Assembly (NCBI RefSeq): GCF_900078545.1
Contig: NZ_FLLS01000002.1
Location: forward strand, 1,249,404-1,313,403
Direction of reading: 5' to 3'
DNA from: Olegusella massiliensis
Lineage (GTDB): Bacteria > Actinomycetota > Coriobacteriia > Coriobacteriales > Atopobiaceae
DNA: 64,000 bases
The notes beneath the pieces were generated by a model that worked only from the letters and a program-made list of their open reading frames with translations, was not told where the DNA came from and did no database searches. Shown here in pieces: positions 1 through 64,000 of this stretch. A program made the translations under genes and the position numbers. How positions within the stretch are numbered: position 1 is the stretch's first letter; each line of letters begins with the position of its first letter.

Positions 1-563
1 AGCAGCCAACGTCTGGCTTGTTGGAGTTGGGGGAGACGGTAAAGCTTTCCTATGTCGATCAGGGACGCGCTGGCCTTGATGCCGAAAAAACTGTTTGGGA
101 AGTTGTATCGGATGGTAATGATTATATAGTTGTCGGCGATCAGGAAATTCCCAGCCGTGCCTATGTTTCTGCTTTTGGTTTTAAGGGCACCGACCAGCAA
201 AAACGTGCAGGTGTTTTGTCTGGGGGCGAGCGAAATAGGCTCAATCTTGCTTTGACCTTACGACAGGGTGGCAACCTGCTGTTACTCGATGAGCCTACTA
301 ACGACTTAGATACTGAGACGCTTGAGAGCTTGGAAGAAGCTTTGCTTGCCTTCCCTGGCTGTGCTGTGATTACTAGCCATGACCGTTGGTTTATGGACCG
401 TGTTGCCACGCATATTTTGGCATGGGAAGGTACTGACGAAAATCCTGGTGCCTGGCATTGGTTCGAAGGCAACTTCGAAGACTATCAAGCAGATCGCATA
501 CGCCGTCTAGGCCCGGATGCTGCGCGACCTCATCGCCTGCATCGCAAGCTTACAAGGGACTAG
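1..563 (+). CDS. ettA: Energy-dependent translational throttle protein EttA, C-terminal part (5' end outside window)
   Basis: The frame is open from the window edge, so the gene begins upstream. ABC-F ATPases of this type bind the ribosomal E site and gate entry into elongation according to the ATP/ADP ratio. What is visible is the second nucleotide-binding domain: the signature LSGGERNRL near 216-242, a Walker B LLLLDEPTND near 276-305, and the switch-region histidine in ITSHDRW. The ending, with LGADA-like LGPDAARPHR, resembles the conserved EttA C-terminus more than Uup or antibiotic-resistance ABC-F proteins. The Walker A and first domain lie outside the window. A hairpin terminator follows 28 bp after the stop codon, so this is the last gene of its transcription unit. 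Confidence 0.9.
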   Translation, partial: QPTSGLLELGETVKLSYVDQGRAGLDAEKTVWEVVSDGNDYIVVGDQEIPSRAYVSAFGFKGTDQQKRAGVLSGGERNRLNLALTLRQGGNLLLLDEPTNDLDTETLESLEEALLAFPGCAVITSHDRWFMDRVATHILAWEGTDENPGAWHWFEGNFEDYQADRIRRLGPDAARPHRLHRKLTRD

Positions 564-591
564 ACTCTGCTTTTCTGCTAAGTGATTTTGG

Positions 592-620
592 TGCCGCTCC
601 ATTGCTGGGGCGGCATTTTT
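592..620 (+). terminator. Rho-independent terminator after ettA
   Basis: A 9-bp stem (592-600 with 607-615, one G-T pair) with a 6-nt loop is followed directly by a run of five T at 616-620. Confidence 0.88.
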
Positions 621-680
621 GTACGGGTCATCAACCCTGTTGCACGCGTTTTTATGCGCGAGACAAGAAGTAGGTCAGCA

Positions 681-879
681 TCAAAAGCCACTCTATGATT
701 TGTGACTTGGTGGAGGACGAAAAGGGGACGAGTTTTGGCAAGCAGAGCTGACCTGCTAGGTGAGGGAAAAAACACTGTATTGTGACCGGAAATCGCAGCT
801 CCAGCATGCAAAACACCGTTTTGTGACAAATTAATTGTTTGATAAAGCATCCAGCAGCTGTTTTGTAAAAGACAAATTC
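681..879. repeat. Degenerate intergenic repeat array D
   Basis: Three similar units read GTATTGTGAC at 777-786, GTTTTGTGAC at 818-827 and GTTTTGT at 860-866, spaced 41 and 42 bp. Each is preceded by an A-rich tract, and the first two also by CAC. A fourth relative at 681-706 starts with TCAAAAGCCAC, the same 11 bases that begin a unit of array A, and ends TTTGTGAC. Between them, at 748-756, lies CTGACCTGC, the reverse complement of the core bases GCAGGTCAG in array C. Unlike arrays A-C I find no inverted half around a dyad, so membership in the same family is tentative. The rest of 621-1089 has no gene I can support, only a short inverted repeat GGTTCTA/TAGAACC at 1009-1037. Confidence 0.45.
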
Positions 880-1089
880 ATGTTTTGATGTTTTTACAAT
901 TTTAGAGGTTGCGAAAGAGTTTCTTTGCGGTGGTAGTGACGTATGAAATGATGCTTCCTGGGTAGCAGATAGTTAATACACAAGTCTCATGCGCGTGGAT
1001 AAATATGGGGTTCTACCTATGCTCGCACGTTAGAACCAATCACAGTTTATCGTGTCAATACTGAAGTCGAAGATTTAAGTTAGCTAAGG

Positions 1090-1138
1090 TTGACAAATGT
1101 AAAATAAGAAATACCCTAGTAAAAGTTAACCATGGTTA
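1090..1138 (+). promoter_or_regulatory. Candidate zinT promoter with palindromic operator
   Basis: A perfect -35 TTGACA (1090-1095) is followed after 16 bp by TACCCT (1112-1117) as a possible -10. At 1127-1138 lies the perfect palindrome TAACCATGGTTA, extending to 16 bp with one mismatch. It sits where transcription would start, a usual repressor position. Because the gene is zinT, a Zur-type zinc repressor is the obvious candidate; that is inference, and the palindrome only loosely resembles actinobacterial Zur boxes. Confidence 0.5.
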
Positions 1139-1172
1139 TCTTTAGGATAAGGATAGAAAGTGGAGATAGATA

Positions 1173-1826
1173 ATGAATAGGATGACAACTCTTGCAGCTT
1201 CGGGCATTTCTTTTGCTCTAGCAGCAACTCTTGTACTAACCGGTTGTGCTGACAACAATACTCCAACGCCTGCTGGATCTGCTGGTTCCTCCGCTGGCAG
1301 TGCAAGTAGCTCGCAGAGTGCTACCCAGACCGTTAGTCTTTCTGATTGGGCAGGCAGTTGGAATGGTTTTTCTGCTTACCTAAGCAATCCCGAGCTCGAT
1401 AGCACCTTTAAGGAAGTGGGTGAGCGCGATAAGAAGTCTGCCGATGAGGTAAAGAAGGACTTCTCTGCCAAGGTAAAGGCTGACTTTGATGGTCTTAAGA
1501 TCGAAGGCGATACCGTTACATTCCTTGATGGCTTTGAGGATAAGGGTGGTAAGGAACTTACCCATGCTGAATATCACTTTAAGGAAGCTCGCAAAGTTGA
1601 GCATGGTGGGCACCAGTTAGAGTGGGATATTTTTGAGGCAAGCGATCCTCAGGCAGAATATCCCGTACTACTGATGATGCCCGTGCATGGTGAAGAAGAA
1701 ATGGTTCACTTCCATATGCGCTATGGCAAGAATGCCGATGAGTTGATGGCTGCTGGCGATTGGTATCCCACCTTTGTTAAGCCCAATACCACACTTGAGC
1801 AGGTTAAGGGCGAAATCAAGGAGTAA
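1173..1826 (+). CDS. zinT: ZinT-family zinc-binding lipoprotein
   Basis: This 217-residue exported protein should capture zinc or cadmium at the cell surface and pass it to the ZnuA-type receptor encoded next door. A signal peptide ends in lipobox LTGC with the lipidated cysteine at residue 25, followed by a Ser/Ala/Gly-rich linker to about residue 50. The ZinT (YodA) domain runs from there to the C-terminus, with the hallmark VHFHMRYG and the closing DWYPTFV. The signal is Sec-like with no twin arginine, unlike the ABC binding proteins of this window. A TTGACA promoter and palindromic operator precede it and a terminator follows, so it can be expressed apart from znuACB, as expected for a strongly zinc-controlled scavenger. 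Confidence 0.87.
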   Translation: MNRMTTLAASGISFALAATLVLTGCADNNTPTPAGSAGSSAGSASSSQSATQTVSLSDWAGSWNGFSAYLSNPELDSTFKEVGERDKKSADEVKKDFSAKVKADFDGLKIEGDTVTFLDGFEDKGGKELTHAEYHFKEARKVEHGGHQLEWDIFEASDPQAEYPVLLMMPVHGEEEMVHFHMRYGKNADELMAAGDWYPTFVKPNTTLEQVKGEIKE

Positions 1827-1847
1827 CGCGCATACAGAGCCTGCGTT

Positions 1848-1882
1848 GGCTGCCGAAACCCCCAGCTTTTGGCAGCCTCTTT
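1848..1882 (+). terminator. Terminator between zinT and znuA
   Basis: An 11-bp stem (1848-1858 with 1867-1877, one G-T pair) closes an 8-nt loop and is followed by TCTTT. It may be leaky and lower znuACB transcription relative to zinT. Confidence 0.75.
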
Positions 1883-1932
1883 GCTCTCTTTGGCTGCATT
1901 TTGCGTGAGAAAAGATTTTGCAAGGAGTTTTT

Positions 1933-3255
1933 ATGCACTACACAAGAAGAGACTTTCTGAATATGTGTACCAGGGCGTGTTTGTTACCTCTTATGGGGGC
2001 ATCGCTTGTTGCATGTAAAAAAACACCGCATGTACCTGCTGGGAGTCCCTTGGCTTACGCATCATTTTTTCCCGTGTATGATCTTGCGCGCGAGGTGGCA
2101 GGAGATGCGGTAGAGATACGCTCGTTTATGCCTGCGAACAAAGATCCTCATCTGTGGGAACCAACTCCCAAGGCTTTGCGTGACCTTTCAGTAGCTAATT
2201 TGCTCATTATCAATGGCGCCAATATGGAGCATTGGGTCGACCAAGTGCGTGACAACATTCCAGCGCTCCCCATGCTCAGGCTCTCGGATAGCGTTGATTT
2301 GATTACCTATAAAGGTGCTGCTGCAATGGGTGAGTTTCAGTATATGGCGCGACTTGAAGTCAGGCCGGGTACCTATGGCTTTGAATTTGGTCATACTCAC
2401 CAAGACATCATGCGTGTTGCGTTTATCCAGGCATCGGCAGATACCTCCGAAAAAGAACTCATCAAACTTGGCCGTGAGGTTATGAACAAGCAGGGCAAAG
2501 TTGTTGTCCAGCACTCCATCATAGATGTTCAAGCAAACGAAGTGTATGCACTTGAAATGGGACATGAGAGTGGCTATATCGGCTTTACGCTGCCCAAAGG
2601 CAAAGATTGGCTCTTAGTTTCTGATCGCGCATCAGAAGACTTGCTTTCCTATCGTTTGGTTACCAAAGAAAATGGCGATGAGATTCCTGTAAAACAGGTT
2701 GTAGAAGGTGCTTCTTCAGGACATGACAAGATCACGTTTGATCCGCACTCATGGCTTTCGCTCAATAATGCAAAGCACTACTGTAATCTCATTTGTGACT
2801 GTTTGAGCAAACAGTTCCCTGATGGAGAACGTGGCTTCAGAAAAAACAAGGTCGATGTGGTGTCACGTCTGACTGAACTTGATGCGGAATATCAGGATAA
2901 ATTTGCAGATCTAAAGCGTCGCGAGTTTGTAGTCACACATAATGCTTATGCCTATCTCTGTCGTGACTTGGGTATCAGACATTTTCCTCTTCAGGGACTC
3001 ACATCCACCGAGGCTCCAGCCCTAAAAACCGTGCGAAAAGCAGTGGAATTCTGTCGCAGTCATGACGTTAATACGGTGTTTTATGAGCTTGGGGCATCGT
3101 CTAAGGGAGCAGATGCAGTTGCAGGTGAAATTGGAGGACGTGCCGTTCCTCTGGCTTCGATGGAATATGTGAGTGAAGAGCAGGGCGCTGAGTTGCACGG
3201 TTATGTCGAAATCATGCGTTCGAATCTCGAAGCTATCTATCAGTCCTTGGTTTAG
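1933..3255 (+). CDS. znuA: ZnuA/TroA-family metal-binding lipoprotein with an inserted domain
   Basis: Zinc (or Mn) receptor of the downstream ABC importer. The ATG at 1933 is chosen because AAGGAG lies 5 bases upstream; it gives 440 residues beginning MHYTRRDFLN, a Tat-like twin-arginine signal, with lipobox LVAC (Cys28). Family metal ligands are visible: DPHLWEPTPKA (about 71-81), DPHSWLS (270-276), the HNAY stretch and the late VFYELGAS segment where an acidic ligand is expected. Residues about 125-263 form an insertion where most ZnuA proteins have only a His-rich loop. It contains GHTH at 153-156, is rich in beta-type sequence, and I do not recognise it. The family is normally near 300 residues, so this protein is about 140 longer. 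ZnuC starts 8 bp downstream. Confidence 0.87.
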   Translation: MHYTRRDFLNMCTRACLLPLMGASLVACKKTPHVPAGSPLAYASFFPVYDLAREVAGDAVEIRSFMPANKDPHLWEPTPKALRDLSVANLLIINGANMEHWVDQVRDNIPALPMLRLSDSVDLITYKGAAAMGEFQYMARLEVRPGTYGFEFGHTHQDIMRVAFIQASADTSEKELIKLGREVMNKQGKVVVQHSIIDVQANEVYALEMGHESGYIGFTLPKGKDWLLVSDRASEDLLSYRLVTKENGDEIPVKQVVEGASSGHDKITFDPHSWLSLNNAKHYCNLICDCLSKQFPDGERGFRKNKVDVVSRLTELDAEYQDKFADLKRREFVVTHNAYAYLCRDLGIRHFPLQGLTSTEAPALKTVRKAVEFCRSHDVNTVFYELGASSKGADAVAGEIGGRAVPLASMEYVSEEQGAELHGYVEIMRSNLEAIYQSLV

Positions 3256-3263
3256 GAGGCCGG

Positions 3264-3935
3264 ATGAATGCCGTTGAAGTATGCGATCTGAGCTTTGGTT
3301 ATACAGCAGAGCCAGTGTTGAAAAAAATATCCCTGAGCGTTGCCGAAGGTACGTCTTGTTGTATTACAGGCGAGAATGGCTCGGGCAAGTCGACCCTGCT
3401 CAAACTGATTTTGGGTGAGCTGAAGCCGCGCAAGGGTAAGATTTTAGTTTTTGGTGAACCTGCATCACATATGAGCAATCCTCGTTGTATTGCGTATGTA
3501 CCCCAAGCAAATGTTATGGACAAGGTGGCATTTCCTACAACTTGCCGCGAAATGGTATCGCTAGGTCTTTATGGCGACTTTGGTTTTATCAAAATACCGC
3601 GCAAACGTCAGTTTGAGCGAGCTGAGCAGGCTTTGGCTGATATGGGACTAGCGGCTTATGTGCGCGTGCCTTTTAACGAACTTTCGGGTGGATTACAACA
3701 GCGTGTCATGATTACGCGCGCGCTTATCAACGACCCCAAACTCCTTGTGCTTGATGAGCCTACAGCAGGTGTGGATAGCGAAAGCAAGATCTGCTTCCTT
3801 GAGCTGTTAGATCGCGTACGAGCAGAACGAGGTATTAGCACGCTTTTGGTATCACATGAGTTAGAGCTTGTGTCGGCGCATATGAAGCTGGATGCGACTT
3901 GGCGAATTGTAGATGGGAGGATTACCCATGCTTGA
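3264..3935 (+). CDS. znuC: Zinc ABC transporter ATP-binding protein
   Basis: The 223-residue ATPase drives metal import through the ZnuB-type permease. Walker A GENGSGKST is at residues 36-44; the signature LSGGLQQR, Walker B LLVLDEPTAGVD and H-loop SHELEL follow in order. AGGAGG just upstream of the ATG supports the start. The 3' end overlaps the permease gene by 8 bp, indicating translational coupling within znuACB. Metal specificity (Zn or Mn) cannot be read from the ATPase; zinc is inferred from zinT and the efflux pump beside it. Confidence 0.92.
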   Translation: MNAVEVCDLSFGYTAEPVLKKISLSVAEGTSCCITGENGSGKSTLLKLILGELKPRKGKILVFGEPASHMSNPRCIAYVPQANVMDKVAFPTTCREMVSLGLYGDFGFIKIPRKRQFERAEQALADMGLAAYVRVPFNELSGGLQQRVMITRALINDPKLLVLDEPTAGVDSESKICFLELLDRVRAERGISTLLVSHELELVSAHMKLDATWRIVDGRITHA

Positions 3936-4785
3936 GTTTGATTTTATGCGTCGCACTTTGCTTGCGGGCGTGATGTTGGCCGTCGCATTGCCCCTGATTG
4001 GCATTGTGATGATTAACCGCAAGACTTCGATGGTAAGCGATGCGTTGTCCCATGTGTCTTTGTTGGGTGTGGGTATTGGCCTGATGGGCGGCTTTGATCC
4101 CGTACTCGGTGCGGTAGCAAGCTGTGTAGCGGCGGCTTTTATGATTGAGGCCGTTCGTGTGCGCTTGCCGCATTTTGGGGACATGTCTGTTGCAGTCATC
4201 ATGAGTGCTGGGTTGGGCTTGGCTGTCATTTTGGCGGATTTAGCTCCAGGTGGTAATACTTTTGAATCCTATCTTTTTGGCTCGATTGCTTCGGTGACTT
4301 TAATTGATTTGGTTTGGACAGCAGTAGTGTTTGTTGTCGTTGTAGCTGTAAGCATTATTTGTTATGCGGCTCTGTTGGATTTGGCGGTAGATGTAACCTT
4401 GGCGCGACTAGCAGGTGTCAAAGTTGGTGTAGTCAACGGTATTTTCACCTTGCTTTCTGCGATTACAATTGGCCTCGCGTGCAAGGTTGTGGGCGCACTG
4501 TTGGTAGTGTCTTTGGTCACACTGCCAGTAGCGACCGCTTTGCTTGTTAGCCGTAGTTACAAGCAGACCTGCATTTTGTCGGTGGTTTTAGGCGTGATTT
4601 ATACATTCTGTGGCTTGAGTTTTTCGTATTATTACGATGTCCGGCCGGGTGGCGCCATCGTGGTTGCTGCGGTTATTGGCATCATTTTGTTTACCATTTA
4701 CGGACGTCTACGTCGGCGACCTAAAACGATGGTAGAAGCCAGTGTTCCCACAAAAATAAACAAAACAGCAGTGGCCGGGGAGTAG
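3928..4785 (+). CDS. znuB: Zinc ABC transporter permease
   Basis: A 285-residue integral membrane protein of the ABC-3 (ZnuB/MntB) family, with about eight to nine hydrophobic helices. An early MINRKTSMVSDALSHVSLLG-type segment is the family hallmark. I use the ATG at 3928 rather than the one at 3913, because GGGAGG at 3915-3920 is a well spaced ribosome site for 3928. The C-terminus ends in a basic, polar tail. It closes the znuACB operon; a long hairpin follows at 4822-4865. Confidence 0.9.
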   Translation: MLEFDFMRRTLLAGVMLAVALPLIGIVMINRKTSMVSDALSHVSLLGVGIGLMGGFDPVLGAVASCVAAAFMIEAVRVRLPHFGDMSVAVIMSAGLGLAVILADLAPGGNTFESYLFGSIASVTLIDLVWTAVVFVVVVAVSIICYAALLDLAVDVTLARLAGVKVGVVNGIFTLLSAITIGLACKVVGALLVVSLVTLPVATALLVSRSYKQTCILSVVLGVIYTFCGLSFSYYYDVRPGGAIVVAAVIGIILFTIYGRLRRRPKTMVEASVPTKINKTAVAGE

Positions 4786-4821
4786 AACTTCACTTTGCTT
4801 TGCTTGGTAGAAGGAATTCTG

Positions 4822-4865
4822 TAGCGCTTTACTTTTTTACTAGACAGGAGGAAAGTAGAGCGCTA
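4822..4865. terminator. Long hairpin after znuB
   Basis: Arms 4822-4835 and 4852-4865 pair over 14 bp with one G-T pair and enclose 16 nt. No T-run follows on the plus strand, so it may be a weak terminator or an mRNA 3'-end stabiliser rather than a canonical terminator. Confidence 0.5.
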
Positions 4866-4879
4866 TGCTTTAGCAGAAG

Positions 4880-4899
4880 ATATGAATATATGCTCATAT
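4880..4899 (+). promoter_or_regulatory. AT-rich inverted repeat, possible ArsR/SmtB-type operator
   Basis: ATATGA (4880-4885) and TCATAT (4894-4899) are perfect inverted arms around 8 AT-rich bases, just before the ribosome site TAGGAG of the metal efflux ATPase. Operators of metal-sensing ArsR/SmtB repressors look like this in general form. No such regulator gene is in the window, so assignment is inference. Confidence 0.4.
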
Positions 4900-4917
4900 A
4901 TTGTTTAGGAGTATCAG

Positions 4918-7104
4918 ATGAGTGAGATTAAAGAGCAGCAAGGTGGTGGCTGCAAGGAAGAAAAGCAGTGTCATTGCCATGAGGAGCAGCACGAGCACAG
5001 CCACGATTGTCATTGCCATGAAAAACATGACCACAGCCATGTGCATACTGACTCAGGTAATAGTAGTCATAATCATGAGCACTGCCATGACACAAAAGGC
5101 CATAGCCATGGATGTTGCTGTGGTGATTTGAGTCAAGCTCGCAATGAGGATGAGGAAAATCCTAAAGCCCAGCTCATCCGTATCATTGCTGCCGCTATTC
5201 TCTTGCTCATTTGTGTGGGTGTTGAGCGGACGTTTGAACCCTCGATGTGGGTTCGCCTTGTGATATTTGCTGTGCCCTATGTAGTCGCAGGCTATGATGT
5301 GTTGGCAGCGGCTTGGCAAGGGATTTGCGATCATGATCCGTTTGACGAGAATTTGTTGATGGCCGTATCAACGCTGGGTGCCTTTTCAATTGGTTTTTTG
5401 CCTGGTGGTGCGCCCGAATTTGCCGAGGCTGTCTTCGTCATGCTTTTTTATCAGGTCGGCGAACTCATCCAAGATGCTGCAGTGGATAAGAGCCGTGATT
5501 CCATCGCAGAGCTTATGGACATCCGCCCTGATATTGCCAATGTTGAGCGTGCTGGTAATGTTGTGAGCGTGGATCCTGCAGAGGTGGCGCTCGGCGAGCT
5601 TATTATTATTCGCCCTGGCGAGCGTATACCTTTGGACGGTATTGTTGTTGAGGGTAATTCAAGTTTAGATACAGTTGCTCTTACGGGTGAGAGTCTTCCC
5701 CGAGCTATTGGTGTAGGCGATGAAGCAATTTCAGGGTGTGTTAACCAATCGGGCACCTTGCGCGTACGCGTAACAAGCAGTGCTGGCGAATCCACAGCTA
5801 GTCGTATTTTGGATTTGGTTGAAGGTGCCCGCGAGCGCAAGTCTCGCTCTGAACGCTTTATCACACGTTTTTCTCATTACTACACTCCTCTTGTAGTATT
5901 TGCTGCGTTGGTGCTTGCCTTTTTGCCACCACTGCTGTCTGCTGACTTTGCTGCCGCCTTTCCCACATGGGCACTACGTGCTTTGACCTTCTTGGTTGTG
6001 AGTTGCCCCTGCGCCTTGATGGTGTCTGTACCCTTATCTTTCTTTGGGGGTTTGGGTGGAGCCTCGCGTCAGGGCATTTTGATTAAGGGAGGCAATTATC
6101 TTGAGGCTCTTGCCGCAGTTGATACTGTTGCTTTTGACAAAACAGGCACCCTGACTCGTGGCTCCTTCGAGGTGACTGCCGTGCATGATATTGCCTGCGT
6201 TGAGGCGGGAGAATATAGCAATGGTCGTGGCTATGCTGGTCTTGATGCTTGCGATGAAGATGAGCGCCGCCTGTTGCATCTTGCGGCCCATGTTGAGAGT
6301 TTTTCAACCCATCCCATTGCACTTGCTTTGCGTCAGGCTTATCCAGAAACAGATGATGATTGCAGCGTAAGCACTGCTCATGAAATTGCTGGTCAAGGTA
6401 TTGTTGCTACGGTTGATGGCAGACGAGTTGCTGTGGGCAACGAGCGCCTTATGAAAGCAGAAGGCGCGCATTTTTATCGTTGTGAACATGTAGGTGCTGC
6501 AGGTACGGTTATCCATGTTGCAATTGATGGTGTTTATGCTGGCCATATTGTTATTGCCGATGAGATCAAAACTGATGCTGCCAAGTCAATTCTGGCAATG
6601 AGGGAAGCCGGAGTTACAAAAACGGTCATGCTCAGCGGAGACCGCCAACAGACCGCGGCTGAAGTTGCTGACAAAGTCGGTGTTGACGAATACCATGCAG
6701 AACTTCTTCCTGGTGATAAGGTCAAACAAGTTGAGCATCTGCTTGCTACTGAAAAGACTGGTGGCAAACTTGCCTTTGTTGGTGATGGCATTAATGATGC
6801 TCCCGTTTTGGCGCGTGCAGATGTGGGTATCGCGATGGGTGCACTTGGATCAGATGCTGCTATTGAGGCAGCGGACGTCGTGCTGATGGACGATAGACCC
6901 TCACAGATTGCTGTTGCCATTCGTATTGCTCGCGGCACCATGCGTATTGCTCGTCAAAATATTTTCTTTGCCTTGGCTATTAAACTAGTGATTCTGACGC
7001 TGGCTGCGGTGGGTTTGGCTCCTATGTGGCTCGCAGTCTTTGGAGATGTAGGCGTTATGATTCTTTGTGTGCTTAATGCAACCCGTGCATTGCGCCTGAG
7101 CTAA
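4918..7104 (+). CDS. zntA: P1B-type heavy-metal (Zn/Cd/Pb) efflux ATPase with His-rich N-terminus
   Basis: This 728-residue pump should export Zn, Cd or Pb using ATP. Residues 18-66 are a His/Cys-rich tail with many HxH and CHCH pairs. It replaces the folded CxxC heavy-metal domain of typical ZntA/CadA, which I do not find. Downstream features are canonical: TGES (256-259), the transmembrane metal motif SCPCAL (362-367), the phosphorylated Asp in DKTGT (D407), an HP locus in STHPIA, and a GDGINDAP hinge. The CPC motif and a closing membrane pair fit the zinc group. It follows znuACB on the same strand but has its own ribosome site and a possible metal operator. Together with the importer it gives both directions of zinc homeostasis at one locus. 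Confidence 0.93.
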   Translation: MSEIKEQQGGGCKEEKQCHCHEEQHEHSHDCHCHEKHDHSHVHTDSGNSSHNHEHCHDTKGHSHGCCCGDLSQARNEDEENPKAQLIRIIAAAILLLICVGVERTFEPSMWVRLVIFAVPYVVAGYDVLAAAWQGICDHDPFDENLLMAVSTLGAFSIGFLPGGAPEFAEAVFVMLFYQVGELIQDAAVDKSRDSIAELMDIRPDIANVERAGNVVSVDPAEVALGELIIIRPGERIPLDGIVVEGNSSLDTVALTGESLPRAIGVGDEAISGCVNQSGTLRVRVTSSAGESTASRILDLVEGARERKSRSERFITRFSHYYTPLVVFAALVLAFLPPLLSADFAAAFPTWALRALTFLVVSCPCALMVSVPLSFFGGLGGASRQGILIKGGNYLEALAAVDTVAFDKTGTLTRGSFEVTAVHDIACVEAGEYSNGRGYAGLDACDEDERRLLHLAAHVESFSTHPIALALRQAYPETDDDCSVSTAHEIAGQGIVATVDGRRVAVGNERLMKAEGAHFYRCEHVGAAGTVIHVAIDGVYAGHIVIADEIKTDAAKSILAMREAGVTKTVMLSGDRQQTAAEVADKVGVDEYHAELLPGDKVKQVEHLLATEKTGGKLAFVGDGINDAPVLARADVGIAMGALGSDAAIEAADVVLMDDRPSQIAVAIRIARGTMRIARQNIFFALAIKLVILTLAAVGLAPMWLAVFGDVGVMILCVLNATRALRLS

Positions 7105-7130
7105 ATGACTCTCATATAAGTTGCTCTTTT

Positions 7131-7167
7131 ACTCCGTTGCGAGCTCATCTTGCAGCGGAGTTTCTTT
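7131..7167 (+). terminator. Terminator after zntA
   Basis: A 10-bp stem (7131-7140 with 7152-7161, one G-T pair) is followed by TTTCTTT. Confidence 0.78.
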
Positions 7168-7188
7168 AGCTGCATTTACTGCGCTGCT

Positions 7189-7438
7189 TGCCAAAAGCCA
7201 CGTTGTGTTTCAGAAAAAATGTCAAAAGCCACATTCTGTTTCAACGGTCCTGACGTTTCCGCAGATAGATTTTTTTCGCGTGAAATGAAACGTGGCTTTT
7301 GGCTAAAAAAGTGAAGTAGAACGTGGCGTTTGGCACCTGACATGAAACGGAATGTGGCGTTTGGCACTTGGCTTGAAGTGACATGAAACGGAATGTGGCG
7401 TTTGGCACTTGGTGTGAAATGAAGTGTGGCTTCTGCCA
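7189..7438. repeat. Phased inverted repeat array A
   Basis: Seven 25-bp units of consensus GTGAAATGAAACGTGGCTTT with a TGGCA end. Units at 7189-7213 and 7220-7244 are on the minus strand; units at 7280-7304, 7311-7335, 7342-7366, 7383-7407 and 7414-7438 are on the plus strand. Start-to-start distances are 31, 60 (across the centre), 31, 31, 41 and 31. The inner and the next unit pairs share one dyad at 7262, and CCGCAG (7259-7264) lies on it, followed by an AT-rich tract ending in seven T. The fifth and sixth units are identical. The segment 7189-7304 matches 32508-32623 of array B at about 105 of 116 positions without gaps. The array fills the gap between the convergent zntA and glmM genes, inside their two terminators. 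I find no supported gene in 7105-7551. Confidence 0.9.
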
Positions 7439-7451
7439 CATGGCATGCAAC

Positions 7452-7483
7452 AAAAAGCTATCCCAATCTGAGGTTGGGATAGC
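7452..7483 (-). terminator. Terminator after glmM
   Basis: Read on the minus strand, a perfect 10-bp stem GCTATCCCAA/TTGGGATAGC (7457-7466 with 7474-7483) with a 7-nt loop is followed by five T (7452-7456). Confidence 0.9.
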
Positions 7484-7551
7484 TTGGGGTGTAGGTAGGA
7501 GCTGTAAGCAGATCCATATTTCTGCTGAGATGCTGCTAACTCTCTCTATGG

Positions 7552-8886
7552 TTAGTCTAGAGCCTTTAGTGCCTCGACTACAGGGGCAACTGCCTCTTCG
7601 CACTCCCGTTGGGTGGGAGCTTCGGCCATGACACGGACAAGCTGTTCGGTACCTGAGGGGCGTACGAGCAAGCGGCCGTTACCGTTAAGTTTTGCTTCTA
7701 CTCCAGCAATTGCGGTCTTAACGCTATCGTGATTAAGAGCATGTTCTTTGTCAGAGACAGCAACATTGACCAGTGCTTGTGGGAAAATCGTTACAGGGGC
7801 AGTGAGTTCGGAGAGTGGCTTGTTCTTTTTGACCATTACCTCAAGGATACGCAGGGCGGTCATGATGCCGTCGCCGGTCACCTCATAGTCAGAGAAAATG
7901 ACGTGACCAGATTGTTCGCCACCCAGTTTGTAGCCATTCTCGCGCATGCAGGCATGGACGTACTTATCACCGACTGCAGTTTGAGTCGTCTTAAGACCGT
8001 TGGCCTCACAAGCTTTGAAAAAGCCCAGATTACTCATTACGGTAGCAACAACCATGTGGTCGGGGAGTTTACCTAGCTCATCGAGGTATTTACCGCAGAG
8101 GAACAGCGTTAGGTCGCCATCTACAACTTCGCCACGCTCGTCTACGGCAATGCAGCGGTCAGCATCGCCATCAAAGGCAAAACCACAGTCCAGCAGGTTG
8201 CCACGGACATGATCTTGCAGGGTAGAGATATGTGTGGAGCCACAATTGACATTGATATTAAAGCCATTAGGTGTGTCATTGATGACATGTACCTCGGCTC
8301 CAAGGGTGGTAAAGACGCGCTCGGCAACAGTCCAGCTTGCGCCATTTGCGCAGTCTAGGCCAATTTTCATGCCATCAAGACGGAAGTTTGCGGTAGCAAC
8401 CAGATGGTTGAGATAGCGCTCGCGGCCTGCTTCATGGTCGATAGTGCGGCCGATAGCATCGCCGGTAGCCAGAGGAACCTCAATCTTTCCATCGATGTAT
8501 TCCTCAACTTTCTCGAGGATTTCGGGCTCCATCTTGAAGCCATCACGATTGACCAGCTTGATGCCATTGTCCTGATAGGGGTTGTGGCTAGCGGTAATCA
8601 TGATGCCGCAGTCAAAACCACCATCAATAACAACATAGCTCACAGAAGGGGTGGGCGTGACATGCAGTAGATAACCGTCAGCGCCGCTCGCCACCAAACC
8701 AGACGCGATGGCATACTCAAACATATAACTGGAGCGTCGAGTGTCCTTGCCCACTACAATACGTGCTTTACGGCCTGTGCGTAGACCGTAATACCAGCCA
8801 ATATAGCGGCCAATCTTGAATGCATGCTCAACTGTGAGACCTTCGTTTGCCTTGCCGCGGAAACCATCAGTGCCGAAGTATTTCAT
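7552..8886 (-). CDS. glmM: Phosphoglucosamine mutase
   Basis: Interconverts glucosamine-6-phosphate and glucosamine-1-phosphate on the way to UDP-GlcNAc, peptidoglycan and cell-wall polymers. The 444-residue length is typical. Motifs in order: the catalytic phosphoserine in TASHNP (S100), the magnesium loop DGDADR (239-244), the sugar loop GEQSGH (322-327) and the phosphate-binding RPSGTE (408-413). The GEQSGH loop and overall length distinguish GlmM from phosphoglucomutase or phosphomannomutase. AAAGGAGTT precedes the ATG. The gene stands alone, diverging from the nicotinamidase-like gene and ending at a strong terminator. Confidence 0.95.
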   Translation of the reverse strand: MKYFGTDGFRGKANEGLTVEHAFKIGRYIGWYYGLRTGRKARIVVGKDTRRSSYMFEYAIASGLVASGADGYLLHVTPTPSVSYVVIDGGFDCGIMITASHNPYQDNGIKLVNRDGFKMEPEILEKVEEYIDGKIEVPLATGDAIGRTIDHEAGRERYLNHLVATANFRLDGMKIGLDCANGASWTVAERVFTTLGAEVHVINDTPNGFNINVNCGSTHISTLQDHVRGNLLDCGFAFDGDADRCIAVDERGEVVDGDLTLFLCGKYLDELGKLPDHMVVATVMSNLGFFKACEANGLKTTQTAVGDKYVHACMRENGYKLGGEQSGHVIFSDYEVTGDGIMTALRILEVMVKKNKPLSELTAPVTIFPQALVNVAVSDKEHALNHDSVKTAIAGVEAKLNGNGRLLVRPSGTEQLVRVMAEAPTQRECEEAVAPVVEALKALD

Positions 8887-9097
8887 TTGAACTCCTTTTT
8901 ATGTTTAGGTACTCCGCCAAAAGCGTTCGCGCCTTATTTTAGCGTTTTGAATTTCATACGCAGTCATGCCCGCGATATCTACGGATTAGGAGGCGATAGG
9001 CATATGGTTGTCGCGGCTAGTTATTTATGGAACACTAGATGTACGGACTTTTTGGTTCGTGCATCTTTTTGTCGTAGACGTCGTGGCTGGGGGAACG

Positions 9098-9640
9098 ATG
9101 AAGAAAATCCTTGTTGTGGTAGATATGCAAAATGACTTTGTTGATGGCGCTTTGGGAACACCTGAGGCTCAGGCGATTGTTCCTGCAGTAGTCAAAAAGA
9201 TTGCGACGTATCCCGCTGATTGCGTGTGGGCCACAAGGGATACACATTCTGTTGACTATCTTCAGACTCAGGAAGGCGCTCATTTGCCCGTGGAGCATTG
9301 CATCAAGGACAGCAAAGGTTGGCAAATTTGTCCGCAGGTGGCTGCAGTTTTGAGCCCCACAACACGTATTTTTGACAAGCCAAGCTTTGGGTCGATGGCT
9401 TTGACTCAGGCGCTGGTAGAAGAAGATACCCGTGAACTTGCGCTTTCTGGTGAGCATATTGAAGTCGAGTTTATTGGTTTGTGCACAGATATTTGTGTTG
9501 TCTCTAATGCTTTGCTTGCCAAGGCGGCATTGCCTGAGGTAACGATATCGGTTGATCCAAGTTGCTGCGCTGGCGTTACGCCCGCAGCGCATGAGGCAGC
9601 CCTTGCCACCATGCGTAGCTGCCAAGTGCAAGGTGCATAG
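9098..9640 (+). CDS. Nicotinamidase / isochorismatase-family cysteine hydrolase
   Basis: A 180-residue cytoplasmic amidohydrolase. The start MKKILVVVDMQNDF at 9098 fits the family; the longer upstream reading has no ribosome site, while GGGGG lies just before 9098. The catalytic triad is visible as Asp9 in VVDMQNDF, Lys in DKPSFGS and Cys in TDICVVSNAL. The most likely reaction is nicotinamide to nicotinate in NAD salvage (PncA-like). The same fold also serves isochorismatases and other amidases, so the substrate is inferred. It is convergent with the DNA glycosylase gene, with a long hairpin between them. Confidence 0.8.
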   Translation: MKKILVVVDMQNDFVDGALGTPEAQAIVPAVVKKIATYPADCVWATRDTHSVDYLQTQEGAHLPVEHCIKDSKGWQICPQVAAVLSPTTRIFDKPSFGSMALTQALVEEDTRELALSGEHIEVEFIGLCTDICVVSNALLAKAALPEVTISVDPSCCAGVTPAAHEAALATMRSCQVQGA

Positions 9641-9689
9641 CCTGCATTTGCATAGTAGCTAGGACCTTATTTTGTAGCATTGACCAATG

Positions 9690-9744
9690 GTTCTACCATC
9701 AGTTTACCTTCTTAAGTCTTGTTTCCTGATGGTAGAACTGTTTT
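9690..9744 (+). terminator. Long hairpin between convergent genes, probable terminator
   Basis: Perfect 13-bp arms GTTCTACCATCAG (9690-9702) and its complement (9726-9738) enclose 23 nt and are followed by TGTTTT on the plus strand. The loop is longer than usual. Read on the minus strand there is no T-run. Confidence 0.55.
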
Positions 9745-9753
9745 GCTAGGCTC

Positions 9754-10560
9754 TTAACGTTTTGCGTGCTCGCGCATCCAAGCAAAAACAAACTGCTGCT
9801 GTACACCACCAAGACGCTCATGCCACACAAAACCATAGTCTCGTTCGGCCTTCTTTATCCAGGTATCGCGAGGCACTGCTTCTAGATAACCGAGGCCATA
9901 AAGGCAGATGCAGCTTGCGACTTTGGGACCGATACCTCGAAGAGTTTGAAACTCAGCCATTTGCGTAGAAAGTGCTGCATAAGGGCGACTAAGCGACAAT
10001 GGCTGCCAGCCTCTCACCACCTGTGTTGCCAAAGACTCGAGATAGGGCTTTCGATAACCAAGTTTAAGCGCCGCACAAAGTGTTTCATCGCCCAGAATTT
10101 CTAAGAGACGAGATGCTGTTGGAACGCAGCCAATGGGATTACCCTGCTTCATCAGTAAGTCCATAGTGTGTTGGATGCGCGTGATAGAGGAGTTTTGACT
10201 GATAACAAAGCTCACAGCCACATCCCACCAGTTTTGATAAAGCACACGTATGCCCTGCTGTGTCTCGAGCACTTCTTGTTTGAGAAGCCCCGAGGCAATA
10301 AGTTCTGTTTGCATGAGGGCATAGTTATCATCGAGCGCAAGGTAGTGGTGCCAATAGTTTGCTTCTCTCGCAGAAAGTTCACTACCGTCAGGACGGCTTA
10401 ACGACAACGTCTTACCCGTCTGCTGTGCTACGCATTGCTGGTGGCCCGATGCGATGAGGTAGCTTGTGGCGTCTGCCTTTTGGATTGGATGCCATGTGAA
10501 CACCTGTCCACTTTCTGCGATCGCAGAAAGTGAGAAGTTCTTGACGGTAAAGCTTGTCAT
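9754..10560 (-). CDS. OGG1-type 8-oxoguanine DNA glycosylase/AP lyase (HhH-GPD)
   Basis: A 268-residue base-excision repair enzyme that should remove 8-oxoguanine opposite cytosine and cut the abasic site. Residues 5-80 look like the OGG N-terminal domain (FSLSAIAESGQVFTWHP). The helix-hairpin-helix LRGIGPKVASCICLYGL begins at 207; its Lys213 aligns with the Schiff-base lysine of OGG1, and Asp232 in VPRDTW is the conserved activating acid. This arrangement is the clostridial/eukaryote-like OGG, not MutM and not AlkA. GGAGT precedes the ATG. In an anaerobe it would counter oxygen exposure. Confidence 0.83.
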   Translation of the reverse strand: MTSFTVKNFSLSAIAESGQVFTWHPIQKADATSYLIASGHQQCVAQQTGKTLSLSRPDGSELSAREANYWHHYLALDDNYALMQTELIASGLLKQEVLETQQGIRVLYQNWWDVAVSFVISQNSSITRIQHTMDLLMKQGNPIGCVPTASRLLEILGDETLCAALKLGYRKPYLESLATQVVRGWQPLSLSRPYAALSTQMAEFQTLRGIGPKVASCICLYGLGYLEAVPRDTWIKKAERDYGFVWHERLGGVQQQFVFAWMREHAKR

Positions 10561-10719
10561 GCACTCCTCTTTCCATGTCGTTTATTTGCAGGATAGCGCG
10601 AGTTAGCAGATAGTGCAGACTAACTTGGACTCCTAGCTGTCATAAGGAGGCTATTTGCGATACGCTAGGAAAGTTAATGCTCAGCGCGGATATGTGCGCT
10701 GCATGCCAGGGAGGAAAAT

Positions 10720-12123
10720 GTGAATCGTACTAAGATTGCACAGCTATTTGCTGATAAAGATGAGTTTGGTGGACATGATATTACCGTCGCCGGTTGGGTT
10801 CGTTCCATTCGCGATATGAAAAATTATGGCTTTGTCGTGCTTAATGATGGCAGCTGCTTTAAGGATCTGCAGCTGGTTATGCAGCGTGATGGCCTGGTCA
10901 ACTATGACGAAATTGCTGCGTGTGGAACGGGTACCGCACTTATTGTGCACGGTAAGCTTGAGCTGACTCCCGACCGTCCTCAGCCTTTTGAGTTGCAGGC
11001 ACGTGAGATTATTGTTGAAGGTGCCTGTGCTGATGATTATCCTTTGCAAAAGCAACGTCAGCCCAAGGAATTTTTGCGTACCCAGCAGCATCTGCGCAGT
11101 CGCACCAATTTATTTCGTGCGATTTTTCGCGTGCGTAGTGTAGCGGCCTATGCAATTCACCGCTTTTTCCAGGAGCATGGCTTTGTTTATGTGAATACAC
11201 CCATCATTACTGCAAGTGATGCTGAGGGCGCCGGCGAGATGTTCCGTGTGACAACACTTGACGTAGCTAACCCACCGCTCCTAGAGGATGGCAGCGTTGA
11301 TTGGAGCCAAGACTTCTTTGGTAAAGCGGTAAATCTCACCGTGTCTGGCCAGATTCAGGGTGAGAACTTTGCCCTGTCTTTTGGTGACATCTACACCTTT
11401 GGCCCAACTTTCCGCGCAGAGAATTCCAACACTCGTCGCCATGCAGCAGAGTTTTGGATGATTGAGCCTGAGATGGCTTTTGCAGATCTTGCTGACGAGA
11501 TGCAAAATTCTGAGGATATGCTCAAGTATGTTATTCGCTACGTACTTGACCATTGCCCTGATGAGATTGAGATGTTTAACAAGTTCGTTGACAAGGGCCT
11601 ACGCGAGCGTCTGGAACATGTGGCAAGTTCTGACTTTGCGCGCGTAAGCTATACCGAGGCGGTAGAGATTTTGACGAAGGCTGCCTCTGAGGGTACTCAG
11701 TTTGAATACCCTGTTGAGTGGGGCATTGACCTGCAGACCGAACACGAGCGCTATTTGACCGAGAAGTATTTTAAGCGACCGACGTTTGTGACTGATTACC
11801 CGCGTGAGATTAAAGCCTTTTATATGCGCCTGAATGATGATGGCAAGACGGTTGCTGCAGCGGATTGTTTGGTGCCAGGTATTGGCGAGATCATCGGTGG
11901 TTCTCAGCGTGAGGAGCGCCTTGATATTCTTGAATCCCGCATCAAGGAGCTGGGTATGAATCCCGACCAATATAAGTATTACCTTGATCTGCGGCGTTAC
12001 GGTGGTTGTCACCATGCGGGTTATGGTTTGGGCTTTGAGCGCCTCGTGATGTATCTCACGGGTGTCGATAATATTCGCGACGTGTTGCCTCATCCTCGTA
12101 CGGTAGGTAATGCTGAGTTTTAG
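10720..12123 (+). CDS. asnS: Asparagine--tRNA ligase
   Basis: Charges tRNA-Asn. The 467-residue protein starts at GTG 10720, 6 bases after GGGAGG. An OB-fold anticodon domain (about residues 20-105, with [17 protein letters not shown]) precedes the class II core. The core has motif 2 [11 protein letters not shown] and motif 3 [10 protein letters not shown] near the C-terminus. The [11 protein letters not shown] stretch is typical of AsnRS. A small CAGCGC/GCGCTG hairpin (10682-10701) lies immediately upstream of the ribosome site; there is no T-box motif. The tRNA-binding-domain gene follows closely and is probably cotranscribed. Confidence 0.95.
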
Positions 12124-12166
12124 TTGAGTGAGTCGCAAGATTGGGTACCGGAAGAAAAGAGTCTCT

Positions 12167-12520
12167 ATGAGTGAGCCTGTTAAACCAGAAATTAGCTATG
12201 ACGATTTTGATAAGCTTGATATCCGTGTTGGCCTCATTACCTCGGTTGAGGATGTGGCTCAGTCCAAAAAGCTCGTAAAGATTACCGCTGATTTTGGTGA
12301 TTTTACGCGCCAGATTCTCTCTGCTTTTAAAGATGAGAACCGTGATCCTCAAAGTGTTGTAGGCAAAAAGTGTCTCTTTGTTGTGAATATGGCGCCGCAC
12401 AAAATGGCAGGAGAGATGTCAGAAGGTCTTTTGCTGGACTTAGGTTACGACGATGGTCTACGCCCACCTGCGCTGGCAATTCCTGACTTTGATGTTCCTG
12501 CAGGCACTCGCTTGAGCTAG
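12167..12520 (+). CDS. Stand-alone tRNA-binding (EMAP/MetRS-C type) domain protein
   Basis: A 117-residue protein that is almost entirely an OB-fold tRNA-binding domain: FDKLDIRVGLI, then KKLVKITADFGD, VVNMAPHKMAGEMSEGLLL and a closing DFDVPAGTRL. It matches the C-terminal appendix of methionyl-tRNA synthetase and proteins such as CsaA/YgjH. It would bind tRNA nonspecifically and could act in trans as a tRNA-affinity factor. I prefer the ATG at 12167 (MSEPVKPE) because the family begins near here; its ribosome site is weak. It lies 43 bp after asnS on the same strand, consistent with a shared role in aminoacylation. Confidence 0.8.
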   Translation: MSEPVKPEISYDDFDKLDIRVGLITSVEDVAQSKKLVKITADFGDFTRQILSAFKDENRDPQSVVGKKCLFVVNMAPHKMAGEMSEGLLLDLGYDDGLRPPALAIPDFDVPAGTRLS

Positions 12521-12616
12521 TTTGTTAGCTGACAAGCTACCCTACAGGTATCCCATAACCCTATTGAGCGAGCGCTGTTACACTCGACTCATCGAAGCAT
12601 GGCGAGGGGAGCAAGC

Positions 12617-14011
12617 ATGGGCATGAGTGACGAAATGCGCGTTGAGCATGATTCTATGGGTGAAATGCTAGTACCCATCGATGCACTTTGGGGTGCGCAG
12701 ACTCAGCGTAGTCATAATAATTTTCCCATTGGCACCGAACGTATGCCTATCGAAATCATTCGTGCTTTTGCGCTGGTCAAAAAAGCTGCTGCTCTTGCTA
12801 ATGCTGAACTTGGAAGTCTTAATCAGACCTGCTGCCAGCTCATTTGCCAGGCAGCTGATGAGGTGCTTGCAGGTAAATGGGACGAGCAGTTCCCTTTGGT
12901 GGTGTGGCAGACAGGATCGGGTACCCAATCCAATATGAATATGAATGAGGTACTCGCCACCCGAGCAAATCAACTTGCTGTCGAGCAAAACATCGTCCTT
13001 GATCAGCCTATTCACCCTAATGATACGGTCAATATGTCGCAATCGAGTAACGATACCTATCCGACCGCTATGCATGTTGCGGCAGTCTGCGCGCTGCAAG
13101 AACAGCTACTCCCTGCTCTTGATGGTCTTATTTCTACGTTAGCTCGTCTTGAAAAAGAAAATCGGGGCGTGATGAAGTGTGGTCGCACTCATCTGCAAGA
13201 TGCAGTGCCTATAGGGTTTTGGCAGGAAATCTCAGGATGGCGTGGTCTGCTTGAGGGTGCAAAGGAAGAAATTTTGGCAAGCTTGGGCGGACTTTTGCGC
13301 CTTGCTTTGGGTGGAACTGCGGTGGGTACAGGATTGAATGCACCTGCGGGTTTTGCTAAATGTGTAGCAACACAACTAGCGGGTCTTACGGGACATGCTT
13401 TTGTTACTGACCCAAATAAATTTAGGGCACTTTCTGCTAAAGATGCGTTGGTTTTTTCGCATGGAGCACTTAAAGCGCTTGCAGCCAATCTCATGAAAAT
13501 CGCCAACGATATACGCTGGCTTGCCTCAGGTCCACGTTTGGGCTTGGGCGAGATTTCTATTCCCGCAAATGAGCCTGGCAGTTCAATCATGCCAGGTAAA
13601 GTTAATCCCACCCAATGCGAAGCAGTGACGATGGTTGCCGTACAGGTTATGGGTAACGATGCTACAATCGGTATCGCAGCTAGTCAGGGTAATTTTGAGC
13701 TCAATGTTTTTATGCCTGTCATTGCCTATAACTATCTGCAATCTCTCCGCTTGCTTGCCGACGTGATGAATTCTTTTGAGCAGCGCTGTGTAGCAGGTAT
13801 CAAGCCTCATATCGACAAAATGGCAGATAATCTCTCTCGGTCTCTTATGCTCGTAACCGCGCTCTCTCCTGAAATTGGCTACGAAAATGCAGCTCAGGTA
13901 GCAAAAAAAGCATATTTTGAGGGCACAAGCTTGCGCGAAGCTTGCACAGAATTGGGGTTTTTGACGGCAGAGCGTTTTGATGAGGTCTTTCATCCTGAAC
14001 GCATGGTCTAA
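12617..14011 (+). CDS. fumC: Fumarate hydratase class II
   Basis: Reversible hydration of fumarate to malate. With the ATG at 12617, which has GAGGGGA 6 bases upstream, the protein is 464 residues, the family norm. Substrate-site motifs are TGSGTQSNMN (99-108), SSNDTYPT (143-150), GRTHLQDA (189-196) and the signature GSSIMPGKVNP (321-331). TQSNMN favours fumarase over aspartate ammonia-lyase, which usually has TSVNMN. No other TCA-branch gene is near. In this group fumarase may link malate or aspartate catabolism to fumarate reduction, which is inference. Confidence 0.92.
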   Translation: MGMSDEMRVEHDSMGEMLVPIDALWGAQTQRSHNNFPIGTERMPIEIIRAFALVKKAAALANAELGSLNQTCCQLICQAADEVLAGKWDEQFPLVVWQTGSGTQSNMNMNEVLATRANQLAVEQNIVLDQPIHPNDTVNMSQSSNDTYPTAMHVAAVCALQEQLLPALDGLISTLARLEKENRGVMKCGRTHLQDAVPIGFWQEISGWRGLLEGAKEEILASLGGLLRLALGGTAVGTGLNAPAGFAKCVATQLAGLTGHAFVTDPNKFRALSAKDALVFSHGALKALAANLMKIANDIRWLASGPRLGLGEISIPANEPGSSIMPGKVNPTQCEAVTMVAVQVMGNDATIGIAASQGNFELNVFMPVIAYNYLQSLRLLADVMNSFEQRCVAGIKPHIDKMADNLSRSLMLVTALSPEIGYENAAQVAKKAYFEGTSLREACTELGFLTAERFDEVFHPERMV

Positions 14012-14196
14012 ACAACAAAAATAAATTTTATGCGGACCGTTTGCCGAGTATATGCCTTAGAACACCTATTTCCTCTGTTATATATATATTTTCGGTTGAG
14101 AATAGCTATGTTGGGTTCTAGATTTTCTGGAACAAGCGTGTCACCATTTCCTGCCAGCAAAAGGTAGGAGCAAGTGATACAGGAAAGGAAAAGCTT

Positions 14197-15339
14197 ATGA
14201 GTAACGTAACGCGCAAAGGCTTTCTCGCTACTACAGCTGGCATGGGCATTGCTTTAGGCCTAGCAGCTTGTGGCGGCAAAAACAACGGTGGCAATGCTGG
14301 TTCTGCTGGTAGCTCCAAAAAAGATCCTGTTGGTGCGAGCGCCGAGCTGATTGATGCAGCCAAGAAGGAAGGCTCCCTCGTTGTCTACGTTTCCTGTGAG
14401 GAAGACTATGGCGCGGCTGTCTGCAACCACTTCCAGGAGCTTTATGGCATTGAGACTTCCTATCAGCGCCTGTCTACCGAAGAGGTAGAGGCAAAGATTG
14501 AGGAGGAAAAGGGCAAGCCTTCTGGTGATGTTTGGTTTGGTGGCACGACTGATCCTTACAATGTTGCTTCCTCCAAGGGTCTGCTTGAGAAATATGATCC
14601 AGAAAATGCCAAACACCTTATTGATGAGTCCTATAAATCCACCGAGAATGACTGGTATGGCATCTACAAAGGCATCTTGGGCATCATGTACAACAAAGAG
14701 GAACTTGAGCGCCTGAAGCTCGATGCTCCCAAGGACTACGATGACCTGCTTGATGAGAAGTACAAGGGTCTTGTCTGGATGGCCAACTACAACACCTCTG
14801 GTACGGCCTTGCTTTTCTTGAATACCATGATTCAAAAGAAGGGCTCCGAGGAAGCTGGTATCGAGTTCCTAAAGAAACTTGATAAGAATATCGCTCAGTA
14901 CACCAAATCTGGTTCTGGGCCTTCCAAATCGGTGGGTACTGCAGAGTGCACCATTGGTATTGGCATGCTTCACGATGCTATTTACCAGATTGTTGATAAC
15001 GGCTATGACAATATTGGTCTGCAGGTTCCCAGCTCTGGCGCATCCTATGAGATCGGCGCTACGGCAATGTTTGCAGGGTGCGCTCATCCCAATGCGGCAA
15101 AGCTTTGGCTTGAGTATGCCTTGAGCCCTGAGTGCGTCGGCCTTGCCCAGAGCAATGGTTCTTATCAGTTCCTTGTTATTGACGATGTTGAGCAGCCCAA
15201 GGTTGCCACAGAGTACGGCCTTGATCCCGACAATGTCATGAAGTATGACTTTGAGGATGCAAAGCAGAACAGCGAGAAGTACAAGAACGACCTTATGCAG
15301 GCCCTAGGCGGCGGCGACGATCGCTTTAAGACCGAATAA
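14197..15339 (+). CDS. fbpA: Ferric-iron ABC transporter substrate-binding lipoprotein
   Basis: A 380-residue family 1 periplasmic-type binding protein of the FbpA/FutA group, receptor for the permease and ATPase that follow. The start has AGGAAAGG upstream; VTRKGFLATTA is an RK variant of the Tat signal, followed by lipobox LAAC. The mature part begins with AAKKEGSLVVYVS, characteristic of iron (and some phosphonate/thiamine) receptors. The segment GGTTDPYN is the FbpA-like GDVWFGG region. Iron is the most probable ligand, but 2-aminoethylphosphonate receptors share the fold. A GTTCTAG/CTGGAAC hairpin (14115-14133) lies in the leader. An intercistronic hairpin downstream probably makes this the most abundant product. 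Confidence 0.82.
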   Translation: MSNVTRKGFLATTAGMGIALGLAACGGKNNGGNAGSAGSSKKDPVGASAELIDAAKKEGSLVVYVSCEEDYGAAVCNHFQELYGIETSYQRLSTEEVEAKIEEEKGKPSGDVWFGGTTDPYNVASSKGLLEKYDPENAKHLIDESYKSTENDWYGIYKGILGIMYNKEELERLKLDAPKDYDDLLDEKYKGLVWMANYNTSGTALLFLNTMIQKKGSEEAGIEFLKKLDKNIAQYTKSGSGPSKSVGTAECTIGIGMLHDAIYQIVDNGYDNIGLQVPSSGASYEIGATAMFAGCAHPNAAKLWLEYALSPECVGLAQSNGSYQFLVIDDVEQPKVATEYGLDPDNVMKYDFEDAKQNSEKYKNDLMQALGGGDDRFKTE

Positions 15340-15372
15340 GGCCCGTTGATTGTTTTTTTGAGTTTTGATTTT

Positions 15373-15406
15373 TAGGGCCAAGTGGGCATATACCCGCTTG
15401 GCCCTA
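15373..15406 (+). promoter_or_regulatory. Intercistronic hairpin between fbpA and fbpB
   Basis: A 14-bp stem (15373-15386 with 15393-15406, one G-T pair) with a 6-nt loop and no T-run after it. Such structures often protect the upstream binding-protein mRNA and lower expression of the permease; this role is inferred from position. Confidence 0.75.
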
Positions 15407-15432
15407 ACTGCCGATGGGAGGTAGATTGCCTC

Positions 15433-17160
15433 ATGGCAAAGGCTAAGACAAAGCAAGGCGCTGCACTTGATAGGGCAAAATTTTTTGGCGACCCTGTCAT
15501 GGTAACCACCATTGTGGTGCTTATTGCCCTGCTTGCGCTGTTCATCCTGTACCCGCTTGCGATACTGCTGGTGGACTCCATTATTACCAATAAAGGCTTG
15601 TCCCTTGAGGTCTTCCAACGTATTTTTAATATGCCGTCCTTCAATCATGCAATCTCAAATACGTTGAAGGTAGGTTTTGTCGTTGGAATCCTGTCGGCAC
15701 TGGTTGGTTTGCTATTTGCTTATGTCGAGGAGTATGTTGAACTCAAGACAAAGTTTTTGACGGGACTTTTCAAGGTGGTCTCCATGCTGCCTGTTGTCTC
15801 GCCTCCCTTTGTGTTGTCTCTGTCTATCATTTTGCTCTTTGGCAAGTCAGGCCTGATAACTCGCCAAATTTTGGGTATTTACGACAACAATGTCTACGGT
15901 TTTTGGGGCATTCTAGCGGTACAGACTTTGACCTTCTTCCCCGTGTGCTACATGATGTTGCGTGGTTTGCTGCGCAACATCGATCCTTCTCTTGAGGAAG
16001 CCGCCCGTGATATGGGAGCTTCTCGTTGGAAAGTCTTTACCTCAGTGACTTTGCCGCTGATTTTGCCTGGTTTGGGCAATGCATTTTTAGTGACGTTTAT
16101 TGAGTCGATTGCTGACTTTGCAAACCCGATGATTATCGGTGGCTCCTACGATACGCTAGCAACTACTATCTATCTGCAGATTACGGGTGCCTATGACAAG
16201 CAGGGTGCCTCTGCAATGGCAGTGGTTTTGCTTTGTATTACGCTCGTGATGTTCCTTGTGCAAAAGTATGTACTTGAGGCCAAGAGCACGGCGACCCTCA
16301 GCGGTAAAGCCAGTCGTGCACGTATGTCTATCACTGATAGTTCAGTGCGACTGCCGCTCGCTATTATCTGCGGTGTCATTGCGGTATTTGTTGTGGTGAT
16401 GTATGCCTGCGTGCCTCTGGGTGCGCTCTTCAAGACCTGGGGTCGTGATTATTCGCTCACTCTGCGCTGGTTTGACATGGTATTTAATAAGTATCATGGT
16501 CTTGAGGCGTTCAAAGATTCGTTCCTACTTTCACTCATTGCTAGTCCAATTACAGCCTTGTTCTCGATGATTATTTCTTATCTTGTGGTCAAGAGAAACT
16601 TCTATGGCAAGGGCTTTATTGAATTTGTTTCTATGCTGGCCATGGCTGTGCCTGGTACTGTCTTGGGCGTTGGTTATATTCGTGGCTTTGTCGGCGGCGT
16701 TTTTGGTACAGGTTTTTTGCAGAGCATCTATAACTCTGCTGCCATTCTTATTATCGTTTTTGTGGTGAGATCTTTGCCGACGGGTACGCGTTCAGGTATC
16801 TCGGCTTTACGGCAGATTGATAAGTCTGTTGAGGAAAGTGCCTACGATATGGGCGCTGACAGTTTCACCGTATTTAAGACGGTGACGTTGCCACTTATTA
16901 AAGACTCGTTCCTCTCGGGCTTTGTAACCACGTTTGTCCGCTCGATTACTGCAATTTCAGCAGTTATTCTGTTGGTTTCGCCCAAGATTTTGATGATTAC
17001 TGTTCAGATTAACGAGTTTGCCGGTAAGGGTCAGTATGGCATTGCCTGCGCCTTTGCCACCATCTTGATTATTATCACCTACGCATCCGTACTCATCATG
17101 AATGCAATCATCAGGCGTTGGGGCAAAAATAGTGTCGCCAGCCGCGTTGAGGAGGACTAA
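15433..17160 (+). CDS. fbpB: Ferric-iron ABC transporter permease (two fused modules)
   Basis: The 575-residue FbpB-type permease carries two homologous halves in one chain, about twelve membrane helices in all. Each half has the EAA loop that docks the ATPase: LEEAARDMGASRW near residues 190-205 and VEESAYDMGADSF near 465-480. The ATG at 15433 is used because GGGAGG lies 11 bases upstream; the longer upstream reading runs through the intercistronic hairpin. fbpC starts 2 bp after the stop. Confidence 0.88.
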   Translation: MAKAKTKQGAALDRAKFFGDPVMVTTIVVLIALLALFILYPLAILLVDSIITNKGLSLEVFQRIFNMPSFNHAISNTLKVGFVVGILSALVGLLFAYVEEYVELKTKFLTGLFKVVSMLPVVSPPFVLSLSIILLFGKSGLITRQILGIYDNNVYGFWGILAVQTLTFFPVCYMMLRGLLRNIDPSLEEAARDMGASRWKVFTSVTLPLILPGLGNAFLVTFIESIADFANPMIIGGSYDTLATTIYLQITGAYDKQGASAMAVVLLCITLVMFLVQKYVLEAKSTATLSGKASRARMSITDSSVRLPLAIICGVIAVFVVVMYACVPLGALFKTWGRDYSLTLRWFDMVFNKYHGLEAFKDSFLLSLIASPITALFSMIISYLVVKRNFYGKGFIEFVSMLAMAVPGTVLGVGYIRGFVGGVFGTGFLQSIYNSAAILIIVFVVRSLPTGTRSGISALRQIDKSVEESAYDMGADSFTVFKTVTLPLIKDSFLSGFVTTFVRSITAISAVILLVSPKILMITVQINEFAGKGQYGIACAFATILIIITYASVLIMNAIIRRWGKNSVASRVEED

Positions 17161-17162
17161 CA

Positions 17163-18239
17163 ATGACCAAGGAAAAGCAGAGTGTTCGTTTGGAACATGT
17201 CTCTAAGATTTATCAGGACCCCAAAACGGGGAAAGATTTTTATGCCGTACAAGATGCTAATCTGATGATGGAACCAGGCTCATTTACGTGCCTGTTGGGC
17301 CCTTCAGGCTGTGGTAAGACTACGATTCTGCGTATGATTGCTGGTTTTGAGAGTCCCGATGAGGGTGAGATTTTCATGGGTGAGGTCCCCATCAACAAGC
17401 TCACGCCTAACAAACGAGATACGGCGATGGTCTTTCAGAGCTATGCATTGCTTCCGCACTACAATATTTTTGACAACATTGCCTATGGCCTTAAGTTGCG
17501 CAAGCTTGATGCGGCAACCATTAAAGATAAGGTTGAGCACATCATGGCGCTTGTGGGTCTTGAAGGCATGGAAGATCGCATGACCAATCAGCTTTCGGGT
17601 GGTCAGCAACAGCGCGTTGCGTTGGCTCGTGCCCTTGTTATCGAGCCAGGCGTGCTGCTTTTTGACGAACCACTTTCCAACCTTGATGCCAAATTGCGCG
17701 TGGATATGCGTACCGAGATTCGTCGTATTCAGCAGGAGGCAGGTATCACCGCAGTCTATGTTACCCACGATCAGTCCGAAGCGATGGCCATTGCCGACCA
17801 AATCATCATTATGAAAAAGGGCGTAGTCGCCCAGATTGGTGGCCCGCACGAGGTGTATAACCATCCCGCTGATGAATTTGTTGCTGACTTTATTGGTGAG
17901 TCAAACTTCCTTCGCGGTAAGCTTTCCGAAAAAATGGGTGATACAGGCGTTGTAGAGACCGAGGGCTTCAAGGTTCCCGTGACCGCTGTCAGTCATCTAG
18001 AGTTGGGAGCCAGCGCAACGCTGGTTTTGCGTCCTGAGGCATTGACCTTAGCTGATCATGGTCTGCTTAAAAGTGAGGTTGTACTATCTCGCTTTATGGG
18101 CGCATATCAAAACTATCATGTCCGTATTGGTCATGCGTTGGTTAAACTTGCGGTATATAACCCTCGTAACAAAAAGATTTACAACGTGGGTGACACAGCA
18201 TATGTGGACTTTAACCCTGAGGATGTTCATGTTCTTTAG
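17163..18239 (+). CDS. fbpC: Ferric-iron ABC transporter ATP-binding protein
   Basis: A 358-residue ATPase with Walker A GPSGCGKTT, signature LSGGQQQRVALARAL, Walker B VLLFDEPLSNLD and H-loop THDQSEAM, then a C-terminal TOBE-like domain from about residue 250 (NFLRGKL, VVLRPEALTL). This layout is that of the FbpC/PotA/MalK group; iron is inferred from the fbpA partner. GAGGAGG precedes the ATG. The last 29 bp overlap the end of the convergent CDF gene on the other strand. Confidence 0.9.
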   Translation: MTKEKQSVRLEHVSKIYQDPKTGKDFYAVQDANLMMEPGSFTCLLGPSGCGKTTILRMIAGFESPDEGEIFMGEVPINKLTPNKRDTAMVFQSYALLPHYNIFDNIAYGLKLRKLDAATIKDKVEHIMALVGLEGMEDRMTNQLSGGQQQRVALARALVIEPGVLLFDEPLSNLDAKLRVDMRTEIRRIQQEAGITAVYVTHDQSEAMAIADQIIIMKKGVVAQIGGPHEVYNHPADEFVADFIGESNFLRGKLSEKMGDTGVVETEGFKVPVTAVSHLELGASATLVLRPEALTLADHGLLKSEVVLSRFMGAYQNYHVRIGHALVKLAVYNPRNKKIYNVGDTAYVDFNPEDVHVL

Positions 18240-19425
18240 AGTTGATATCATCGGCAATGTGCAAGTAACCCTCGTCAATAACGATTGAGAGTGTGCTATT
18301 GCCGATGAGAGGTTTGAGTACCTCATTCAAAGCTTCACGTAGCTCATCGTTTGTCATAGGTAAGCCTTGTGGGCGTATGCAATCAAAAGAGATTGTTGCG
18401 CCCGCTTTTGTGTCATTAACTGAGCCCTCGACATGCATATCGTGAATGGTCAGGCGGGGATCGATTGAGCGTATGCGGCGGGCGATCCTGTTGTGTAAAT
18501 CGGTGTGCTCGGGGTCGCAGGTGATGATGGGATCGTAGTGCAATACCAGATGAAGACCATCTTGGGAAAGAAAATCCTGCTCTATCTGGTCAAGGATTTT
18601 ATGGGTTTCAAGTGGGTTGCGCTCAGCTGCCATCTCGACATGTGCACTGGCAAACTGCCTACCAGGACCGTAGTCATGCACCATAAGATCATGGGTAGCA
18701 AGTACTCCTGGGTAGGAAAGAATACGACGACGAATGTGCTCAACTTTTTGTGTACTAGGAGCGTGGCCCAGCAAAGGATCAACTGTATCTTTGACGAGCT
18801 GTACACCGCTATAAATAACAAAAGCAGACATCGCAAGGCCAGCCCATCCATCAAGATTAATACCCGTTAAATGGGTAATGAGGACAGCGATGAGCACTCC
18901 TGTGGTCGTGAGGGTGTCGTTGCGAGAGTCGATAGCTGCTGCTTTGAGCGTCTTAGAGGAGATCTGCTTGCCCACCTTGCGTGTGTAGTTCATCATCCAG
19001 AGCTTAAGCAAGATAGAAGCAAGCAGAGCAATGCCGGTAAGTATCCCAAAATTAGTTGGACTGGGATAGATGAGTTTTTCAATAGAGCTTTTGAGTAGTT
19101 CAAGGCCCATTGCCATGACGAGTAGTGCCACTACCAGCCCTGCAACATATTCGTAGCGACCATGCCCATAAGGATGTTCAGCATCAGCAGGCCTGCCAGC
19201 TAGTTGGAAACCAACGAGCGAGATAATATTGCTTGAGGCATCCGAGAGGTTGTTGACCGCATCAGCTATGACCGAGACAGAACCCGCAGCAATACCTGCG
19301 AGAGCTTTTGCAGTAGCTAAAGTAACATTGCAGATGATGCAGACAATGCTTGCATGGCGGCCGATGGCAATACGATCGAGTGGTTGTACGGCCTGCTCAG
19401 TTTTTTGTTGTTGATTTGTGGACAT
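18211..19425 (-). CDS. Cation diffusion facilitator family metal exporter
   Basis: A 404-residue CDF antiporter exporting a divalent cation (Zn, Fe, Mn or Cd) in exchange for protons. The ATG at 19425 has GGAG upstream and gives a usual start. Membrane-domain ligands show as VSVIADAVNNLSDA (the DxxxD site of helix 2) and HPYGHGRYE before helix 4, with a second DSRNDTLT site in helix 5. The C-terminal cytoplasmic domain (about residue 210 onward) carries HDLMVHDYGPG and is followed by an extra segment (DPEHTDLHNRI to the end) longer than in FieF. The 3' end overlaps fbpC by 29 bp. Proximity to the iron importer suggests Fe or Mn, but specificity is unproven. Confidence 0.88.
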   Translation of the reverse strand: MSTNQQQKTEQAVQPLDRIAIGRHASIVCIICNVTLATAKALAGIAAGSVSVIADAVNNLSDASSNIISLVGFQLAGRPADAEHPYGHGRYEYVAGLVVALLVMAMGLELLKSSIEKLIYPSPTNFGILTGIALLASILLKLWMMNYTRKVGKQISSKTLKAAAIDSRNDTLTTTGVLIAVLITHLTGINLDGWAGLAMSAFVIYSGVQLVKDTVDPLLGHAPSTQKVEHIRRRILSYPGVLATHDLMVHDYGPGRQFASAHVEMAAERNPLETHKILDQIEQDFLSQDGLHLVLHYDPIITCDPEHTDLHNRIARRIRSIDPRLTIHDMHVEGSVNDTKAGATISFDCIRPQGLPMTNDELREALNEVLKPLIGNSTLSIVIDEGYLHIADDINSKEHEHPQG

Positions 19426-19637
19426 GGGTTCTCCATAGCTATCGACAATTAGCAAACAGTCTACCCCCCAATTGCCCTTTTTATAGGTATACGGATTGAT
19501 AAAAACTGCGCATCCTGTATATAAGCAGGACAAATTCGTGTGAATCAGCTGTGTTTACCAGGAATGTTTCTTGGGTAGTTTAGACTTGTCCTGGCAGCAG
19601 CTTGCTGTCTTGAAAAACCTTGACATGGGGTCAGGGT

Positions 19638-19665
19638 CGCGCGGAAGCGCGGGTGCGGGAGCACC
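19638..19665 (+). promoter_or_regulatory. Two adjacent GNRA-tetraloop hairpins in the leader of the RGG-tail protein
   Basis: CGCGC-GGAA-GCGCG occupies 19638-19651, and GGTGC-GGGA-GCACC occupies 19652-19665, back to back. Both loops fit GNRA. They end about 20 nt before the start codon at 19685 and just upstream of the ribosome site GAAGG. A protein-binding or translational control element is plausible. Confidence 0.7.
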
Positions 19666-19684
19666 GGAAGAAAGATGAAGGTAT

Positions 19685-20560
19685 ATGAACGCCAACGAGA
19701 TGATGGACCCGGCACGCGAGAATTTGCCTGAATGGGCTCAAGAGCCAAAGATGACAGAGCCAGTAAAGGAGAGCTCTGTAGCAAGCAAGACAGATGATGA
19801 TAAGTTGTTTATGGACGAGTTGATGAAGGCATCTCGTCTGATGCGTCAGCGCCAGCGCATGATGGGCGATGAGCGTCGTGATGCTGCTGAGCGCGATCGT
19901 GAGGCTCAGCGTGCTCTTAAAATGCTGACTCTCAAGTCTGAGATGGAACAAAAAGAAATGGCCGAGCTGATGGGTACTCGCCTGCGTGCTTTGGACGAGC
20001 TGCTGGCTGGTCTTGAGAAGCGCGGTCTCGTTACTCGTGTGCAGCCCGAAGAGCCTGACATGCGTATAGTGCGCGTCTCTTTAACCGAGCAAGGCAGGGG
20101 CACGTCTGAGGGTGAGAGTGCGGATAGTGTTGAGCCCACTTTGATTCCTGGCTTTGCTGAAGAAGATCGCAAGGACCTGGTCGAACTGCTTAAAGGTCTT
20201 AACGCATCATTGGAGGCTATGGGTCTGCGTGATGAGGACCGTGGGCCTCGTGGCAGTTTCCGTGGCAGCGAACGTGGTGGTTTTGCTGGTAGACATGATG
20301 ACAATAGACGAGGCGGGGGCCGTGGGGGCTTCCCTAGTCGTGATAACAGGCGCGATGGTTTCCATGGCCGTGATGAGCGCGGCAGCGATCGTGGAGGTTT
20401 TCGCGGTGAGCGTAATGACCGCGGCGGCTTCCGTGGTAATCGCCCCAATCATAGTGCTCGCTATGAGCACAATGACCGTGGCAACCAGCGCTTTGGTAGT
20501 CGCCGTAGTGGAGGTTTTGGTGGCGGCAATCGTGGTCGCGGCTTTGGTAGCAGTAACTAA
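19685..20560 (+). CDS. MarR-like winged-helix protein with C-terminal RGG-rich tail
   Basis: A 291-residue protein in three parts. Residues 1-75 are acidic to mixed charge, with a likely helix rich in Met, Arg and Glu. Residues about 78-140 form a MarR-like winged helix (EMEQKEMAELMGTRLRALDELLAGL is the recognition-helix region, RIVRVSLTEQG the wing). From about residue 185 the chain is low complexity, rich in Arg, Gly, Asp and Phe, with RGGF repeated four times plus many RG and GR pairs, ending FGGGNRGRGFGSSN. RGG tails in other organisms bind RNA or structured nucleic acid and promote condensates. So this may be an RNA-linked regulator rather than a plain repressor; that is inference. Its leader holds two GNRA hairpins. 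It converges with the exonuclease gene. Confidence 0.78.
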   Translation: MNANEMMDPARENLPEWAQEPKMTEPVKESSVASKTDDDKLFMDELMKASRLMRQRQRMMGDERRDAAERDREAQRALKMLTLKSEMEQKEMAELMGTRLRALDELLAGLEKRGLVTRVQPEEPDMRIVRVSLTEQGRGTSEGESADSVEPTLIPGFAEEDRKDLVELLKGLNASLEAMGLRDEDRGPRGSFRGSERGGFAGRHDDNRRGGGRGGFPSRDNRRDGFHGRDERGSDRGGFRGERNDRGGFRGNRPNHSARYEHNDRGNQRFGSRRSGGFGGGNRGRGFGSSN

Positions 20561-20616
20561 AAGTTTTGCGACCTGGGCGCATCTTGCCTCATAAGCCTTG
20601 TTTCATAAAGCTGTTA

Positions 20617-22095
20617 CTAACTAAAGCAGGCAAGCGAGATGGAGTGCGTAGGAAGTTTGCCAGTAGCACTCACTTGGGCGAGCGCTACTGCAAAGCAGGC
20701 AAGTCCGTGAGCTAAACCAGTTTGGTCTACTACGCTCAGGCGCGCTTGGATGACCTGTGGATTGGCGTTGCTTTCGCCGGTAATAGAAGCAACAAAATCC
20801 CCTTGCTCAACACTTCCTATCCGTACAGCTGCCTTAAGATGTTCGGGTAGTTGGGATGCCGCTTGAGTAAGCCAGGAAGCAGACCAATTTGCAAGTTCAA
20901 GAGAGCCTCCGCGCGAAACTGTAGCAAGAGGTTCAAGAAGCGCTTGCTCGAGGTTTTTGCTCGCAGTTTTGAGCTGGGGTGAGTGCTTTGTCTGTATACG
21001 CTTTGTATCGTGTGATTTTGTCGTTGTGGTCGTAGTACCCGTCTTCTTGTGAGTGGCGCTTGTGTTTGGAGATTTGGCTTCTGCATGTGTGGAACTCACA
21101 AACATATTACGGAGAGCAAACTCAGCTTGTACAGTGCGCAGCATCAGGTTGGTATCATCAAGACCAAGGTGTTTTTCTACTTCTCCTGTGTCCAAGGTGC
21201 CGCGACGACGTGCCCAGTTTTCTAGTGAAGCGGGGCGCGATTCGCGGGGCAACCCCACCATATCCTTGTCAATGCGACGGCAAATATCGCGTGTGTCGAT
21301 AGGTATAATCTTGCCTGCTTTGCGTGCTTCGGCATAACCGTTGAGGTGCAGCATCATCCAAGAATCCTCAAATGAAGCATTGTGTGCCATAAAAGGATAC
21401 CGAGAAAGCAGGGTTACCAACTGTTTTTGTAGATCTTTGTCCTGACGCAGGGGTTTTTTACCAGCAAGCATATCAGGGGTAATGTGATGAACACGCTCCA
21501 TTGGAATCTTGCGACCTTCCCATGCATCAGGAAGTCCACAGTAGACGGCACGACCATTTTGGGGAGTTGCTTCGGGCGTGAGCTCCATGGTTTCCCAGCC
21601 AATATTGATAATATAGCCACGGTCAGGATTGCGCCCTGTAGTTTCGAGGTCAATACCAACAACGGTACCCTTGACGGGTGCGGCAACATAGACCACGGCA
21701 AGATTGTCCATATTGCCGCCTACTTCGCGTGTAACCTTCTTAAACGAGCGATGCTGTAGTGCAGCTACGCCATGGATAAGATCGGCGTCAGTCATACCGC
21801 GTGAAAGATTAGGACTGTTGGATTCGGCGCGACGGGTCGCGAGGGCAACTGCCTCTGGCGCATCGGAGGTTTCTACTAGGTCACAAAGCGTGCGATTGCG
21901 GTCGGCTAGTTCACGCACTAAATCAAAGGAGAAAGACTCCTTGCCCAATGGCTGCGCAAACCACTCATCGCGCAAGACTTTAATGGCCTCCTCAGTCCTG
22001 AGGCGCTCTGATTCAACGGCAGAAAGACCATCGGCAAGAAGAAATTCAGGAATAAAAAATGAGCCGGCAAGTTCAATAGCTTGACTAACGTTCAT
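20617..22095 (-). CDS. DnaQ-like (DEDDh) 3'-5' exonuclease with extra N- and C-terminal regions
   Basis: A 492-residue protein whose middle (about 143-325) is a DEDD exonuclease. Exo I is GIDLETTG with D149 and E151. Exo II is AHNASFEDS, where the usual Asp is Glu243. Exo III is HLGLDDT with H309 and D314. The N-terminal 140 residues are not recognised. Residues about 335-375 are a Thr/Lys-rich linker, and the last 100 form another unrecognised domain. It is not a standard PolIII epsilon subunit. Possible roles are DNA repair, RNA trimming or cyclic-nucleotide degradation. AAGGAG precedes the ATG. It lies 192 bp downstream of the DUF3825-like gene on the same strand and may be cotranscribed. 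Confidence 0.78.
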   Translation of the reverse strand: MNVSQAIELAGSFFIPEFLLADGLSAVESERLRTEEAIKVLRDEWFAQPLGKESFSFDLVRELADRNRTLCDLVETSDAPEAVALATRRAESNSPNLSRGMTDADLIHGVAALQHRSFKKVTREVGGNMDNLAVVYVAAPVKGTVVGIDLETTGRNPDRGYIINIGWETMELTPEATPQNGRAVYCGLPDAWEGRKIPMERVHHITPDMLAGKKPLRQDKDLQKQLVTLLSRYPFMAHNASFEDSWMMLHLNGYAEARKAGKIIPIDTRDICRRIDKDMVGLPRESRPASLENWARRRGTLDTGEVEKHLGLDDTNLMLRTVQAEFALRNMFVSSTHAEAKSPNTSATHKKTGTTTTTTKSHDTKRIQTKHSPQLKTASKNLEQALLEPLATVSRGGSLELANWSASWLTQAASQLPEHLKAAVRIGSVEQGDFVASITGESNANPQVIQARLSVVDQTGLAHGLACFAVALAQVSATGKLPTHSISLACFS

Positions 22096-22287
22096 GGTGC
22101 TCCTTGTGGTGCTAATTTAGCGAATGGAACTTATGGATATCCAGCCGCCTCATCTTGTGTGCTGTCTTAGATTCTACCCCTCAATCAGGACAGGCTTGCA
22201 GCTATGATTTTGCATTGATGCGGCAAAAAGCTTTTGCAGCCAAAGACTTGTCAGAGTTCATTTGTGATGCTGGGTAGACGTACTGTA

Positions 22288-24210
22288 TCAGGCTTTAAGG
22301 GCTTCCGAGAGCCAGCGAGGCATTTGAGCTGATACCACACGAGCACATGCATAGGCATCACGCAAGCAAAGCGTCTTCAAGGGGTGTAGGCGACCTGCTT
22401 GGTATTGTGCTATAAGTGCTGCGCTCACTTGGGGGTTAGCCTCTTCTGCTGTTGTTTTTTCAAGTGGGAGTAACAGGTAATTTTCACTTGTTTGAGGATC
22501 CCAAATGAGTGCGAGTTCACGAAAGGATCTTTTTACGCGAGCGAGTGCACGCATGCAGGCTTCTGTAGTAACGTCCGCGCGGGGATTGTCGAGAAGTGTG
22601 GTTTCATATGGTAGATAGAGATCCTCGAGAGAAGAGATATAACTTGCAGGAGCGGGGAGCATCTCCCAGCCAGTGAGACGAGGATCTGTCGCCGTGAGCG
22701 CCGCGACAAATTCCGCAGGCCCAGACTCTGCGGCAGAGACTACATTCATGAGACAGAAAATCTCCTGGTAATTCGCATTGACCAGACCAGTATTCCAGAG
22801 TTTTTGCTTGCCGTCAGTTGACGCTACGACGCGGTTTTGTTCAAGTGCGCGAACAAAGTTGACACTGAGATATTCACGCAGAATTGGCAGGTCGTCCTCG
22901 TCTATCTCACCCCAAGTTTCATGAGCCGCAAGCAGGAAAAAGCTTTGACAAAATTCTGTCCAGCTTCCGAAATGCAAATGTCGAGAGAGTTCTAAGGCGA
23001 GATTACGACGACGATAAGGTGCTAAAGAGGTGGCAGAGATTGCCATCCAGAAATCCTGTGTTGTGCGAGGGACTGTGGCCAGCTCTCTATGCTCGGGAGT
23101 TGATCTGCATTCTGTATGCATCTGGACATCAGAGATAATCCAGCGCTTGCCTGCGTTTAGACCATTACTGCGTTTGAGATACACCTCAAGAGGTTTTTTG
23201 CCGGCATCGTGATAGCGCAAGGGGAAGTGAGCATCATTGCGCGTGTAACTCACATTGCCAGTTGCACGAGCGACCTGCCAATCCTCCTCGAGTGTTGATA
23301 GGACGTCAGCGCCGAAGGGTAGCGATAGGGCGAGCTTGCTCATAAGTTCTTCAGGACAGCGCACCTCAGGCCAGAATTGCTTGGGCAAGGCACGCTCTGC
23401 AGCACTTTGAGTGGGAATACTAGGGGTAGACATAACAGCCTGAGATGTAGGATGAGGTGCAGAACTTTTGTGTTCAGATTTGGGAAACAAACCCTCTTCC
23501 AAAAGACTTTCGTCTTCTATGACGTTTTCTTCCTCGAGGCTTTCTACATCAGGCCCAGATTTGGGAACAATAGTGAGACGAATTGAGGGCTGAGGGGTCA
23601 GAAGGGCAGTGTTGGTCTCATTTGTATTTTCGCCCTCAAAGGGAGTTTCATTTTTAGGTTTTTCTGCCGTTTCGTCAGGAACATCGGAAGCCTGGTTTTG
23701 CTCAAGCTCGATAGGATCTGGCGTTTTTGCAACAGCTATTTCAACTTGCGCAGACGTTTTGGCAGATGTGTTTTCGGATTCTGCCGTACTGATTGGTTCA
23801 GACGCAGCTGTTTCTTCTTCTGTCAGTTCTTCATGCAGGGGTTTTAGTGGCTCGCGATGAGGTGGATGTATAGGTCTCATCTGAGCCTTTTTGCGCTTCC
23901 AGGGCTTGCCAGTTTTTTTGGGTGCTTCATTTTCCGCAACTGTTGTTAGTGTGGTCAGTGCTTCATCAAACTGAGGATGTGCCTGTAGCGTGGCATATAT
24001 GCGTCCACCTTTAAACTTGGTGAGGGTCACAAACTCAAGTTTTTCCAAGAGCTCTGGTACAGACTCGCAGTCTAAGTCATACGCTGTGATGCCATCTGCC
24101 TGCAATACTTCTGTGATGCGGGGCAAAAAGATTTGCTTGCCCTGGCCAAAAGCCTCAAGAAAGAGGCGATACAAATAAAGCGCGTTTTCTGTACTCATTC
24201 TCGATGTCAT
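22288..24210 (-). CDS. Large protein with N-terminal HTH-like region and C-terminal DUF3825-like domain
   Basis: A 640-residue protein of unknown function. Residues about 8-75 form a small helical domain ending in a beta-type stretch (KLEFVTLTKFKGGRIYATL), similar in layout to OST-HTH/LOTUS domains. Residues 95-275 are a disordered acidic, Glu/Thr/Pro-rich linker after a basic patch KPWKRKKAQ. Residues about 280-640 resemble DUF3825 as I remember it, with LWNTGLVNANYQEIF (471-485) and a closing LLPLEK...LRDAYACARVVS block (580-626). The pairing of an HTH-like domain with this family and the adjacent DEDD exonuclease suggests nucleic-acid handling; this is inference. GAGAGG five bases before the ATG supports the start. 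Confidence 0.6.
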   Translation of the reverse strand: MTSRMSTENALYLYRLFLEAFGQGKQIFLPRITEVLQADGITAYDLDCESVPELLEKLEFVTLTKFKGGRIYATLQAHPQFDEALTTLTTVAENEAPKKTGKPWKRKKAQMRPIHPPHREPLKPLHEELTEEETAASEPISTAESENTSAKTSAQVEIAVAKTPDPIELEQNQASDVPDETAEKPKNETPFEGENTNETNTALLTPQPSIRLTIVPKSGPDVESLEEENVIEDESLLEEGLFPKSEHKSSAPHPTSQAVMSTPSIPTQSAAERALPKQFWPEVRCPEELMSKLALSLPFGADVLSTLEEDWQVARATGNVSYTRNDAHFPLRYHDAGKKPLEVYLKRSNGLNAGKRWIISDVQMHTECRSTPEHRELATVPRTTQDFWMAISATSLAPYRRRNLALELSRHLHFGSWTEFCQSFFLLAAHETWGEIDEDDLPILREYLSVNFVRALEQNRVVASTDGKQKLWNTGLVNANYQEIFCLMNVVSAAESGPAEFVAALTATDPRLTGWEMLPAPASYISSLEDLYLPYETTLLDNPRADVTTEACMRALARVKRSFRELALIWDPQTSENYLLLPLEKTTAEEANPQVSAALIAQYQAGRLHPLKTLCLRDAYACARVVSAQMPRWLSEALKA

Positions 24211-24409
24211 AATATCCTCTCAAAGCTGTAAAACAACTCTTGTGAGGAGTTGTACGAGTTCAAATCTAGCGTTGTACCTACCTTATGGTAGCGTCCGCGG
24301 AAGACATAAGTTTGCGGCGTTACGATGCCTTTATGCTTAGTTAAGGATACACAAAGAATTATTGGACAAAATAGCTTATGCCTACATGACCGGCGAGCGG
24401 AGATTTTGA

Positions 24410-25093
24410 ATGGATACTGAGTTGCTTTCACAAGAAGCCCAAGAAGTGGCTAAGAAGGGCCGGCGCCTTGCGTGGGCAAACCGACGCTCAGTGATTTTTG
24501 CTATCTGTGTCGTAATTTTTTTGCTTTTGCTAGAAGATGTGTGGGGAGGCGAGATACTGCGCCTTGATCGTCTGGCATACCACTATATCGTTGAGGATTT
24601 GCGGAGTGATTTGCTTACGCCAATTATGCAGGCAATTACAGGCTTAGCAATGCCCGTAGTGTTGGTGGTGGTATGGATTGTTGCGGCTGCTTTTGCGCCA
24701 GGGCGGCAGCCGGGGCGGTGTATGTTATTCAATTTGGCAGGCGCTACTGTGCTTAATGTTTTGCTTAAACAGCTGGTACAGCGTCCGCGCCCTGAGGGCT
24801 TTCGCCTCGTAGCGGAGAGCGGTTATAGTTTTCCATCGGGACATTCGATGGTGGCAATGGCATTTTATGGTCTGCTTGCTTATTTGGTATGGCATTATGA
24901 GAAAGACCGCGTCATGCGTTGGGTGTGGTCAGTCTCACTCGCGTTTGTGGTACTTGCTGTGGGCGTGAGTCGCATTTATTTAGGTGTGCACTATGCATCT
25001 GATGTGTTGGCTGGTTTTTGTGTCTCAATGGCTTGGTTGGCGGTGTATACCAAGGTAGTTTGCCCGCTCTTTTTGCCCGAACCAGCTGAATAG
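24410..25093 (+). CDS. PAP2-family membrane phosphatase
   Basis: A 227-residue membrane enzyme with about five or six helices and the three phosphatidic-acid-phosphatase signatures: KQLVQRPRP, SFPSGHSM and SRIYLGVHYASDVLAG. The active site faces outside. Substrates could be undecaprenyl pyrophosphate (lipid carrier recycling) or phosphatidylglycerol phosphate; the sequence alone does not decide. GGAG lies before the ATG. The gene diverges from the DUF3825-like gene across 199 bp and converges on the nhaC-type gene. Confidence 0.85.
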   Translation: MDTELLSQEAQEVAKKGRRLAWANRRSVIFAICVVIFLLLLEDVWGGEILRLDRLAYHYIVEDLRSDLLTPIMQAITGLAMPVVLVVVWIVAAAFAPGRQPGRCMLFNLAGATVLNVLLKQLVQRPRPEGFRLVAESGYSFPSGHSMVAMAFYGLLAYLVWHYEKDRVMRWVWSVSLAFVVLAVGVSRIYLGVHYASDVLAGFCVSMAWLAVYTKVVCPLFLPEPAE

Positions 25094-25197
25094 CCCTGAC
25101 ACTCGCAGGTCTAGACCCTGGTTTAGTAAACGCTACAAGCTCTTAATCCCCGCAGTTTTTGATCCCAGTATGTCCTGGGGACTAGGGACGCTTTTAA

Positions 25198-25238
25198 CCT
25201 TGCGCGCAAAGGCGCACAAAGATGTGTGATGCGCAAGG
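25198..25238. terminator. Hairpin between convergent PAP2 and NhaC genes
   Basis: Perfect 8-bp arms CCTTGCGC (25198-25205) and GCGCAAGG (25231-25238) enclose 25 nt. There is no clear T-run on either strand, so terminator function is uncertain. Confidence 0.35.
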
Positions 25239-25262
25239 TAGAGACAGCGAAAAGTACTGTGA

Positions 25263-26663
25263 TTATGCGACCTTAGGAAGGGCATCTATGGTGCCACGAA
25301 CGCGTCGGACATCATCGTGCTCAGCAAGACCCAGTAAGCGTCCTGCCTCAGAGGCAACAAAGTTAGGATCTTTGCGCGACTTAAAGGACAGAAGCAAGGT
25401 CCAAAGCGGAATGAGATATAACAGGAAGGCCCACACAATGCAGCTAGTGGGGGCATCTACAAAAGAAAGAATAGCTGCGCAGGTAATCGACCAAGGCACG
25501 AGCGCTGTAATTACAATAGCGCTGTTTTCTAGGTCCAGTGCTAGAGCAGAGCCATCGCCTTCGACGTCGTCGCAAAGCTGCTGGGTTAGCATGACTGCTA
25601 AAGTTTGCTCGCAGCTAATGATGGCCGCCAGTACTGAAGTAATAAGCACACTCACAAAGGGCGTATAGCGTTGGGAAATCTTTTGAATCATACCGCGCAT
25701 ACCGCAAATGAGCCCCGTGCCCTCAAAGATAGTTGCATAGCTGCCAGCAATAGAGATGATTGCGATAATCTCGAGCATTGTGTGAATACCGCCGCCATCA
25801 ACCATATGTGCCAAGGCAGGATTCATTGAGTGGAAGCCACCAAAGTAAAGCGCCGGCAGCTCTCCTACAGGAACACCTTGGACAAAGACGCAGATAAGGC
25901 TTGCTAATGCGAGGCTCACCAACATAGTTATATGCACGCGCACCTTAAAAGCAGAAAGTACAATAACGGCAAAAGCGGGAAGCAAGACTACAGGTGACAT
26001 TTCAAAACTTGACGAAAAAGCAGCAGAAACATTGGGAACCGTACCTGAACCTGCGCTAAATATTCCTATAAGCACGTAGAGAATACAGCTGCCGATAAAA
26101 GGAACGATGCCAGTGCGTAGCATGCGCTTCACATTGTCAAAGATATCGGTATCAGTGATAGTTGCTACGATAAAAGCACTTGATGACATGGGGGACCAAC
26201 GGTCGCCGCAGTAGGCTCCAGCCAAAATTGCCCCACCAGCAAACATGGGATTGATACCCATGGCGCGGGCGATGGTCATGCAGATAACGCCCATTGTTGC
26301 TGCTGCACCAAAAGAGGTGCCCATAAGCGTTGACATTGCTGAGCAGAGCAAAAAAAATGCAAGCAAGCAAAGCTGTGGAGAAATAATCTGGGTTGACAGA
26401 CAGACAATAGCTGGAATAGTACCTGATGCACGCCAGCTTGCGGTAATGGCTCCAATGATGAGCAAAAGAAGAAGTACGGGACGAACCTTAGATACGCCCT
26501 GCTTGATCATGCCAAAAAGGGCTTGGGGTTTGTGTCCGCGAAAGAGACCATATGCCAAAAAGATCATGAGGCCCATGGCAAGCGATACAACTAGGGGAAT
26601 GCCTGAAGAGAGGGTAACTAAAAGTATTACGACGAACAAACCAAGAGTAATGTACTCAGCCAT
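25263..26663 (-). CDS. nhaC: NhaC-family Na+/H+ antiporter
   Basis: A 466-residue polytopic transporter with about eleven to thirteen hydrophobic helices. Family segments include MGTSFGAAATMGVICM, GAYCGDRWSPMSSS and the late ISCEQTLAVMLTQQL, all typical of NhaC/malate-lactate antiporters (COG1757). The common annotation is Na+/H+ exchange, but some members exchange organic acids. The ATG at 26663 has AAAGGGA upstream; an ATG 18 bp earlier has none. A LysR regulator is transcribed divergently and probably controls it. Confidence 0.85.
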   Translation of the reverse strand: MAEYITLGLFVVILLVTLSSGIPLVVSLAMGLMIFLAYGLFRGHKPQALFGMIKQGVSKVRPVLLLLLIIGAITASWRASGTIPAIVCLSTQIISPQLCLLAFFLLCSAMSTLMGTSFGAAATMGVICMTIARAMGINPMFAGGAILAGAYCGDRWSPMSSSAFIVATITDTDIFDNVKRMLRTGIVPFIGSCILYVLIGIFSAGSGTVPNVSAAFSSSFEMSPVVLLPAFAVIVLSAFKVRVHITMLVSLALASLICVFVQGVPVGELPALYFGGFHSMNPALAHMVDGGGIHTMLEIIAIISIAGSYATIFEGTGLICGMRGMIQKISQRYTPFVSVLITSVLAAIISCEQTLAVMLTQQLCDDVEGDGSALALDLENSAIVITALVPWSITCAAILSFVDAPTSCIVWAFLLYLIPLWTLLLSFKSRKDPNFVASEAGRLLGLAEHDDVRRVRGTIDALPKVA

Positions 26664-26755
26664 GCGGCAAGTCCCTTTCATTTAATACGCGCACATACAG
26701 AGCTATTCTTGCCGCATGAGAACATTGAGTCAAACTGTATTTAGATGTACTATAT

Positions 26756-26770
26756 ACAAATATTATTTGT
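26756..26770. promoter_or_regulatory. Candidate LysR operator between nhaC and lysR
   Basis: ACAAAT-ATT-ATTTGT is a perfect 15-bp inverted repeat in an AT-rich tract, about 90 bp from each start codon. LysR-type regulators bind such interrupted palindromes between divergent genes. Assignment is by form and place only. Confidence 0.5.
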
Positions 26771-26857
26771 GTTAAAAAAGCATCAAAAACGCTACGTAAA
26801 GCTAAGTGTATTGCTCAACAGGGATTCAGATATGTGTCCGCATAAGGGGAGAACAAT

Positions 26858-27814
26858 ATGAACTTTAGCTCCTTTGATTATTTTATTGCAGTTGCAGAAG
26901 AGCTTAGTTTTACTCGCGCAGCCGAGCGGCTCAACGTAACCCAGCAAACACTATCTGCTCATATTGCTGGCCTTGAGCGCGAGCTGCACGTGAGACTAGT
27001 CGATCGCCATGTGCCTTTGACGCTGACATATGCCGGTGAAGAATTTCTTGAATATGCACGCCATTTCCAAACTAAGCGTCGCGTGATGGAGCAGGAGTTT
27101 CGCGATATTTCTGGCAACCAGCGTGGTCTTTTGCGCGTTGGCGTGGCATCTACGCGTGGTCACATTATCATGCCGCGTACTATAGCCAGTTTTCAGCGTC
27201 GCTATCCTCAGATTACGGTCAGCTTGTACGAGAGTGAAAACCAAGACTTGGTACAGCTGTTGCGTGAAGGACGCGTTGATATGGTTGTTGCAACAATCGA
27301 ATCTGATGCACAGGGATTAGTGGTGAAAGATTTGTACGATGAGGCAGTTATGCTGCTTTGTCGTCAAGATTTGCTTGAACGCTATTATCCTGGTCGCGCA
27401 GAAGAAGTGGTGGCAGAAGCGGCAAAAGATGGGGGCCTCAAAGCACTAGAAAAGCTACCTTTTTTGCTGGTAGGAGATGGAGATATACCAGGGGCAGTAC
27501 CTCGCCAGGCCTTTCGTCGCGAAAACATCCATCCTGATGTGCGCGTAATTTCTAAAAATGCTGAAACTCTGGTGGCACTGGCATACCGAGGGGTAGGCGC
27601 TTGTTTTTGCTCATCTGAGCTTGCCCATACGAGTTTTCCCCACTCAGCAGAAGCAGGTATGCGCCTCATAGACCTCGGTGAAGGAGCAAAGTATCCCATC
27701 TGTGTCGCGTGGCGCAACTCCCCCCATACGTGGTCTATCGTTACGGCCTTTTATGATTTGCTCCAAACCAAAGTGAGGGATGGCAAGGGCTGGTCGGCAG
27801 AAGGTCCTCTCTAG
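26858..27814 (+). CDS. LysR-family transcriptional regulator
   Basis: A 318-residue regulator. The N-terminal helix-turn-helix (residues 1-60, FIAVAEELSFTRAAERLNVTQQTLSAHI) is canonical. The effector domain begins near residue 90 with LLRVGVASTRGHIIMPRTI. GGGGAGAA precedes the ATG. It is divergent from nhaC and followed after 8 bp by the pseudouridine synthase gene, so both likely share a transcript. The inducer cannot be predicted. Confidence 0.92.
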   Translation: MNFSSFDYFIAVAEELSFTRAAERLNVTQQTLSAHIAGLERELHVRLVDRHVPLTLTYAGEEFLEYARHFQTKRRVMEQEFRDISGNQRGLLRVGVASTRGHIIMPRTIASFQRRYPQITVSLYESENQDLVQLLREGRVDMVVATIESDAQGLVVKDLYDEAVMLLCRQDLLERYYPGRAEEVVAEAAKDGGLKALEKLPFLLVGDGDIPGAVPRQAFRRENIHPDVRVISKNAETLVALAYRGVGACFCSSELAHTSFPHSAEAGMRLIDLGEGAKYPICVAWRNSPHTWSIVTAFYDLLQTKVRDGKGWSAEGPL

Positions 27815-27822
27815 GAGTTGCA

Positions 27823-28731
27823 ATGAGCAAAACTCAGGCGTTTCATGTGGTCTCTGATGGAGAGCAGCTATGCTTTATGCCCACAAGAGAGATGTTGGCA
27901 GGCCAACTTCTTGCGGCAGCAGGAATTTCTAAGCGGCAAACTCAGCGCATCTTTGCGAATGGACGCTTGCGTTTGGCAGAGCAGGTCCTGCATCCCGAGG
28001 ACATGCTCAGTGCTTGGGAAGAAGTAAAGCTTCAGCTAGCTGTTAGGCCAGTGCAGTGTCTGGACCCATCTGCAGCGAAAGGCTTTTCTTTGCTTGCAGC
28101 CGATGCGTTTTTTCTTTCAGTTGATAAACCTGCAGGTATTTTAGTGCATGGAGATGGGACTGGAGCTCCCAATCTGAGCGAGCGAGTTGCAGAGTATCTA
28201 TGTACACAGGGTTATGCTGGGCGACCTCAAGCAATTCAGCGCCTCGATGTAGCAACGACGGGATTGGTGATATTTTCTCTTACCGAAGAATTCCAACCTG
28301 CCTTTGATGCTCTGGTGGCAAGCAACGCTTTGCGTAAACGCTATTTGGCCGTGGTTGCAGGGGACTTCCCCTCGTGCATTCATCAGATAGATGCAGCTAT
28401 CGGTCGCGATCGTCATAATGCTCATCGCATGCGTATACATTCCCATGGAAAAGAAGCACATACTCGTGTTTGTGTACTTCAGCGCTGCAAGGGTTTGAGC
28501 TTACTGGAACTTGAGTTGCTTTCTGGACGCCGCCATCAAATTCGAGTACATCTTGCTTCTGTGGGCTTTCCTTTGCTAGGAGATAGTCTTTATGGTGGTG
28601 TGCCGCATCCTGATGGTTTAATGCTTCATGCTTGGCGTGAGGAGTTTGAGCATCCAGTAACTCAACAGCATATAAAGCTCGAAACCGCTTTCCCAAAACG
28701 CTTTGCCAAGCTGGGCTTTACTGCGTCATAA
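27823..28731 (+). CDS. RluA-family pseudouridine synthase
   Basis: Isomerises uridine to pseudouridine in rRNA or tRNA. The 302-residue protein has a short S4-like N-terminal region (about 25-75). The catalytic domain then begins FFLSVDKPAGILVHGDG, with the active-site Asp142 in RLDVATTGLVIF, and contains GRRHQIRVHLASVGFPLLGD. The usual motif is HRLDxxTSG; here QRLDVATTG keeps the Asp, while His becomes Gln and Ser becomes Thr. Target position is unknown. It is likely cotranscribed with lysR. Confidence 0.88.
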   Translation: MSKTQAFHVVSDGEQLCFMPTREMLAGQLLAAAGISKRQTQRIFANGRLRLAEQVLHPEDMLSAWEEVKLQLAVRPVQCLDPSAAKGFSLLAADAFFLSVDKPAGILVHGDGTGAPNLSERVAEYLCTQGYAGRPQAIQRLDVATTGLVIFSLTEEFQPAFDALVASNALRKRYLAVVAGDFPSCIHQIDAAIGRDRHNAHRMRIHSHGKEAHTRVCVLQRCKGLSLLELELLSGRRHQIRVHLASVGFPLLGDSLYGGVPHPDGLMLHAWREEFEHPVTQQHIKLETAFPKRFAKLGFTAS

Positions 28732-28778
28732 TAGACTTTAAGAATTGGGGAGAAATACAGCAAAAGAGAGAGGCAACC

Positions 28779-30350
28779 ATGGCTGATACCATGCGTGGCG
28801 TGTACACCAGTCTAACTAAAATTAGGCGTGATGTATTCCGCGAAGTCGCAAAGATTTGCTATAGCATCCCGAGTCATCCCGAAAGTGGTGATGAATATTT
28901 TGATGCTAAATTTGACAATCTTCCGTACAAGATTTTGCCTGGTGATGTAGCTACTTATCGTGAATCAGTTTTTCTTGAGCGTGCCATTGTTTCTGAGCGC
29001 ATTCGTTTAGCCTTGGGCTTGCCTTTGCAAGGCGTTGACAAGCCTTGCCGTGTTTCTGAGGGAATCAAAGAAGCTACGACTAACGGTTTGGATTACTATA
29101 AGCCGCCGCTGATTAATGTTATCAAGTTTGCTTGCAATGCTTGCAAAGATAATGTGTATGAAGTCACAAACAGCTGTCAGGGCTGCCTTGCCCATCCCTG
29201 TCGTGAGATTTGTCCCAAACAGGCGATCTCGTTTCAAAACAAGCGTGCAGTTATCAATCAAGACCTTTGCATCAAGTGCGGACGTTGTGCGCAGGTTTGT
29301 CCTTACCACGCAATTCATCGTCACGTGCGTCCCTGCGCTGATGCCTGCGGCATGCACTGCATTGGTTCTGACGAGCATGGGCGTGCTGAAATTAATTCTG
29401 AAAAGTGCGTTTCTTGTGGTCAGTGCCTCATTAACTGCCCCTTTGGCGCTATCGCCGATAAGAGTCAGATTGCGCAGGTTATCTTCTCTATTCTTCAGGG
29501 AGAAGAAGTGATTGCTGCGGTTGCGCCTGCCTTTGTTGGCCAATTTGGCGGTAAAGGTAATGTTGGCAAGCTGCGTGAAGCCTTCAAGCTATTAGGCTTC
29601 TCCGGTGTTGAGGAAGTCGCTTTGGGTGCCGACCTCTGTACAGTGCAGGAAGCAGAGGATTATCTTTCTGAAGTACCTGATAAGCTTCCATTTATGGGCA
29701 CATCTTGTTGTCCCGCATGGGCTTCTATGGCAAAGAAAGAATTCCCCGAGCACAAAGAAGCCATTTCCATGGCGCTAACTCCGATGGTTTTGACCGCGCG
29801 TATGATTCGAAGCCAACATCCCCACGCAAAGATAGTTTTTGTAGGACCATGTGCAGCAAAGAAGGGTGAAGCACTTCGCAAGTCTGTTCGCTCTGAGGTT
29901 GATTTTGTTTTGACCTTTGAGGAAATGGCAGGCATGATGGAAGCCAAGGACATCGATTACCTCAGCTTACATGATGATAATAAGAGCGATTTTGACGTTG
30001 CGAGTGCTGATGGTCGTGGTTTCGCGGTCGCGGGTGGCGTTGCAAACGCGGTTGTTAATGCAATTCATGATAAATATCCTGACCGTGAGGTGTCTATCGC
30101 AAATGCTGAGAGTCTTGATGAGTGCCGACAGATGATGAAAGATGCCATCAAAGGCAAATATCCTGGCTATCTATTGGAAGGTATGGCTTGTCCTGGCGGC
30201 TGTGTGGCTGGCCCTGGTACTTTGGTGCAGATCAAGAAGTCGGCCTCTGCAGTTAAGCGTTATGCCAAGAGGTCGCCGCATAAGTTTGCTACCGAAAATA
30301 TGTACCTTGACCATCTGGAGAGCCTCACTGCTGATTTTGATTCTGAGTAA
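28779..30350 (+). CDS. Monomeric [FeFe] hydrogenase, group B type
   Basis: A 523-residue iron hydrogenase that should catalyse H2 evolution or uptake. Two [4Fe-4S] ferredoxin motifs lie at about 164-175 (CIKCGRCAQVCP) and 210-221 (CVSCGQCLINCP), with further cysteines at 119-145. The H-cluster motifs are all present: TSCCPAW (308-314), GPCAAKK (356-362) and MACPGGC (469-475). The variants and the compact length match the B1 subgroup of Coriobacteriia and Clostridia rather than classical HydA. No maturases (HydE, F, G) or redox partner are adjacent, so they must be elsewhere if the enzyme is active. It ends at an array of repeats facing a convergent gene. Confidence 0.9.
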   Translation: MADTMRGVYTSLTKIRRDVFREVAKICYSIPSHPESGDEYFDAKFDNLPYKILPGDVATYRESVFLERAIVSERIRLALGLPLQGVDKPCRVSEGIKEATTNGLDYYKPPLINVIKFACNACKDNVYEVTNSCQGCLAHPCREICPKQAISFQNKRAVINQDLCIKCGRCAQVCPYHAIHRHVRPCADACGMHCIGSDEHGRAEINSEKCVSCGQCLINCPFGAIADKSQIAQVIFSILQGEEVIAAVAPAFVGQFGGKGNVGKLREAFKLLGFSGVEEVALGADLCTVQEAEDYLSEVPDKLPFMGTSCCPAWASMAKKEFPEHKEAISMALTPMVLTARMIRSQHPHAKIVFVGPCAAKKGEALRKSVRSEVDFVLTFEEMAGMMEAKDIDYLSLHDDNKSDFDVASADGRGFAVAGGVANAVVNAIHDKYPDREVSIANAESLDECRQMMKDAIKGKYPGYLLEGMACPGGCVAGPGTLVQIKKSASAVKRYAKRSPHKFATENMYLDHLESLTADFDSE

Positions 30351-30410
30351 ATAATTTGCGCACAGAGATGTAGCCAAGCAGAGCTTGCGTTTAACGTGCC
30401 TTCGGTTAGA

Positions 30411-30441
30411 GAGGGCACAGCGTGAGTGCAGATGTGCCCTC
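30411..30441. terminator. Hairpin between the hydrogenase gene and array C
   Basis: Perfect 9-bp arms GAGGGCACA (30411-30419) and TGTGCCCTC (30433-30441) with a 13-nt loop. There is no T-run, so termination is only possible. Confidence 0.4.
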
Positions 30442-30445
30442 GACC

Positions 30446-30619
30446 ACAGATGGTTCGAGTTTCGAACGCGCCAATTACAGATGGTTCAAGTTTCGAGGTC
30501 TTAAACAAAAGATGGTTCGAGTTTCGAGGTAGGGGAGCGTAAAACCGCAGGTCAGATTTTCCTCTAGTTCGAAAAACGAGCCATCTATCGAAAAGCAGAC
30601 CGAAAAACGAACCATCTAT
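30446..30619. repeat. Phased inverted repeat array C
   Basis: Five 21-bp units of consensus ACAGATGGTTCGAGTTTCGA: plus strand at 30446-30466, 30477-30497 and 30508-30528; minus strand at 30568-30588 and 30599-30619. Start-to-start distances are 31, 31, 60 (across the centre) and 31. Inner and next pairs share the dyad 30548, and CCGCAG (30545-30550) lies on it, followed by GTCAGATTTT. Geometry and core equal those of arrays A and B while the unit sequence differs. The two minus-strand units are each followed by a further CGAAA. The array occupies most of the convergent gap 30351-30704, in which I see no gene. Confidence 0.87.
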
Positions 30620-30634
30620 CGAAATTATGACTAA

Positions 30635-30660
30635 GGTCCGCTGACTTACGCCAGCGGACC
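30635..30660. terminator. Hairpin between array C and the small convergent gene
   Basis: Perfect 9-bp arms GGTCCGCTG (30635-30643) and CAGCGGACC (30652-30660) with an 8-nt loop. It is placed to end the minus-strand gene at 30705, but the following bases are only moderately T-rich. Confidence 0.5.
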
Positions 30661-30704
30661 CCGAGTCGTTTTAGAACTTTATGTAAAGCTACGATACGCT
30701 TTGC

Positions 30705-31013
30705 TTACGCGCTTTTCTCATGAGAAAGAGACGCATAGAACTTGGAGTCAGAGAAGACATCCTTGATGGTTTTGCCGTGGATGAAGGGAAGAGCCAAGAA
30801 CTCATCGACCGTAGGTACCAAAGGGCTGCAATCTACAAAGTGATTCTTGCTATTACGCCTGCTGGTGTCCTGTGCACGCCACGACTCGAAGTTAACGTCG
30901 GTCAGATAATAGACATTGCCGTCGACCTTCATATACACTGAGTGATTGCAGTGCAGATAGTCGGCGAGCTCGTCGTAATTAATCTCGAGTGCCTCAGCAG
31001 CTTTCTTACCCAT
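30705..31013 (-). CDS. Small conserved-looking hypothetical protein
   Basis: A 102-residue soluble protein of unknown function. It is acidic to neutral and begins MGKKAAEALEINYDELADYL. Its middle has VYMKVDGNVYYLTDVNFESWRAQ, which looks like a small beta-sheet, then Cys in DCSPLVPTVDEFL. No membrane segment, signal peptide or catalytic motif is evident. I use ATG 31013, preceded by AAAGGTGG; a GTG at 31022 is possible. It stands alone, convergent with the hydrogenase gene. Confidence 0.6.
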   Translation of the reverse strand: MGKKAAEALEINYDELADYLHCNHSVYMKVDGNVYYLTDVNFESWRAQDTSRRNSKNHFVDCSPLVPTVDEFLALPFIHGKTIKDVFSDSKFYASLSHEKSA

Positions 31014-31094
31014 GTATGCCACCTTTCCTCGGATGAGTGGATGTTTCCATATTCCAATAGTAGCCCGAAATTACCAGTTTTATACGCACAGCCA

Positions 31095-31110
31095 CTTACC
31101 GATAGGTAAG
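31095..31110. promoter_or_regulatory. Palindrome in the 31014-31333 gap
   Basis: CTTACC-GATA-GGTAAG is a perfect 6-bp inverted repeat about 80 bp upstream of the small minus-strand gene, a possible operator. The rest of this 320-bp gap is AT-rich and holds no gene I can support. Confidence 0.35.
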
Positions 31111-31333
31111 CGTTGTATTCGCGGGATTTTCTGAGGAAAAAATATAAAATCCGCAGTTGATTGCCCAAAAAATAAACATAAATGATGGCTTAATGAGCAT
31201 GCTTTGAAGGCATTGTGAATATCAAGAATTTGTTGGTTTCTTTTTTGCTTATGCGTTTTGTAGGATAAGCAAATCGCATCTTCCTGTGGCGTATGTCATC
31301 CTCGCCACGTTTCGTTGCGGCTTTGGGTTGCAA

Positions 31334-31984
31334 CTAGCTGAGGATTGCCTGTAGTAGTGCCGCTGTGTCACTGACAATAAGTGGCGCTCCATGCTCACGT
31401 AAAAAGTCATGGTCGCGGAAACCCCAATCCACCACAATACAGTCGCAGCTAGTATTGCGAGCGGTATCGATGTCAACCTCTGAGTCGCCAATGTAGACAC
31501 AATCAGCGGGTGTGAGTTCAAAACTTTTGAGTGCTGCCTGTACCATGTCGGGAGCGGGTTTGCGCCGAACGCTTTCGCGCTCACCAACAGCAATATCAAA
31601 CTTACCAGAGAAGTACTGCTTTACAAGTTCCTGAACAGCAAAATCGCCCTTGTTAGAAACCACAGCGCAGCGAATATTGTGTGCGTGCAAGGCATCAATC
31701 AGCTCATATATACCCGGATAGGGAGCAGTTGTCTCGGCGCAGTGATCCGCATAATGAGCTTTGAAATCTGTCAGGACTTGTTGTGTTAACGATTCAGGTG
31801 TATTGAGAGGCACGGAATGTTCAATGAGAAACTTCATACCATTGCCTAGATTGCGGCGGGTTTCTTCATGACTTTTTTTGGGCATGTCGTGAAGCTCGAG
31901 GGCATAGTTAACCGAGGACCACAGGTCCTCAAGGGTATTTAAGATGGTGCCATCCAAATCAAAAATCGCTGCTGAATAACCCAT
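31334..31984 (-). CDS. HAD-family hydrolase, phosphoglycolate phosphatase-like
   Basis: A 216-residue phosphatase. The nucleophile motif FDLDGTILNT is at residues 8-17, motif II is VVSNKGD, the lysine lies in KPAPD and motif III is IGDSEVDIDTA. The helical cap between motifs I and II places it with Gph/PpaX/beta-phosphoglucomutase relatives. Phosphoglycolate from DNA repair, or pyrophosphate as in PpaX, are likely substrates, not distinguishable here. It diverges from secG. Confidence 0.85.
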   Translation of the reverse strand: MGYSAAIFDLDGTILNTLEDLWSSVNYALELHDMPKKSHEETRRNLGNGMKFLIEHSVPLNTPESLTQQVLTDFKAHYADHCAETTAPYPGIYELIDALHAHNIRCAVVSNKGDFAVQELVKQYFSGKFDIAVGERESVRRKPAPDMVQAALKSFELTPADCVYIGDSEVDIDTARNTSCDCIVVDWGFRDHDFLREHGAPLIVSDTAALLQAILS

Positions 31985-32103
31985 ATGTATCCTTAGTCTT
32001 GAAGTTATGTGGCAAACACTAATAGATGGTATTCTGCTAAAATTGTATGCTATCCGTCTTGGAGTTGGTATGCGGTTGTGTCTGCCGCGTGAAGGAGTCT
32101 TTT

Positions 32104-32352
32104 GTGAACGTGCTTAATATTATCCTCGTTGTTTTGCTTTTTGCTTCTGGTTTGTTCACGGCTTTGCTTATCCTGATGCACTCTGGCAAAGGTACAGGTG
32201 TTTCTGACATGATTGCAAGCTCCATGTACAATTCCGCTGCTGGTTCTGCCGTTTGGGAAAAGAATCTTGACCGTTTGACTGTCATTTCTGCAGTGGTCTT
32301 TGGTTTGTGCATCGTAATCATGGCGTTGACATTCCCTCTGGGCACCATCTAA
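32104..32352 (+). CDS. secG: Preprotein translocase subunit SecG
   Basis: An 82-residue subunit of the SecYEG channel. I start at GTG 32104, with GAAGGAG (32091-32097) at 6 bases; the upstream in-frame ATG has no ribosome site. Two membrane segments (about 2-22 and 56-76) flank the conserved cytosolic loop LLILMHSGKGTGVSDMI. In many Gram-positives secG lies after glycolytic genes; here it is alone and followed by a strong terminator. Confidence 0.9.
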   Translation: MNVLNIILVVLLFASGLFTALLILMHSGKGTGVSDMIASSMYNSAAGSAVWEKNLDRLTVISAVVFGLCIVIMALTFPLGTI

Positions 32353-32377
32353 GCCCTGCTGACATCCTGTACGTCTA

Positions 32378-32404
32378 AACCCGCAGCTTCCTGCGGGTTT
32401 TTTC
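32378..32404 (+). terminator. Terminator after secG
   Basis: A perfect 9-bp stem AACCCGCAG/CTGCGGGTT with a CTTC loop, followed by T-run 32400-32404. Confidence 0.93.
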
Positions 32405-32507
32405 ATGCCTTATGCTTCTGTGTCATGCCAAATTCCACACATCATTTCCAATGTCGCAGCTTTGCTTAACAAATACTACGTTCTATTTTGTTCAGTGGAG
32501 TTCTGCG

Positions 32508-32695
32508 TGCCAAACGCCACGTTCCGTTTCAGAAAAAATGTCAAAAGCCACATTCCATTTCAAAGGGCCTGACGTTTCCGCAGGTAAATTTTTTTCGTGT
32601 GAAATGAAACGTGGCTTTTGGCAAAAACAGTGAAGCAGAACGTGGCTTTTGCCACGCGGAGTGAAATGGTTTGAAGTAGAACGTGGCGCATGGCA
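32508..32695. repeat. Phased inverted repeat array B
   Basis: Five 25-bp units of the same family as array A: minus strand at 32508-32532 and 32539-32563, plus strand at 32599-32623, 32630-32654 and 32671-32695. Distances are 31, 60 (centre), 31 and 41. The dyad of both nested unit pairs is 32581 and CCGCAG (32578-32583) lies on it, followed by GTAAATTTTTTTCG. It matches array A without gaps from its first unit onward. Substitutions between A and B change six of about 36 codons in the shared long minus-strand reading frame, so I do not regard that frame as a gene. The array sits between the convergent secG and oppA genes inside both terminators; no gene is seen in 32353-32812. Confidence 0.9.
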
Positions 32696-32753
32696 AGCAG
32701 AGCCGGATTGATACTCGAGACGACTCGAGATGTGCCGTGCATCTCTCAGTAAT

Positions 32754-32781
32754 AAAAAAGAGCCTCCCAAAGGAGGCTCTT
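32754..32781 (-). terminator. Terminator after the minus-strand oppA
   Basis: On the minus strand a perfect 10-bp stem AAGAGCCTCC/GGAGGCTCTT with a CAAA loop (read as its complement) is followed by a run of T (32754-32759). Confidence 0.92.
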
Positions 32782-32812
32782 AGTCGCGCTTATTTGGCGC
32801 AAGCAAGATAAG

Positions 32813-34585
32813 CTACTTTGCCCAACCAATGTTCTCAGCCTGGATATCGGAGAGCAGAGCGGGACCCCAGTTAGCAAGACCAGCCTTGCAGAGCATGCAG
32901 TCTGCACCAGCGTACAGAGGGATGAAGGCGTAGGAAGTAAGAGCTTCCTTCTCAGCCTCGTTAAAGGCCTTCATCTGCTCAGCGTGATCGGCGATACCCG
33001 TGACAGCAACAAACTTCTCATCGAGTTCCTTGGAGCCAGTGTGGGTGAAGTTGGAGTCGCTGTCGACACCAAAGATCTGCTTGCCGTTGTTGTAGGAAGC
33101 AGAGCTAGAGTTCCAACCAAAGAGGAAGGTATCCCAGTTGCCGCCAGTCAGAGTCTTGGAGAACTCAGAAGCAGGCTTATTGTCGATGTCAATCTTTATG
33201 CCGGCATCCTTGGCCATCTTTTGGATAGCAGCAGCACGGTTCTTGACGGTGTTGGAGTCACCAATGGCGGTAAAGGTAAAGGCAACCTGCTTGCCGTCCT
33301 TCTCGTAGTAACCGTCGCTACCCATGGTGTAGCCAGCATCCTCGAGGGTCTTTTTGGCGGCAGCAATCTGCTCCTCGCCAGGCTTGGGATCAGTGACATC
33401 CTTGGGCAGGTTGTTCTCATAGCCGTCCATCCAGGGCAGAATAGTCAGCGAGCCCAAGCGCTCCTCAGACCAGTTAACACCCTGATAGACGATGCCCAAG
33501 ATGGTCTCGGTGTTGATGCACTGGACGAAAGCCTTGCGAACTGCGATGTCCTTGAGGCCCTCACGGGAAGCGTTGACCTCGATACAAGCAATGCTGGTGG
33601 AGTCGCCACGACGCACCTCGGTGTCCTCCATACCCAAGAAGTTGGAAAGCATCTCGGCAGAGCCGCTCTGGCCAGCCTCAGTGGCGTCAACCTCACCATT
33701 CTTGAAGGCGTTGAACATTGCCTGAGAATCCATCTGCTTGAAAGTGATGGACTCGAGTTTTGCCTCGTCGCCCCACCATTTGTCGTTGCGGACAAAGGTG
33801 ATCTCGGTCTCATCGGCCTTGTCGATGACGAAAGGACCGCAGCCCCACTCGTTGTGCCAGTTGTTGACCCAGCCCTCGTTAAAGACCTTAGGATCAGCAG
33901 CTGCAGGGTGTAGGGCACCCATCAGAGACTCATAGGGGTAGAAAGGCCTATCGAAAGTGATGATAGCCTGCTTGTCATTCTCGCCCTTCTCGACGCTTGA
34001 AATCTGATCAAAGCCGTCAGTAGCAGAAGGAGTGTAGTTCTCGTCTTGACCATTCATGCAGCTCCACAGAGCCTTAACAGCGGTCCAGTCGATGGGGGTA
34101 CCATCGTTAAAGACTGCCTTCTCGGCGAGATTGAGGGTAACAACCTGCTTGCCGTCCTTGTCCTCAACGGAGCTGGACTCAACAAAGTTGGGGTTGGGCG
34201 TAAACTCTTTGCCGGTAGGATCGCAGCGATAAAGAGTAGCAGCCTGGTTGTAAAGGTACCAGAACCACCTGATGTAGGTGGTATTACCGTTTACGCTGAA
34301 GTAGTTAAAGTCTGGGCCAATCTCGGTAATGGGGAGCACGAGGGTGCCGCCGTCCTTGATTGCATCGCGCTCAAGCGGGTTATTGTAGGTCTTGCCCTTC
34401 TCAGGGATGGGAAGCTTGTCAAGCGGGGTAGTTGCGGGAGAACCGTTCTGGGGCTCAACACCTGCGTCGCCCGCGTTAGAGCCAGCGCCGCTGTTGCCAG
34501 ACTTGCCGCACCCAGCCAGACCAAGTCCAGCGATGGTGGCAGCAGTACCTGCCATACCCAAGAACGAACGACGAGAAAGTGCCAT
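32813..34585 (-). CDS. oppA: Peptide ABC transporter substrate-binding lipoprotein (locus 1)
   Basis: A 590-residue family 5 binding protein for oligopeptides. MALSRRSFLGMAG is a Tat-like twin-arginine signal, with lipobox LAGC. The mature part has the family 5 features LNLAEKAVFNDGTPIDWTAV and a C-terminal FLFGWNSSSA lobe. GGAGG precedes the ATG. It ends locus 1 but follows a terminator at 34742-34772, so it probably has its own promoter in 34586-34741. That would allow the receptor to be made in excess of the transporter. Confidence 0.9.
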   Translation of the reverse strand: MALSRRSFLGMAGTAATIAGLGLAGCGKSGNSGAGSNAGDAGVEPQNGSPATTPLDKLPIPEKGKTYNNPLERDAIKDGGTLVLPITEIGPDFNYFSVNGNTTYIRWFWYLYNQAATLYRCDPTGKEFTPNPNFVESSSVEDKDGKQVVTLNLAEKAVFNDGTPIDWTAVKALWSCMNGQDENYTPSATDGFDQISSVEKGENDKQAIITFDRPFYPYESLMGALHPAAADPKVFNEGWVNNWHNEWGCGPFVIDKADETEITFVRNDKWWGDEAKLESITFKQMDSQAMFNAFKNGEVDATEAGQSGSAEMLSNFLGMEDTEVRRGDSTSIACIEVNASREGLKDIAVRKAFVQCINTETILGIVYQGVNWSEERLGSLTILPWMDGYENNLPKDVTDPKPGEEQIAAAKKTLEDAGYTMGSDGYYEKDGKQVAFTFTAIGDSNTVKNRAAAIQKMAKDAGIKIDIDNKPASEFSKTLTGGNWDTFLFGWNSSSASYNNGKQIFGVDSDSNFTHTGSKELDEKFVAVTGIADHAEQMKAFNEAEKEALTSYAFIPLYAGADCMLCKAGLANWGPALLSDIQAENIGWAK

Positions 34586-34741
34586 GTTTCCTCCAAAATG
34601 TCAGCGAACAAATAACTAGTGCTGAAAAGCACCTATTGGTACTCCACAATATCTTATTAGAAATCACATAAAAAATGGTGAGATATCTGTGGATGGACGT
34701 TTCTAATCTGTTACATGATGCAATAGACGTCCGATACATAC

Positions 34742-34772
34742 AAAAAAGTGACCCGCACATTGCGAGTCACTT
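34742..34772 (-). terminator. Terminator between oppDF and oppA (locus 1)
   Basis: Read on the minus strand, AAGTGAC and GTCACTT arms plus an inner CGC/GCG pair (34746-34772) are followed by six T (34742-34747). Confidence 0.85.
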
Positions 34773-34800
34773 TCAACTTGTTTTTTGCACTGAAGCTATG

Positions 34801-36843
34801 CTAGGCCTTGTGGCTAGAAAGTAGGCTAGAAGAGGAAACTAACTTGCCATCCTGATAGACCATACGCTCGCGTGTGCGCTCAATCTTGGGGTCAGGAATG
34901 GGGATAGCAGAAAGCAGAGCTTGTGTGTAAGGATCTTGCGGATTGGTAAAGACTTCTTCGGTGTCTCCCTGCTCAACAATCTTGCCGAGGTGCATAACGG
35001 CAACACTGTCGGAGATGTGGCGAATAACTGCCAGGTCATGAGCAACAAAGAGATAAGAAATCTTGAGCTGTACCTGCAGATCTTCAAGCAGGTTGATGAT
35101 GCCTGCCTGGATAGAGACATCCAGAGAAGCAATAGGCTCATCAAGCAACAAAATCTTGGGGCTGGTAGCAAGGGCGCGTGCAATAGCAATACGCTGACGT
35201 TGACCACCCGAGAACTGAGAGGGGAAGCGGTCCACATAGTCGGGGTTGATACCGACAAGATGCATCAGCTCACCAATACGCTTGTTGATATCCTTGGGCG
35301 ACCATTTCTGCGCGCGCAGGGGCTCTGCCAACACATCATAGATAGGCATACGAGGGTCAAGTGAGCTCATGGGATCTTGGAAGATAACCTGCAAATCACG
35401 TCTAAGCTCACGACGTTCGCGGTTGTTTTTAAGGCTTGCAATGTCCTTACCCAGTACGGTAATACTGCCGCTTTCAGGTTTCACAAGATCCATGATCTGC
35501 ATTAGTGTGGTGGACTTACCCGAACCAGACTCGCCAACCAAAGCTAGTGTCTCACCCTCATGGAGCTTGAAAGAGACATGGTCAACGGCAGTCATCGTAC
35601 CCTTGTCACGGCGAATCAAACCCTTGCCTTGAACAGGGAAGGTCTTTACCAAATCCTTGACCTCAAGGACAAGGGGGCGCTGATCGCGAGGTACTTCGGC
35701 CCACTTGGCTGGTAAGGGCTCAAGCTTGGGATAAACATCTTCAAAGTTGAGGTGGCGATCGCGGATGGTTGCGAGCTTATGACAGCTTACAAGGTGGCCT
35801 TCGGCAGCGTTAAAGGGATCAAGAGTTGGCTCAATCTCAAAGCAGGAGCCGCTTGCCATGGGGCAGCGCGGTGAGAAGGGACAGCCCTTAGGAATAGCTG
35901 CCAGCGAAGGAGGGTTGCCCTTGATAGGGACCAGACGGTGCTCAGCCGCTACGTGAGGCTTGGGTACGGCACCCAAAAGGCCCATGGTGTAGGGGTGAGA
36001 AGGCTGGTCAAAGACGGTGTCGATACTGGCACGCTCGACAGCACGACCAGCATACATAACCAAGACATCGTCTGCGGTACCTGCGATTACACCCAAATCG
36101 TGGGTAATCAGGACAACCGCTGCGCCTGTCTCACGTTGAGCTACAGCGAGCACATCTAAAATCTGTGCCTGAATGGTTACGTCGAGTGCCGTGGTGGGCT
36201 CGTCTGCAATGATGACATCAGGGTCGTTAGCGATGGCAATGGCAATAACAACGCGTTGACGCATACCGCCAGAAAATTCGTGAGGGTAAGCGTCCAGACG
36301 ATCCTCGGGGTTGGTAATACCCACCATGGTAAGCAGTTCGATGCAGCGATCATGGAGCTGCTGCTTGGTCATATTGGGGTTATGAATGAGCAAGGTTTCT
36401 GCTAACTGATCACCAATACTGAACATGGGTGTTAAAGCAGATAGAGGGTCCTGGAAAATCATCGAGATAGACTTGCCGCGAAAAGCGGCCATCTCTTCAT
36501 CTGTCTTGTCTACCAGCTCTTCTCCATTAAATTTGACCGAACCGGTAACGTAAGCATTGTCATCAAGAAGGCCAATCAAAGAAAGAGCAGTTACCGATTT
36601 GCCCGAGCCCGACTCACCGACGATACCTAAGGTACGTCCGCGCCAAAGGTCAAAGTTAACGCCACGTACGGCGTCGACGCGACCTGCCTCGGTTGCAAAA
36701 GACACCTTGAGGTTGCGAATACTCATGATAGGGTCGCCCTGAGGGGCACCCTTGGGTCCGTTATTTTCAAGCAGCTCATAGCGTAAGGTATCGTCCTTGA
36801 CAACCCAAGAGGTCTGCGTACTTGTACTTGTCGTTTCGGCCAT
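34801..36843 (-). CDS. oppDF: Fused OppD-OppF peptide ABC transporter ATP-binding protein
   Basis: One 680-residue chain holds both ATPases of a peptide importer. The first half has [32 protein letters not shown] and [12 protein letters not shown], then the OppD C-terminal cysteine-bearing region CPFSPRCPMASGSCF, often an Fe-S site. The second half begins LVKTFPVQGKGLI and has [32 protein letters not shown] and ILLLDEPIASLD. It lacks the second Cys cluster usual in OppF, ending soon after DPYTQALLSAIPIPDPKIERTR. The ATG at 36843 is preceded by GGAG. Locus 2 encodes the same functions as separate genes. Confidence 0.92.
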   Translation of the reverse strand: MAETTSTSTQTSWVVKDDTLRYELLENNGPKGAPQGDPIMSIRNLKVSFATEAGRVDAVRGVNFDLWRGRTLGIVGESGSGKSVTALSLIGLLDDNAYVTGSVKFNGEELVDKTDEEMAAFRGKSISMIFQDPLSALTPMFSIGDQLAETLLIHNPNMTKQQLHDRCIELLTMVGITNPEDRLDAYPHEFSGGMRQRVVIAIAIANDPDVIIADEPTTALDVTIQAQILDVLAVAQRETGAAVVLITHDLGVIAGTADDVLVMYAGRAVERASIDTVFDQPSHPYTMGLLGAVPKPHVAAEHRLVPIKGNPPSLAAIPKGCPFSPRCPMASGSCFEIEPTLDPFNAAEGHLVSCHKLATIRDRHLNFEDVYPKLEPLPAKWAEVPRDQRPLVLEVKDLVKTFPVQGKGLIRRDKGTMTAVDHVSFKLHEGETLALVGESGSGKSTTLMQIMDLVKPESGSITVLGKDIASLKNNRERRELRRDLQVIFQDPMSSLDPRMPIYDVLAEPLRAQKWSPKDINKRIGELMHLVGINPDYVDRFPSQFSGGQRQRIAIARALATSPKILLLDEPIASLDVSIQAGIINLLEDLQVQLKISYLFVAHDLAVIRHISDSVAVMHLGKIVEQGDTEEVFTNPQDPYTQALLSAIPIPDPKIERTRERMVYQDGKLVSSSSLLSSHKA

Positions 36844-36922
36844 TTGTAGCTCCGTCACTTTCATTTGTTGTGCGCTCGTAGGTGAGCGCGCCATACCCAA
36901 GACGTGAAATCACAAACTTTCT

Positions 36923-37960
36923 TTACGCCTTAGCGGTCTCGGTAGCAGCTGCATCCTCTTCGGCATCATCTTCTACAGTGCCGGCAGCGCGGGAATACGG
37001 ATCGATTGCATCGCGCAGACCATCGCCGATGAGCTGCATGCTGACGCAGAGCACAATCAAAACGATAGAGGGAATGAGAATAACCCAGGGGGCAGAAAGC
37101 ATAGCGGATGAACCCTGGCTCAAAAGGTAACCCAAAGATGTATCGGGAGCCTTGATGCCCAGACCCAAGAAGCTATAGGCAGTCTCGGAGTTAATACCAC
37201 CAATAACACCCAGCACCGTGTCCAAAATCAAGATGGAACCAAGGTTGGGAATAAGGTGACGAATAATGGTCTTAATAGGGGAGACACCCATGTATTTTGC
37301 GGCACGAACATAGTCGCGTTCACGCAGAGAAAGCGCCATGGTACGCAGGGTACGAGCATAGCCAATCCAACCAAAGGCAGTCAGGCCCACAATCAGCATC
37401 CACCAGCCCTCAGTACCGCTGGAGGCACGAACCACCATGGCCACAAGCAAAAAACTTGGGATGATAAGTAGCATATCGAGGAACCACATGCCAATTTTTT
37501 CCGGAACGCCGCGTACATAAGCAATAGAGGTGCCAACAACTGCAGCGATGATGGTGGTTAGCACAGAGTAAATAATACCGATTGCCAAAGAACGGCCGAG
37601 GCCATGAACAACGCTGGCAAACAGATCAAAGCCACCGCCATCGGTACCAAACCAGTGCGTTGGATTGGGAGGTACGTTCAGCGCCGTGAAATCGGGGTCG
37701 GTATAGGTAAAGGGCGTCATATATGGCCCAAAAATAGCGAGAATGATCAGGATAATCAGGATAACAAGTCCCACCATAGCGCTACGCTGGCGCACAAAAC
37801 GACGACCAATAAGTGAAAAATAGCCGATACGCTTGACCTCGCCACCAGAGCCACCCAGCTCGTCGGCCAATAGTTCGAGCTCTGCGTTGGTGAGGTGGAC
37901 CTCATCAGGTTTTACGTCCGTATTTTCAGGGGACGCAAGCTGTCTTTTTTCTTCAGACAT
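36923..37960 (-). CDS. oppC: Peptide ABC transporter permease, OppC type (locus 1)
   Basis: A 345-residue permease. A cytosolic N-terminal tail and the OppC_N segment (FVRQRSAMVGLVILI) precede about five further helices. The EAA loop (YVRAAKYMGVSPIKTIIRHLIPN) docks the fused ATPase. The C-terminal 20 residues are acidic and Ala-rich. AAGGAG precedes the ATG; oppB ends 10 bp upstream. Confidence 0.92.
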   Translation of the reverse strand: MSEEKRQLASPENTDVKPDEVHLTNAELELLADELGGSGGEVKRIGYFSLIGRRFVRQRSAMVGLVILIILIILAIFGPYMTPFTYTDPDFTALNVPPNPTHWFGTDGGGFDLFASVVHGLGRSLAIGIIYSVLTTIIAAVVGTSIAYVRGVPEKIGMWFLDMLLIIPSFLLVAMVVRASSGTEGWWMLIVGLTAFGWIGYARTLRTMALSLRERDYVRAAKYMGVSPIKTIIRHLIPNLGSILILDTVLGVIGGINSETAYSFLGLGIKAPDTSLGYLLSQGSSAMLSAPWVILIPSIVLIVLCVSMQLIGDGLRDAIDPYSRAAGTVEDDAEEDAAATETAKA

Positions 37961-37970
37961 TGTGCTCTCC

Positions 37971-38963
37971 TTAGCTCATCTTGATTCGAGGATCGAGTGC
38001 TGCAGCAAAGAGGTCGGCAAGTAGAGCACCGACGAGCGTACAAGCACCACTGAAGGCGGCAACAGCAACCGCACCATGAATATTGTTGTTGTTGATGCAA
38101 TTGATGAAGTATTCACCAAGACCGTGGATAGCAAAAATCTTCTCGGTCATAACAGCACCAGTAAAGATGCTAGCGATGGAGAAAGCTACAGATACGGCAG
38201 TAGGAATCAAAGAGGCGCGGAGCGCATGTTTGCGAATAGCCTGTTTTTTTGTAAGACCTTTTGCACGAGCAGTGCGCACATAGTCAGCGTGCATTTCGTC
38301 AAGCAAATACGTACGCTGACCTAAGTGATAACCAACGGCGCTGATAATAGTAAGGACGATGGTTGGCAGTAAAATGTGCTGAAGAAAGTCGAGCAGACTA
38401 ACAAAGAAGTTGGAACCGCCGTAGCTGGAAAGTCCCGTTACATAGAAGATGCGTGTGCCAGCCGCGGTATTAACTTCGATTGCAAAAAATACAATCAGAA
38501 TTGCCAAAACAACAGTTGGGATGACCATGAACAGTGAAGCGACACCGCTCCAAAAACGGTCTTGCCACTGGTATTGGCGTTGAGCTGTGTAGACACCAAG
38601 ACTTACGCCGACCACGATAGAAATAATGGTAGCAAGTAACATGAGCTGGACAGAAGCGCCAATACGGGAAGAGATTTCGTTGTTAACCGAAGCGCCTGTT
38701 GGAGTCTTGCCAAAGTCAGCTTTGGTGAGAATGTCACCAATCCACTTTTGATAGCGCTCCATGATAGGTGTCTTATCGTTGAGGTTGGCAGCATTAAGTG
38801 CGCGCTCAATAGATTCTTGTGGGGGCCGTGGAGTACGAGACTCATAATTAGAACGTGGACTCATAAAAGCTGAGGCCAAAAAGAAAGTGAACGAGGTTGC
38901 TACAAAGATCATAACTATGTAGTTCAAAACTCGCTTAACGACGTATCCGACGAATCGCGCCAT
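37971..38963 (-). CDS. oppB: Peptide ABC transporter permease, OppB type (locus 1)
   Basis: A 330-residue permease with start ATG 38963 (GGGGAG five bases upstream). MARFVGYVVKRVLNYIVMI is the typical OppB first helix, and the EAA loop is YVRTARAKGLTKKQAIRKHALR. A periplasmic loop between helices 1 and 2 (about 40-95) is unusually polar, with SPRSNYESRTPRPPQE. It is the first gene of locus 1, divergent from locus 2. Confidence 0.92.
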   Translation of the reverse strand: MARFVGYVVKRVLNYIVMIFVATSFTFFLASAFMSPRSNYESRTPRPPQESIERALNAANLNDKTPIMERYQKWIGDILTKADFGKTPTGASVNNEISSRIGASVQLMLLATIISIVVGVSLGVYTAQRQYQWQDRFWSGVASLFMVIPTVVLAILIVFFAIEVNTAAGTRIFYVTGLSSYGGSNFFVSLLDFLQHILLPTIVLTIISAVGYHLGQRTYLLDEMHADYVRTARAKGLTKKQAIRKHALRASLIPTAVSVAFSIASIFTGAVMTEKIFAIHGLGEYFINCINNNNIHGAVAVAAFSGACTLVGALLADLFAAALDPRIKMS

Positions 38964-39394
38964 GAACGCTCCCCATTTCAGTCCGCATCGCACTTGATGC
39001 GGGAGACATACAGTTTTTGTTAACTGCTATCCCTTCTTGCATTATGCGTACATACAGAAGGCTCCGACAAGAAGCCTGCTGCATAACGCAGCGAGGCATG
39101 CCAATTAAACAGTGGGGTAATAGGGTACCTCACAGACAAAAGACACGCAGCACAGCATTCTATATACTACCATTTTTGAAATTCCCGCAGCAAATTTATG
39201 AAATCTTCTTCTGCGTACAGGGAGTTTACTGTTCATCTTTGCTAAACCTTTGGGCCCCCTAAATGAAACCCCCCTGTAATCTATCCGTAATGTGGGTTAG
39301 CAAAGATAATTTAAGTTTTGTTTAGATAAGTTTGCGTCATTCCACAAATTTTTGATGAGAGCTGAGAATTTATATCCGGCGACAGGAGAGCTTT
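38964..39394. other. Shared upstream region of two divergent opp loci
   Basis: This 431-bp gap should hold promoters for both loci, but I cannot place -35/-10 pairs with confidence. It becomes very AT-rich from 39300 onward. At 39183-39198 a stretch CCCGCAGCAAATTTAT resembles the core of arrays A-C but has no units around it. No gene is supported. Confidence 0.4.
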
Positions 39395-40321
39395 ATGAAC
39401 TCAAAAGAAGTTGCCTACATCATCAAAAGGGTGCTCTTTGCTTTTGTCACCATCTGGGCAGTCATTACCATCACGTTTTTTGTAATGCACTCTGTGCCAG
39501 GTGGGCCCTTTGCGAGTGAGAAGGCAGTTACGCCTGCTGCAAAAGCAGCGCTTGAAGAGAAATTTGGTCTCAATAAGCCCTTGTTTGAGCAGTATCTCAC
39601 TTACCTAGGTGGCGCTTCACACTTTGACTTTGGCCCCTCGCTCAAGCAGCGCGGTCGTGAGGTAACCACTATTGTTGCCGATGGTATGAAGACTTCAGCA
39701 AAGCTTGGTGTCGTTGCATTGATTATCGCTACAACATCAGGCGTTTTGCTTGGCGCTCTTGCCGCATTGAGGCGCAATACTATCGTCGATAAAATCATCA
39801 TGGTTATCACGACAGCATTTGTATCGATGCCATCGTTTATTATGGGCACGCTGCTCTTATTACTTTTTGCCATTGAGTTGCATCTTTTGCCCGCAAATGG
39901 TGCAGCCAAAGGTGGCCTGATACTGCCTATTGTGACCTTGGCGCTTTATCCTATGGCCTATATTACGCGTTTGACCCGCTCTTCAATGCTTGATGTGTTA
40001 GGGCAAGACTACATTCGTACTGCCAAGGCAAAAGGCGTTTCGCAGCGCAATATTATTCTTAAGCATGCCCTCAAGAATTCCTTGATTCCCGTTATTACGT
40101 ATCTGGGGCCCGAGCTTGCCTACATCACCACAGGCTCTTTGGTTGTTGAGCAGATCTTTGCGGTACCTGGCATTGGCCGTGCATTTGTTAACTCAATTAC
40201 TGGTCGTGATTACCCGCTCATCATGGGTACCACAATCATTCTTGCCACACTCATTGTGGTTATGAACCTTGTAAGTGACATTTTGTATCGCGTGGTTGAT
40301 CCGCGCATCAGCCTGGATTAG
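39395..40321 (+). CDS. oppB: Peptide ABC transporter permease, OppB type (locus 2)
   Basis: A 308-residue permease with six predicted helices. It opens VAYIIKRVLFAFVTIWAVITI, and the EAA loop is YIRTAKAKGVSQRNIILKHALK. CAGGAGAG precedes the ATG. First gene of the oppBCDFA order of locus 2; oppC follows after 8 bp. Confidence 0.93.
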   Translation: MNSKEVAYIIKRVLFAFVTIWAVITITFFVMHSVPGGPFASEKAVTPAAKAALEEKFGLNKPLFEQYLTYLGGASHFDFGPSLKQRGREVTTIVADGMKTSAKLGVVALIIATTSGVLLGALAALRRNTIVDKIIMVITTAFVSMPSFIMGTLLLLLFAIELHLLPANGAAKGGLILPIVTLALYPMAYITRLTRSSMLDVLGQDYIRTAKAKGVSQRNIILKHALKNSLIPVITYLGPELAYITTGSLVVEQIFAVPGIGRAFVNSITGRDYPLIMGTTIILATLIVVMNLVSDILYRVVDPRISLD

Positions 40322-40329
40322 GAGTGATG

Positions 40330-41388
40330 ATGAACAAGAATCCCCTGAGTATGCAGGTTGACATGGACGATTTCCTTCCTGCATCTGAGGAAGAAAAGTT
40401 CTACATGGTGCAAATGCGCGCCAGCTCGACCTTCTTCCGTGATGGTTGTAAGCGTTTTTACAAAAACAAAGTTGCTTTTACCAGCTTGGTAGTCATTGTG
40501 TTGATTGTTATCTCAGCCGTCGTACTGCCTATCGTGTGGCCCTATTCCTATGATGTGCAGCTGGGCGTTCAACCAGGCAAGCCTGTTGATGCTTCTTATA
40601 ACAACTTGGCTCCAATGGAGTATTCCCACAGCGAACAACAAATGATGAAAGATGGTCAGTCTGTCTTCCCACACTTTTTTGGTACTGACGCTTCTGGTCG
40701 TGACTACTTCATTCGTGTCGTCTATGGCACACGTATCTCGTTGGCCGTAGGGTTTTTTGCTTCCATCATCGTATTGATTGTGGGTCTGACTATGGGCTCC
40801 ATCGCAGGCTTTGCGGGTGGTCGCATCGACATGGCAATCATGCGCATCGTTGACATTATCTATTCTCTGCCCGACATGTTGATGGTTATCTTGCTGGCAT
40901 CGGTTATGCGCGCAAGCTTGGGCAGCGTTTTTGATGGCACGGTGTTCGCCAAAATTGGTTCGAATATTTTGTCCCTGTTCATCATCTTTGCATTGTTATA
41001 TTGGTGCTCGATGGCACGTCTCATTCGTGGCCAGATTTTGTCTTTGCGCGAGCAGGAATATGTTCTTGCCGCTCAGGCGGCAGGTGCCAAGGCAAAGTGG
41101 ATTATCACAAAGCATCTCATTCCCAACTGCATTTCTATCATTATCATTTCGACAGCACTGCAAATTCCCTCTGCAATCTTTACGGAGAGCTTCCTGTCTT
41201 TTTTGGGTTTGGGCGTCAATGCTCCTATGCCTTCGCTGGGTTCACTCGCTTCCGATGCTCTGAACGGTATTTCAAGCTATCCCTCGCGTTTGGCAATTCC
41301 GGCTCTTGCAATTTCTCTCATCGTCTTGGGTCTTAACCTCTTTGGCGATGGTTTGCGTGACGCATTTGATCCCAAACTGAACAACTAG
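40330..41388 (+). CDS. oppC: Peptide ABC transporter permease, OppC type (locus 2)
   Basis: A 352-residue permease. Start codons GTG 40324, ATG 40327 and ATG 40330 are stacked; AGGAG at 40320-40324 best fits 40330. After a cytosolic tail of about 45 residues come the OppC_N segment, an extracytoplasmic loop (about 75-115, VQPGKPVDASYNN), and the transport domain with EAA loop YVLAAQAAGAKAKWIITKHLIPN. It is paired with the oppB just upstream. Confidence 0.92.
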   Translation: MNKNPLSMQVDMDDFLPASEEEKFYMVQMRASSTFFRDGCKRFYKNKVAFTSLVVIVLIVISAVVLPIVWPYSYDVQLGVQPGKPVDASYNNLAPMEYSHSEQQMMKDGQSVFPHFFGTDASGRDYFIRVVYGTRISLAVGFFASIIVLIVGLTMGSIAGFAGGRIDMAIMRIVDIIYSLPDMLMVILLASVMRASLGSVFDGTVFAKIGSNILSLFIIFALLYWCSMARLIRGQILSLREQEYVLAAQAAGAKAKWIITKHLIPNCISIIIISTALQIPSAIFTESFLSFLGLGVNAPMPSLGSLASDALNGISSYPSRLAIPALAISLIVLGLNLFGDGLRDAFDPKLNN

Positions 41389-41405
41389 GAAGGGAGGGGA
41401 TTTAG

Positions 41406-42428
41406 ATGGCGCTTCTTGAAGTAAAGGATTTGCATACATCCTTCTTTACGGATGCAGGAGAGGTAAAGGCCGTTAACGGTGTGAGCTTCAACCTTGATCA
41501 TGGCAAGGTGTTGGGCATCGTAGGCGAGTCCGGTTCGGGCAAGTCAGTAACTGCGTATTCCATCATGCAAATCTTGGCCCCTACAGGAAAAATTGTCGGT
41601 GGCTCTATCAAGCTTGATGGTCAAGAGCTGGTGGGTGCAGGCGAGCAGGTCATGCGAAATGTGCGTGGCAACAAAGTCTCAATTATTTTCCAGGATCCGA
41701 TGACCTCTTTGAATCCCACCCTGAGCATTGGTCACCAGCTAATGGAAGCCATTCTTTTGCATACCGATCGCACACGCGAACAAGCGGAAGCGCGTGCCAT
41801 TGAGATGTTGAGCTTGGTTAATGTCAATGAGCCTGCAAAGCGTATGAAGCAGTATCCACACGAGTTTTCCGGCGGTATGCGCCAGCGTGTCATGATTGCT
41901 ATGGCGCTTGCCTGCGAACCCGATATTTTGATTGCAGATGAGCCGACTACGGCGCTTGACGTAACGATTCAAGCACAGATTCTCGAGTTGATGCAAAAGC
42001 TACAGCGCGAGATGGGTATGGCAATTATCATGATTACCCATGACCTGGGTGTTGTTGCCCAGATGTGCGATGAGATTGTTGTTATGTATGCGGGTTCTTA
42101 TTGCGAGCGTGGTACCGCGGATGAGATTTTCTACAACCCACGTCATGAGTACACTCGCGGTCTGCTTCGCTCTATTCCGACGTTAGGATCGATGGGTCAA
42201 AAGCTGCATCCTATTACGGGTACCCCGATTGACCTGCTCAATCTTCCTGAGGGCTGTCCCTTTGCTCCTCGTTGCGAAAAGGCAATGAAGATTTGTATTA
42301 AGCACCCCGCCGAGTCGATGGATATCAATGCATTCCACAAAGCGTCCTGTTGGCTTAATGTCAAAGATCTCTGCGAAAAGCAACAGCCTGCTTCTGTTGT
42401 GAGCGCTCAGGAAGGAGGCGAGGCATAA
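41406..42428 (+). CDS. oppD: Peptide ABC transporter ATP-binding protein OppD (locus 2)
   Basis: A 340-residue ATPase with [45 protein letters not shown] and the OppD C-terminal domain with Cys-rich [17 protein letters not shown] and a later Cys in ASCWL, a pattern that can bind an Fe-S cluster. GGGAGGGG precedes the ATG. oppF starts one base after its stop, indicating coupling. Confidence 0.94.
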
Positions 42429-42429
42429 G

Positions 42430-43443
42430 ATGGCTGACGAAATCAAAGCCTCTGCAAATAAGGAAACTCCTTTGGTTGAAATTCGCAACTTCAAGAAGTA
42501 CTTTCCCGTAAAGACAGGCTTCTTTGGTTCGACACCGCTTAAGGCAGTTGATGATGTCTCGTTTTCGATTAAGCGTGGCGAGACTTTGGGCCTGGTAGGT
42601 GAGTCTGGCTGCGGCAAAACTACCGTCGGCCGCACAATTTTGCACTTATACGAACCTACCGCAGGGCAAGTTATTTACAACGGCAAACCTGTCAATTCCA
42701 AATCAAAAGAAGAGATGGCAGAGTTCCGCCGCAAAACGACGATGGTCTTTCAAGACCCCTATTCCTCACTGAATCCTCGTATGACGGTTTCCGATATTAT
42801 CGGCGAACCTTTGGATATACATGGCATGTGCAGCTCAAAAAAGGAGCGTATGGATCGCATACTTGAGCTAATGGATCGCGTAGGTCTCAACTCCGAACAT
42901 GCCTCGCGTTATGCTCATGAGTTTTCAGGTGGTCAACGTCAGCGTATTGGTATTGCCCGTGCTTTGGCAAGCGGCCCTGAATTTATTGTCTGTGACGAGC
43001 CTGTCTCGGCGCTAGACGTCTCCATTCAGGCGCAGGTCATCAATATGTTTGACGAGCTGCAAGACGAGCTTGGTCTGACGTATCTGTTTATTGCTCATGA
43101 CCTTCTGGTGGTGCGGCATATTTCCGACCGTATTGCGGTTATGTATTTGGGCAAGATGGTTGAGCTGTCAGATGCTGCTGAAATCTATGATCATCCCATG
43201 CATCCCTATAGCAAGTCATTGCTTTCCGCAGTACCCATTCCTGATCCCAAGATCGCTCGTGCCAACAAGCGAATTCCTTTGCAGGGCGATATCCCAAGTC
43301 CTCTGCATGCGCCTTCGGGTTGTCCGTTTCGTACGAGATGTCCGTTTGCCAATGAGAGTTGTTCTGCTTCCATGCCTGAATTCAAGGAGGTTAAACCAGG
43401 TCATTTTGTCGCTTGCCATCGCGTGGAAGAGATTAATTCTTAA
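42430..43443 (+). CDS. oppF: Peptide ABC transporter ATP-binding protein OppF (locus 2)
   Basis: A 337-residue ATPase with N-terminal [11 protein letters not shown], Walker [31 protein letters not shown] and the Walker B region ending [11 protein letters not shown]. Its C-terminal Cys cluster [14 protein letters not shown] followed by FVACH is intact, unlike the second half of the fused ATPase of locus 1. GGAGGCGAGG lies upstream within oppD. Confidence 0.94.
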
Positions 43444-43477
43444 ACATATTAATTCTTAGGTTCATCTTGGTTTCTGT

Positions 43478-43521
43478 TGCACTAAAAGTGCACTGAAATA
43501 CTTGGTAACAGTTCACTGTTA
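43478..43521 (+). promoter_or_regulatory. Two small hairpins between oppF and oppA (locus 2)
   Basis: TGCACT-AAA-AGTGCA (43478-43492) and TAACAG-TTCA-CTGTTA (43506-43521) are perfect 6-bp hairpins. No T-run follows. They may stabilise the oppA mRNA or be operators of a separate promoter. Confidence 0.5.
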
Positions 43522-43571
43522 TCAGAAGCTAGACAGTATCAAGTCTCAGATCCGATAAAGGGGGAGTTAGC

Positions 43572-45473
43572 ATGTCTCAGCTCACACGTAGGAATTTTGT
43601 TAAGACCGTTGGCCTAGCTGGTCTGACCTCGATGCTCGCTGCATGCGGCAACGGTGGTGGATCTGGTTCTGGGTCTGCAGCCGCAGGCGAGACTATCGAC
43701 AGCATTGGTGTTTGCTTGGCTTCCGAGCCCGATAGTATCGATCCTGCTCTCAACTCTGCAGTTGATGGCGCCACGTTGATTTCTCACCTTTTTGCTGGTC
43801 TTGCAAAATGGGAGAAAGATGGTGAAGAGTTCAAAATTGTTCCCGACTGCGCGACCGAGCTTCCTAAGGGTGAAGATACTGGTGATGGAAAGCTCACCTA
43901 TACCTATATTTTGCGCGACGGTCTGAAGTGGAGCGATGGCAAGGATTTGACGGCCAACGATATTGTCTACTCTTGGAACCGTGCTGCAGGACCTGCGCTC
44001 TCTGGTGACTACAACTATATGTTTGACCAGATTGATGGTTATGACGCAATGTGGGAGTCTAGGGATACGGGTGAGACAAAGAAGAATGAAGAGACAGGTG
44101 AAGAGGAGCCTGTTCTCGAGTTTGTAAATCCCGATGCCAAGCTCAATGTCACTGCCAAAGATGATAAGACCCTTGTGGTTGTTGCATCCAAGAGCTGCGA
44201 GCCTTACTGGAATGAGCTGCTTGCCTTCCCGACCTTCTTCCCCGTTCGCGAGGATGTCGTTAAGAGCGATAAGTGGGCAACTGATCCTTCGACCTATGTC
44301 AGCAATGGCGCCTACAAGATGACCGCCTGGGATCACAACTCTGTGATTAGCGTTGAGAAAAATGAGAACTACCACAATGCCGATGTGGTCACGATGAAGG
44401 AGATTCAGTTCTACCTCTCTGACGATGCGAATAATATGCTCTCTAACTTTGAGAATGGCACGTGGCAGCTCATCGATGATGTTCCCACCAATGAGATTGC
44501 TTCTCTGAAGGAAAAGTATCCTGATGAGTTTAAGGTTGATGGCCAGCTGGGCACCTATTATGTCAACTGGAACGTCAATCTTGAGATTCTTCCTGCTGGT
44601 ACCAATCTTACTGGTGCCGAGGCCGAGAATGCGCGCTCCGAAATCCGCAAGGCAATCGCTTTGCTCTTTGACCGCAACCACATCATCAACGATATTGCTC
44701 AGGGTGGACAGGTGCCCGCTTCTTCCTTTGTTGCTATGGGCATGACTGACGCTGACGGCTCTCAGTTCTACGAGAACGCTGGTGACAAAAAGAAGAATGG
44801 TTATATTGGCTACATTGATGTTGCAGACGAGTCTTTAGAGAAGAACTTCGCTGCTGCTATTGAGACGCTGAAGAAGTACTACAAGTATGACGAGAAGAAA
44901 AAGACCTTTAGTGACTTCCCCTCTTTGACCTACCTGTACAATACCCAGGAATCTCACAAGATGATTGGCGAGTACCTACAGGCGGCGCTCTCTGGTATCG
45001 GCATCAATGTCAAGCTAGAAAACCAAGAGTGGAACACCTTCCTCAATACTCGTAAGAACGGCGACTACGGTATCGCACGTAATGGCTGGGTGGCAGACTA
45101 TAACTACCCGATGACCTTCCTGGATATGTGGACGACGCAATCTGGTAACAATGACGTCCAGTTTGGTAAGGGTGCCCACGCAAGTCTTAAGGCCTATAGC
45201 GTTGATACCACTGATGCGGGTGGTGACCTCAAGGTTGAGAATGGTACGTGGGCTGAGACCTATGACAAGCTGATTGATGCCATCAAGGCTGAAGCTGACA
45301 GCAAAAAGGCCTACGCTTTGATGCACAAGGCAGAAGATTTGCTGATGTCTACCGGTTGTATCTGCCCTCTGTACTTCTACACCGACCTTTATATGGTTGA
45401 CAAGAACCTCAAGGGCTTCTTCAGCATTCCTCTGGGCTACAAGTTCTTTACGTATACCACGCTTAAGAAGTAG
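43572..45473 (+). CDS. oppA: Peptide ABC transporter substrate-binding lipoprotein (locus 2)
   Basis: A 633-residue family 5 binding protein. MSQLTRRNFVKTVGL is a Tat-like signal with lipobox LAAC. Mature features include LASEPDSIDPALNSAVDGATL, RDGLKWSDGKDLTANDIVYSW and a C-terminal NGWVADYNYPMTFLDMW. These are closest to OppA/MppA receptors of tri- to pentapeptides rather than DppA. The ribosome site is GGGGGAG. The gene is 128 bp downstream of oppF and followed by a clear terminator. Confidence 0.92.
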   Translation: MSQLTRRNFVKTVGLAGLTSMLAACGNGGGSGSGSAAAGETIDSIGVCLASEPDSIDPALNSAVDGATLISHLFAGLAKWEKDGEEFKIVPDCATELPKGEDTGDGKLTYTYILRDGLKWSDGKDLTANDIVYSWNRAAGPALSGDYNYMFDQIDGYDAMWESRDTGETKKNEETGEEEPVLEFVNPDAKLNVTAKDDKTLVVVASKSCEPYWNELLAFPTFFPVREDVVKSDKWATDPSTYVSNGAYKMTAWDHNSVISVEKNENYHNADVVTMKEIQFYLSDDANNMLSNFENGTWQLIDDVPTNEIASLKEKYPDEFKVDGQLGTYYVNWNVNLEILPAGTNLTGAEAENARSEIRKAIALLFDRNHIINDIAQGGQVPASSFVAMGMTDADGSQFYENAGDKKKNGYIGYIDVADESLEKNFAAAIETLKKYYKYDEKKKTFSDFPSLTYLYNTQESHKMIGEYLQAALSGIGINVKLENQEWNTFLNTRKNGDYGIARNGWVADYNYPMTFLDMWTTQSGNNDVQFGKGAHASLKAYSVDTTDAGGDLKVENGTWAETYDKLIDAIKAEADSKKAYALMHKAEDLLMSTGCICPLYFYTDLYMVDKNLKGFFSIPLGYKFFTYTTLKK

Positions 45474-45524
45474 TTTTGCGTGTAGCTGGCGGTGCGCTTG
45501 CGCTGTCATGCAGGTTTGAATGAG

Positions 45525-45554
45525 AGGCGGCTGCCTTCGGGCGGTCGCCTTTTT
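45525..45554 (+). terminator. Terminator after opp locus 2
   Basis: An 11-bp stem (45525-45535 with 45540-45550, two G-T pairs) with a TTCG tetraloop, followed by five T. Confidence 0.92.
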
Positions 45555-45695
45555 GGCGCTGAGGCTAGGTGTTTGGGATGACCTGACGGGGGCACGACTG
45601 CACTGAGCGAGTAAAGGTAAGCGACAGCGATGGTGGCATGAGATGGGTAAGAACTCCAATTACCTATAGACTAGGAAGGGTAAAAGGAGGTGCCG

Positions 45696-46178
45696 ATGCG
45701 GGTGACGATATATACCGACGGATCAAGTCGAGGTAATCCAGGCCCTGGTGGCTATGGTGCAGTGCTCATATATACAGATAAGCAGGGCGTAGAGCATCGT
45801 CGCGAGTTATCTGCAGGATATCAGCGTACAACCAACAATCGTATGGAGCTAATGGCGGTCATCGCGGGTTTAGAGGCGCTTAAAAAGCCCTGTGAAGTAG
45901 AAGTGCATTCTGACTCCCAATATGTCGTTAACGCCTTTAACAAGCATTGGGTAGATGGCTGGAAATCTCGCGGTTGGAAAACCGCCTCAAAACAGCCTGT
46001 CAAAAACCCTGATCTTTGGTGCCGCCTCCTACAAGCAAAACAGCCCCACAAAGTGAGCTTCATATGGGTCAAAGGGCACGCAGGTCAAGAGCTTAATGAG
46101 CGCTGCGATGAACTGGCAACCAAGGCAGCAGACGGCGAGTTGGGCCCCCTTCTTATTGACAAAGGTTTTACCAATTAA
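45696..46178 (+). CDS. rnhA: Ribonuclease HI
   Basis: Cleaves RNA in RNA-DNA hybrids. With ATG 45696, preceded at 5 bases by AAAGGAGG, the protein has 160 residues. Catalytic acids are Asp8 (YTDGS), Glu51 (NNRMEL), Asp73 (VHSDSQYV) and Asp138 (NERCDELA), with the assisting His128 in VKGHAG. The basic handle region ([13 protein letters not shown]) is present, as in E. coli RnhA. Confidence 0.95.
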
Positions 46179-46233
46179 GCCAAACTATGTTTTCTGAAAA
46201 AAAGTGCATGAAACTCTGGCTTGCCGCTTGAAA

Positions 46234-46262
46234 TTAACCGCCGTTACAGGGTAATCTATACT
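46234..46262 (+). promoter_or_regulatory. Candidate rpsA promoter
   Basis: TTAACC (46234-46239) and TATACT (46257-46262) are separated by 17 bp. The -10 matches five of six consensus bases. A start near 46269 would give a leader of about 170 nt. Confidence 0.6.
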
Positions 46263-46437
46263 TCGTGTGAGTTCTGCCCACACACTGTATCTGTTGGCCC
46301 CCGATAGCAAGGTCAGTTTCCACACGTGCGAGGTTGCACGGCGAGCGGGCGCGTTGCGGCGCCCACCGTACGTTAGACAGCGCCCTACGGCAGCGATCAC
46401 CGCGATCGGGGCCCCGTTGTTCGAAAGGGGTCCACCT
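46263..46437 (+). promoter_or_regulatory. Structured rpsA leader with ribosome-site-sequestering hairpin
   Basis: The leader is G+C-rich compared with surrounding gaps. Hairpins: CGTGC/GCACG (46325-46329 with 46336-46340), GGGCGC/GCGCCC (46347-46352 with 46359-46364), and a last one in which CCCC (46412-46415) can pair with GGGG (46427-46430) of the ribosome site AAAGGGG. Ribosomal protein S1 represses its own mRNA in other bacteria; a comparable autoregulatory leader is inferred here. I do not recognise it as a named RNA family. Confidence 0.6.
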
Positions 46438-47652
46438 TTGAGTGAGATTCAAAACTCGTCCGTCTTTGCGTTGGATGAAGTATCCGATGAGGAGATGAAC
46501 AAGCTCATTGACGGCACTATTACTGCTTTTGATGAGGGCGACTTGGTCACTGGCACCGTCGTCAAGATTGAGCATGATGAGGTTCTGCTGGACATTGGTT
46601 TTAAGAGCGAGGGCGTTATTCCTTCTCGTGAGCTCTCCATCCGCAAGGATGTTGATCCCTCCGAGATTGTGCACCTTGGCGATCAAATTGAGGCTTTAGT
46701 TCTCCAGAAGGAGGACAAGGAAGGCCGTTTGATTCTCTCCAAGAAGCGCGCTGAGTACGAACGTGCTTGGAATAGTGTCGAGGAGAAGTTCAACGCCAAT
46801 GAGAACGTCGAAGGCGAAGTTATTGAGGTTGTTAAGGGCGGTCTTATCCTTGACATTGGCCTGCGTGGCTTCCTGCCTGCTTCTCTTGTTGACCTTCGCC
46901 GCGTCAAGGATCTCGCAGCATTCATGGGCACGCGTATTGAGGCTCGTGTTATCGAGATGGACCGTAACCGCAACAACGTTGTCCTTTCTCGCCGTGTTGT
47001 TCTTGAGGAGGCTCGCAAGGCCGAGCGTTCCGACATCCTCTCCAAGCTCAAGCCTGGCATGCACCTCAAGGGTCAGGTTTCCTCCATCGTCGACTTCGGT
47101 GCTTTTGTCGACCTTGGCGGTATCGATGGTCTGGTTCACATCTCTGAGCTCTCTTGGAATCACGTTAACCACCCCTCTGAGGTTGTTAAGGTCGGCCAGG
47201 AGATTGAGGTTCAGGTTCTCGATGTGGATCTCAACCGTGAGCGCATCTCCTTGGGTCTCAAGCAGACCACCGAGGATCCTTGGCGTGTTCTCGTCAAGAA
47301 GTATCCCGTTGGCGCTATCGTTGAGGGTGTTGTTACCAAGCTCGTCTCCTTTGGTGCCTTTGTCGACTTGGGCGACGGCGTCGAGGGTCTCGTGCACATC
47401 TCCGAGATGGCACGCCAGCACGTCGAACAGCCCAGCCAGGTCTGCAGCGTTGGTACCAAGGTCCAGGTCAAGGTCATGGAGATTGACCTCGACCGTCGTC
47501 GTATCTCCCTGTCGATGAAGTCTGCTGCTGAGACTCTTGGCTTTGAGGTTGACGTGACGCCGCTCGAGAATCCGGAGGCTGCTGAAGCTGCTGAAACTGC
47601 TGAGGAGTCCGAGCCTGTCGAGGCTGAAGTTGAGGCTACCGAGGCTGAGTAA
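46438..47652 (+). CDS. rpsA: 30S ribosomal protein S1
   Basis: A 404-residue mRNA-binding ribosomal protein. The start is TTG 46438: AAAGGGG ends 7 bases before it, and the reading SEIQNSSVFALDEVSDEEM fits actinobacterial S1. Reading further upstream would translate the G+C-rich leader. Four S1 repeats lie at about 35-103, 122-190, 205-275 and 292-362; repeats 3 and 4 have the strong GAFVDLGG-(V/I)-HISEL form. The C-terminus is an acidic Glu/Ala-rich tail of about 30 residues. Codon use is strongly biased toward a few codons, as in highly expressed genes. Confidence 0.94.
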   Translation: MSEIQNSSVFALDEVSDEEMNKLIDGTITAFDEGDLVTGTVVKIEHDEVLLDIGFKSEGVIPSRELSIRKDVDPSEIVHLGDQIEALVLQKEDKEGRLILSKKRAEYERAWNSVEEKFNANENVEGEVIEVVKGGLILDIGLRGFLPASLVDLRRVKDLAAFMGTRIEARVIEMDRNRNNVVLSRRVVLEEARKAERSDILSKLKPGMHLKGQVSSIVDFGAFVDLGGIDGLVHISELSWNHVNHPSEVVKVGQEIEVQVLDVDLNRERISLGLKQTTEDPWRVLVKKYPVGAIVEGVVTKLVSFGAFVDLGDGVEGLVHISEMARQHVEQPSQVCSVGTKVQVKVMEIDLDRRRISLSMKSAAETLGFEVDVTPLENPEAAEAAETAEESEPVEAEVEATEAE

Positions 47653-47695
47653 GCTTGTGTTTTGTCCGCTTTGCTCGGATATATAGTTCGTTTAG

Positions 47696-47726
47696 GCGGA
47701 GTCGCTCTGTGTGACTCCGCTTTTAT
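47696..47726 (+). terminator. Terminator after rpsA
   Basis: A perfect 8-bp stem GCGGAGTC/GACTCCGC (47696-47703 with 47713-47720) is followed by TTTTATT. Confidence 0.9.
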
Positions 47727-47797
47727 TATGATGAAAGTCATTTTCTTGCTGAGTAATTGCTTGTTCAGGCGCGCATTCTCAAGGTTTAGGAGCAGTC

Positions 47798-49063
47798 ATG
47801 GCAAAAGAGAATATGAGTGATGTAGTTGCGCGACTTATGAGGTATTGTGCTATTCCCTCACCCTCAGATGCTCTTTCTCAAAGCGGTGTTCCTTCATCTC
47901 CCGAACAGCATACGATGTCAGCTTGCATTGCAGATGATTTGCGTGAGCTGGGAGCCGAGGACGTAAGCATGGATGAGCATGCCTATGTTATTGCTCACTG
48001 GCCAGCGAGTGTGGGCGCAAAAAACCTGCCTACCTTGGGCTTTTGTTGTCATGTTGATACCGTACGTCAGCTGCATAATGCTCCTGTCTGTCCCCAGATA
48101 GTGACCTATCCGGGTGGTCGCTATGTGATTGGATGCGATAGTGACGGTAATGAAGTTGCTATCAGCCCAAAGACAAATCCTCAGCTGGCGCAGATGGTAG
48201 GAGAAAAGCTCATCTGCGCAGATGGGACTACCTTATTAGGCGCCGATGACAAAGCAGGTTGCGCAGAGATCATCTCTCTGCTTGCGCGTCTCAAGGACAA
48301 TCCCGGCCTGCCACATCCGCGTCTTGCGCTAGCTTTTGTGCCTGATGAGGAGATTGGTCATGGAGCCTCCCTGCTTGACCTTGAGCGTTTTGGTGCACGT
48401 TGGGGCTATACCATTGATGGTGGTCCGATGGGGGAGTTTTGTTATGAGACCTTTAACGCCGCAGAGGCCCGTCTCAAGGCGCGTGGTGTTTCGGTACATA
48501 CGGGTACCGCAAAAGGTTTGATGATTAATGCCGCCGAATGTTTAATGCACTACAACGAGTTGCTACCCGCACAGGATCGTCCTGAATATACCGAGGGGCG
48601 TGATGGTTTTTATTATCTAGAGCGGATATGTGGTGACTGTGAGACGGCGACAGCCGATTACATTATTCGTGATCACGATGCGCTTAAGTTTGCCCAGCGT
48701 AAGCACTTGATGCAGGATGCGGTAGATTACTTTAATCAGCGCATGGGTGCTAAAGTTCTTAGTATCGATATCCATGATCAGTATCACAATCTGGCAGATA
48801 TTGTGTTACTTCTAGAAAATGCCCCTCTTATTGAGCGCGCCCGTGCTGCATACAAGACGGTGGGCTATGAGATGAAGTGTATTCCCATGCGAGGTGGCAC
48901 CGATGGTTCTCAACTTTCTTTCCGTGGGTTTGCATGCGCAAATCTTTCTGCCTGCTATTACAATGCACATGGACCCATGGAATTTGTTCCGGTAGCCGAG
49001 CTCGAGAGCATGGTCGATATGCTCCAAGAATTGGTGGCACTTTATGCTCAGCCCAATGCCTAA
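47798..49063 (+). CDS. pepT: Peptidase T-like M20 tripeptidase
   Basis: A 421-residue cytoplasmic metallo-aminopeptidase that should release the N-terminal residue from tripeptides, consistent with the two peptide importers nearby. Zinc-site motifs in order are CHVDTV, LLGADDKAGCAE, DEEIGHG and the later GGTDGSQLS. The TIDGGPMGEFCYE dimerisation-domain entry is characteristic of PepT. AGGAG precedes the ATG. The end overlaps coaE by 20 bp. Confidence 0.92.
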   Translation: MAKENMSDVVARLMRYCAIPSPSDALSQSGVPSSPEQHTMSACIADDLRELGAEDVSMDEHAYVIAHWPASVGAKNLPTLGFCCHVDTVRQLHNAPVCPQIVTYPGGRYVIGCDSDGNEVAISPKTNPQLAQMVGEKLICADGTTLLGADDKAGCAEIISLLARLKDNPGLPHPRLALAFVPDEEIGHGASLLDLERFGARWGYTIDGGPMGEFCYETFNAAEARLKARGVSVHTGTAKGLMINAAECLMHYNELLPAQDRPEYTEGRDGFYYLERICGDCETATADYIIRDHDALKFAQRKHLMQDAVDYFNQRMGAKVLSIDIHDQYHNLADIVLLLENAPLIERARAAYKTVGYEMKCIPMRGGTDGSQLSFRGFACANLSACYYNAHGPMEFVPVAELESMVDMLQELVALYAQPNA

Positions 49064-49673
49064 AACAGGCAAAGCGCGGATAGTATTTCTCGTAGGTGGC
49101 ATTGCTTCGGGAAAGTCAAGCGTGGCAGCTCAGCTCGAGCGCTTGGGCGCCATATGCATTGATCTTGACCAAATTTCGCGCGAAGTATTGGTTCCGGGCT
49201 CTGCCTTGCTTAAAGATATTGCAAAAGAATTTGGAGCAGATCTTATCCAGGCAGATGGAAGCCTTGATCGACACAAGTTGGCCCTCAGGGCTTTTGTGAG
49301 CGCTGAACGTACGGCGACTCTCGAGGCGCTCGAACTGCCCGCAATTAAAAAGGAGCTTGTAGAGCGCATTAAATGTATTCAGCTAGTCCAAAAACAGGCG
49401 CCCTGTATTGTGGTTGAGGTTCCGCTTCCCGATAAAATGGGGCCGCTTTTGGAGCTCGCGGATGAGGTGCTTGGTGTTATCTGTCCGCGAGAACTTCGTC
49501 GTATACGTGCTCTTGATCGTGGTATGAGCGAGCATGACTTCGAGCGACGTGTCGCTCGTCAACTCAGTGATGCTGACTTGCTGGCCCTCTGCGACACTAC
49601 ACTCGATAACTCAGGTGATCAAGAAAGTCTCAAAGAGCAGTTACAAAAGTGGTGGAACGAACGTTTTGTGTAG
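49044..49673 (+). CDS. coaE: Dephospho-CoA kinase
   Basis: Phosphorylates dephospho-CoA in the last step of CoA synthesis. A 209-residue P-loop kinase with GGIASGKSSVA, then CIDLDQISREVL (the DADxIxH-like substrate loop, here with Asp-Leu-Asp-Gln) and VVEVPLP. Starts at ATG 49044 or 49056 are both possible; neither has a strong ribosome site, and translation is probably coupled to pepT, which it overlaps. Confidence 0.9.
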   Translation: MLSPMPKTGKARIVFLVGGIASGKSSVAAQLERLGAICIDLDQISREVLVPGSALLKDIAKEFGADLIQADGSLDRHKLALRAFVSAERTATLEALELPAIKKELVERIKCIQLVQKQAPCIVVEVPLPDKMGPLLELADEVLGVICPRELRRIRALDRGMSEHDFERRVARQLSDADLLALCDTTLDNSGDQESLKEQLQKWWNERFV

Positions 49674-49688
49674 CATTTTTTAGCATCA

Positions 49689-49795
49689 CGTAATGAGCAA
49701 GTTACACGATGATTTTTGCAGGTATGAGCAGAACTCGACTTGGGTACAGTAAAAAACTAAGCGAGTATTCTGTCCGATGAAACTTGCTCATCACG
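49689..49795 (+). promoter_or_regulatory. Foldable leader upstream of the amino-acid ABC operon
   Basis: CGTAATGAGCAAGTT (49689-49703) can pair with AACTTGCTCATCACG (49781-49795), 14 of 15 positions, enclosing 77 nt. A nested stem forms from AGAACTCG (49730-49737) with CGAG plus TTCT (49762-49771). The closing stem ends directly before the ribosome site AAAGGA of the binding-protein gene. This could be a regulatory RNA or a DNA-looping site. I do not recognise a known riboswitch. Confidence 0.5.
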
Positions 49796-49808
49796 AAAGG
49801 ATGTACGT

Positions 49809-50783
49809 ATGGCAACTCTAGACTCTAATCTTTCCCGTCGCCAAGTCTTTGGTTTGGGTGGTATCGCCTCTGTTGCCGCCTTTGGTCTTGTAGCTTGTGG
49901 CGGTCAGTCAGCTGATGCACCCAAGGACAAGGATGGAAGTGCTGTTGACGAGACGGTACAGATTGATGCCAAGATCTACGATGATGTAATCTCTGCTGGT
50001 ACTACCGCAGATGATGCTGCAATTACAGCTAATAGCTGGGCAAAAAAGATTAAGGGTGCTGGTGAGTTTCGTGTTGGCGGCGTTGATACATCTACGCTAT
50101 TTGCCCTTCGCGACCCCGAAAGTCAAGCAATTCGAGGTTTTGATGCGGGCCTTTATCAGCTGCTCACCCGCTATATTTTGGGTGATGAGTCAAAGGTAAA
50201 GTTTACGCAGGTCACCTCTGATACTCGTGAGTCTTTGCTCCAAAACGACAATGTTGACGCTGTCTTTGCAACGTATTCCATTACTGACGATCGCAAGAAG
50301 CTGATTTCTTTTGCAGGTCCCTATTATGAGAGCCAACAGGGCATTTTAGTGGCTGCCGATAATACTGATATCAACGGTATTGATGACCTTGCAGGCAAAA
50401 ATGTGGCCGCTCAGTCTGGCTCGACTGGACCCTCCATTCTTGAGAAAGAGGCGCCCAAGGCAAATGTCCAAGAATACAAGACCGATGAGGAAGCTCGCCG
50501 CGATCTGGAGCAGGGTCGCGTTGATGCGTATGTTATCGATATGACCATGCAGGTTAGCTCTATGGCTAAAAATCCTGGTAAGTATCGTATCGCTGGTGAT
50601 GCCTTTGGCCCTATTGATGCCTATGGTATTGGTCTTCCCAAAGATTGCGATGGAGTCAAGTTTGTTAACGACTGGCTCAAGGCCATCGAAGAGGATGGCA
50701 CCTGGGAGAAACTCTGGAAGGTTTGCATTGGCGACCGTACCAACATCAAGGAGGTTCCTACGCCTCCCGCAATTGGGGCCTAA
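49809..50783 (+). CDS. Polar amino-acid ABC transporter substrate-binding lipoprotein
   Basis: A 324-residue family 3 binding protein, probably for glutamate or glutamine (GluB/GlnH-like). NLSRRQVFGLGGIAS is a Tat-like signal with lipobox LVAC. Family 3 features: IRGFDAGLYQLLTRYILG, FATYSITDDRKKLISFAGPYY, and ID...LAGKNVAAQSGST. It heads an operon with two permeases and an ATPase; a terminator-like hairpin after it would favour receptor over transporter. Confidence 0.88.
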   Translation: MATLDSNLSRRQVFGLGGIASVAAFGLVACGGQSADAPKDKDGSAVDETVQIDAKIYDDVISAGTTADDAAITANSWAKKIKGAGEFRVGGVDTSTLFALRDPESQAIRGFDAGLYQLLTRYILGDESKVKFTQVTSDTRESLLQNDNVDAVFATYSITDDRKKLISFAGPYYESQQGILVAADNTDINGIDDLAGKNVAAQSGSTGPSILEKEAPKANVQEYKTDEEARRDLEQGRVDAYVIDMTMQVSSMAKNPGKYRIAGDAFGPIDAYGIGLPKDCDGVKFVNDWLKAIEEDGTWEKLWKVCIGDRTNIKEVPTPPAIGA

Positions 50784-50799
50784 GTTTTTGTAAGTTTTG

Positions 50800-50832
50800 G
50801 CCCCCGTGCGACGAGCGCGGGGGCTTTATTTT
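50800..50832 (+). terminator. Attenuating terminator inside the amino-acid ABC operon
   Basis: A 10-bp G+C-rich stem (50800-50809 with 50815-50824, one G-T pair), GACGA loop, then TTTATTTT. Read-through is needed for the permease genes just downstream. Confidence 0.88.
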
Positions 50833-50845
50833 GGGAGGAGTGTGA

Positions 50846-51505
50846 ATGGGGATTTCCGAGCTGATGGCAGAGTATGGCAGCAAATACCTCTTGGCTCTTT
50901 TGAGTACCTGGCAGCTGACCCTGATCTCATTCGCCCTGGGTATGATACTTGCTATTGTGGTAACCATCATGCGCGTGTCGCCTATCAAGCCACTACGGGT
51001 GCTCGGCGACTTTTATGTACAGGTATTTCGCAATATCGCAGGAGTTTCTCTGCTTATCATTGTCTACTACGCTCTGCCGTATTTAGGTTTGGTGCTTAAG
51101 CCTCTGACCTGCGTAATTATTACGGTTACTCTCATCGGTTCGGCTTTTGGTTCTGAGAACTTTATGACAGGTATCAATACAATCGGCGTGGGTCAAATTG
51201 AGGCGGCGCGCTCTATCGGCTTGAGCTTCTTCCAGATTATTCGTCATATTGTGGCACCCCAAGCTTTGCGTTCGGTGGTGCTGCCCATGACTAATCTGCT
51301 GATTGCGGTCATGCTCACGACAGCGTTAGGTTCGCAGATCCCACTTAATCCTCAAGAACTGACGGGTTTGGTGAGCTACATCAATACTCGTACTACGGGT
51401 GGTATTACGACCTTTTTGATTTCTGCTTTGGGATATGTCCTCACAGCGCTGGTGATAGGTTATGTTGGCAATCGCCTTGACAAGAAGGTGAGGATTCTGC
51501 GATGA
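50846..51505 (+). CDS. Amino-acid ABC transporter permease 1
   Basis: A 219-residue permease of the HisM/GluC type with five helices. It starts MGISELMAEYGSKYLLALLSTWQLTLISF and has the EAA loop IEAARSIGLSFFQIIRHIVAPQALR. TGGGAGGAG precedes the ATG. It overlaps permease 2 by 4 bp (ATGA). Confidence 0.9.
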   Translation: MGISELMAEYGSKYLLALLSTWQLTLISFALGMILAIVVTIMRVSPIKPLRVLGDFYVQVFRNIAGVSLLIIVYYALPYLGLVLKPLTCVIITVTLIGSAFGSENFMTGINTIGVGQIEAARSIGLSFFQIIRHIVAPQALRSVVLPMTNLLIAVMLTTALGSQIPLNPQELTGLVSYINTRTTGGITTFLISALGYVLTALVIGYVGNRLDKKVRILR

Positions 51506-52344
51506 GCGTACATGTTTCTGTACGTGATTATCTTTATGAGGAGCCAGGCCCCAAGACGCGTCGTGCCATTCGCCTGTGCACGGCTATCTCGGCAGTAGCG
51601 CTTGTAGCTCTGCTTGCTTTGATAGTGCGCAGCTTTGCGGTAGCAGGCCAGTTGGATCCAAAGTACTGGTCTTTCTTCCTTTCGTCTGCAACCTGGCGTT
51701 TTTTGGGAATGGGACTTGTCGGCACTATAGAAGTGGCGCTTACTGCTGGCATACTTGCGCTGGTACTGGGCTTTCTATTGATGTTGATGCGCATGAGTTC
51801 CTATGCTGTCCTGCGGGGCATCGCGCGCGTCATCACGGAGTTTTTCCGTGGTGTACCCAGCCTGTTGCTGATTTACTTTTTCTTTCTCGTCATTCCTCAG
51901 TACGGCTTCAAAATGCATACCTTCTGGATGATTACAACGCCTGTAGCACTGGCGGCATCCGCGGTACTCGCTGAAGTTTTTCGTGCAGGTATGAACGCAG
52001 TTCCTGTAGGTCAGACAGAAGCAGCACTTTCTTTAGGTATGCGCCCTTTCATGGTCAAAATGAAGATTGTTTTTCCTCAGGCCGTGCGCATAGTTATTCC
52101 CTCGTTGATTTCTCAGCTTGTGGTTGTAGTGAAAGATACAACCGTTGCCTATGTGGTGAGCTTCCCCGATATGTTGCAAAATGCTCGCGTACTCATTGCT
52201 AACTATGATGCCTTGGTATCGACTTACCTTGTTATTGCCGTGGTTTATATTCTGATTAATTATGGTGTCAATCAGCTGGCCATATATGTTTCCAAGCGCA
52301 GTGGTGGAACAATTGTAACTCAGACCAACATCGATCCTGTGTGA
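51502..52344 (+). CDS. Amino-acid ABC transporter permease 2
   Basis: A 280-residue permease of the GluD type, longer at the N-terminus than its partner (a basic cytosolic stretch GPKTRRAIRL before helix 1). The EAA loop is QTEAALSLGMRPFMVKMKIVFPQAVR. The two permeases should form the heterodimeric channel. A 16-bp palindrome separates it from the ATPase gene. Confidence 0.9.
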   Translation: MSVHVSVRDYLYEEPGPKTRRAIRLCTAISAVALVALLALIVRSFAVAGQLDPKYWSFFLSSATWRFLGMGLVGTIEVALTAGILALVLGFLLMLMRMSSYAVLRGIARVITEFFRGVPSLLLIYFFFLVIPQYGFKMHTFWMITTPVALAASAVLAEVFRAGMNAVPVGQTEAALSLGMRPFMVKMKIVFPQAVRIVIPSLISQLVVVVKDTTVAYVVSFPDMLQNARVLIANYDALVSTYLVIAVVYILINYGVNQLAIYVSKRSGGTIVTQTNIDPV

Positions 52345-52367
52345 GCTGCTCGCACGCAGCAAAGAGG

Positions 52368-52383
52368 ATTTTGAGCTCAAAAT
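52368..52383. promoter_or_regulatory. Perfect 16-bp palindrome before the ATPase gene
   Basis: ATTTTGAGCTCAAAAT is perfectly self-complementary and ends 16 bp before the ATPase start codon. It could be an operator for an internal promoter or a processing hairpin. Confidence 0.5.
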
Positions 52384-52399
52384 ACGAAATGGAGTCATC

Positions 52400-53152
52400 A
52401 TGAGCAGTACCGAGCAGATCCCTGTCATAGAACTTCGTCATGTTGACAAACACTATGGTCAGCTACATGTACTCAATGATATTAATTTGACTGTTAATAG
52501 GGGAGAGGTATTAGTCGTCATTGGACCGTCTGGTTCAGGTAAGTCGACTATGTGTCGTACGATTAACCGTCTTGAATGTATTGATTCTGGTGAAATTCTC
52601 ATTGATGGCCAGGCGCTCCCGCAAGAAGGCAAGGAGCTTGCAGCCGTGCGTGCGGAATTAGGCATGGTATTTCAGAACTTCAACCTCTTTGCACATAAGA
52701 CCATTCTTGAAAACGTCACGATGGGTCCTGTTGAGGTACTCAAAGTCCCACGTAAAGAGGCGGAAGAACGTGCGATGGCTTTGTTGAGGCGCGTGGGTGT
52801 AGCCGAGCAGGCAAACAAAGTACCCGCACAGCTTTCTGGCGGTCAACAGCAGCGTGTAGCTATTGCACGCTCCCTTGCAATGCAGCCCAAAGCGATGCTT
52901 TTTGATGAGCCTACCAGCGCCCTTGACCCCGAGATGATCAACGAGGTGCTTGATGTTATGGTTGAGCTTGCGCGTGCAGGTATGACCATGATTGTCATTA
53001 CCCATGAGATGAGCTTTGCTCGCCGTGTGGCGCATCGCGTTGTTTTTATGGCGGATGGAGAGATTATCGAGCAGGGTACCCCTGATGAATTCTTTGATCA
53101 CCCCAAGACTGAGCGTGCTAAGGAATTTCTTGACTCAATTATGGGACATTAG
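52400..53152 (+). CDS. Amino-acid ABC transporter ATP-binding protein
   Basis: A 250-residue ATPase of the GlnQ/GluA type with Walker A GPSGSGKSTMCRTINRLE, AELGMVFQNFNLFAHKT, LSGGQQQRVAIARSLAM, AMLFDEPTSALDPEMI and H-loop THEMSFA. The RTINRLE extension is typical of the polar amino-acid group. Last gene of the transporter operon; the gamma-Glu hydrolase follows 61 bp later and may be part of the same unit. Confidence 0.94.
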   Translation: MSSTEQIPVIELRHVDKHYGQLHVLNDINLTVNRGEVLVVIGPSGSGKSTMCRTINRLECIDSGEILIDGQALPQEGKELAAVRAELGMVFQNFNLFAHKTILENVTMGPVEVLKVPRKEAEERAMALLRRVGVAEQANKVPAQLSGGQQQRVAIARSLAMQPKAMLFDEPTSALDPEMINEVLDVMVELARAGMTMIVITHEMSFARRVAHRVVFMADGEIIEQGTPDEFFDHPKTERAKEFLDSIMGH

Positions 53153-53213
53153 GCCCCTATTGGTGATAGGGTAGTGAGCGTTTGTAAGACGAGCTTGCAA
53201 GGAAGGTTGTAGT

Positions 53214-53972
53214 GTGGATAAGAAGGTCAAACGTCCGAGGATTTGTGTTCCACCCCGCATGGAAGAGCGGACTGCTCCTGTGTCGGTTGATAATTTTCTC
53301 GCGCCACTTGAGGGCGGTGCCTCTGACTTTGTTGATGCCATTATCGCTGCGGGCGGTATGCCAGTTTTAATGCCTATGACTCATGATGACTCTTTAATCG
53401 CTGAGTATGTGGAATTCTGCTCTGGTTTGGCAATCCCTGGGGGAGAGGACGTGGATCCTGCACTGTGGGGTAGTGAGGATTCCTACGACGAGAGTCTGCT
53501 CAATCACGACCGCGATCAGCTTGAGCTTGCACTTATCAAGGGCTTTCGTGCCGCAAACAAGCCTATCTTTGCTACCTGTCGTGGTATGCAGATACTCAAT
53601 GTTGCCTATGGTGGCACCCTCGATATGGCCATCGAGAAGCGCCAGCCTCTGCCCGGAATGATGCTTTGGCATCATACAGGCATTTTGTCATCGCCAGCGC
53701 ACCCCATTGATATTGTTGAAGATTCCCTGCTCTATCACTGCGTGGGTGATGTCACGATGGTTCAAGCCAATTCTTCACATCACTGTAGTGTTTTGAAGCT
53801 GGGTAAAGGGCTCAATCAGACTGGCCAAGCCACGGATGGAATTCCTGAAGCGATTGAAGATCCCCGTGCGCATTTTGTACTCGGCGTACAGTGGCATCCT
53901 GAGTATACATGGCAGCGCAACGAGACCGATGCATGCATCTGGCGTTCGTTTGTTAACGCTTGTAGAGCTTAG
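53214..53972 (+). CDS. Gamma-glutamyl hydrolase, PuuD-like class I amidotransferase
   Basis: A 252-residue peptidase C26 family enzyme that should cleave gamma-glutamyl amides such as gamma-Glu-GABA, or other gamma-Glu compounds. The nucleophile Cys is in FATCRGMQILN and the His-Glu pair in GVQWHPEYTW. The start is GTG 53214 with AAGGAAGG upstream. Lying behind a glutamate-type transporter, it may supply or process glutamate; that is inference. Confidence 0.87.
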   Translation: MDKKVKRPRICVPPRMEERTAPVSVDNFLAPLEGGASDFVDAIIAAGGMPVLMPMTHDDSLIAEYVEFCSGLAIPGGEDVDPALWGSEDSYDESLLNHDRDQLELALIKGFRAANKPIFATCRGMQILNVAYGGTLDMAIEKRQPLPGMMLWHHTGILSSPAHPIDIVEDSLLYHCVGDVTMVQANSSHHCSVLKLGKGLNQTGQATDGIPEAIEDPRAHFVLGVQWHPEYTWQRNETDACIWRSFVNACRA

Positions 53973-54028
53973 TCAGGCTGTACACAGCATTCATGTCTAT
54001 ACTTGAGCTTACGAACAAAGGAGTTCCT

Positions 54029-54445
54029 ATGAATGATAAGTTGTATGAGTTGCAGCAAAAGATCAACCTCTGGATGCAGGGGCGTAATGGTGCCGATACC
54101 TTGAGCAATACGAGTATTTGGTCGGGTATCATCCTTTATATCATCGGATTGATTTCGCACGTAGCTGCGCTGAACTTTATCGCGTTGGTGTTGGTGGTCT
54201 ATGCCTTTTTCCGTATGACCTCACGCAGTCTTGATGCACGTGCCAAGGAAAATAAGGCGTTTCTCAAGCAGGTCGGTCCCTTGCGTCCTTGGTTCAAAAA
54301 CCCTGCAGCTGCGTGGAACGAGTTCCGTAGCTATAAGCACTTTAAATGCCCTCATTGTGCTCAGCGTATGCGTGTTCCTCGCGGTCGCGGCAAGCTGCGT
54401 GTTAGCTGCCCCAAGTGCCATCACAAGTTTGAGTGTGAGTCCTAG
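54029..54445 (+). CDS. Small membrane protein with C-terminal zinc ribbon
   Basis: A 138-residue protein of unknown function. Two membrane helices (about 30-45 and 48-64) precede a basic loop and a four-cysteine ribbon: Cys107 and Cys110, then Cys127 and Cys130 (CPHC...CPKC). An amphipathic N-terminal helix (YELQQKINLWMQ) comes first. AAAGGAG six bases before the ATG fixes the start. The gene is between the hydrolase and uvrB. A membrane-anchored nucleic-acid or protein binder is possible, but nothing specific can be said. Confidence 0.72.
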   Translation: MNDKLYELQQKINLWMQGRNGADTLSNTSIWSGIILYIIGLISHVAALNFIALVLVVYAFFRMTSRSLDARAKENKAFLKQVGPLRPWFKNPAAAWNEFRSYKHFKCPHCAQRMRVPRGRGKLRVSCPKCHHKFECES

Positions 54446-54451
54446 TTCACT

Positions 54452-56734
54452 ATGCCCGAAGACGTCAAGCAATTCAAATTACAGGGGCATACTGCTGTAG
54501 ATACTGTACGAGAGCGCTTTGGTGGGGAGCTGAAGCGCTTTGGTTTAGACCATGGTGATACGCCTCTTAAGGTTGTATCTGATTATGCTCCTGCAGGTGA
54601 TCAGCCCCAGGCTATTGCGAGCCTTTCTAAAGGTATCCGCGATGGTTTGCGCTATCAGACTCTTTTGGGAGTAACGGGCTCGGGCAAAACCTATACGATG
54701 GCAAAAACTATTGAGGAGCTTAATCGCCCAACACTTATTATGGAACCCAACAAAACGCTTGCAGCTCAGGTTGCAAGTGAGATGCGTGAGCTCTTTCCTC
54801 ATAATGCTGTTGTCTATTTTGTCTCGTACTACGACTACTATCAGCCTGAGGCCTATGTCCCGCAGACTGATACCTTTATCGAAAAAGATGCTTCCATTAA
54901 TGAAGAAGTTGAGAAACTCCGCCATCAGGCAACAAGTTCTCTGCTTTCACGTCGAGACGTTATTGTCGTTGCTTCGGTGAGCTGTATCTATGGTATCGGT
55001 AGTCCCCAGGATTATGCTGGCTTGGCACCTAATATTAGCAAAGATATACCGCTTGAGCGTGATGAACTTATTCGCAATCTAATTGATGTGCAGTATGACC
55101 GAAACGATTATGACCTTGCTCGTGGCACCTTCCGAGTGCGTGGTGACACGGTTGATGTGTATCCGCCCTATGCAGACAATCCCTTGCGTATTGCTTTTTT
55201 TGGTGATGAGGTAGAGACCATTGCCGAGGTAGATAAGGTAACTGGTGAGATTGTACGCGAATTTGATGCCATCCCCATTTGGCCTGCAAGCCACTATGTG
55301 ACCGAACAGCCCAAGGTACAACATGCACTGCAGTCTATCAACGAGGAGCTTGAAGCACGTGTGGCTGAACTCAAGGCGCAAGACATGCTCCTTGAAGCTC
55401 AGCGCCTCTCTCAGCGCACAGGCTATGATCTTGAAATGCTTGAAACCATGGGTTTTTGCTCGGGTATTGAAAACTATAGCCGTCATTTGGACGGGCGCAG
55501 CCCAGGTGAGCCTCCCTATACCCTTATTGACTATTTTCCGCGTGATATGCTCTGCATTATCGATGAGAGTCATGTGACGGTACCGCAAATCCGTGGTATG
55601 TATGAGGGAGATCGTTCACGCAAGGTGACTTTAGTAGAACATGGTTTTCGTTTGCCATCCGCGCTGGATAATCGGCCACTGCGCTTTGATGAGTTTGAAC
55701 AGCGTATCCCCCAATTTATCTATGTATCGGCAACGCCAGGTGATTATGAAGAGAAGGTTTCTCAAAACGAGGTTCAGCAGATTATTCGTCCGACAGGCCT
55801 GCTTGACCCTACCGTGGAGGTTCGTCCTGTACGTGGACAGATTGATGATTTGATTGACGAGATCAAGGCACGTATTGCTAAAAAAGAGCGTGTATTGGTA
55901 ACTACGCTGACCAAGCGTATGGCAGAAGACCTCACTGATCACCTGCTTGATGAGGGTATTCGCGTTAATTATATGCACTCTGATACCGCAACACTTGACC
56001 GTGTTGAGATTATTCGCACGCTACGCGAAGGCAAGATCGATGTCCTTGTAGGCATCAATCTGCTGCGTGAAGGCCTTGATATTCCTGAGGTATCGCTCGT
56101 TGTTATTTTGGATGCCGATAAGGAAGGGTTTTTACGCAATCGTCGCTCGCTTATCCAGACTATGGGTCGTGCTGCTCGAAATGCCCACGGTGCCGTCATT
56201 ATGTATGCCGACAAAATGACTGACTCGATGAAGATTGCTATCGACGAGACACGCCATCGACGTGAACTACAGGAAGCGTTTAATGCTGAGCATGGGATTG
56301 CGCCGCAAACTATTCACAAAAGTCTTGGCGATATTAGAGGCTTTATTGAAGATGCAGAAGCAACACTGGCTGGCAAGGATCGCTCCCGTGGTGATACGTT
56401 CGGTCATGGAGCTTTTTTTAGCGGAAAAGATGGAGCTGTCCTTAAGACAGTGGGAAACGATGAAGAGGCAGCTGCTGAGGTATTTGTGGCAGAGCTTGCA
56501 GATCTTCCTGCTTCCGAACGTGAGTCTTTGCTTGCCTCATTGGAGTCTGAGATGCAGCAGGCTTCAGAGGAGATGGACTTTGAGCGTGCGGCGCGGCTGC
56601 GCGATCAGCTGGTAGCCATCCGCACTCGTCTCGAGGGAAGCAGCGCTGAGGACATTATTGGCCGTCTTAAGAAGACCGATCGTAAGGGTTCTGCTCATGC
56701 AACAAGAAGACGGTACCGCCCGCGTAAGCACTAA
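54452..56734 (+). CDS. uvrB: Excinuclease ABC subunit B
   Basis: The damage-verifying helicase of nucleotide excision repair, 760 residues. Walker [13 protein letters not shown] is near residue 70, followed by the beta-hairpin region [12 protein letters not shown] that inserts into DNA. Helicase motifs [32 protein letters not shown] and QTMGRAARN follow, and a UvrC-binding UVR motif lies near 695-725 ([23 protein letters not shown]). The C-terminus is longer than usual, with a basic end ([15 protein letters not shown]). It starts 6 bp after the zinc-ribbon gene. Confidence 0.96.
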
Positions 56735-56784
56735 CGCGTTTAGTACCGTCTACGTATATCTCGTCCAAATTTGGATGAATTCCC

Positions 56785-58257
56785 TTACGCAGTCGTTCCG
56801 TCGTCAGACTTGGATTTGTCATCCTTGGCGTCTGCTTTGCCGGAATACTTGTTATTAATCTCAAATAACTCGTCAATCGTGACAAACTTAAAGCCTTGTT
56901 CCTTGAGATAGGGAACAGCTTTTTTGACCGCCTCAATAGTCTGAGTACGATCTCCACCACCGTCGTGGCAAAGGATAACCTGTCCTGGCTTGGCAGACTT
57001 GATGGTGTTTTCAATGCTTTGAGCACCAGGACGGCTCCAGTCCTCAGTATCGAGGTTCCAACCAATCTCTGCATCAATCATGCCACTGAGTGTATTGACA
57101 ATCTCGCCATAGAAATTGCCACCAGGCGCGCGGAGAATATGGGTTACCTTGGTACCTAGGCAATCTTCAATAGCCTGAAGGCCTTTGGTGATTTCATTTT
57201 TTTGTTCTTCGGCGGTCATATAGGTAAGGTTGACACCCTGACCTGCACCTGCAGCGTGATCCCAGGTATGAGTAGCTACTTGGTGTCCCTCGGCATGCTC
57301 ACGCTTAACGGTATCAGCATGCTCAGCGACCTGATTGCCAATAACAAAAAATGTGACATGGATGTCGTTTTCCTTGAGAACATCTAAGAGCTGAGGAGTG
57401 GTCTCCCAAGGACCATCGTCAAAGGTTAAGGCGACGACCTTTTCATCGCCTACATTTGCATCAATGATGTGGTAGCCAGCGTCAATTGGTTCTTTGGTAG
57501 TCTCGCTGACAGTCTTGCCTGATACCTTGCCTGTGCGTGTGGTTTTTTCACCCTCGCTACCCTTGCTGTAAACGTGTAGTGCAGCTCTGAAGTAGCTATC
57601 GAGTGTGCTGAAATCATCACTTTTGGTCTCAAAAGGAATCTTTTCAGTCTTTTCGCTATAGTCCTCGGTAGTATCGGCACCATCAGAGATGGTGACTATC
57701 GCATTAGCGACTAGTTTGCTTGCAGGATTATTGGTCTTTTTGCCGTTGATGGTGGCGGCAAATATATCGCCTTTGCCTTCGGCAGCGACACTGCCATCGA
57801 CTGCCATGAGGTTACCGGGTTTGGGCGAAGCAAGGCCATCTTTGATGGCACCTTGCAGGGTAGTGCCTGCGCTGACACGATAAGTAGTGCCATTGATGCT
57901 TACATCAAAAAGAGGTGGATTGCGTACAAGGTAGACACCTGTAGCGCCTACGCCTGCGACCGCAGCAAGTGCAGCTGCTGCCTTGAAAAGGCCACGGCGA
58001 GTCATACCATCCGAAGATTTGCTGTTTGCATAGGCAGATTGAGATTGTCTGCTGTATGCGCTGGAATCCAACAGATGCGCCTGATTGGAGACGGTACGCC
58101 GAGTATGCTGCATATGGTTGCCATGCGTAGCTCGACGCGCTTGAGGAGCGGCGCCTGCGGCATGAGCAGCGGCGTGGCGTTGAGTTTGGCGTGGCTGAGG
58201 ATGAGTGTTGGACTGGGTTTGCCTTTGAGGCTGAGGGTTGTGTTGCATCTTATCCAT
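56785..58257 (-). CDS. Polysaccharide deacetylase with long N-terminal cytosolic region
   Basis: A 490-residue exported NodB-fold enzyme likely to deacetylate peptidoglycan or another wall glycan. ATG 58257 follows AAAGGGG by 5 bases. Residues 1-84 are Gln/His/Arg/Ser-rich and apparently disordered. TRRGLFKAAAALAAVAG (86-102) is a Tat-like signal anchor far from the N-terminus. Residues about 117-200 form a small beta-rich domain (DVSINGTTYRVSAGTTL). The deacetylase domain has TFDDGP (278-283), HTWDH (330-334), RAPGG (376-380), a DTEDW motif (403-407) and LCHDGGG (429-435), all catalytic motifs intact. It converges on uvrB. Confidence 0.87.
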   Translation of the reverse strand: MDKMQHNPQPQRQTQSNTHPQPRQTQRHAAAHAAGAAPQARRATHGNHMQHTRRTVSNQAHLLDSSAYSRQSQSAYANSKSSDGMTRRGLFKAAAALAAVAGVGATGVYLVRNPPLFDVSINGTTYRVSAGTTLQGAIKDGLASPKPGNLMAVDGSVAAEGKGDIFAATINGKKTNNPASKLVANAIVTISDGADTTEDYSEKTEKIPFETKSDDFSTLDSYFRAALHVYSKGSEGEKTTRTGKVSGKTVSETTKEPIDAGYHIIDANVGDEKVVALTFDDGPWETTPQLLDVLKENDIHVTFFVIGNQVAEHADTVKREHAEGHQVATHTWDHAAGAGQGVNLTYMTAEEQKNEITKGLQAIEDCLGTKVTHILRAPGGNFYGEIVNTLSGMIDAEIGWNLDTEDWSRPGAQSIENTIKSAKPGQVILCHDGGGDRTQTIEAVKKAVPYLKEQGFKFVTIDELFEINNKYSGKADAKDDKSKSDDGTTA

Positions 58258-58312
58258 AGTTACCCCTTTGAAACTTCTAGAACTGAACCTCATAGTAGCA
58301 GTTCATGCAAGT

Positions 58313-60013
58313 CTAAGTTGTAGTTTTCCAACTCTCCACCAAAGCAGTTGCAATACGGATGCCATCTGTAGCTGCACTCATGATGCCTCCTGCATAACCT
58401 GCGCCTTCACCTGCAGGCCATAAGCCTGTGCAAGATACAGACTGCAGGCCTGCTCCACGTATAACACGAACAGGAGAGCTTGAACGTGTCTCTGCTGCAG
58501 TAAGAATCGCAGTTTCTTCATTAAAGCAGGACAGACGACGTCCCATCAGAGGAATTGCCGCACGCAGTACCTCACTGACATAATTGGGTAGGCACGTATC
58601 AATTTCTCCCCATACAACACCGCGAGGATAGGTGGGCATTACGTCAGCGGCTCCGGTAGAGGGTTGACGCGCGAGAAAATCTCCTACAAGCTGAGCTGGA
58701 GCTGCGTAGTTGGAACCACCCAGCTCAAAGGCTTTGTGTTCACAGCTGCGTTGGAGTTTAATGCCCTCTAAAGGGTCATCTCCTGGCAGGTCATCAGGAA
58801 ACACATTGGCAAGCAAACCAGAGTTGGCATTGATACCATCGCGAGCAGTAAAACTCATACCATTGGTGACTACAGCATCTTTTTCGCTTGTGGCAGCTAC
58901 CACATAGCCACCAGGACACATGCAAAAGGAAAATGCGCTTCGCCCTCCAATGCGTTCAAGTTCTGGTGGAAGATGGGCAACGAGTTTATAGGGTGCGGCT
59001 CCAAGAATAGGATCGCCCGCAAAACGTCCATATTGCGCACGGTCAACATCTGCCTGTAGGTGCTCAATGCGTACTCCCATAGCAAAAGTCTTGCGTTCAA
59101 GAGCAATGTCCTTGTCTTGAAGCAACGCAAAAACATCGCGGGCAGAATGTCCACAACTAAGCACCACATCGTTGGTATCGATTTGCTCTTCTCGAAGGGT
59201 GCCATCAGAGAGAGTTTGAACCACTTTGATGCCCGTGATACGGCGTTCTCCCTTGGTGCCTTTGTAGATGATATTGGTCATGCGACAACGGCAGCGCAGC
59301 TCTCCACCTAGCTCACAAATTCGCTGAGCAATATGGGTGACAACCTGGGGGAGCACATCGCTGCCTACATGAGGATGAGAGTCCCAAAGGATATCTGCTG
59401 AGGCGCCTGCTTTAACAAAGGTATCAAGTACCAGCCGGTGTAGTGGGCTTTTGGTACCTGTGGCAAGTTTTCCGTCCGAAAACGTGCCCGCACCGCCCAG
59501 TCCAAACTGGATATTGGATTCACGGTCGAGTTCCGCTCCATGATTAAATGCATTCACTACATGGCTGCGTCGTCTTGCATCGTCACCACGCTCAATCAGA
59601 ATAGGTTTCAATCCTGCTTCTGCAAGTGTAAGTGCGCAGAAAAGACCAGCGCAACCAGCTCCTACAACAACAGGACGTTTGTGAGCGAGCAGGGTTGGTT
59701 CAATATATGGCCAGTATAAAGGCACCTCTTCTACCTGCTTGACGCCACTCTTGTCGTGGCAGTGTTCCAAGCGATGTAGAAGCTCGCGCTCGGCATTGGC
59801 TCCACCGCGCAGAGTTGCCCTGAGCGTGTAATTGAGCTTTAGACGATCTTTCTTGCGTGCATCTATAGAACGCCGCTGCAAAACGATGGAAGTTATATCA
59901 TCGGGAGCCACATGTAGGCGGCGAAGCAGGGCGGCACGACAAGCTTGTGTCTCTGCGCTTTTGTCACCATGCATATCGCGTGGGGAAAGTTGGATGCCTG
60001 AAACTTCAATCAT
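58313..60013 (-). CDS. FAD-dependent dehydrogenase of the COG2509 type
   Basis: A 566-residue oxidoreductase. After an N-terminal domain of about 110 residues (a ferredoxin-fold-like part with DARKKDRLKLNY), the dinucleotide-binding VVGAGCAGLFCALTLAEAG starts near 116. Later come the FGLGGAGTFSDGKLATG and VLSCGHSARDVF motifs of this family, and a C-terminal FAD-closing segment LWPAGEGAGYAGGIMSAATDG. The substrate is unknown for the family. It is the third gene of the mrp operon, 12 bp after the next. Confidence 0.85.
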   Translation of the reverse strand: MIEVSGIQLSPRDMHGDKSAETQACRAALLRRLHVAPDDITSIVLQRRSIDARKKDRLKLNYTLRATLRGGANAERELLHRLEHCHDKSGVKQVEEVPLYWPYIEPTLLAHKRPVVVGAGCAGLFCALTLAEAGLKPILIERGDDARRRSHVVNAFNHGAELDRESNIQFGLGGAGTFSDGKLATGTKSPLHRLVLDTFVKAGASADILWDSHPHVGSDVLPQVVTHIAQRICELGGELRCRCRMTNIIYKGTKGERRITGIKVVQTLSDGTLREEQIDTNDVVLSCGHSARDVFALLQDKDIALERKTFAMGVRIEHLQADVDRAQYGRFAGDPILGAAPYKLVAHLPPELERIGGRSAFSFCMCPGGYVVAATSEKDAVVTNGMSFTARDGINANSGLLANVFPDDLPGDDPLEGIKLQRSCEHKAFELGGSNYAAPAQLVGDFLARQPSTGAADVMPTYPRGVVWGEIDTCLPNYVSEVLRAAIPLMGRRLSCFNEETAILTAAETRSSSPVRVIRGAGLQSVSCTGLWPAGEGAGYAGGIMSAATDGIRIATALVESWKTTT

Positions 60014-60025
60014 GTACCTTGCCTT

Positions 60026-61315
60026 TCACCCTGAGCATAGCTGAGCTGCTGCACTGCCGGCTACTATGCCACTTTTCCATGCCCAGGCAAGGTTAAAACC
60101 ACCACAATCCGCATCGATATCGAGTGCTTCTCCACAGGCAAAAAGTTGAGGGCAGCTTTGAATGGCAAGCGTTGTTGGTTCAAACTGATGTATATCGAGG
60201 CCACCACGGGTGACTTGTGCCAATTCGGGATGAGCAATACCACTGACGCGTAACGGGAAGTTCTTTACCAAGCTAAGAGCATAGCTCAATGGGTCTGCTT
60301 GCACAGCAAAATCGGGGGCGTCTGCGCGCGTATCGTTTGCGAGAACCCATCGCTTGCGTGCCAACTTGATAATTTGTGCTGCAATAAGAGGGTCAAGCAC
60401 CCCATCAAGACATCCATCAACGAGCATGCCGCTGAGTTGAGGATCTGCAATTTGACGCAGTTCAGAGGCGTTGTAGTCGGGGGCGAAATCCAGTGTAATC
60501 ACATCATCTGGCTGAACATGTCGGGAAAGATTAAAGCATACAATGCCCGAAATGCCATAGTCGCGCAGTAAGACTTCTCCGCGCTCGCGAGCTTGTGGGA
60601 AGGCGTTCCGATAGATATGAGCGATGACTTGGGCTCGTCTTCCGGTCAGACTTGCAAGGGGAGAATTTTTACAGGCAAGTGGTGTGAGTATAGGCGACTC
60701 TGGAACAAGTTCTAGACCTAGGCCTGCGGCAATGTGAGAGCTTGCGCCACCACCCACGGCAATAATGGTTGTGCGAGCGTTTATAGAGCAATGCTGTGCA
60801 GACTCTCGCGTTTCATCGGCAATCTTGATAGTACAGGTGCCATCATGCATTTCGAGTTGCTCGACTTTGCGTCCACAGGCAACAATCACACCAGCTCGTT
60901 TTGCGCGGGCAAGGAGCACATTGCGTACGCTCGCTGCCTGACGTGACACGGGATAGAGGCGATCTTCTTCAAGTGTCCAACGCAAGCCACATGCGTTCCA
61001 AAAACCCAGCACATCATTAAGCCAGCTGTCGCCGCAAACTTCAGCAACAAATTCAGGATGGTTGTAGTGCTTTGGCGCAAGTGAAATATTTGCCAAATTG
61101 CAGCGACCATTCCCCGTGGCAAGAATACTCTGAGCTGCCTGCAGTTTTTGCTCGATAACAACTGTCTTGGCACCTGCCTCAGCAGCTGTTATGGCGGCAA
61201 CCATTCCAGAGGCACCTCCACCAATGATGCAGACATCACAGTTTTGCGGGAGGGTAGTATTGTGTGCCTGAGCGAGCAGAAGCGCTTGTTTTTGCGCGCG
61301 TGAAGATCCTTTCAT
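60026..61315 (-). CDS. HI0933/BaiN-like flavoprotein oxidoreductase
   Basis: A 429-residue FAD protein with GGGASGMVAAITAAEAG near residue 32 and the family hallmark ATGNGRCNLAN, a VGGGASSHIAAGLG motif in place of the usual TGG(x)SYPxTGS segment, and the closing FACGEALDIDADCGGFNLAWAW. Relatives reduce bile-acid intermediates or have unknown redox roles. It starts 3 bp after mrp and is clearly in the same operon. Confidence 0.86.
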   Translation of the reverse strand: MKGSSRAQKQALLLAQAHNTTLPQNCDVCIIGGGASGMVAAITAAEAGAKTVVIEQKLQAAQSILATGNGRCNLANISLAPKHYNHPEFVAEVCGDSWLNDVLGFWNACGLRWTLEEDRLYPVSRQAASVRNVLLARAKRAGVIVACGRKVEQLEMHDGTCTIKIADETRESAQHCSINARTTIIAVGGGASSHIAAGLGLELVPESPILTPLACKNSPLASLTGRRAQVIAHIYRNAFPQARERGEVLLRDYGISGIVCFNLSRHVQPDDVITLDFAPDYNASELRQIADPQLSGMLVDGCLDGVLDPLIAAQIIKLARKRWVLANDTRADAPDFAVQADPLSYALSLVKNFPLRVSGIAHPELAQVTRGGLDIHQFEPTTLAIQSCPQLFACGEALDIDADCGGFNLAWAWKSGIVAGSAAAQLCSG

Positions 61316-61318
61316 GTC

Positions 61319-62188
61319 TTAGTTCCCAAAAAGAGAGCTAGCTTGTACGATGCTCTTAACAGCATCTGGTAGCAGATTTTCGGGCAGATCTTGCTCAAAA
61401 CTGCCCTTGTCACAGCTTGCTGCCAGTGTAGGATCGATGGGCAGGGACCCCAACAGCGTCAAACCATCGTGCTGCGCGGTTTTGGCAGTCTGGCTTGGTC
61501 CAAAAACTTCGATATGCTTGCCGCAGTCAGGGCAGATGGCATAAGCCATGTTTTCAACTAAACCAAGTACGGGGACGTTCATCTCCTGTGCCATATTGAC
61601 AGCCTTGGAAACTACCATCTGTACTAAGCCCTGAGGCGCGGTAACAATAATAAGGCCATCGATGGGCACCTGCTGAAAGACGGTGAGTGCAACATCGCCC
61701 GTTCCCGGAGGCATATCGACAAGCAGGTAATCAATCTCGCCCCATACGGTTTCTTCCCAAAACTGCTTGAGTACACCCATAAGGATGGGGCCACGCCACA
61801 GTACAGGATCCGTTTCGTTTTCGAGTATGAGGTTGGTTGATACTACGCGGATACCTCCCTTTGTGGTGACGGGAATCATCATAGAAAGTTCTGGATCGCC
61901 CATAATGCGCTCATCTGATAAGCCAAACATCTTGGGTATTGAAGGCCCTGTAATATCAGCATCAAGGATGCCAACCTTGTATCCCTTGCGGGCAAGTTCG
62001 CAGGCCAAAATGCCCGTAACGATGGATTTGCCCACGCCGCCCTTACCAGAAACTACGCCGATAACATGCTTTATGCGACTGTACTCGTTGGTCTTAAAAT
62101 AGAAAGACTCCTGGGGAGCCTTGCCAAAGGTTGCCTCAACCTCACGACGTAGCGCCTCTTCCTCTTCGGGCGTCATTTCATCTGCCAT
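61319..62188 (-). CDS. mrp: Mrp/NBP35-family iron-sulfur carrier ATPase
   Basis: A 290-residue P-loop ATPase that should carry and deliver [4Fe-4S] clusters. The deviant Walker A is GKGGVGKS near residue 50. The MPPGTGD motif is followed by the C-terminal CPDCGKHIEVFG, whose two cysteines would bridge a cluster between two subunits. ATG 62188 has GAGAGGA upstream; it replaces an earlier ATG without a ribosome site. It is followed closely by two flavoprotein genes, and the [FeFe] hydrogenase of this window is a possible client. Confidence 0.91.
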   Translation of the reverse strand: MADEMTPEEEEALRREVEATFGKAPQESFYFKTNEYSRIKHVIGVVSGKGGVGKSIVTGILACELARKGYKVGILDADITGPSIPKMFGLSDERIMGDPELSMMIPVTTKGGIRVVSTNLILENETDPVLWRGPILMGVLKQFWEETVWGEIDYLLVDMPPGTGDVALTVFQQVPIDGLIIVTAPQGLVQMVVSKAVNMAQEMNVPVLGLVENMAYAICPDCGKHIEVFGPSQTAKTAQHDGLTLLGSLPIDPTLAASCDKGSFEQDLPENLLPDAVKSIVQASSLFGN

Positions 62189-62287
62189 GAAGTATCCTCT
62201 CTCGGTAACTTTCATCAATGCTTTAATCCTACCCGCTTTACAGGTACATCACTCAAGCAAAACGAGCTTTATGTGACTTTTGGGCAT

Positions 62288-64000
62288 TTAGACAAGGCTA
62301 CCAAAGTCTCGGTAGGAGAGATAATGCAGTTCTTGCAGGGTTTTTGCAGCTGCGTTGTTTGTATCCTCGTTGAGGTCATGCCAGGTACCTTTAAGATCGC
62401 AGTAGCCAAACAGATTGAATCCGATGAGTTGATCGCGGGCTCCAAGCTGGGCTTTTTGATGTGGTGTGAGTGGCATGCCTATCTGCTCAAGGCTTTGCGC
62501 GGCAAGGTCAGAAGCACTTGCGACGTGGTTTTGTGCTGCTTGGCTGCTGCCTGCGACTTGGTAGTTTGCCCAGATGAGGTAGTCACTTTGATATAGGCGC
62601 TCTTCATGCGTTACCGTGTCTTCGCCAGTATAGAGAGCATCATTGATGACATTGGAAAAATAGGGCTGATGATCACCAAAAAAGACAAGCAAAACGGGGC
62701 GGTCGAGCTTGCGTAGCTGGCTGACAAAGTCTTTAAGAGCCCGATCGGATTCTCCAATGCAAGCAAGGTATTCTTTGATGAGGCAATTGGTGTTGTCATC
62801 GAGCTTGGCATTGCCAAAGTCTGCGTATGGCATCATTTTGTCGGCGGGAATACCACCTTGGTTGTAGCCACTGTGATTTTGCATCGTGACCGTAAAAATA
62901 AATTGTGGCTGCTCGCCAGATTGCAGTATGTCCAAAATCTTGTCGTAGCACGCTTCATCACTCACAGCATTGTGGAAACTCTTAGCATCCTTAAAATCGT
63001 CAATATCGTAGAAGTGCTCAAAACCCATGCCCTTATAGCTGCGATCGCGATCCCAATTTGAAGCGAGATTGGGATGCAGAGCCACACAACGATAGCCCTG
63101 CTTGGCAAGCTGACGGGGCAGAGTTGCGACCTTCGTGAAATCATAGAGGGTGTAAGGGTATTTGCCGTTACCCACAAACGCCATGGATTGCCCGGTAAGA
63201 AATTCAAATTCGGTGTTGCACGTGCCGCCACCATTGACGGACACGGCGAGTTTGCCACGCCTGAGGACATCGGAAAAACTCTGCTTGAACCACTCGGGTC
63301 CCAGGTAGCCACCAAAATCGTCGTAGAGCGTAAGGTCGGTAAAGGTTTCATTCATGACAACTACGATGGAAGGCTTTTGCTCTTTCCACTGTGCCTGAGC
63401 TGCAGAAAGTCCGGGGTTTTTGTCTGCGTTTTTTTCGTAGCGCCCAATGAGCTCGCTTTCCGCTTTTTTGGCGGCTTCGACAGAATATCCCGCTGGTTTT
63501 TTAATGGGAAGATCTTGAGCTTCGGCGATAAAAGAAGGCAGGAAGCAGTACTTTTTGTGATCAAGAAGCTGCCACTCCCACCAATATTCGACCTTGATAT
63601 GCAATTGATTTTGGTAGTTAGGGACCAGCAGCATAAAGGCAAGAGCAAGGGCCGCCAGCCCCGCTGCACTCCAATGACGCAAGAGACGAGAAGCAAGATG
63701 TGTGTGGCTCTGCTCGTGATACAGAAGTGAGCAGCAGAAAATACCCAATGCTGCACAGCTAAAGCCGAGGAGCATAGGTGCTTCGAGTTGGTAGTTGTAG
63801 CCTCCACTTACTGCTGCAGCAGTGCCTGCTGCATAGAGGTCACCTATGCTTAATACGCTACCCTTGAACGTCAGTACAAAGCCCTGCACCATTCCAATAC
63901 AAGTAAAAGTGATCACGCCGAGAGCAAGAGCAAGCCCTGATCCCAAAAAGAGTTGGTATATCAGGATTAAAACGAGCAGTATGAGCAGTAGTTCCAATGC
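62288..64000 (-). CDS. LTA synthase-like sulfatase-fold membrane protein (N-terminus outside window)
   Basis: The frame stays open to the window edge, so the first residues are missing; an internal TTG at 63997 is unlikely to be the start. The visible 570 residues begin with membrane helices (three to four, up to about residue 130). They contain VLSIGDLYAAGTAAAVSGGYNY, typical of phosphoglycerol-transferase relatives. The extracellular alkaline-phosphatase-fold domain follows, with nucleophile motif MNETFTDL, and FFGDHQP near the end. It probably moves glycerol-phosphate or a similar group onto a cell-wall polymer. It is 99 bp upstream of mrp on the same strand. Confidence 0.85.
   Translation of the reverse strand, partial: ALELLLILLVLILIYQLFLGSGLALALGVITFTCIGMVQGFVLTFKGSVLSIGDLYAAGTAAAVSGGYNYQLEAPMLLGFSCAALGIFCCSLLYHEQSHTHLASRLLRHWSAAGLAALALAFMLLVPNYQNQLHIKVEYWWEWQLLDHKKYCFLPSFIAEAQDLPIKKPAGYSVEAAKKAESELIGRYEKNADKNPGLSAAQAQWKEQKPSIVVVMNETFTDLTLYDDFGGYLGPEWFKQSFSDVLRRGKLAVSVNGGGTCNTEFEFLTGQSMAFVGNGKYPYTLYDFTKVATLPRQLAKQGYRCVALHPNLASNWDRDRSYKGMGFEHFYDIDDFKDAKSFHNAVSDEACYDKILDILQSGEQPQFIFTVTMQNHSGYNQGGIPADKMMPYADFGNAKLDDNTNCLIKEYLACIGESDRALKDFVSQLRKLDRPVLLVFFGDHQPYFSNVINDALYTGEDTVTHEERLYQSDYLIWANYQVAGSSQAAQNHVASASDLAAQSLEQIGMPLTPHQKAQLGARDQLIGFNLFGYCDLKGTWHDLNEDTNNAAAKTLQELHYLSYRDFGSLV

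Follow-up and report, generated by a model that had tools for sequence, protein, structure and literature searches.

A helically phased repeat array in Olegusella massiliensis as a probable orphan of a solitary AbiEi-DUF559 gene

The closest described systems include REP/RAYT and AbiEi operators. In REP/RAYT systems (REPtrons), the repeats carry a GTAG or CGTC tag where a 20-40-bp hairpin has its foot, and the cognate gene encodes a Y1 (HUH) transposase. AbiEi operators belong to type IV AbiE toxin-antitoxin systems and are known for S. agalactiae AbiEi and M. tuberculosis Rv2827c (PMC7319586). AbiEi proteins bind inverted pairs of 23-bp units, through which they autoregulate, and full-length S. 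agalactiae AbiEi bends its promoter DNA (PMC7319586). The literature searched contained no description of repeats linked to AbiEi or DUF559 genes (subscription papers and preprints lay outside its scope).

The array, termed array A, was found in the window, the whole stretch of 64,000 nucleotides from Olegusella massiliensis that was analyzed. It is intergenic between two convergent genes, one for a metal P-type ATPase (ending at 7104) and glmM (ending at 7552). A 24-bp weight matrix identified seven units at 7189-7438, mirrored about the dyad at 7262 with CCGCAG (7259-7264) on the axis, as the sequence-only reading had described. Start-to-start spacings are 31, 61, 31, 31, 41 and 31 bp. The earlier spacing pattern holds, with the unit length (given as 25 bp) and the central spacing (given as 60 bp) each corrected by one base. 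Type-1 units follow the 24-bp consensus TGAAAYRRAACGTGGCKTTTGGCA, and the elements of the window are as follows.

7189-7212, minus strand: type-1 unit L2, outer left, PWM score 37.1
7213-7219: 7-bp linker GAAAAAA, conserved between copies
7220-7243, minus strand: type-1 unit L1, inner left, PWM score 37.9
7244-7280, plus strand: 37-bp centre between the inverted units, conserved among copies
7253-7269, plus strand: core ACGTTTCCGCAGATAGA, matching the motif RCGTTTNCGCAGGTARA with 1 mismatch, followed by a T tract
7281-7304, plus strand: type-1 unit R1, inner right, PWM score 37.7
7312-7335, plus strand: type-1 unit R2, PWM score 38.1, with the linker AAAAAAG conserved
7343-7366, plus strand: type-1 unit R3, PWM score 38.7
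7384-7407, plus strand: type-1 unit R4, 41 bp from R3, PWM score 38.7
7415-7438, plus strand: type-1 unit R5, partly decayed, PWM score 27.4
32508-32562, minus strand: left units of a second type-1 element (32508-32531 and 32539-32562), PWM scores 40.3 and 37.9
32572-32588, plus strand: core of the second element, ACGTTTCCGCAGGTAAA, an exact motif match
32600-32695, plus strand: right units of the second element, at 32600, 32631 and 32672, PWM scores 40.0, 34.5 and 27.9

Beyond array A, all window units of comparable weight-matrix score fall within this one homologous array at 32508-32695. Array A is thus not a chance arrangement, because a second array shares its units. Counted directly, the motif has 13 matches where 2.6 are expected, a number that no shuffle attained.

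Type-1 elements are dispersed over two related genomes. The window's genome (1.8 Mb) carries 8, including array A, and about 30 were found in the same-genus Atopobium sp. oral taxon 810 F0209 (hereafter F0209). Olsenella massiliensis has a single copy, and the rest of the 140 family genomes searched yielded none at E<=1e-5. Spacings that did not cluster across the genome had been named beforehand as one finding that would speak against the phased design, and the design withstood this check strongly. Of 163 same-strand spacings in F0209, 146 (90%) equal 31 or 41 bp exactly, and 17 of 22 inverted pairs at the centre are 61 bp apart. Same-strand spacings in the window's genome are 31 (20), 41 (14) and 42 bp (1), so that 34 of 35 are 31 or 41 bp. 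Linkers are of two kinds, either 7 bp (GAAAAAA, or AAAAAAG, beside the centre) or about 17 bp. Unit numbers and spacings differ between left and right arms, and inner units lack covariation, with TGAAACAG-type left units often paired with TGAAGAGA-type right units in F0209. The unequal arms and missing covariation favor phasing at the DNA level over an RNA stem. RNA structure was rejected accordingly as a candidate, and the search returned no credible Rfam family (the one match was a chance plant miRNA at E=0.1). Genes beside the elements are ordinary and mutually unrelated. With unrelated neighbors and no promoter bias, regulation of adjacent genes was likewise rejected.

The sequence-only reading had taken CCGCAG as a fixed centre and had named copies lacking it as a second refuting finding; this part did not withstand comparison. 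Across the eight copies in the window's genome, the hexamer at the dyad is CCGCAG (3), GCCCAG (3), GCGCAG (1) or GCTCAG (1). This varying hexamer sits inside a longer conserved core of 17 bp, the motif RCGTTTNCGCAGGTARA. The enclosing 37-bp centre is kept in 8 copies in the window's genome, about 18 in F0209 and 1 in Olsenella massiliensis. The core is also shared more widely. A core search located it in other Coriobacteriia between inverted arms of unrelated sequence, including GGTGTACATACCC arms in G099, CTCTCCCAAG arms in G311 and single inverted pairs in genus g34. Type-2 and type-3 arrays surround the core in the window's genome and F0209, again at 31-bp spacing. When at most one mismatch is allowed, 19 of 20 Coriobacteriia genomes contain 2-19 copies of RCGTTTNCGCAGGTARA each, as opposed to 0-2 for the reversed pattern. 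A stricter core pattern, which also misses the copies in the window's own genome, found no match in 396 phylum-wide genomes. Two elements of G061 (L139 and L166) were set aside, as the core matched only within their own palindromes.

Several arrangements were noted in passing. In F0209, type-2 and type-3 arrays lie between disA and clpC (L135:6375-6960), where the window's genome has type-1, and arrays of types 1, 2 and 3 adjoin one another at L143 and L114. No gene cognate to the type-3 units (GGAACCCTTTT) was identified. Also in F0209, a core-like GCGTTTGCGCAGGTCGG stands immediately upstream of an apparent TPP riboswitch (L051:1780-1990). Core copies without clear arms occur too, and a phage contig has five copies, all on one strand in about 400 bp (L193:4945-5348). 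Because the core is found without clear arms and in a phage contig, it may be bound by something other than the AbiEi-nuclease. Two viral contigs (L191:9415 and L192:13242) and G116 (L208) have the exact 17-bp core some 40-60 bp away from the 3' portion of a tRNA, a placement like that of a prophage attachment site. We rejected the view that the core is a phage element or attachment site, as the motif is class-wide and viral matches are only scattered.

The type-1 arrays are linked to a gene. In F0209, type-1 arrays lie on both sides of a solitary gene encoding P0001, a protein of 338 aa. P0001 combines an AbiEi-type DNA-binding region with a DUF559 (restriction-endonuclease-like) domain and is a predicted nuclease. 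A search of 18 genomes found homologs in 10. Paralogs in F0209 have their own units on either side, namely type-2 units (GAACCATC, 31-bp spacing) for L243 and a fourth unit type (TTGAACCC, about 30-bp spacing) for L252. The G119 homolog has core-plus-arm elements at both flanks. An unbiased inverted-repeat scan (arms of at least 16 bp, loop of 22-75) found inverted repeats beside 15 of 28 homologs, a density of 0.25 per kb. Other sequence, 136 kb in all, gave 0.03 per kb from four matches, of which three fall in F0209 and are of the same element types. Upstream-downstream flank similarity exceeded that of all 79 control ORFs at 20 of 32 gene loci (15 direct and 5 inverted; p=7e-14), the controls being drawn from the window and further loci analyzed, unmatched in base composition. 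Twelve of the 32 loci fail this test, among them L233, whose arrays simply lie outside the tested interval.

Gene-repeat linkage extends to more distant relatives, and distant family members have differing cores. Palindromes flanking a Collinsella aerofaciens homolog (annotated as hypothetical) recur at no fewer than 29 places on its replicon. In Tsukamurella tyrosinosolvens, which belongs to another class, a palindrome of about 64 bp lies on both sides of a DUF559 gene and is present at 20 places in eight records. No such flanking repeats accompany a Rhodococcus AbiEi gene that has its AbiEii toxin. By hhalign, the family matches the Tsukamurella DUF559 protein at E=2e-20 and the Rhodococcus AbiEi protein at E=2e-6. 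Coriobacteriia members have no match in Pfam or NCBIfam, and the linked gene has no Pfam transposase match. Up to 15 of 23 members have PADLOC AbiEi hits (best E 5e-11), and P0001 itself has none. The conserved residues E212, D245, E259, G262 and K265 of P0001 appear, by inspection, to fit a PD-(D/E)XK-type nuclease site. Mean identity is lowest in the N-terminal region (28%) and highest in the nuclease domain (47%). A variable N-terminal region with a steadier nuclease domain matches the variable units and steadier core of the arrays. A single-sequence structure model (pLDDT 34) was kept out of the argument.

The comparison of the two genomes points to loss. Five arrays of the window's genome stand at sites that are orthologous in F0209. 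For several F0209 arrays, the matching place in the window's genome is vacant or retains one or two outer units in decayed form. No gene of the P0001 family is detectable in the window's genome. Where synteny places the P0001 site, this genome lacks the gene as well as both arrays and retains only decayed outer units, and the type-1 gene was apparently lost. Array A is therefore most likely an orphan relic. Most between-genome array differences look like loss, and the compared sites show neither a target-site duplication nor a clean new insertion. The P3 site spans 17 bp in the window's genome and 2.3 kb in F0209 with no visible duplication, so insertion and deletion fit alike. Centres are 89% and 84% identical within genomes, against 76% and 73% in two orthologous pairs. 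Flanks of orthologous arrays are 88-90% identical. The higher identity within genomes, judged from these two clean orthologous pairs, fits copying between elements.

Some array copies adjoin a genomic island. In the window's genome, direct repeats about 8.9 kb apart (L109:425-828 and 9315-9487; contig C2 near 1504.9-1514.0 kb) flank a type I restriction island adjoining guaA, with a full array within one repeat and a single unit within the other. The lone Olsenella massiliensis array (L107:934-1260) has a short fragment of the guaA 3' end at its left, which suggests that this array was transferred along with a guaA-integrated island.

We suggest that array A is probably a solo orphan of the repeat element of an AbiEi-DUF559 gene. 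From homology, and from the size and layout of the units, we infer binding of each 24-bp unit by the AbiEi part. With units three or four helical turns apart, the protomers would share one DNA face and point at the centre from both sides, which could deliver the nuclease domains to the conserved core. A nick or cut at the core, if repaired from another copy, would homogenize the centres. Such repair-copying might also spread the gene together with its element and leave solo arrays behind. Arm units are specific to each paralog, and the core varies less, like the nuclease domain. Together, phased binding, core cutting and repair-copying would explain the phasing, the dyad, the conserved centre with variable ends, the flanking of genes and the homogenization. 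The sequence-only reading had offered two alternatives, a protein-binding array that nucleates a complex on the dyad and a palindromic element capable of movement. This interpretation is partly supported, and the evidence favors both together. The units resemble binding sites of an AbiEi-type protein, and AbiEi relatives bind 23-bp inverted units (PMC7319586). The copies are dispersed, decay upon gene loss and share centres within a genome, like mobile or gene-converting repeats.

Other explanations account for parts of these observations. The AbiEi-nuclease could repress its own promoter through an upstream array, with dispersed arrays serving as regulon or titration sites. AbiEi autoregulation and the many elements immediately upstream of the gene agree with such operators. 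However, other elements lie downstream, dispersed copies sit between convergent genes or after housekeeping genes without promoter bias, and no AbiEii (DUF1814) toxin was found among 55 neighboring ORFs in the Pfam matches listed. We consider operators as the whole explanation unlikely. A role in defense, with the nuclease attacking incoming DNA and the phased arrays anchoring or restraining it on the chromosome, seems more doubtful still. DUF559 and AbiEi are typical conflict-system domains, the family has PADLOC AbiEi matches and the core is present in phage contigs too. Yet no recurring defense partner stands beside the family genes among the matches listed, and such a role does not predict arrays retained after gene loss. 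No candidate gene was found in phages. Chromosome-organizing sites for segregation or nucleoid structure, recognized by a core-binding protein common to Coriobacteriia, would suit the class-wide core motif and the several positions orthologous in two species. Copy numbers of 8 and about 30 in two close species, the loss of arrays at many sites and arms that differ between families make this very improbable. Least probable of all is that the elements are RNA hairpins or ordinary MITEs mobilized by a classical transposase. Although they are inverted, dispersed and intergenic, the centre rather than the ends is most conserved, boundaries vary and the most frequent neighbors include no transposase family. 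Spacings on the left and right are unequal, and the many F0209 centres that pair TGAAACAG-type left units with TGAAGAGA-type right units would break an RNA stem. A classical transposon had been rejected as a candidate on the same variable ends, missing target-site duplication and lack of transposase neighbors.

Beyond array A, solitary AbiEi-nuclease genes, rather than a transposase, might drive a class of mobile repeats in at least two Actinomycetota classes. The product of each gene would assemble on its own array of helically phased units and cut the conserved core, repair would copy gene and element to matching sites, and solo arrays would outlive the gene. We regard this broader proposal as possible and advance it tentatively. 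The sequences themselves show the phasing, the dispersal, the linkage of genes and repeats, units specific to each paralog, a shared core and the loss at the syntenic site. Core cleavage, copying and the mode of spread or mobility are what we infer in both proposals. The model provides a hypothesis of function for a widespread uncharacterized family of AbiEi-DUF559 proteins, and gene-repeat pairs with matched, evolvable DNA specificity. The variable binding region and variable units form a natural set for learning how AbiEi proteins read DNA. Furthermore, a close species pair with and without the genes makes maintenance and decay directly comparable.

Comparisons with known systems define the position of these elements. 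Like MITEs and BIMEs, they are short, repeated, intergenic and inverted, but have a conserved centre with variable ends, and neither a target-site duplication nor an IS parent was found. As in homing endonucleases, a solitary nuclease gene has homology on both sides, and gene conversion would explain the shared centres; here, however, the recognition element is intact on both sides of the gene and cleavage is putative. With AbiE operators they share asymmetric units of 23-24 bp in inverted pairs and an AbiEi-family protein, the presumed binder here. They differ in that sites lie to either side of the gene and elsewhere throughout the genome, each side has several direct units, and a core stands in the middle. 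As no AbiEii toxin was found among the 55 ORFs beside the genes, the system is not an AbiE toxin-antitoxin, and a nuclease domain has been added. REP/RAYT likewise pairs a chromosomal gene with short palindromic repeats of its own that are dispersed and non-autonomous, with several such pairs per genome and the cognate gene flanked by its own repeat copies, though here the gene is absent from the window's genome. In contrast, the protein here is of the AbiEi-DUF559 type, and multiple helically phased 24-bp units surround a conserved core. No REP tag was noticed by eye in unit or element sequences. By analogy, the system would work like REP/RAYT through cognate gene-repeat pairs, yet it is no member, the enzyme being unrelated. 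If the model is true, the spread and persistence of short intergenic repeats in bacterial genomes would have a second explanation besides REP/RAYT.
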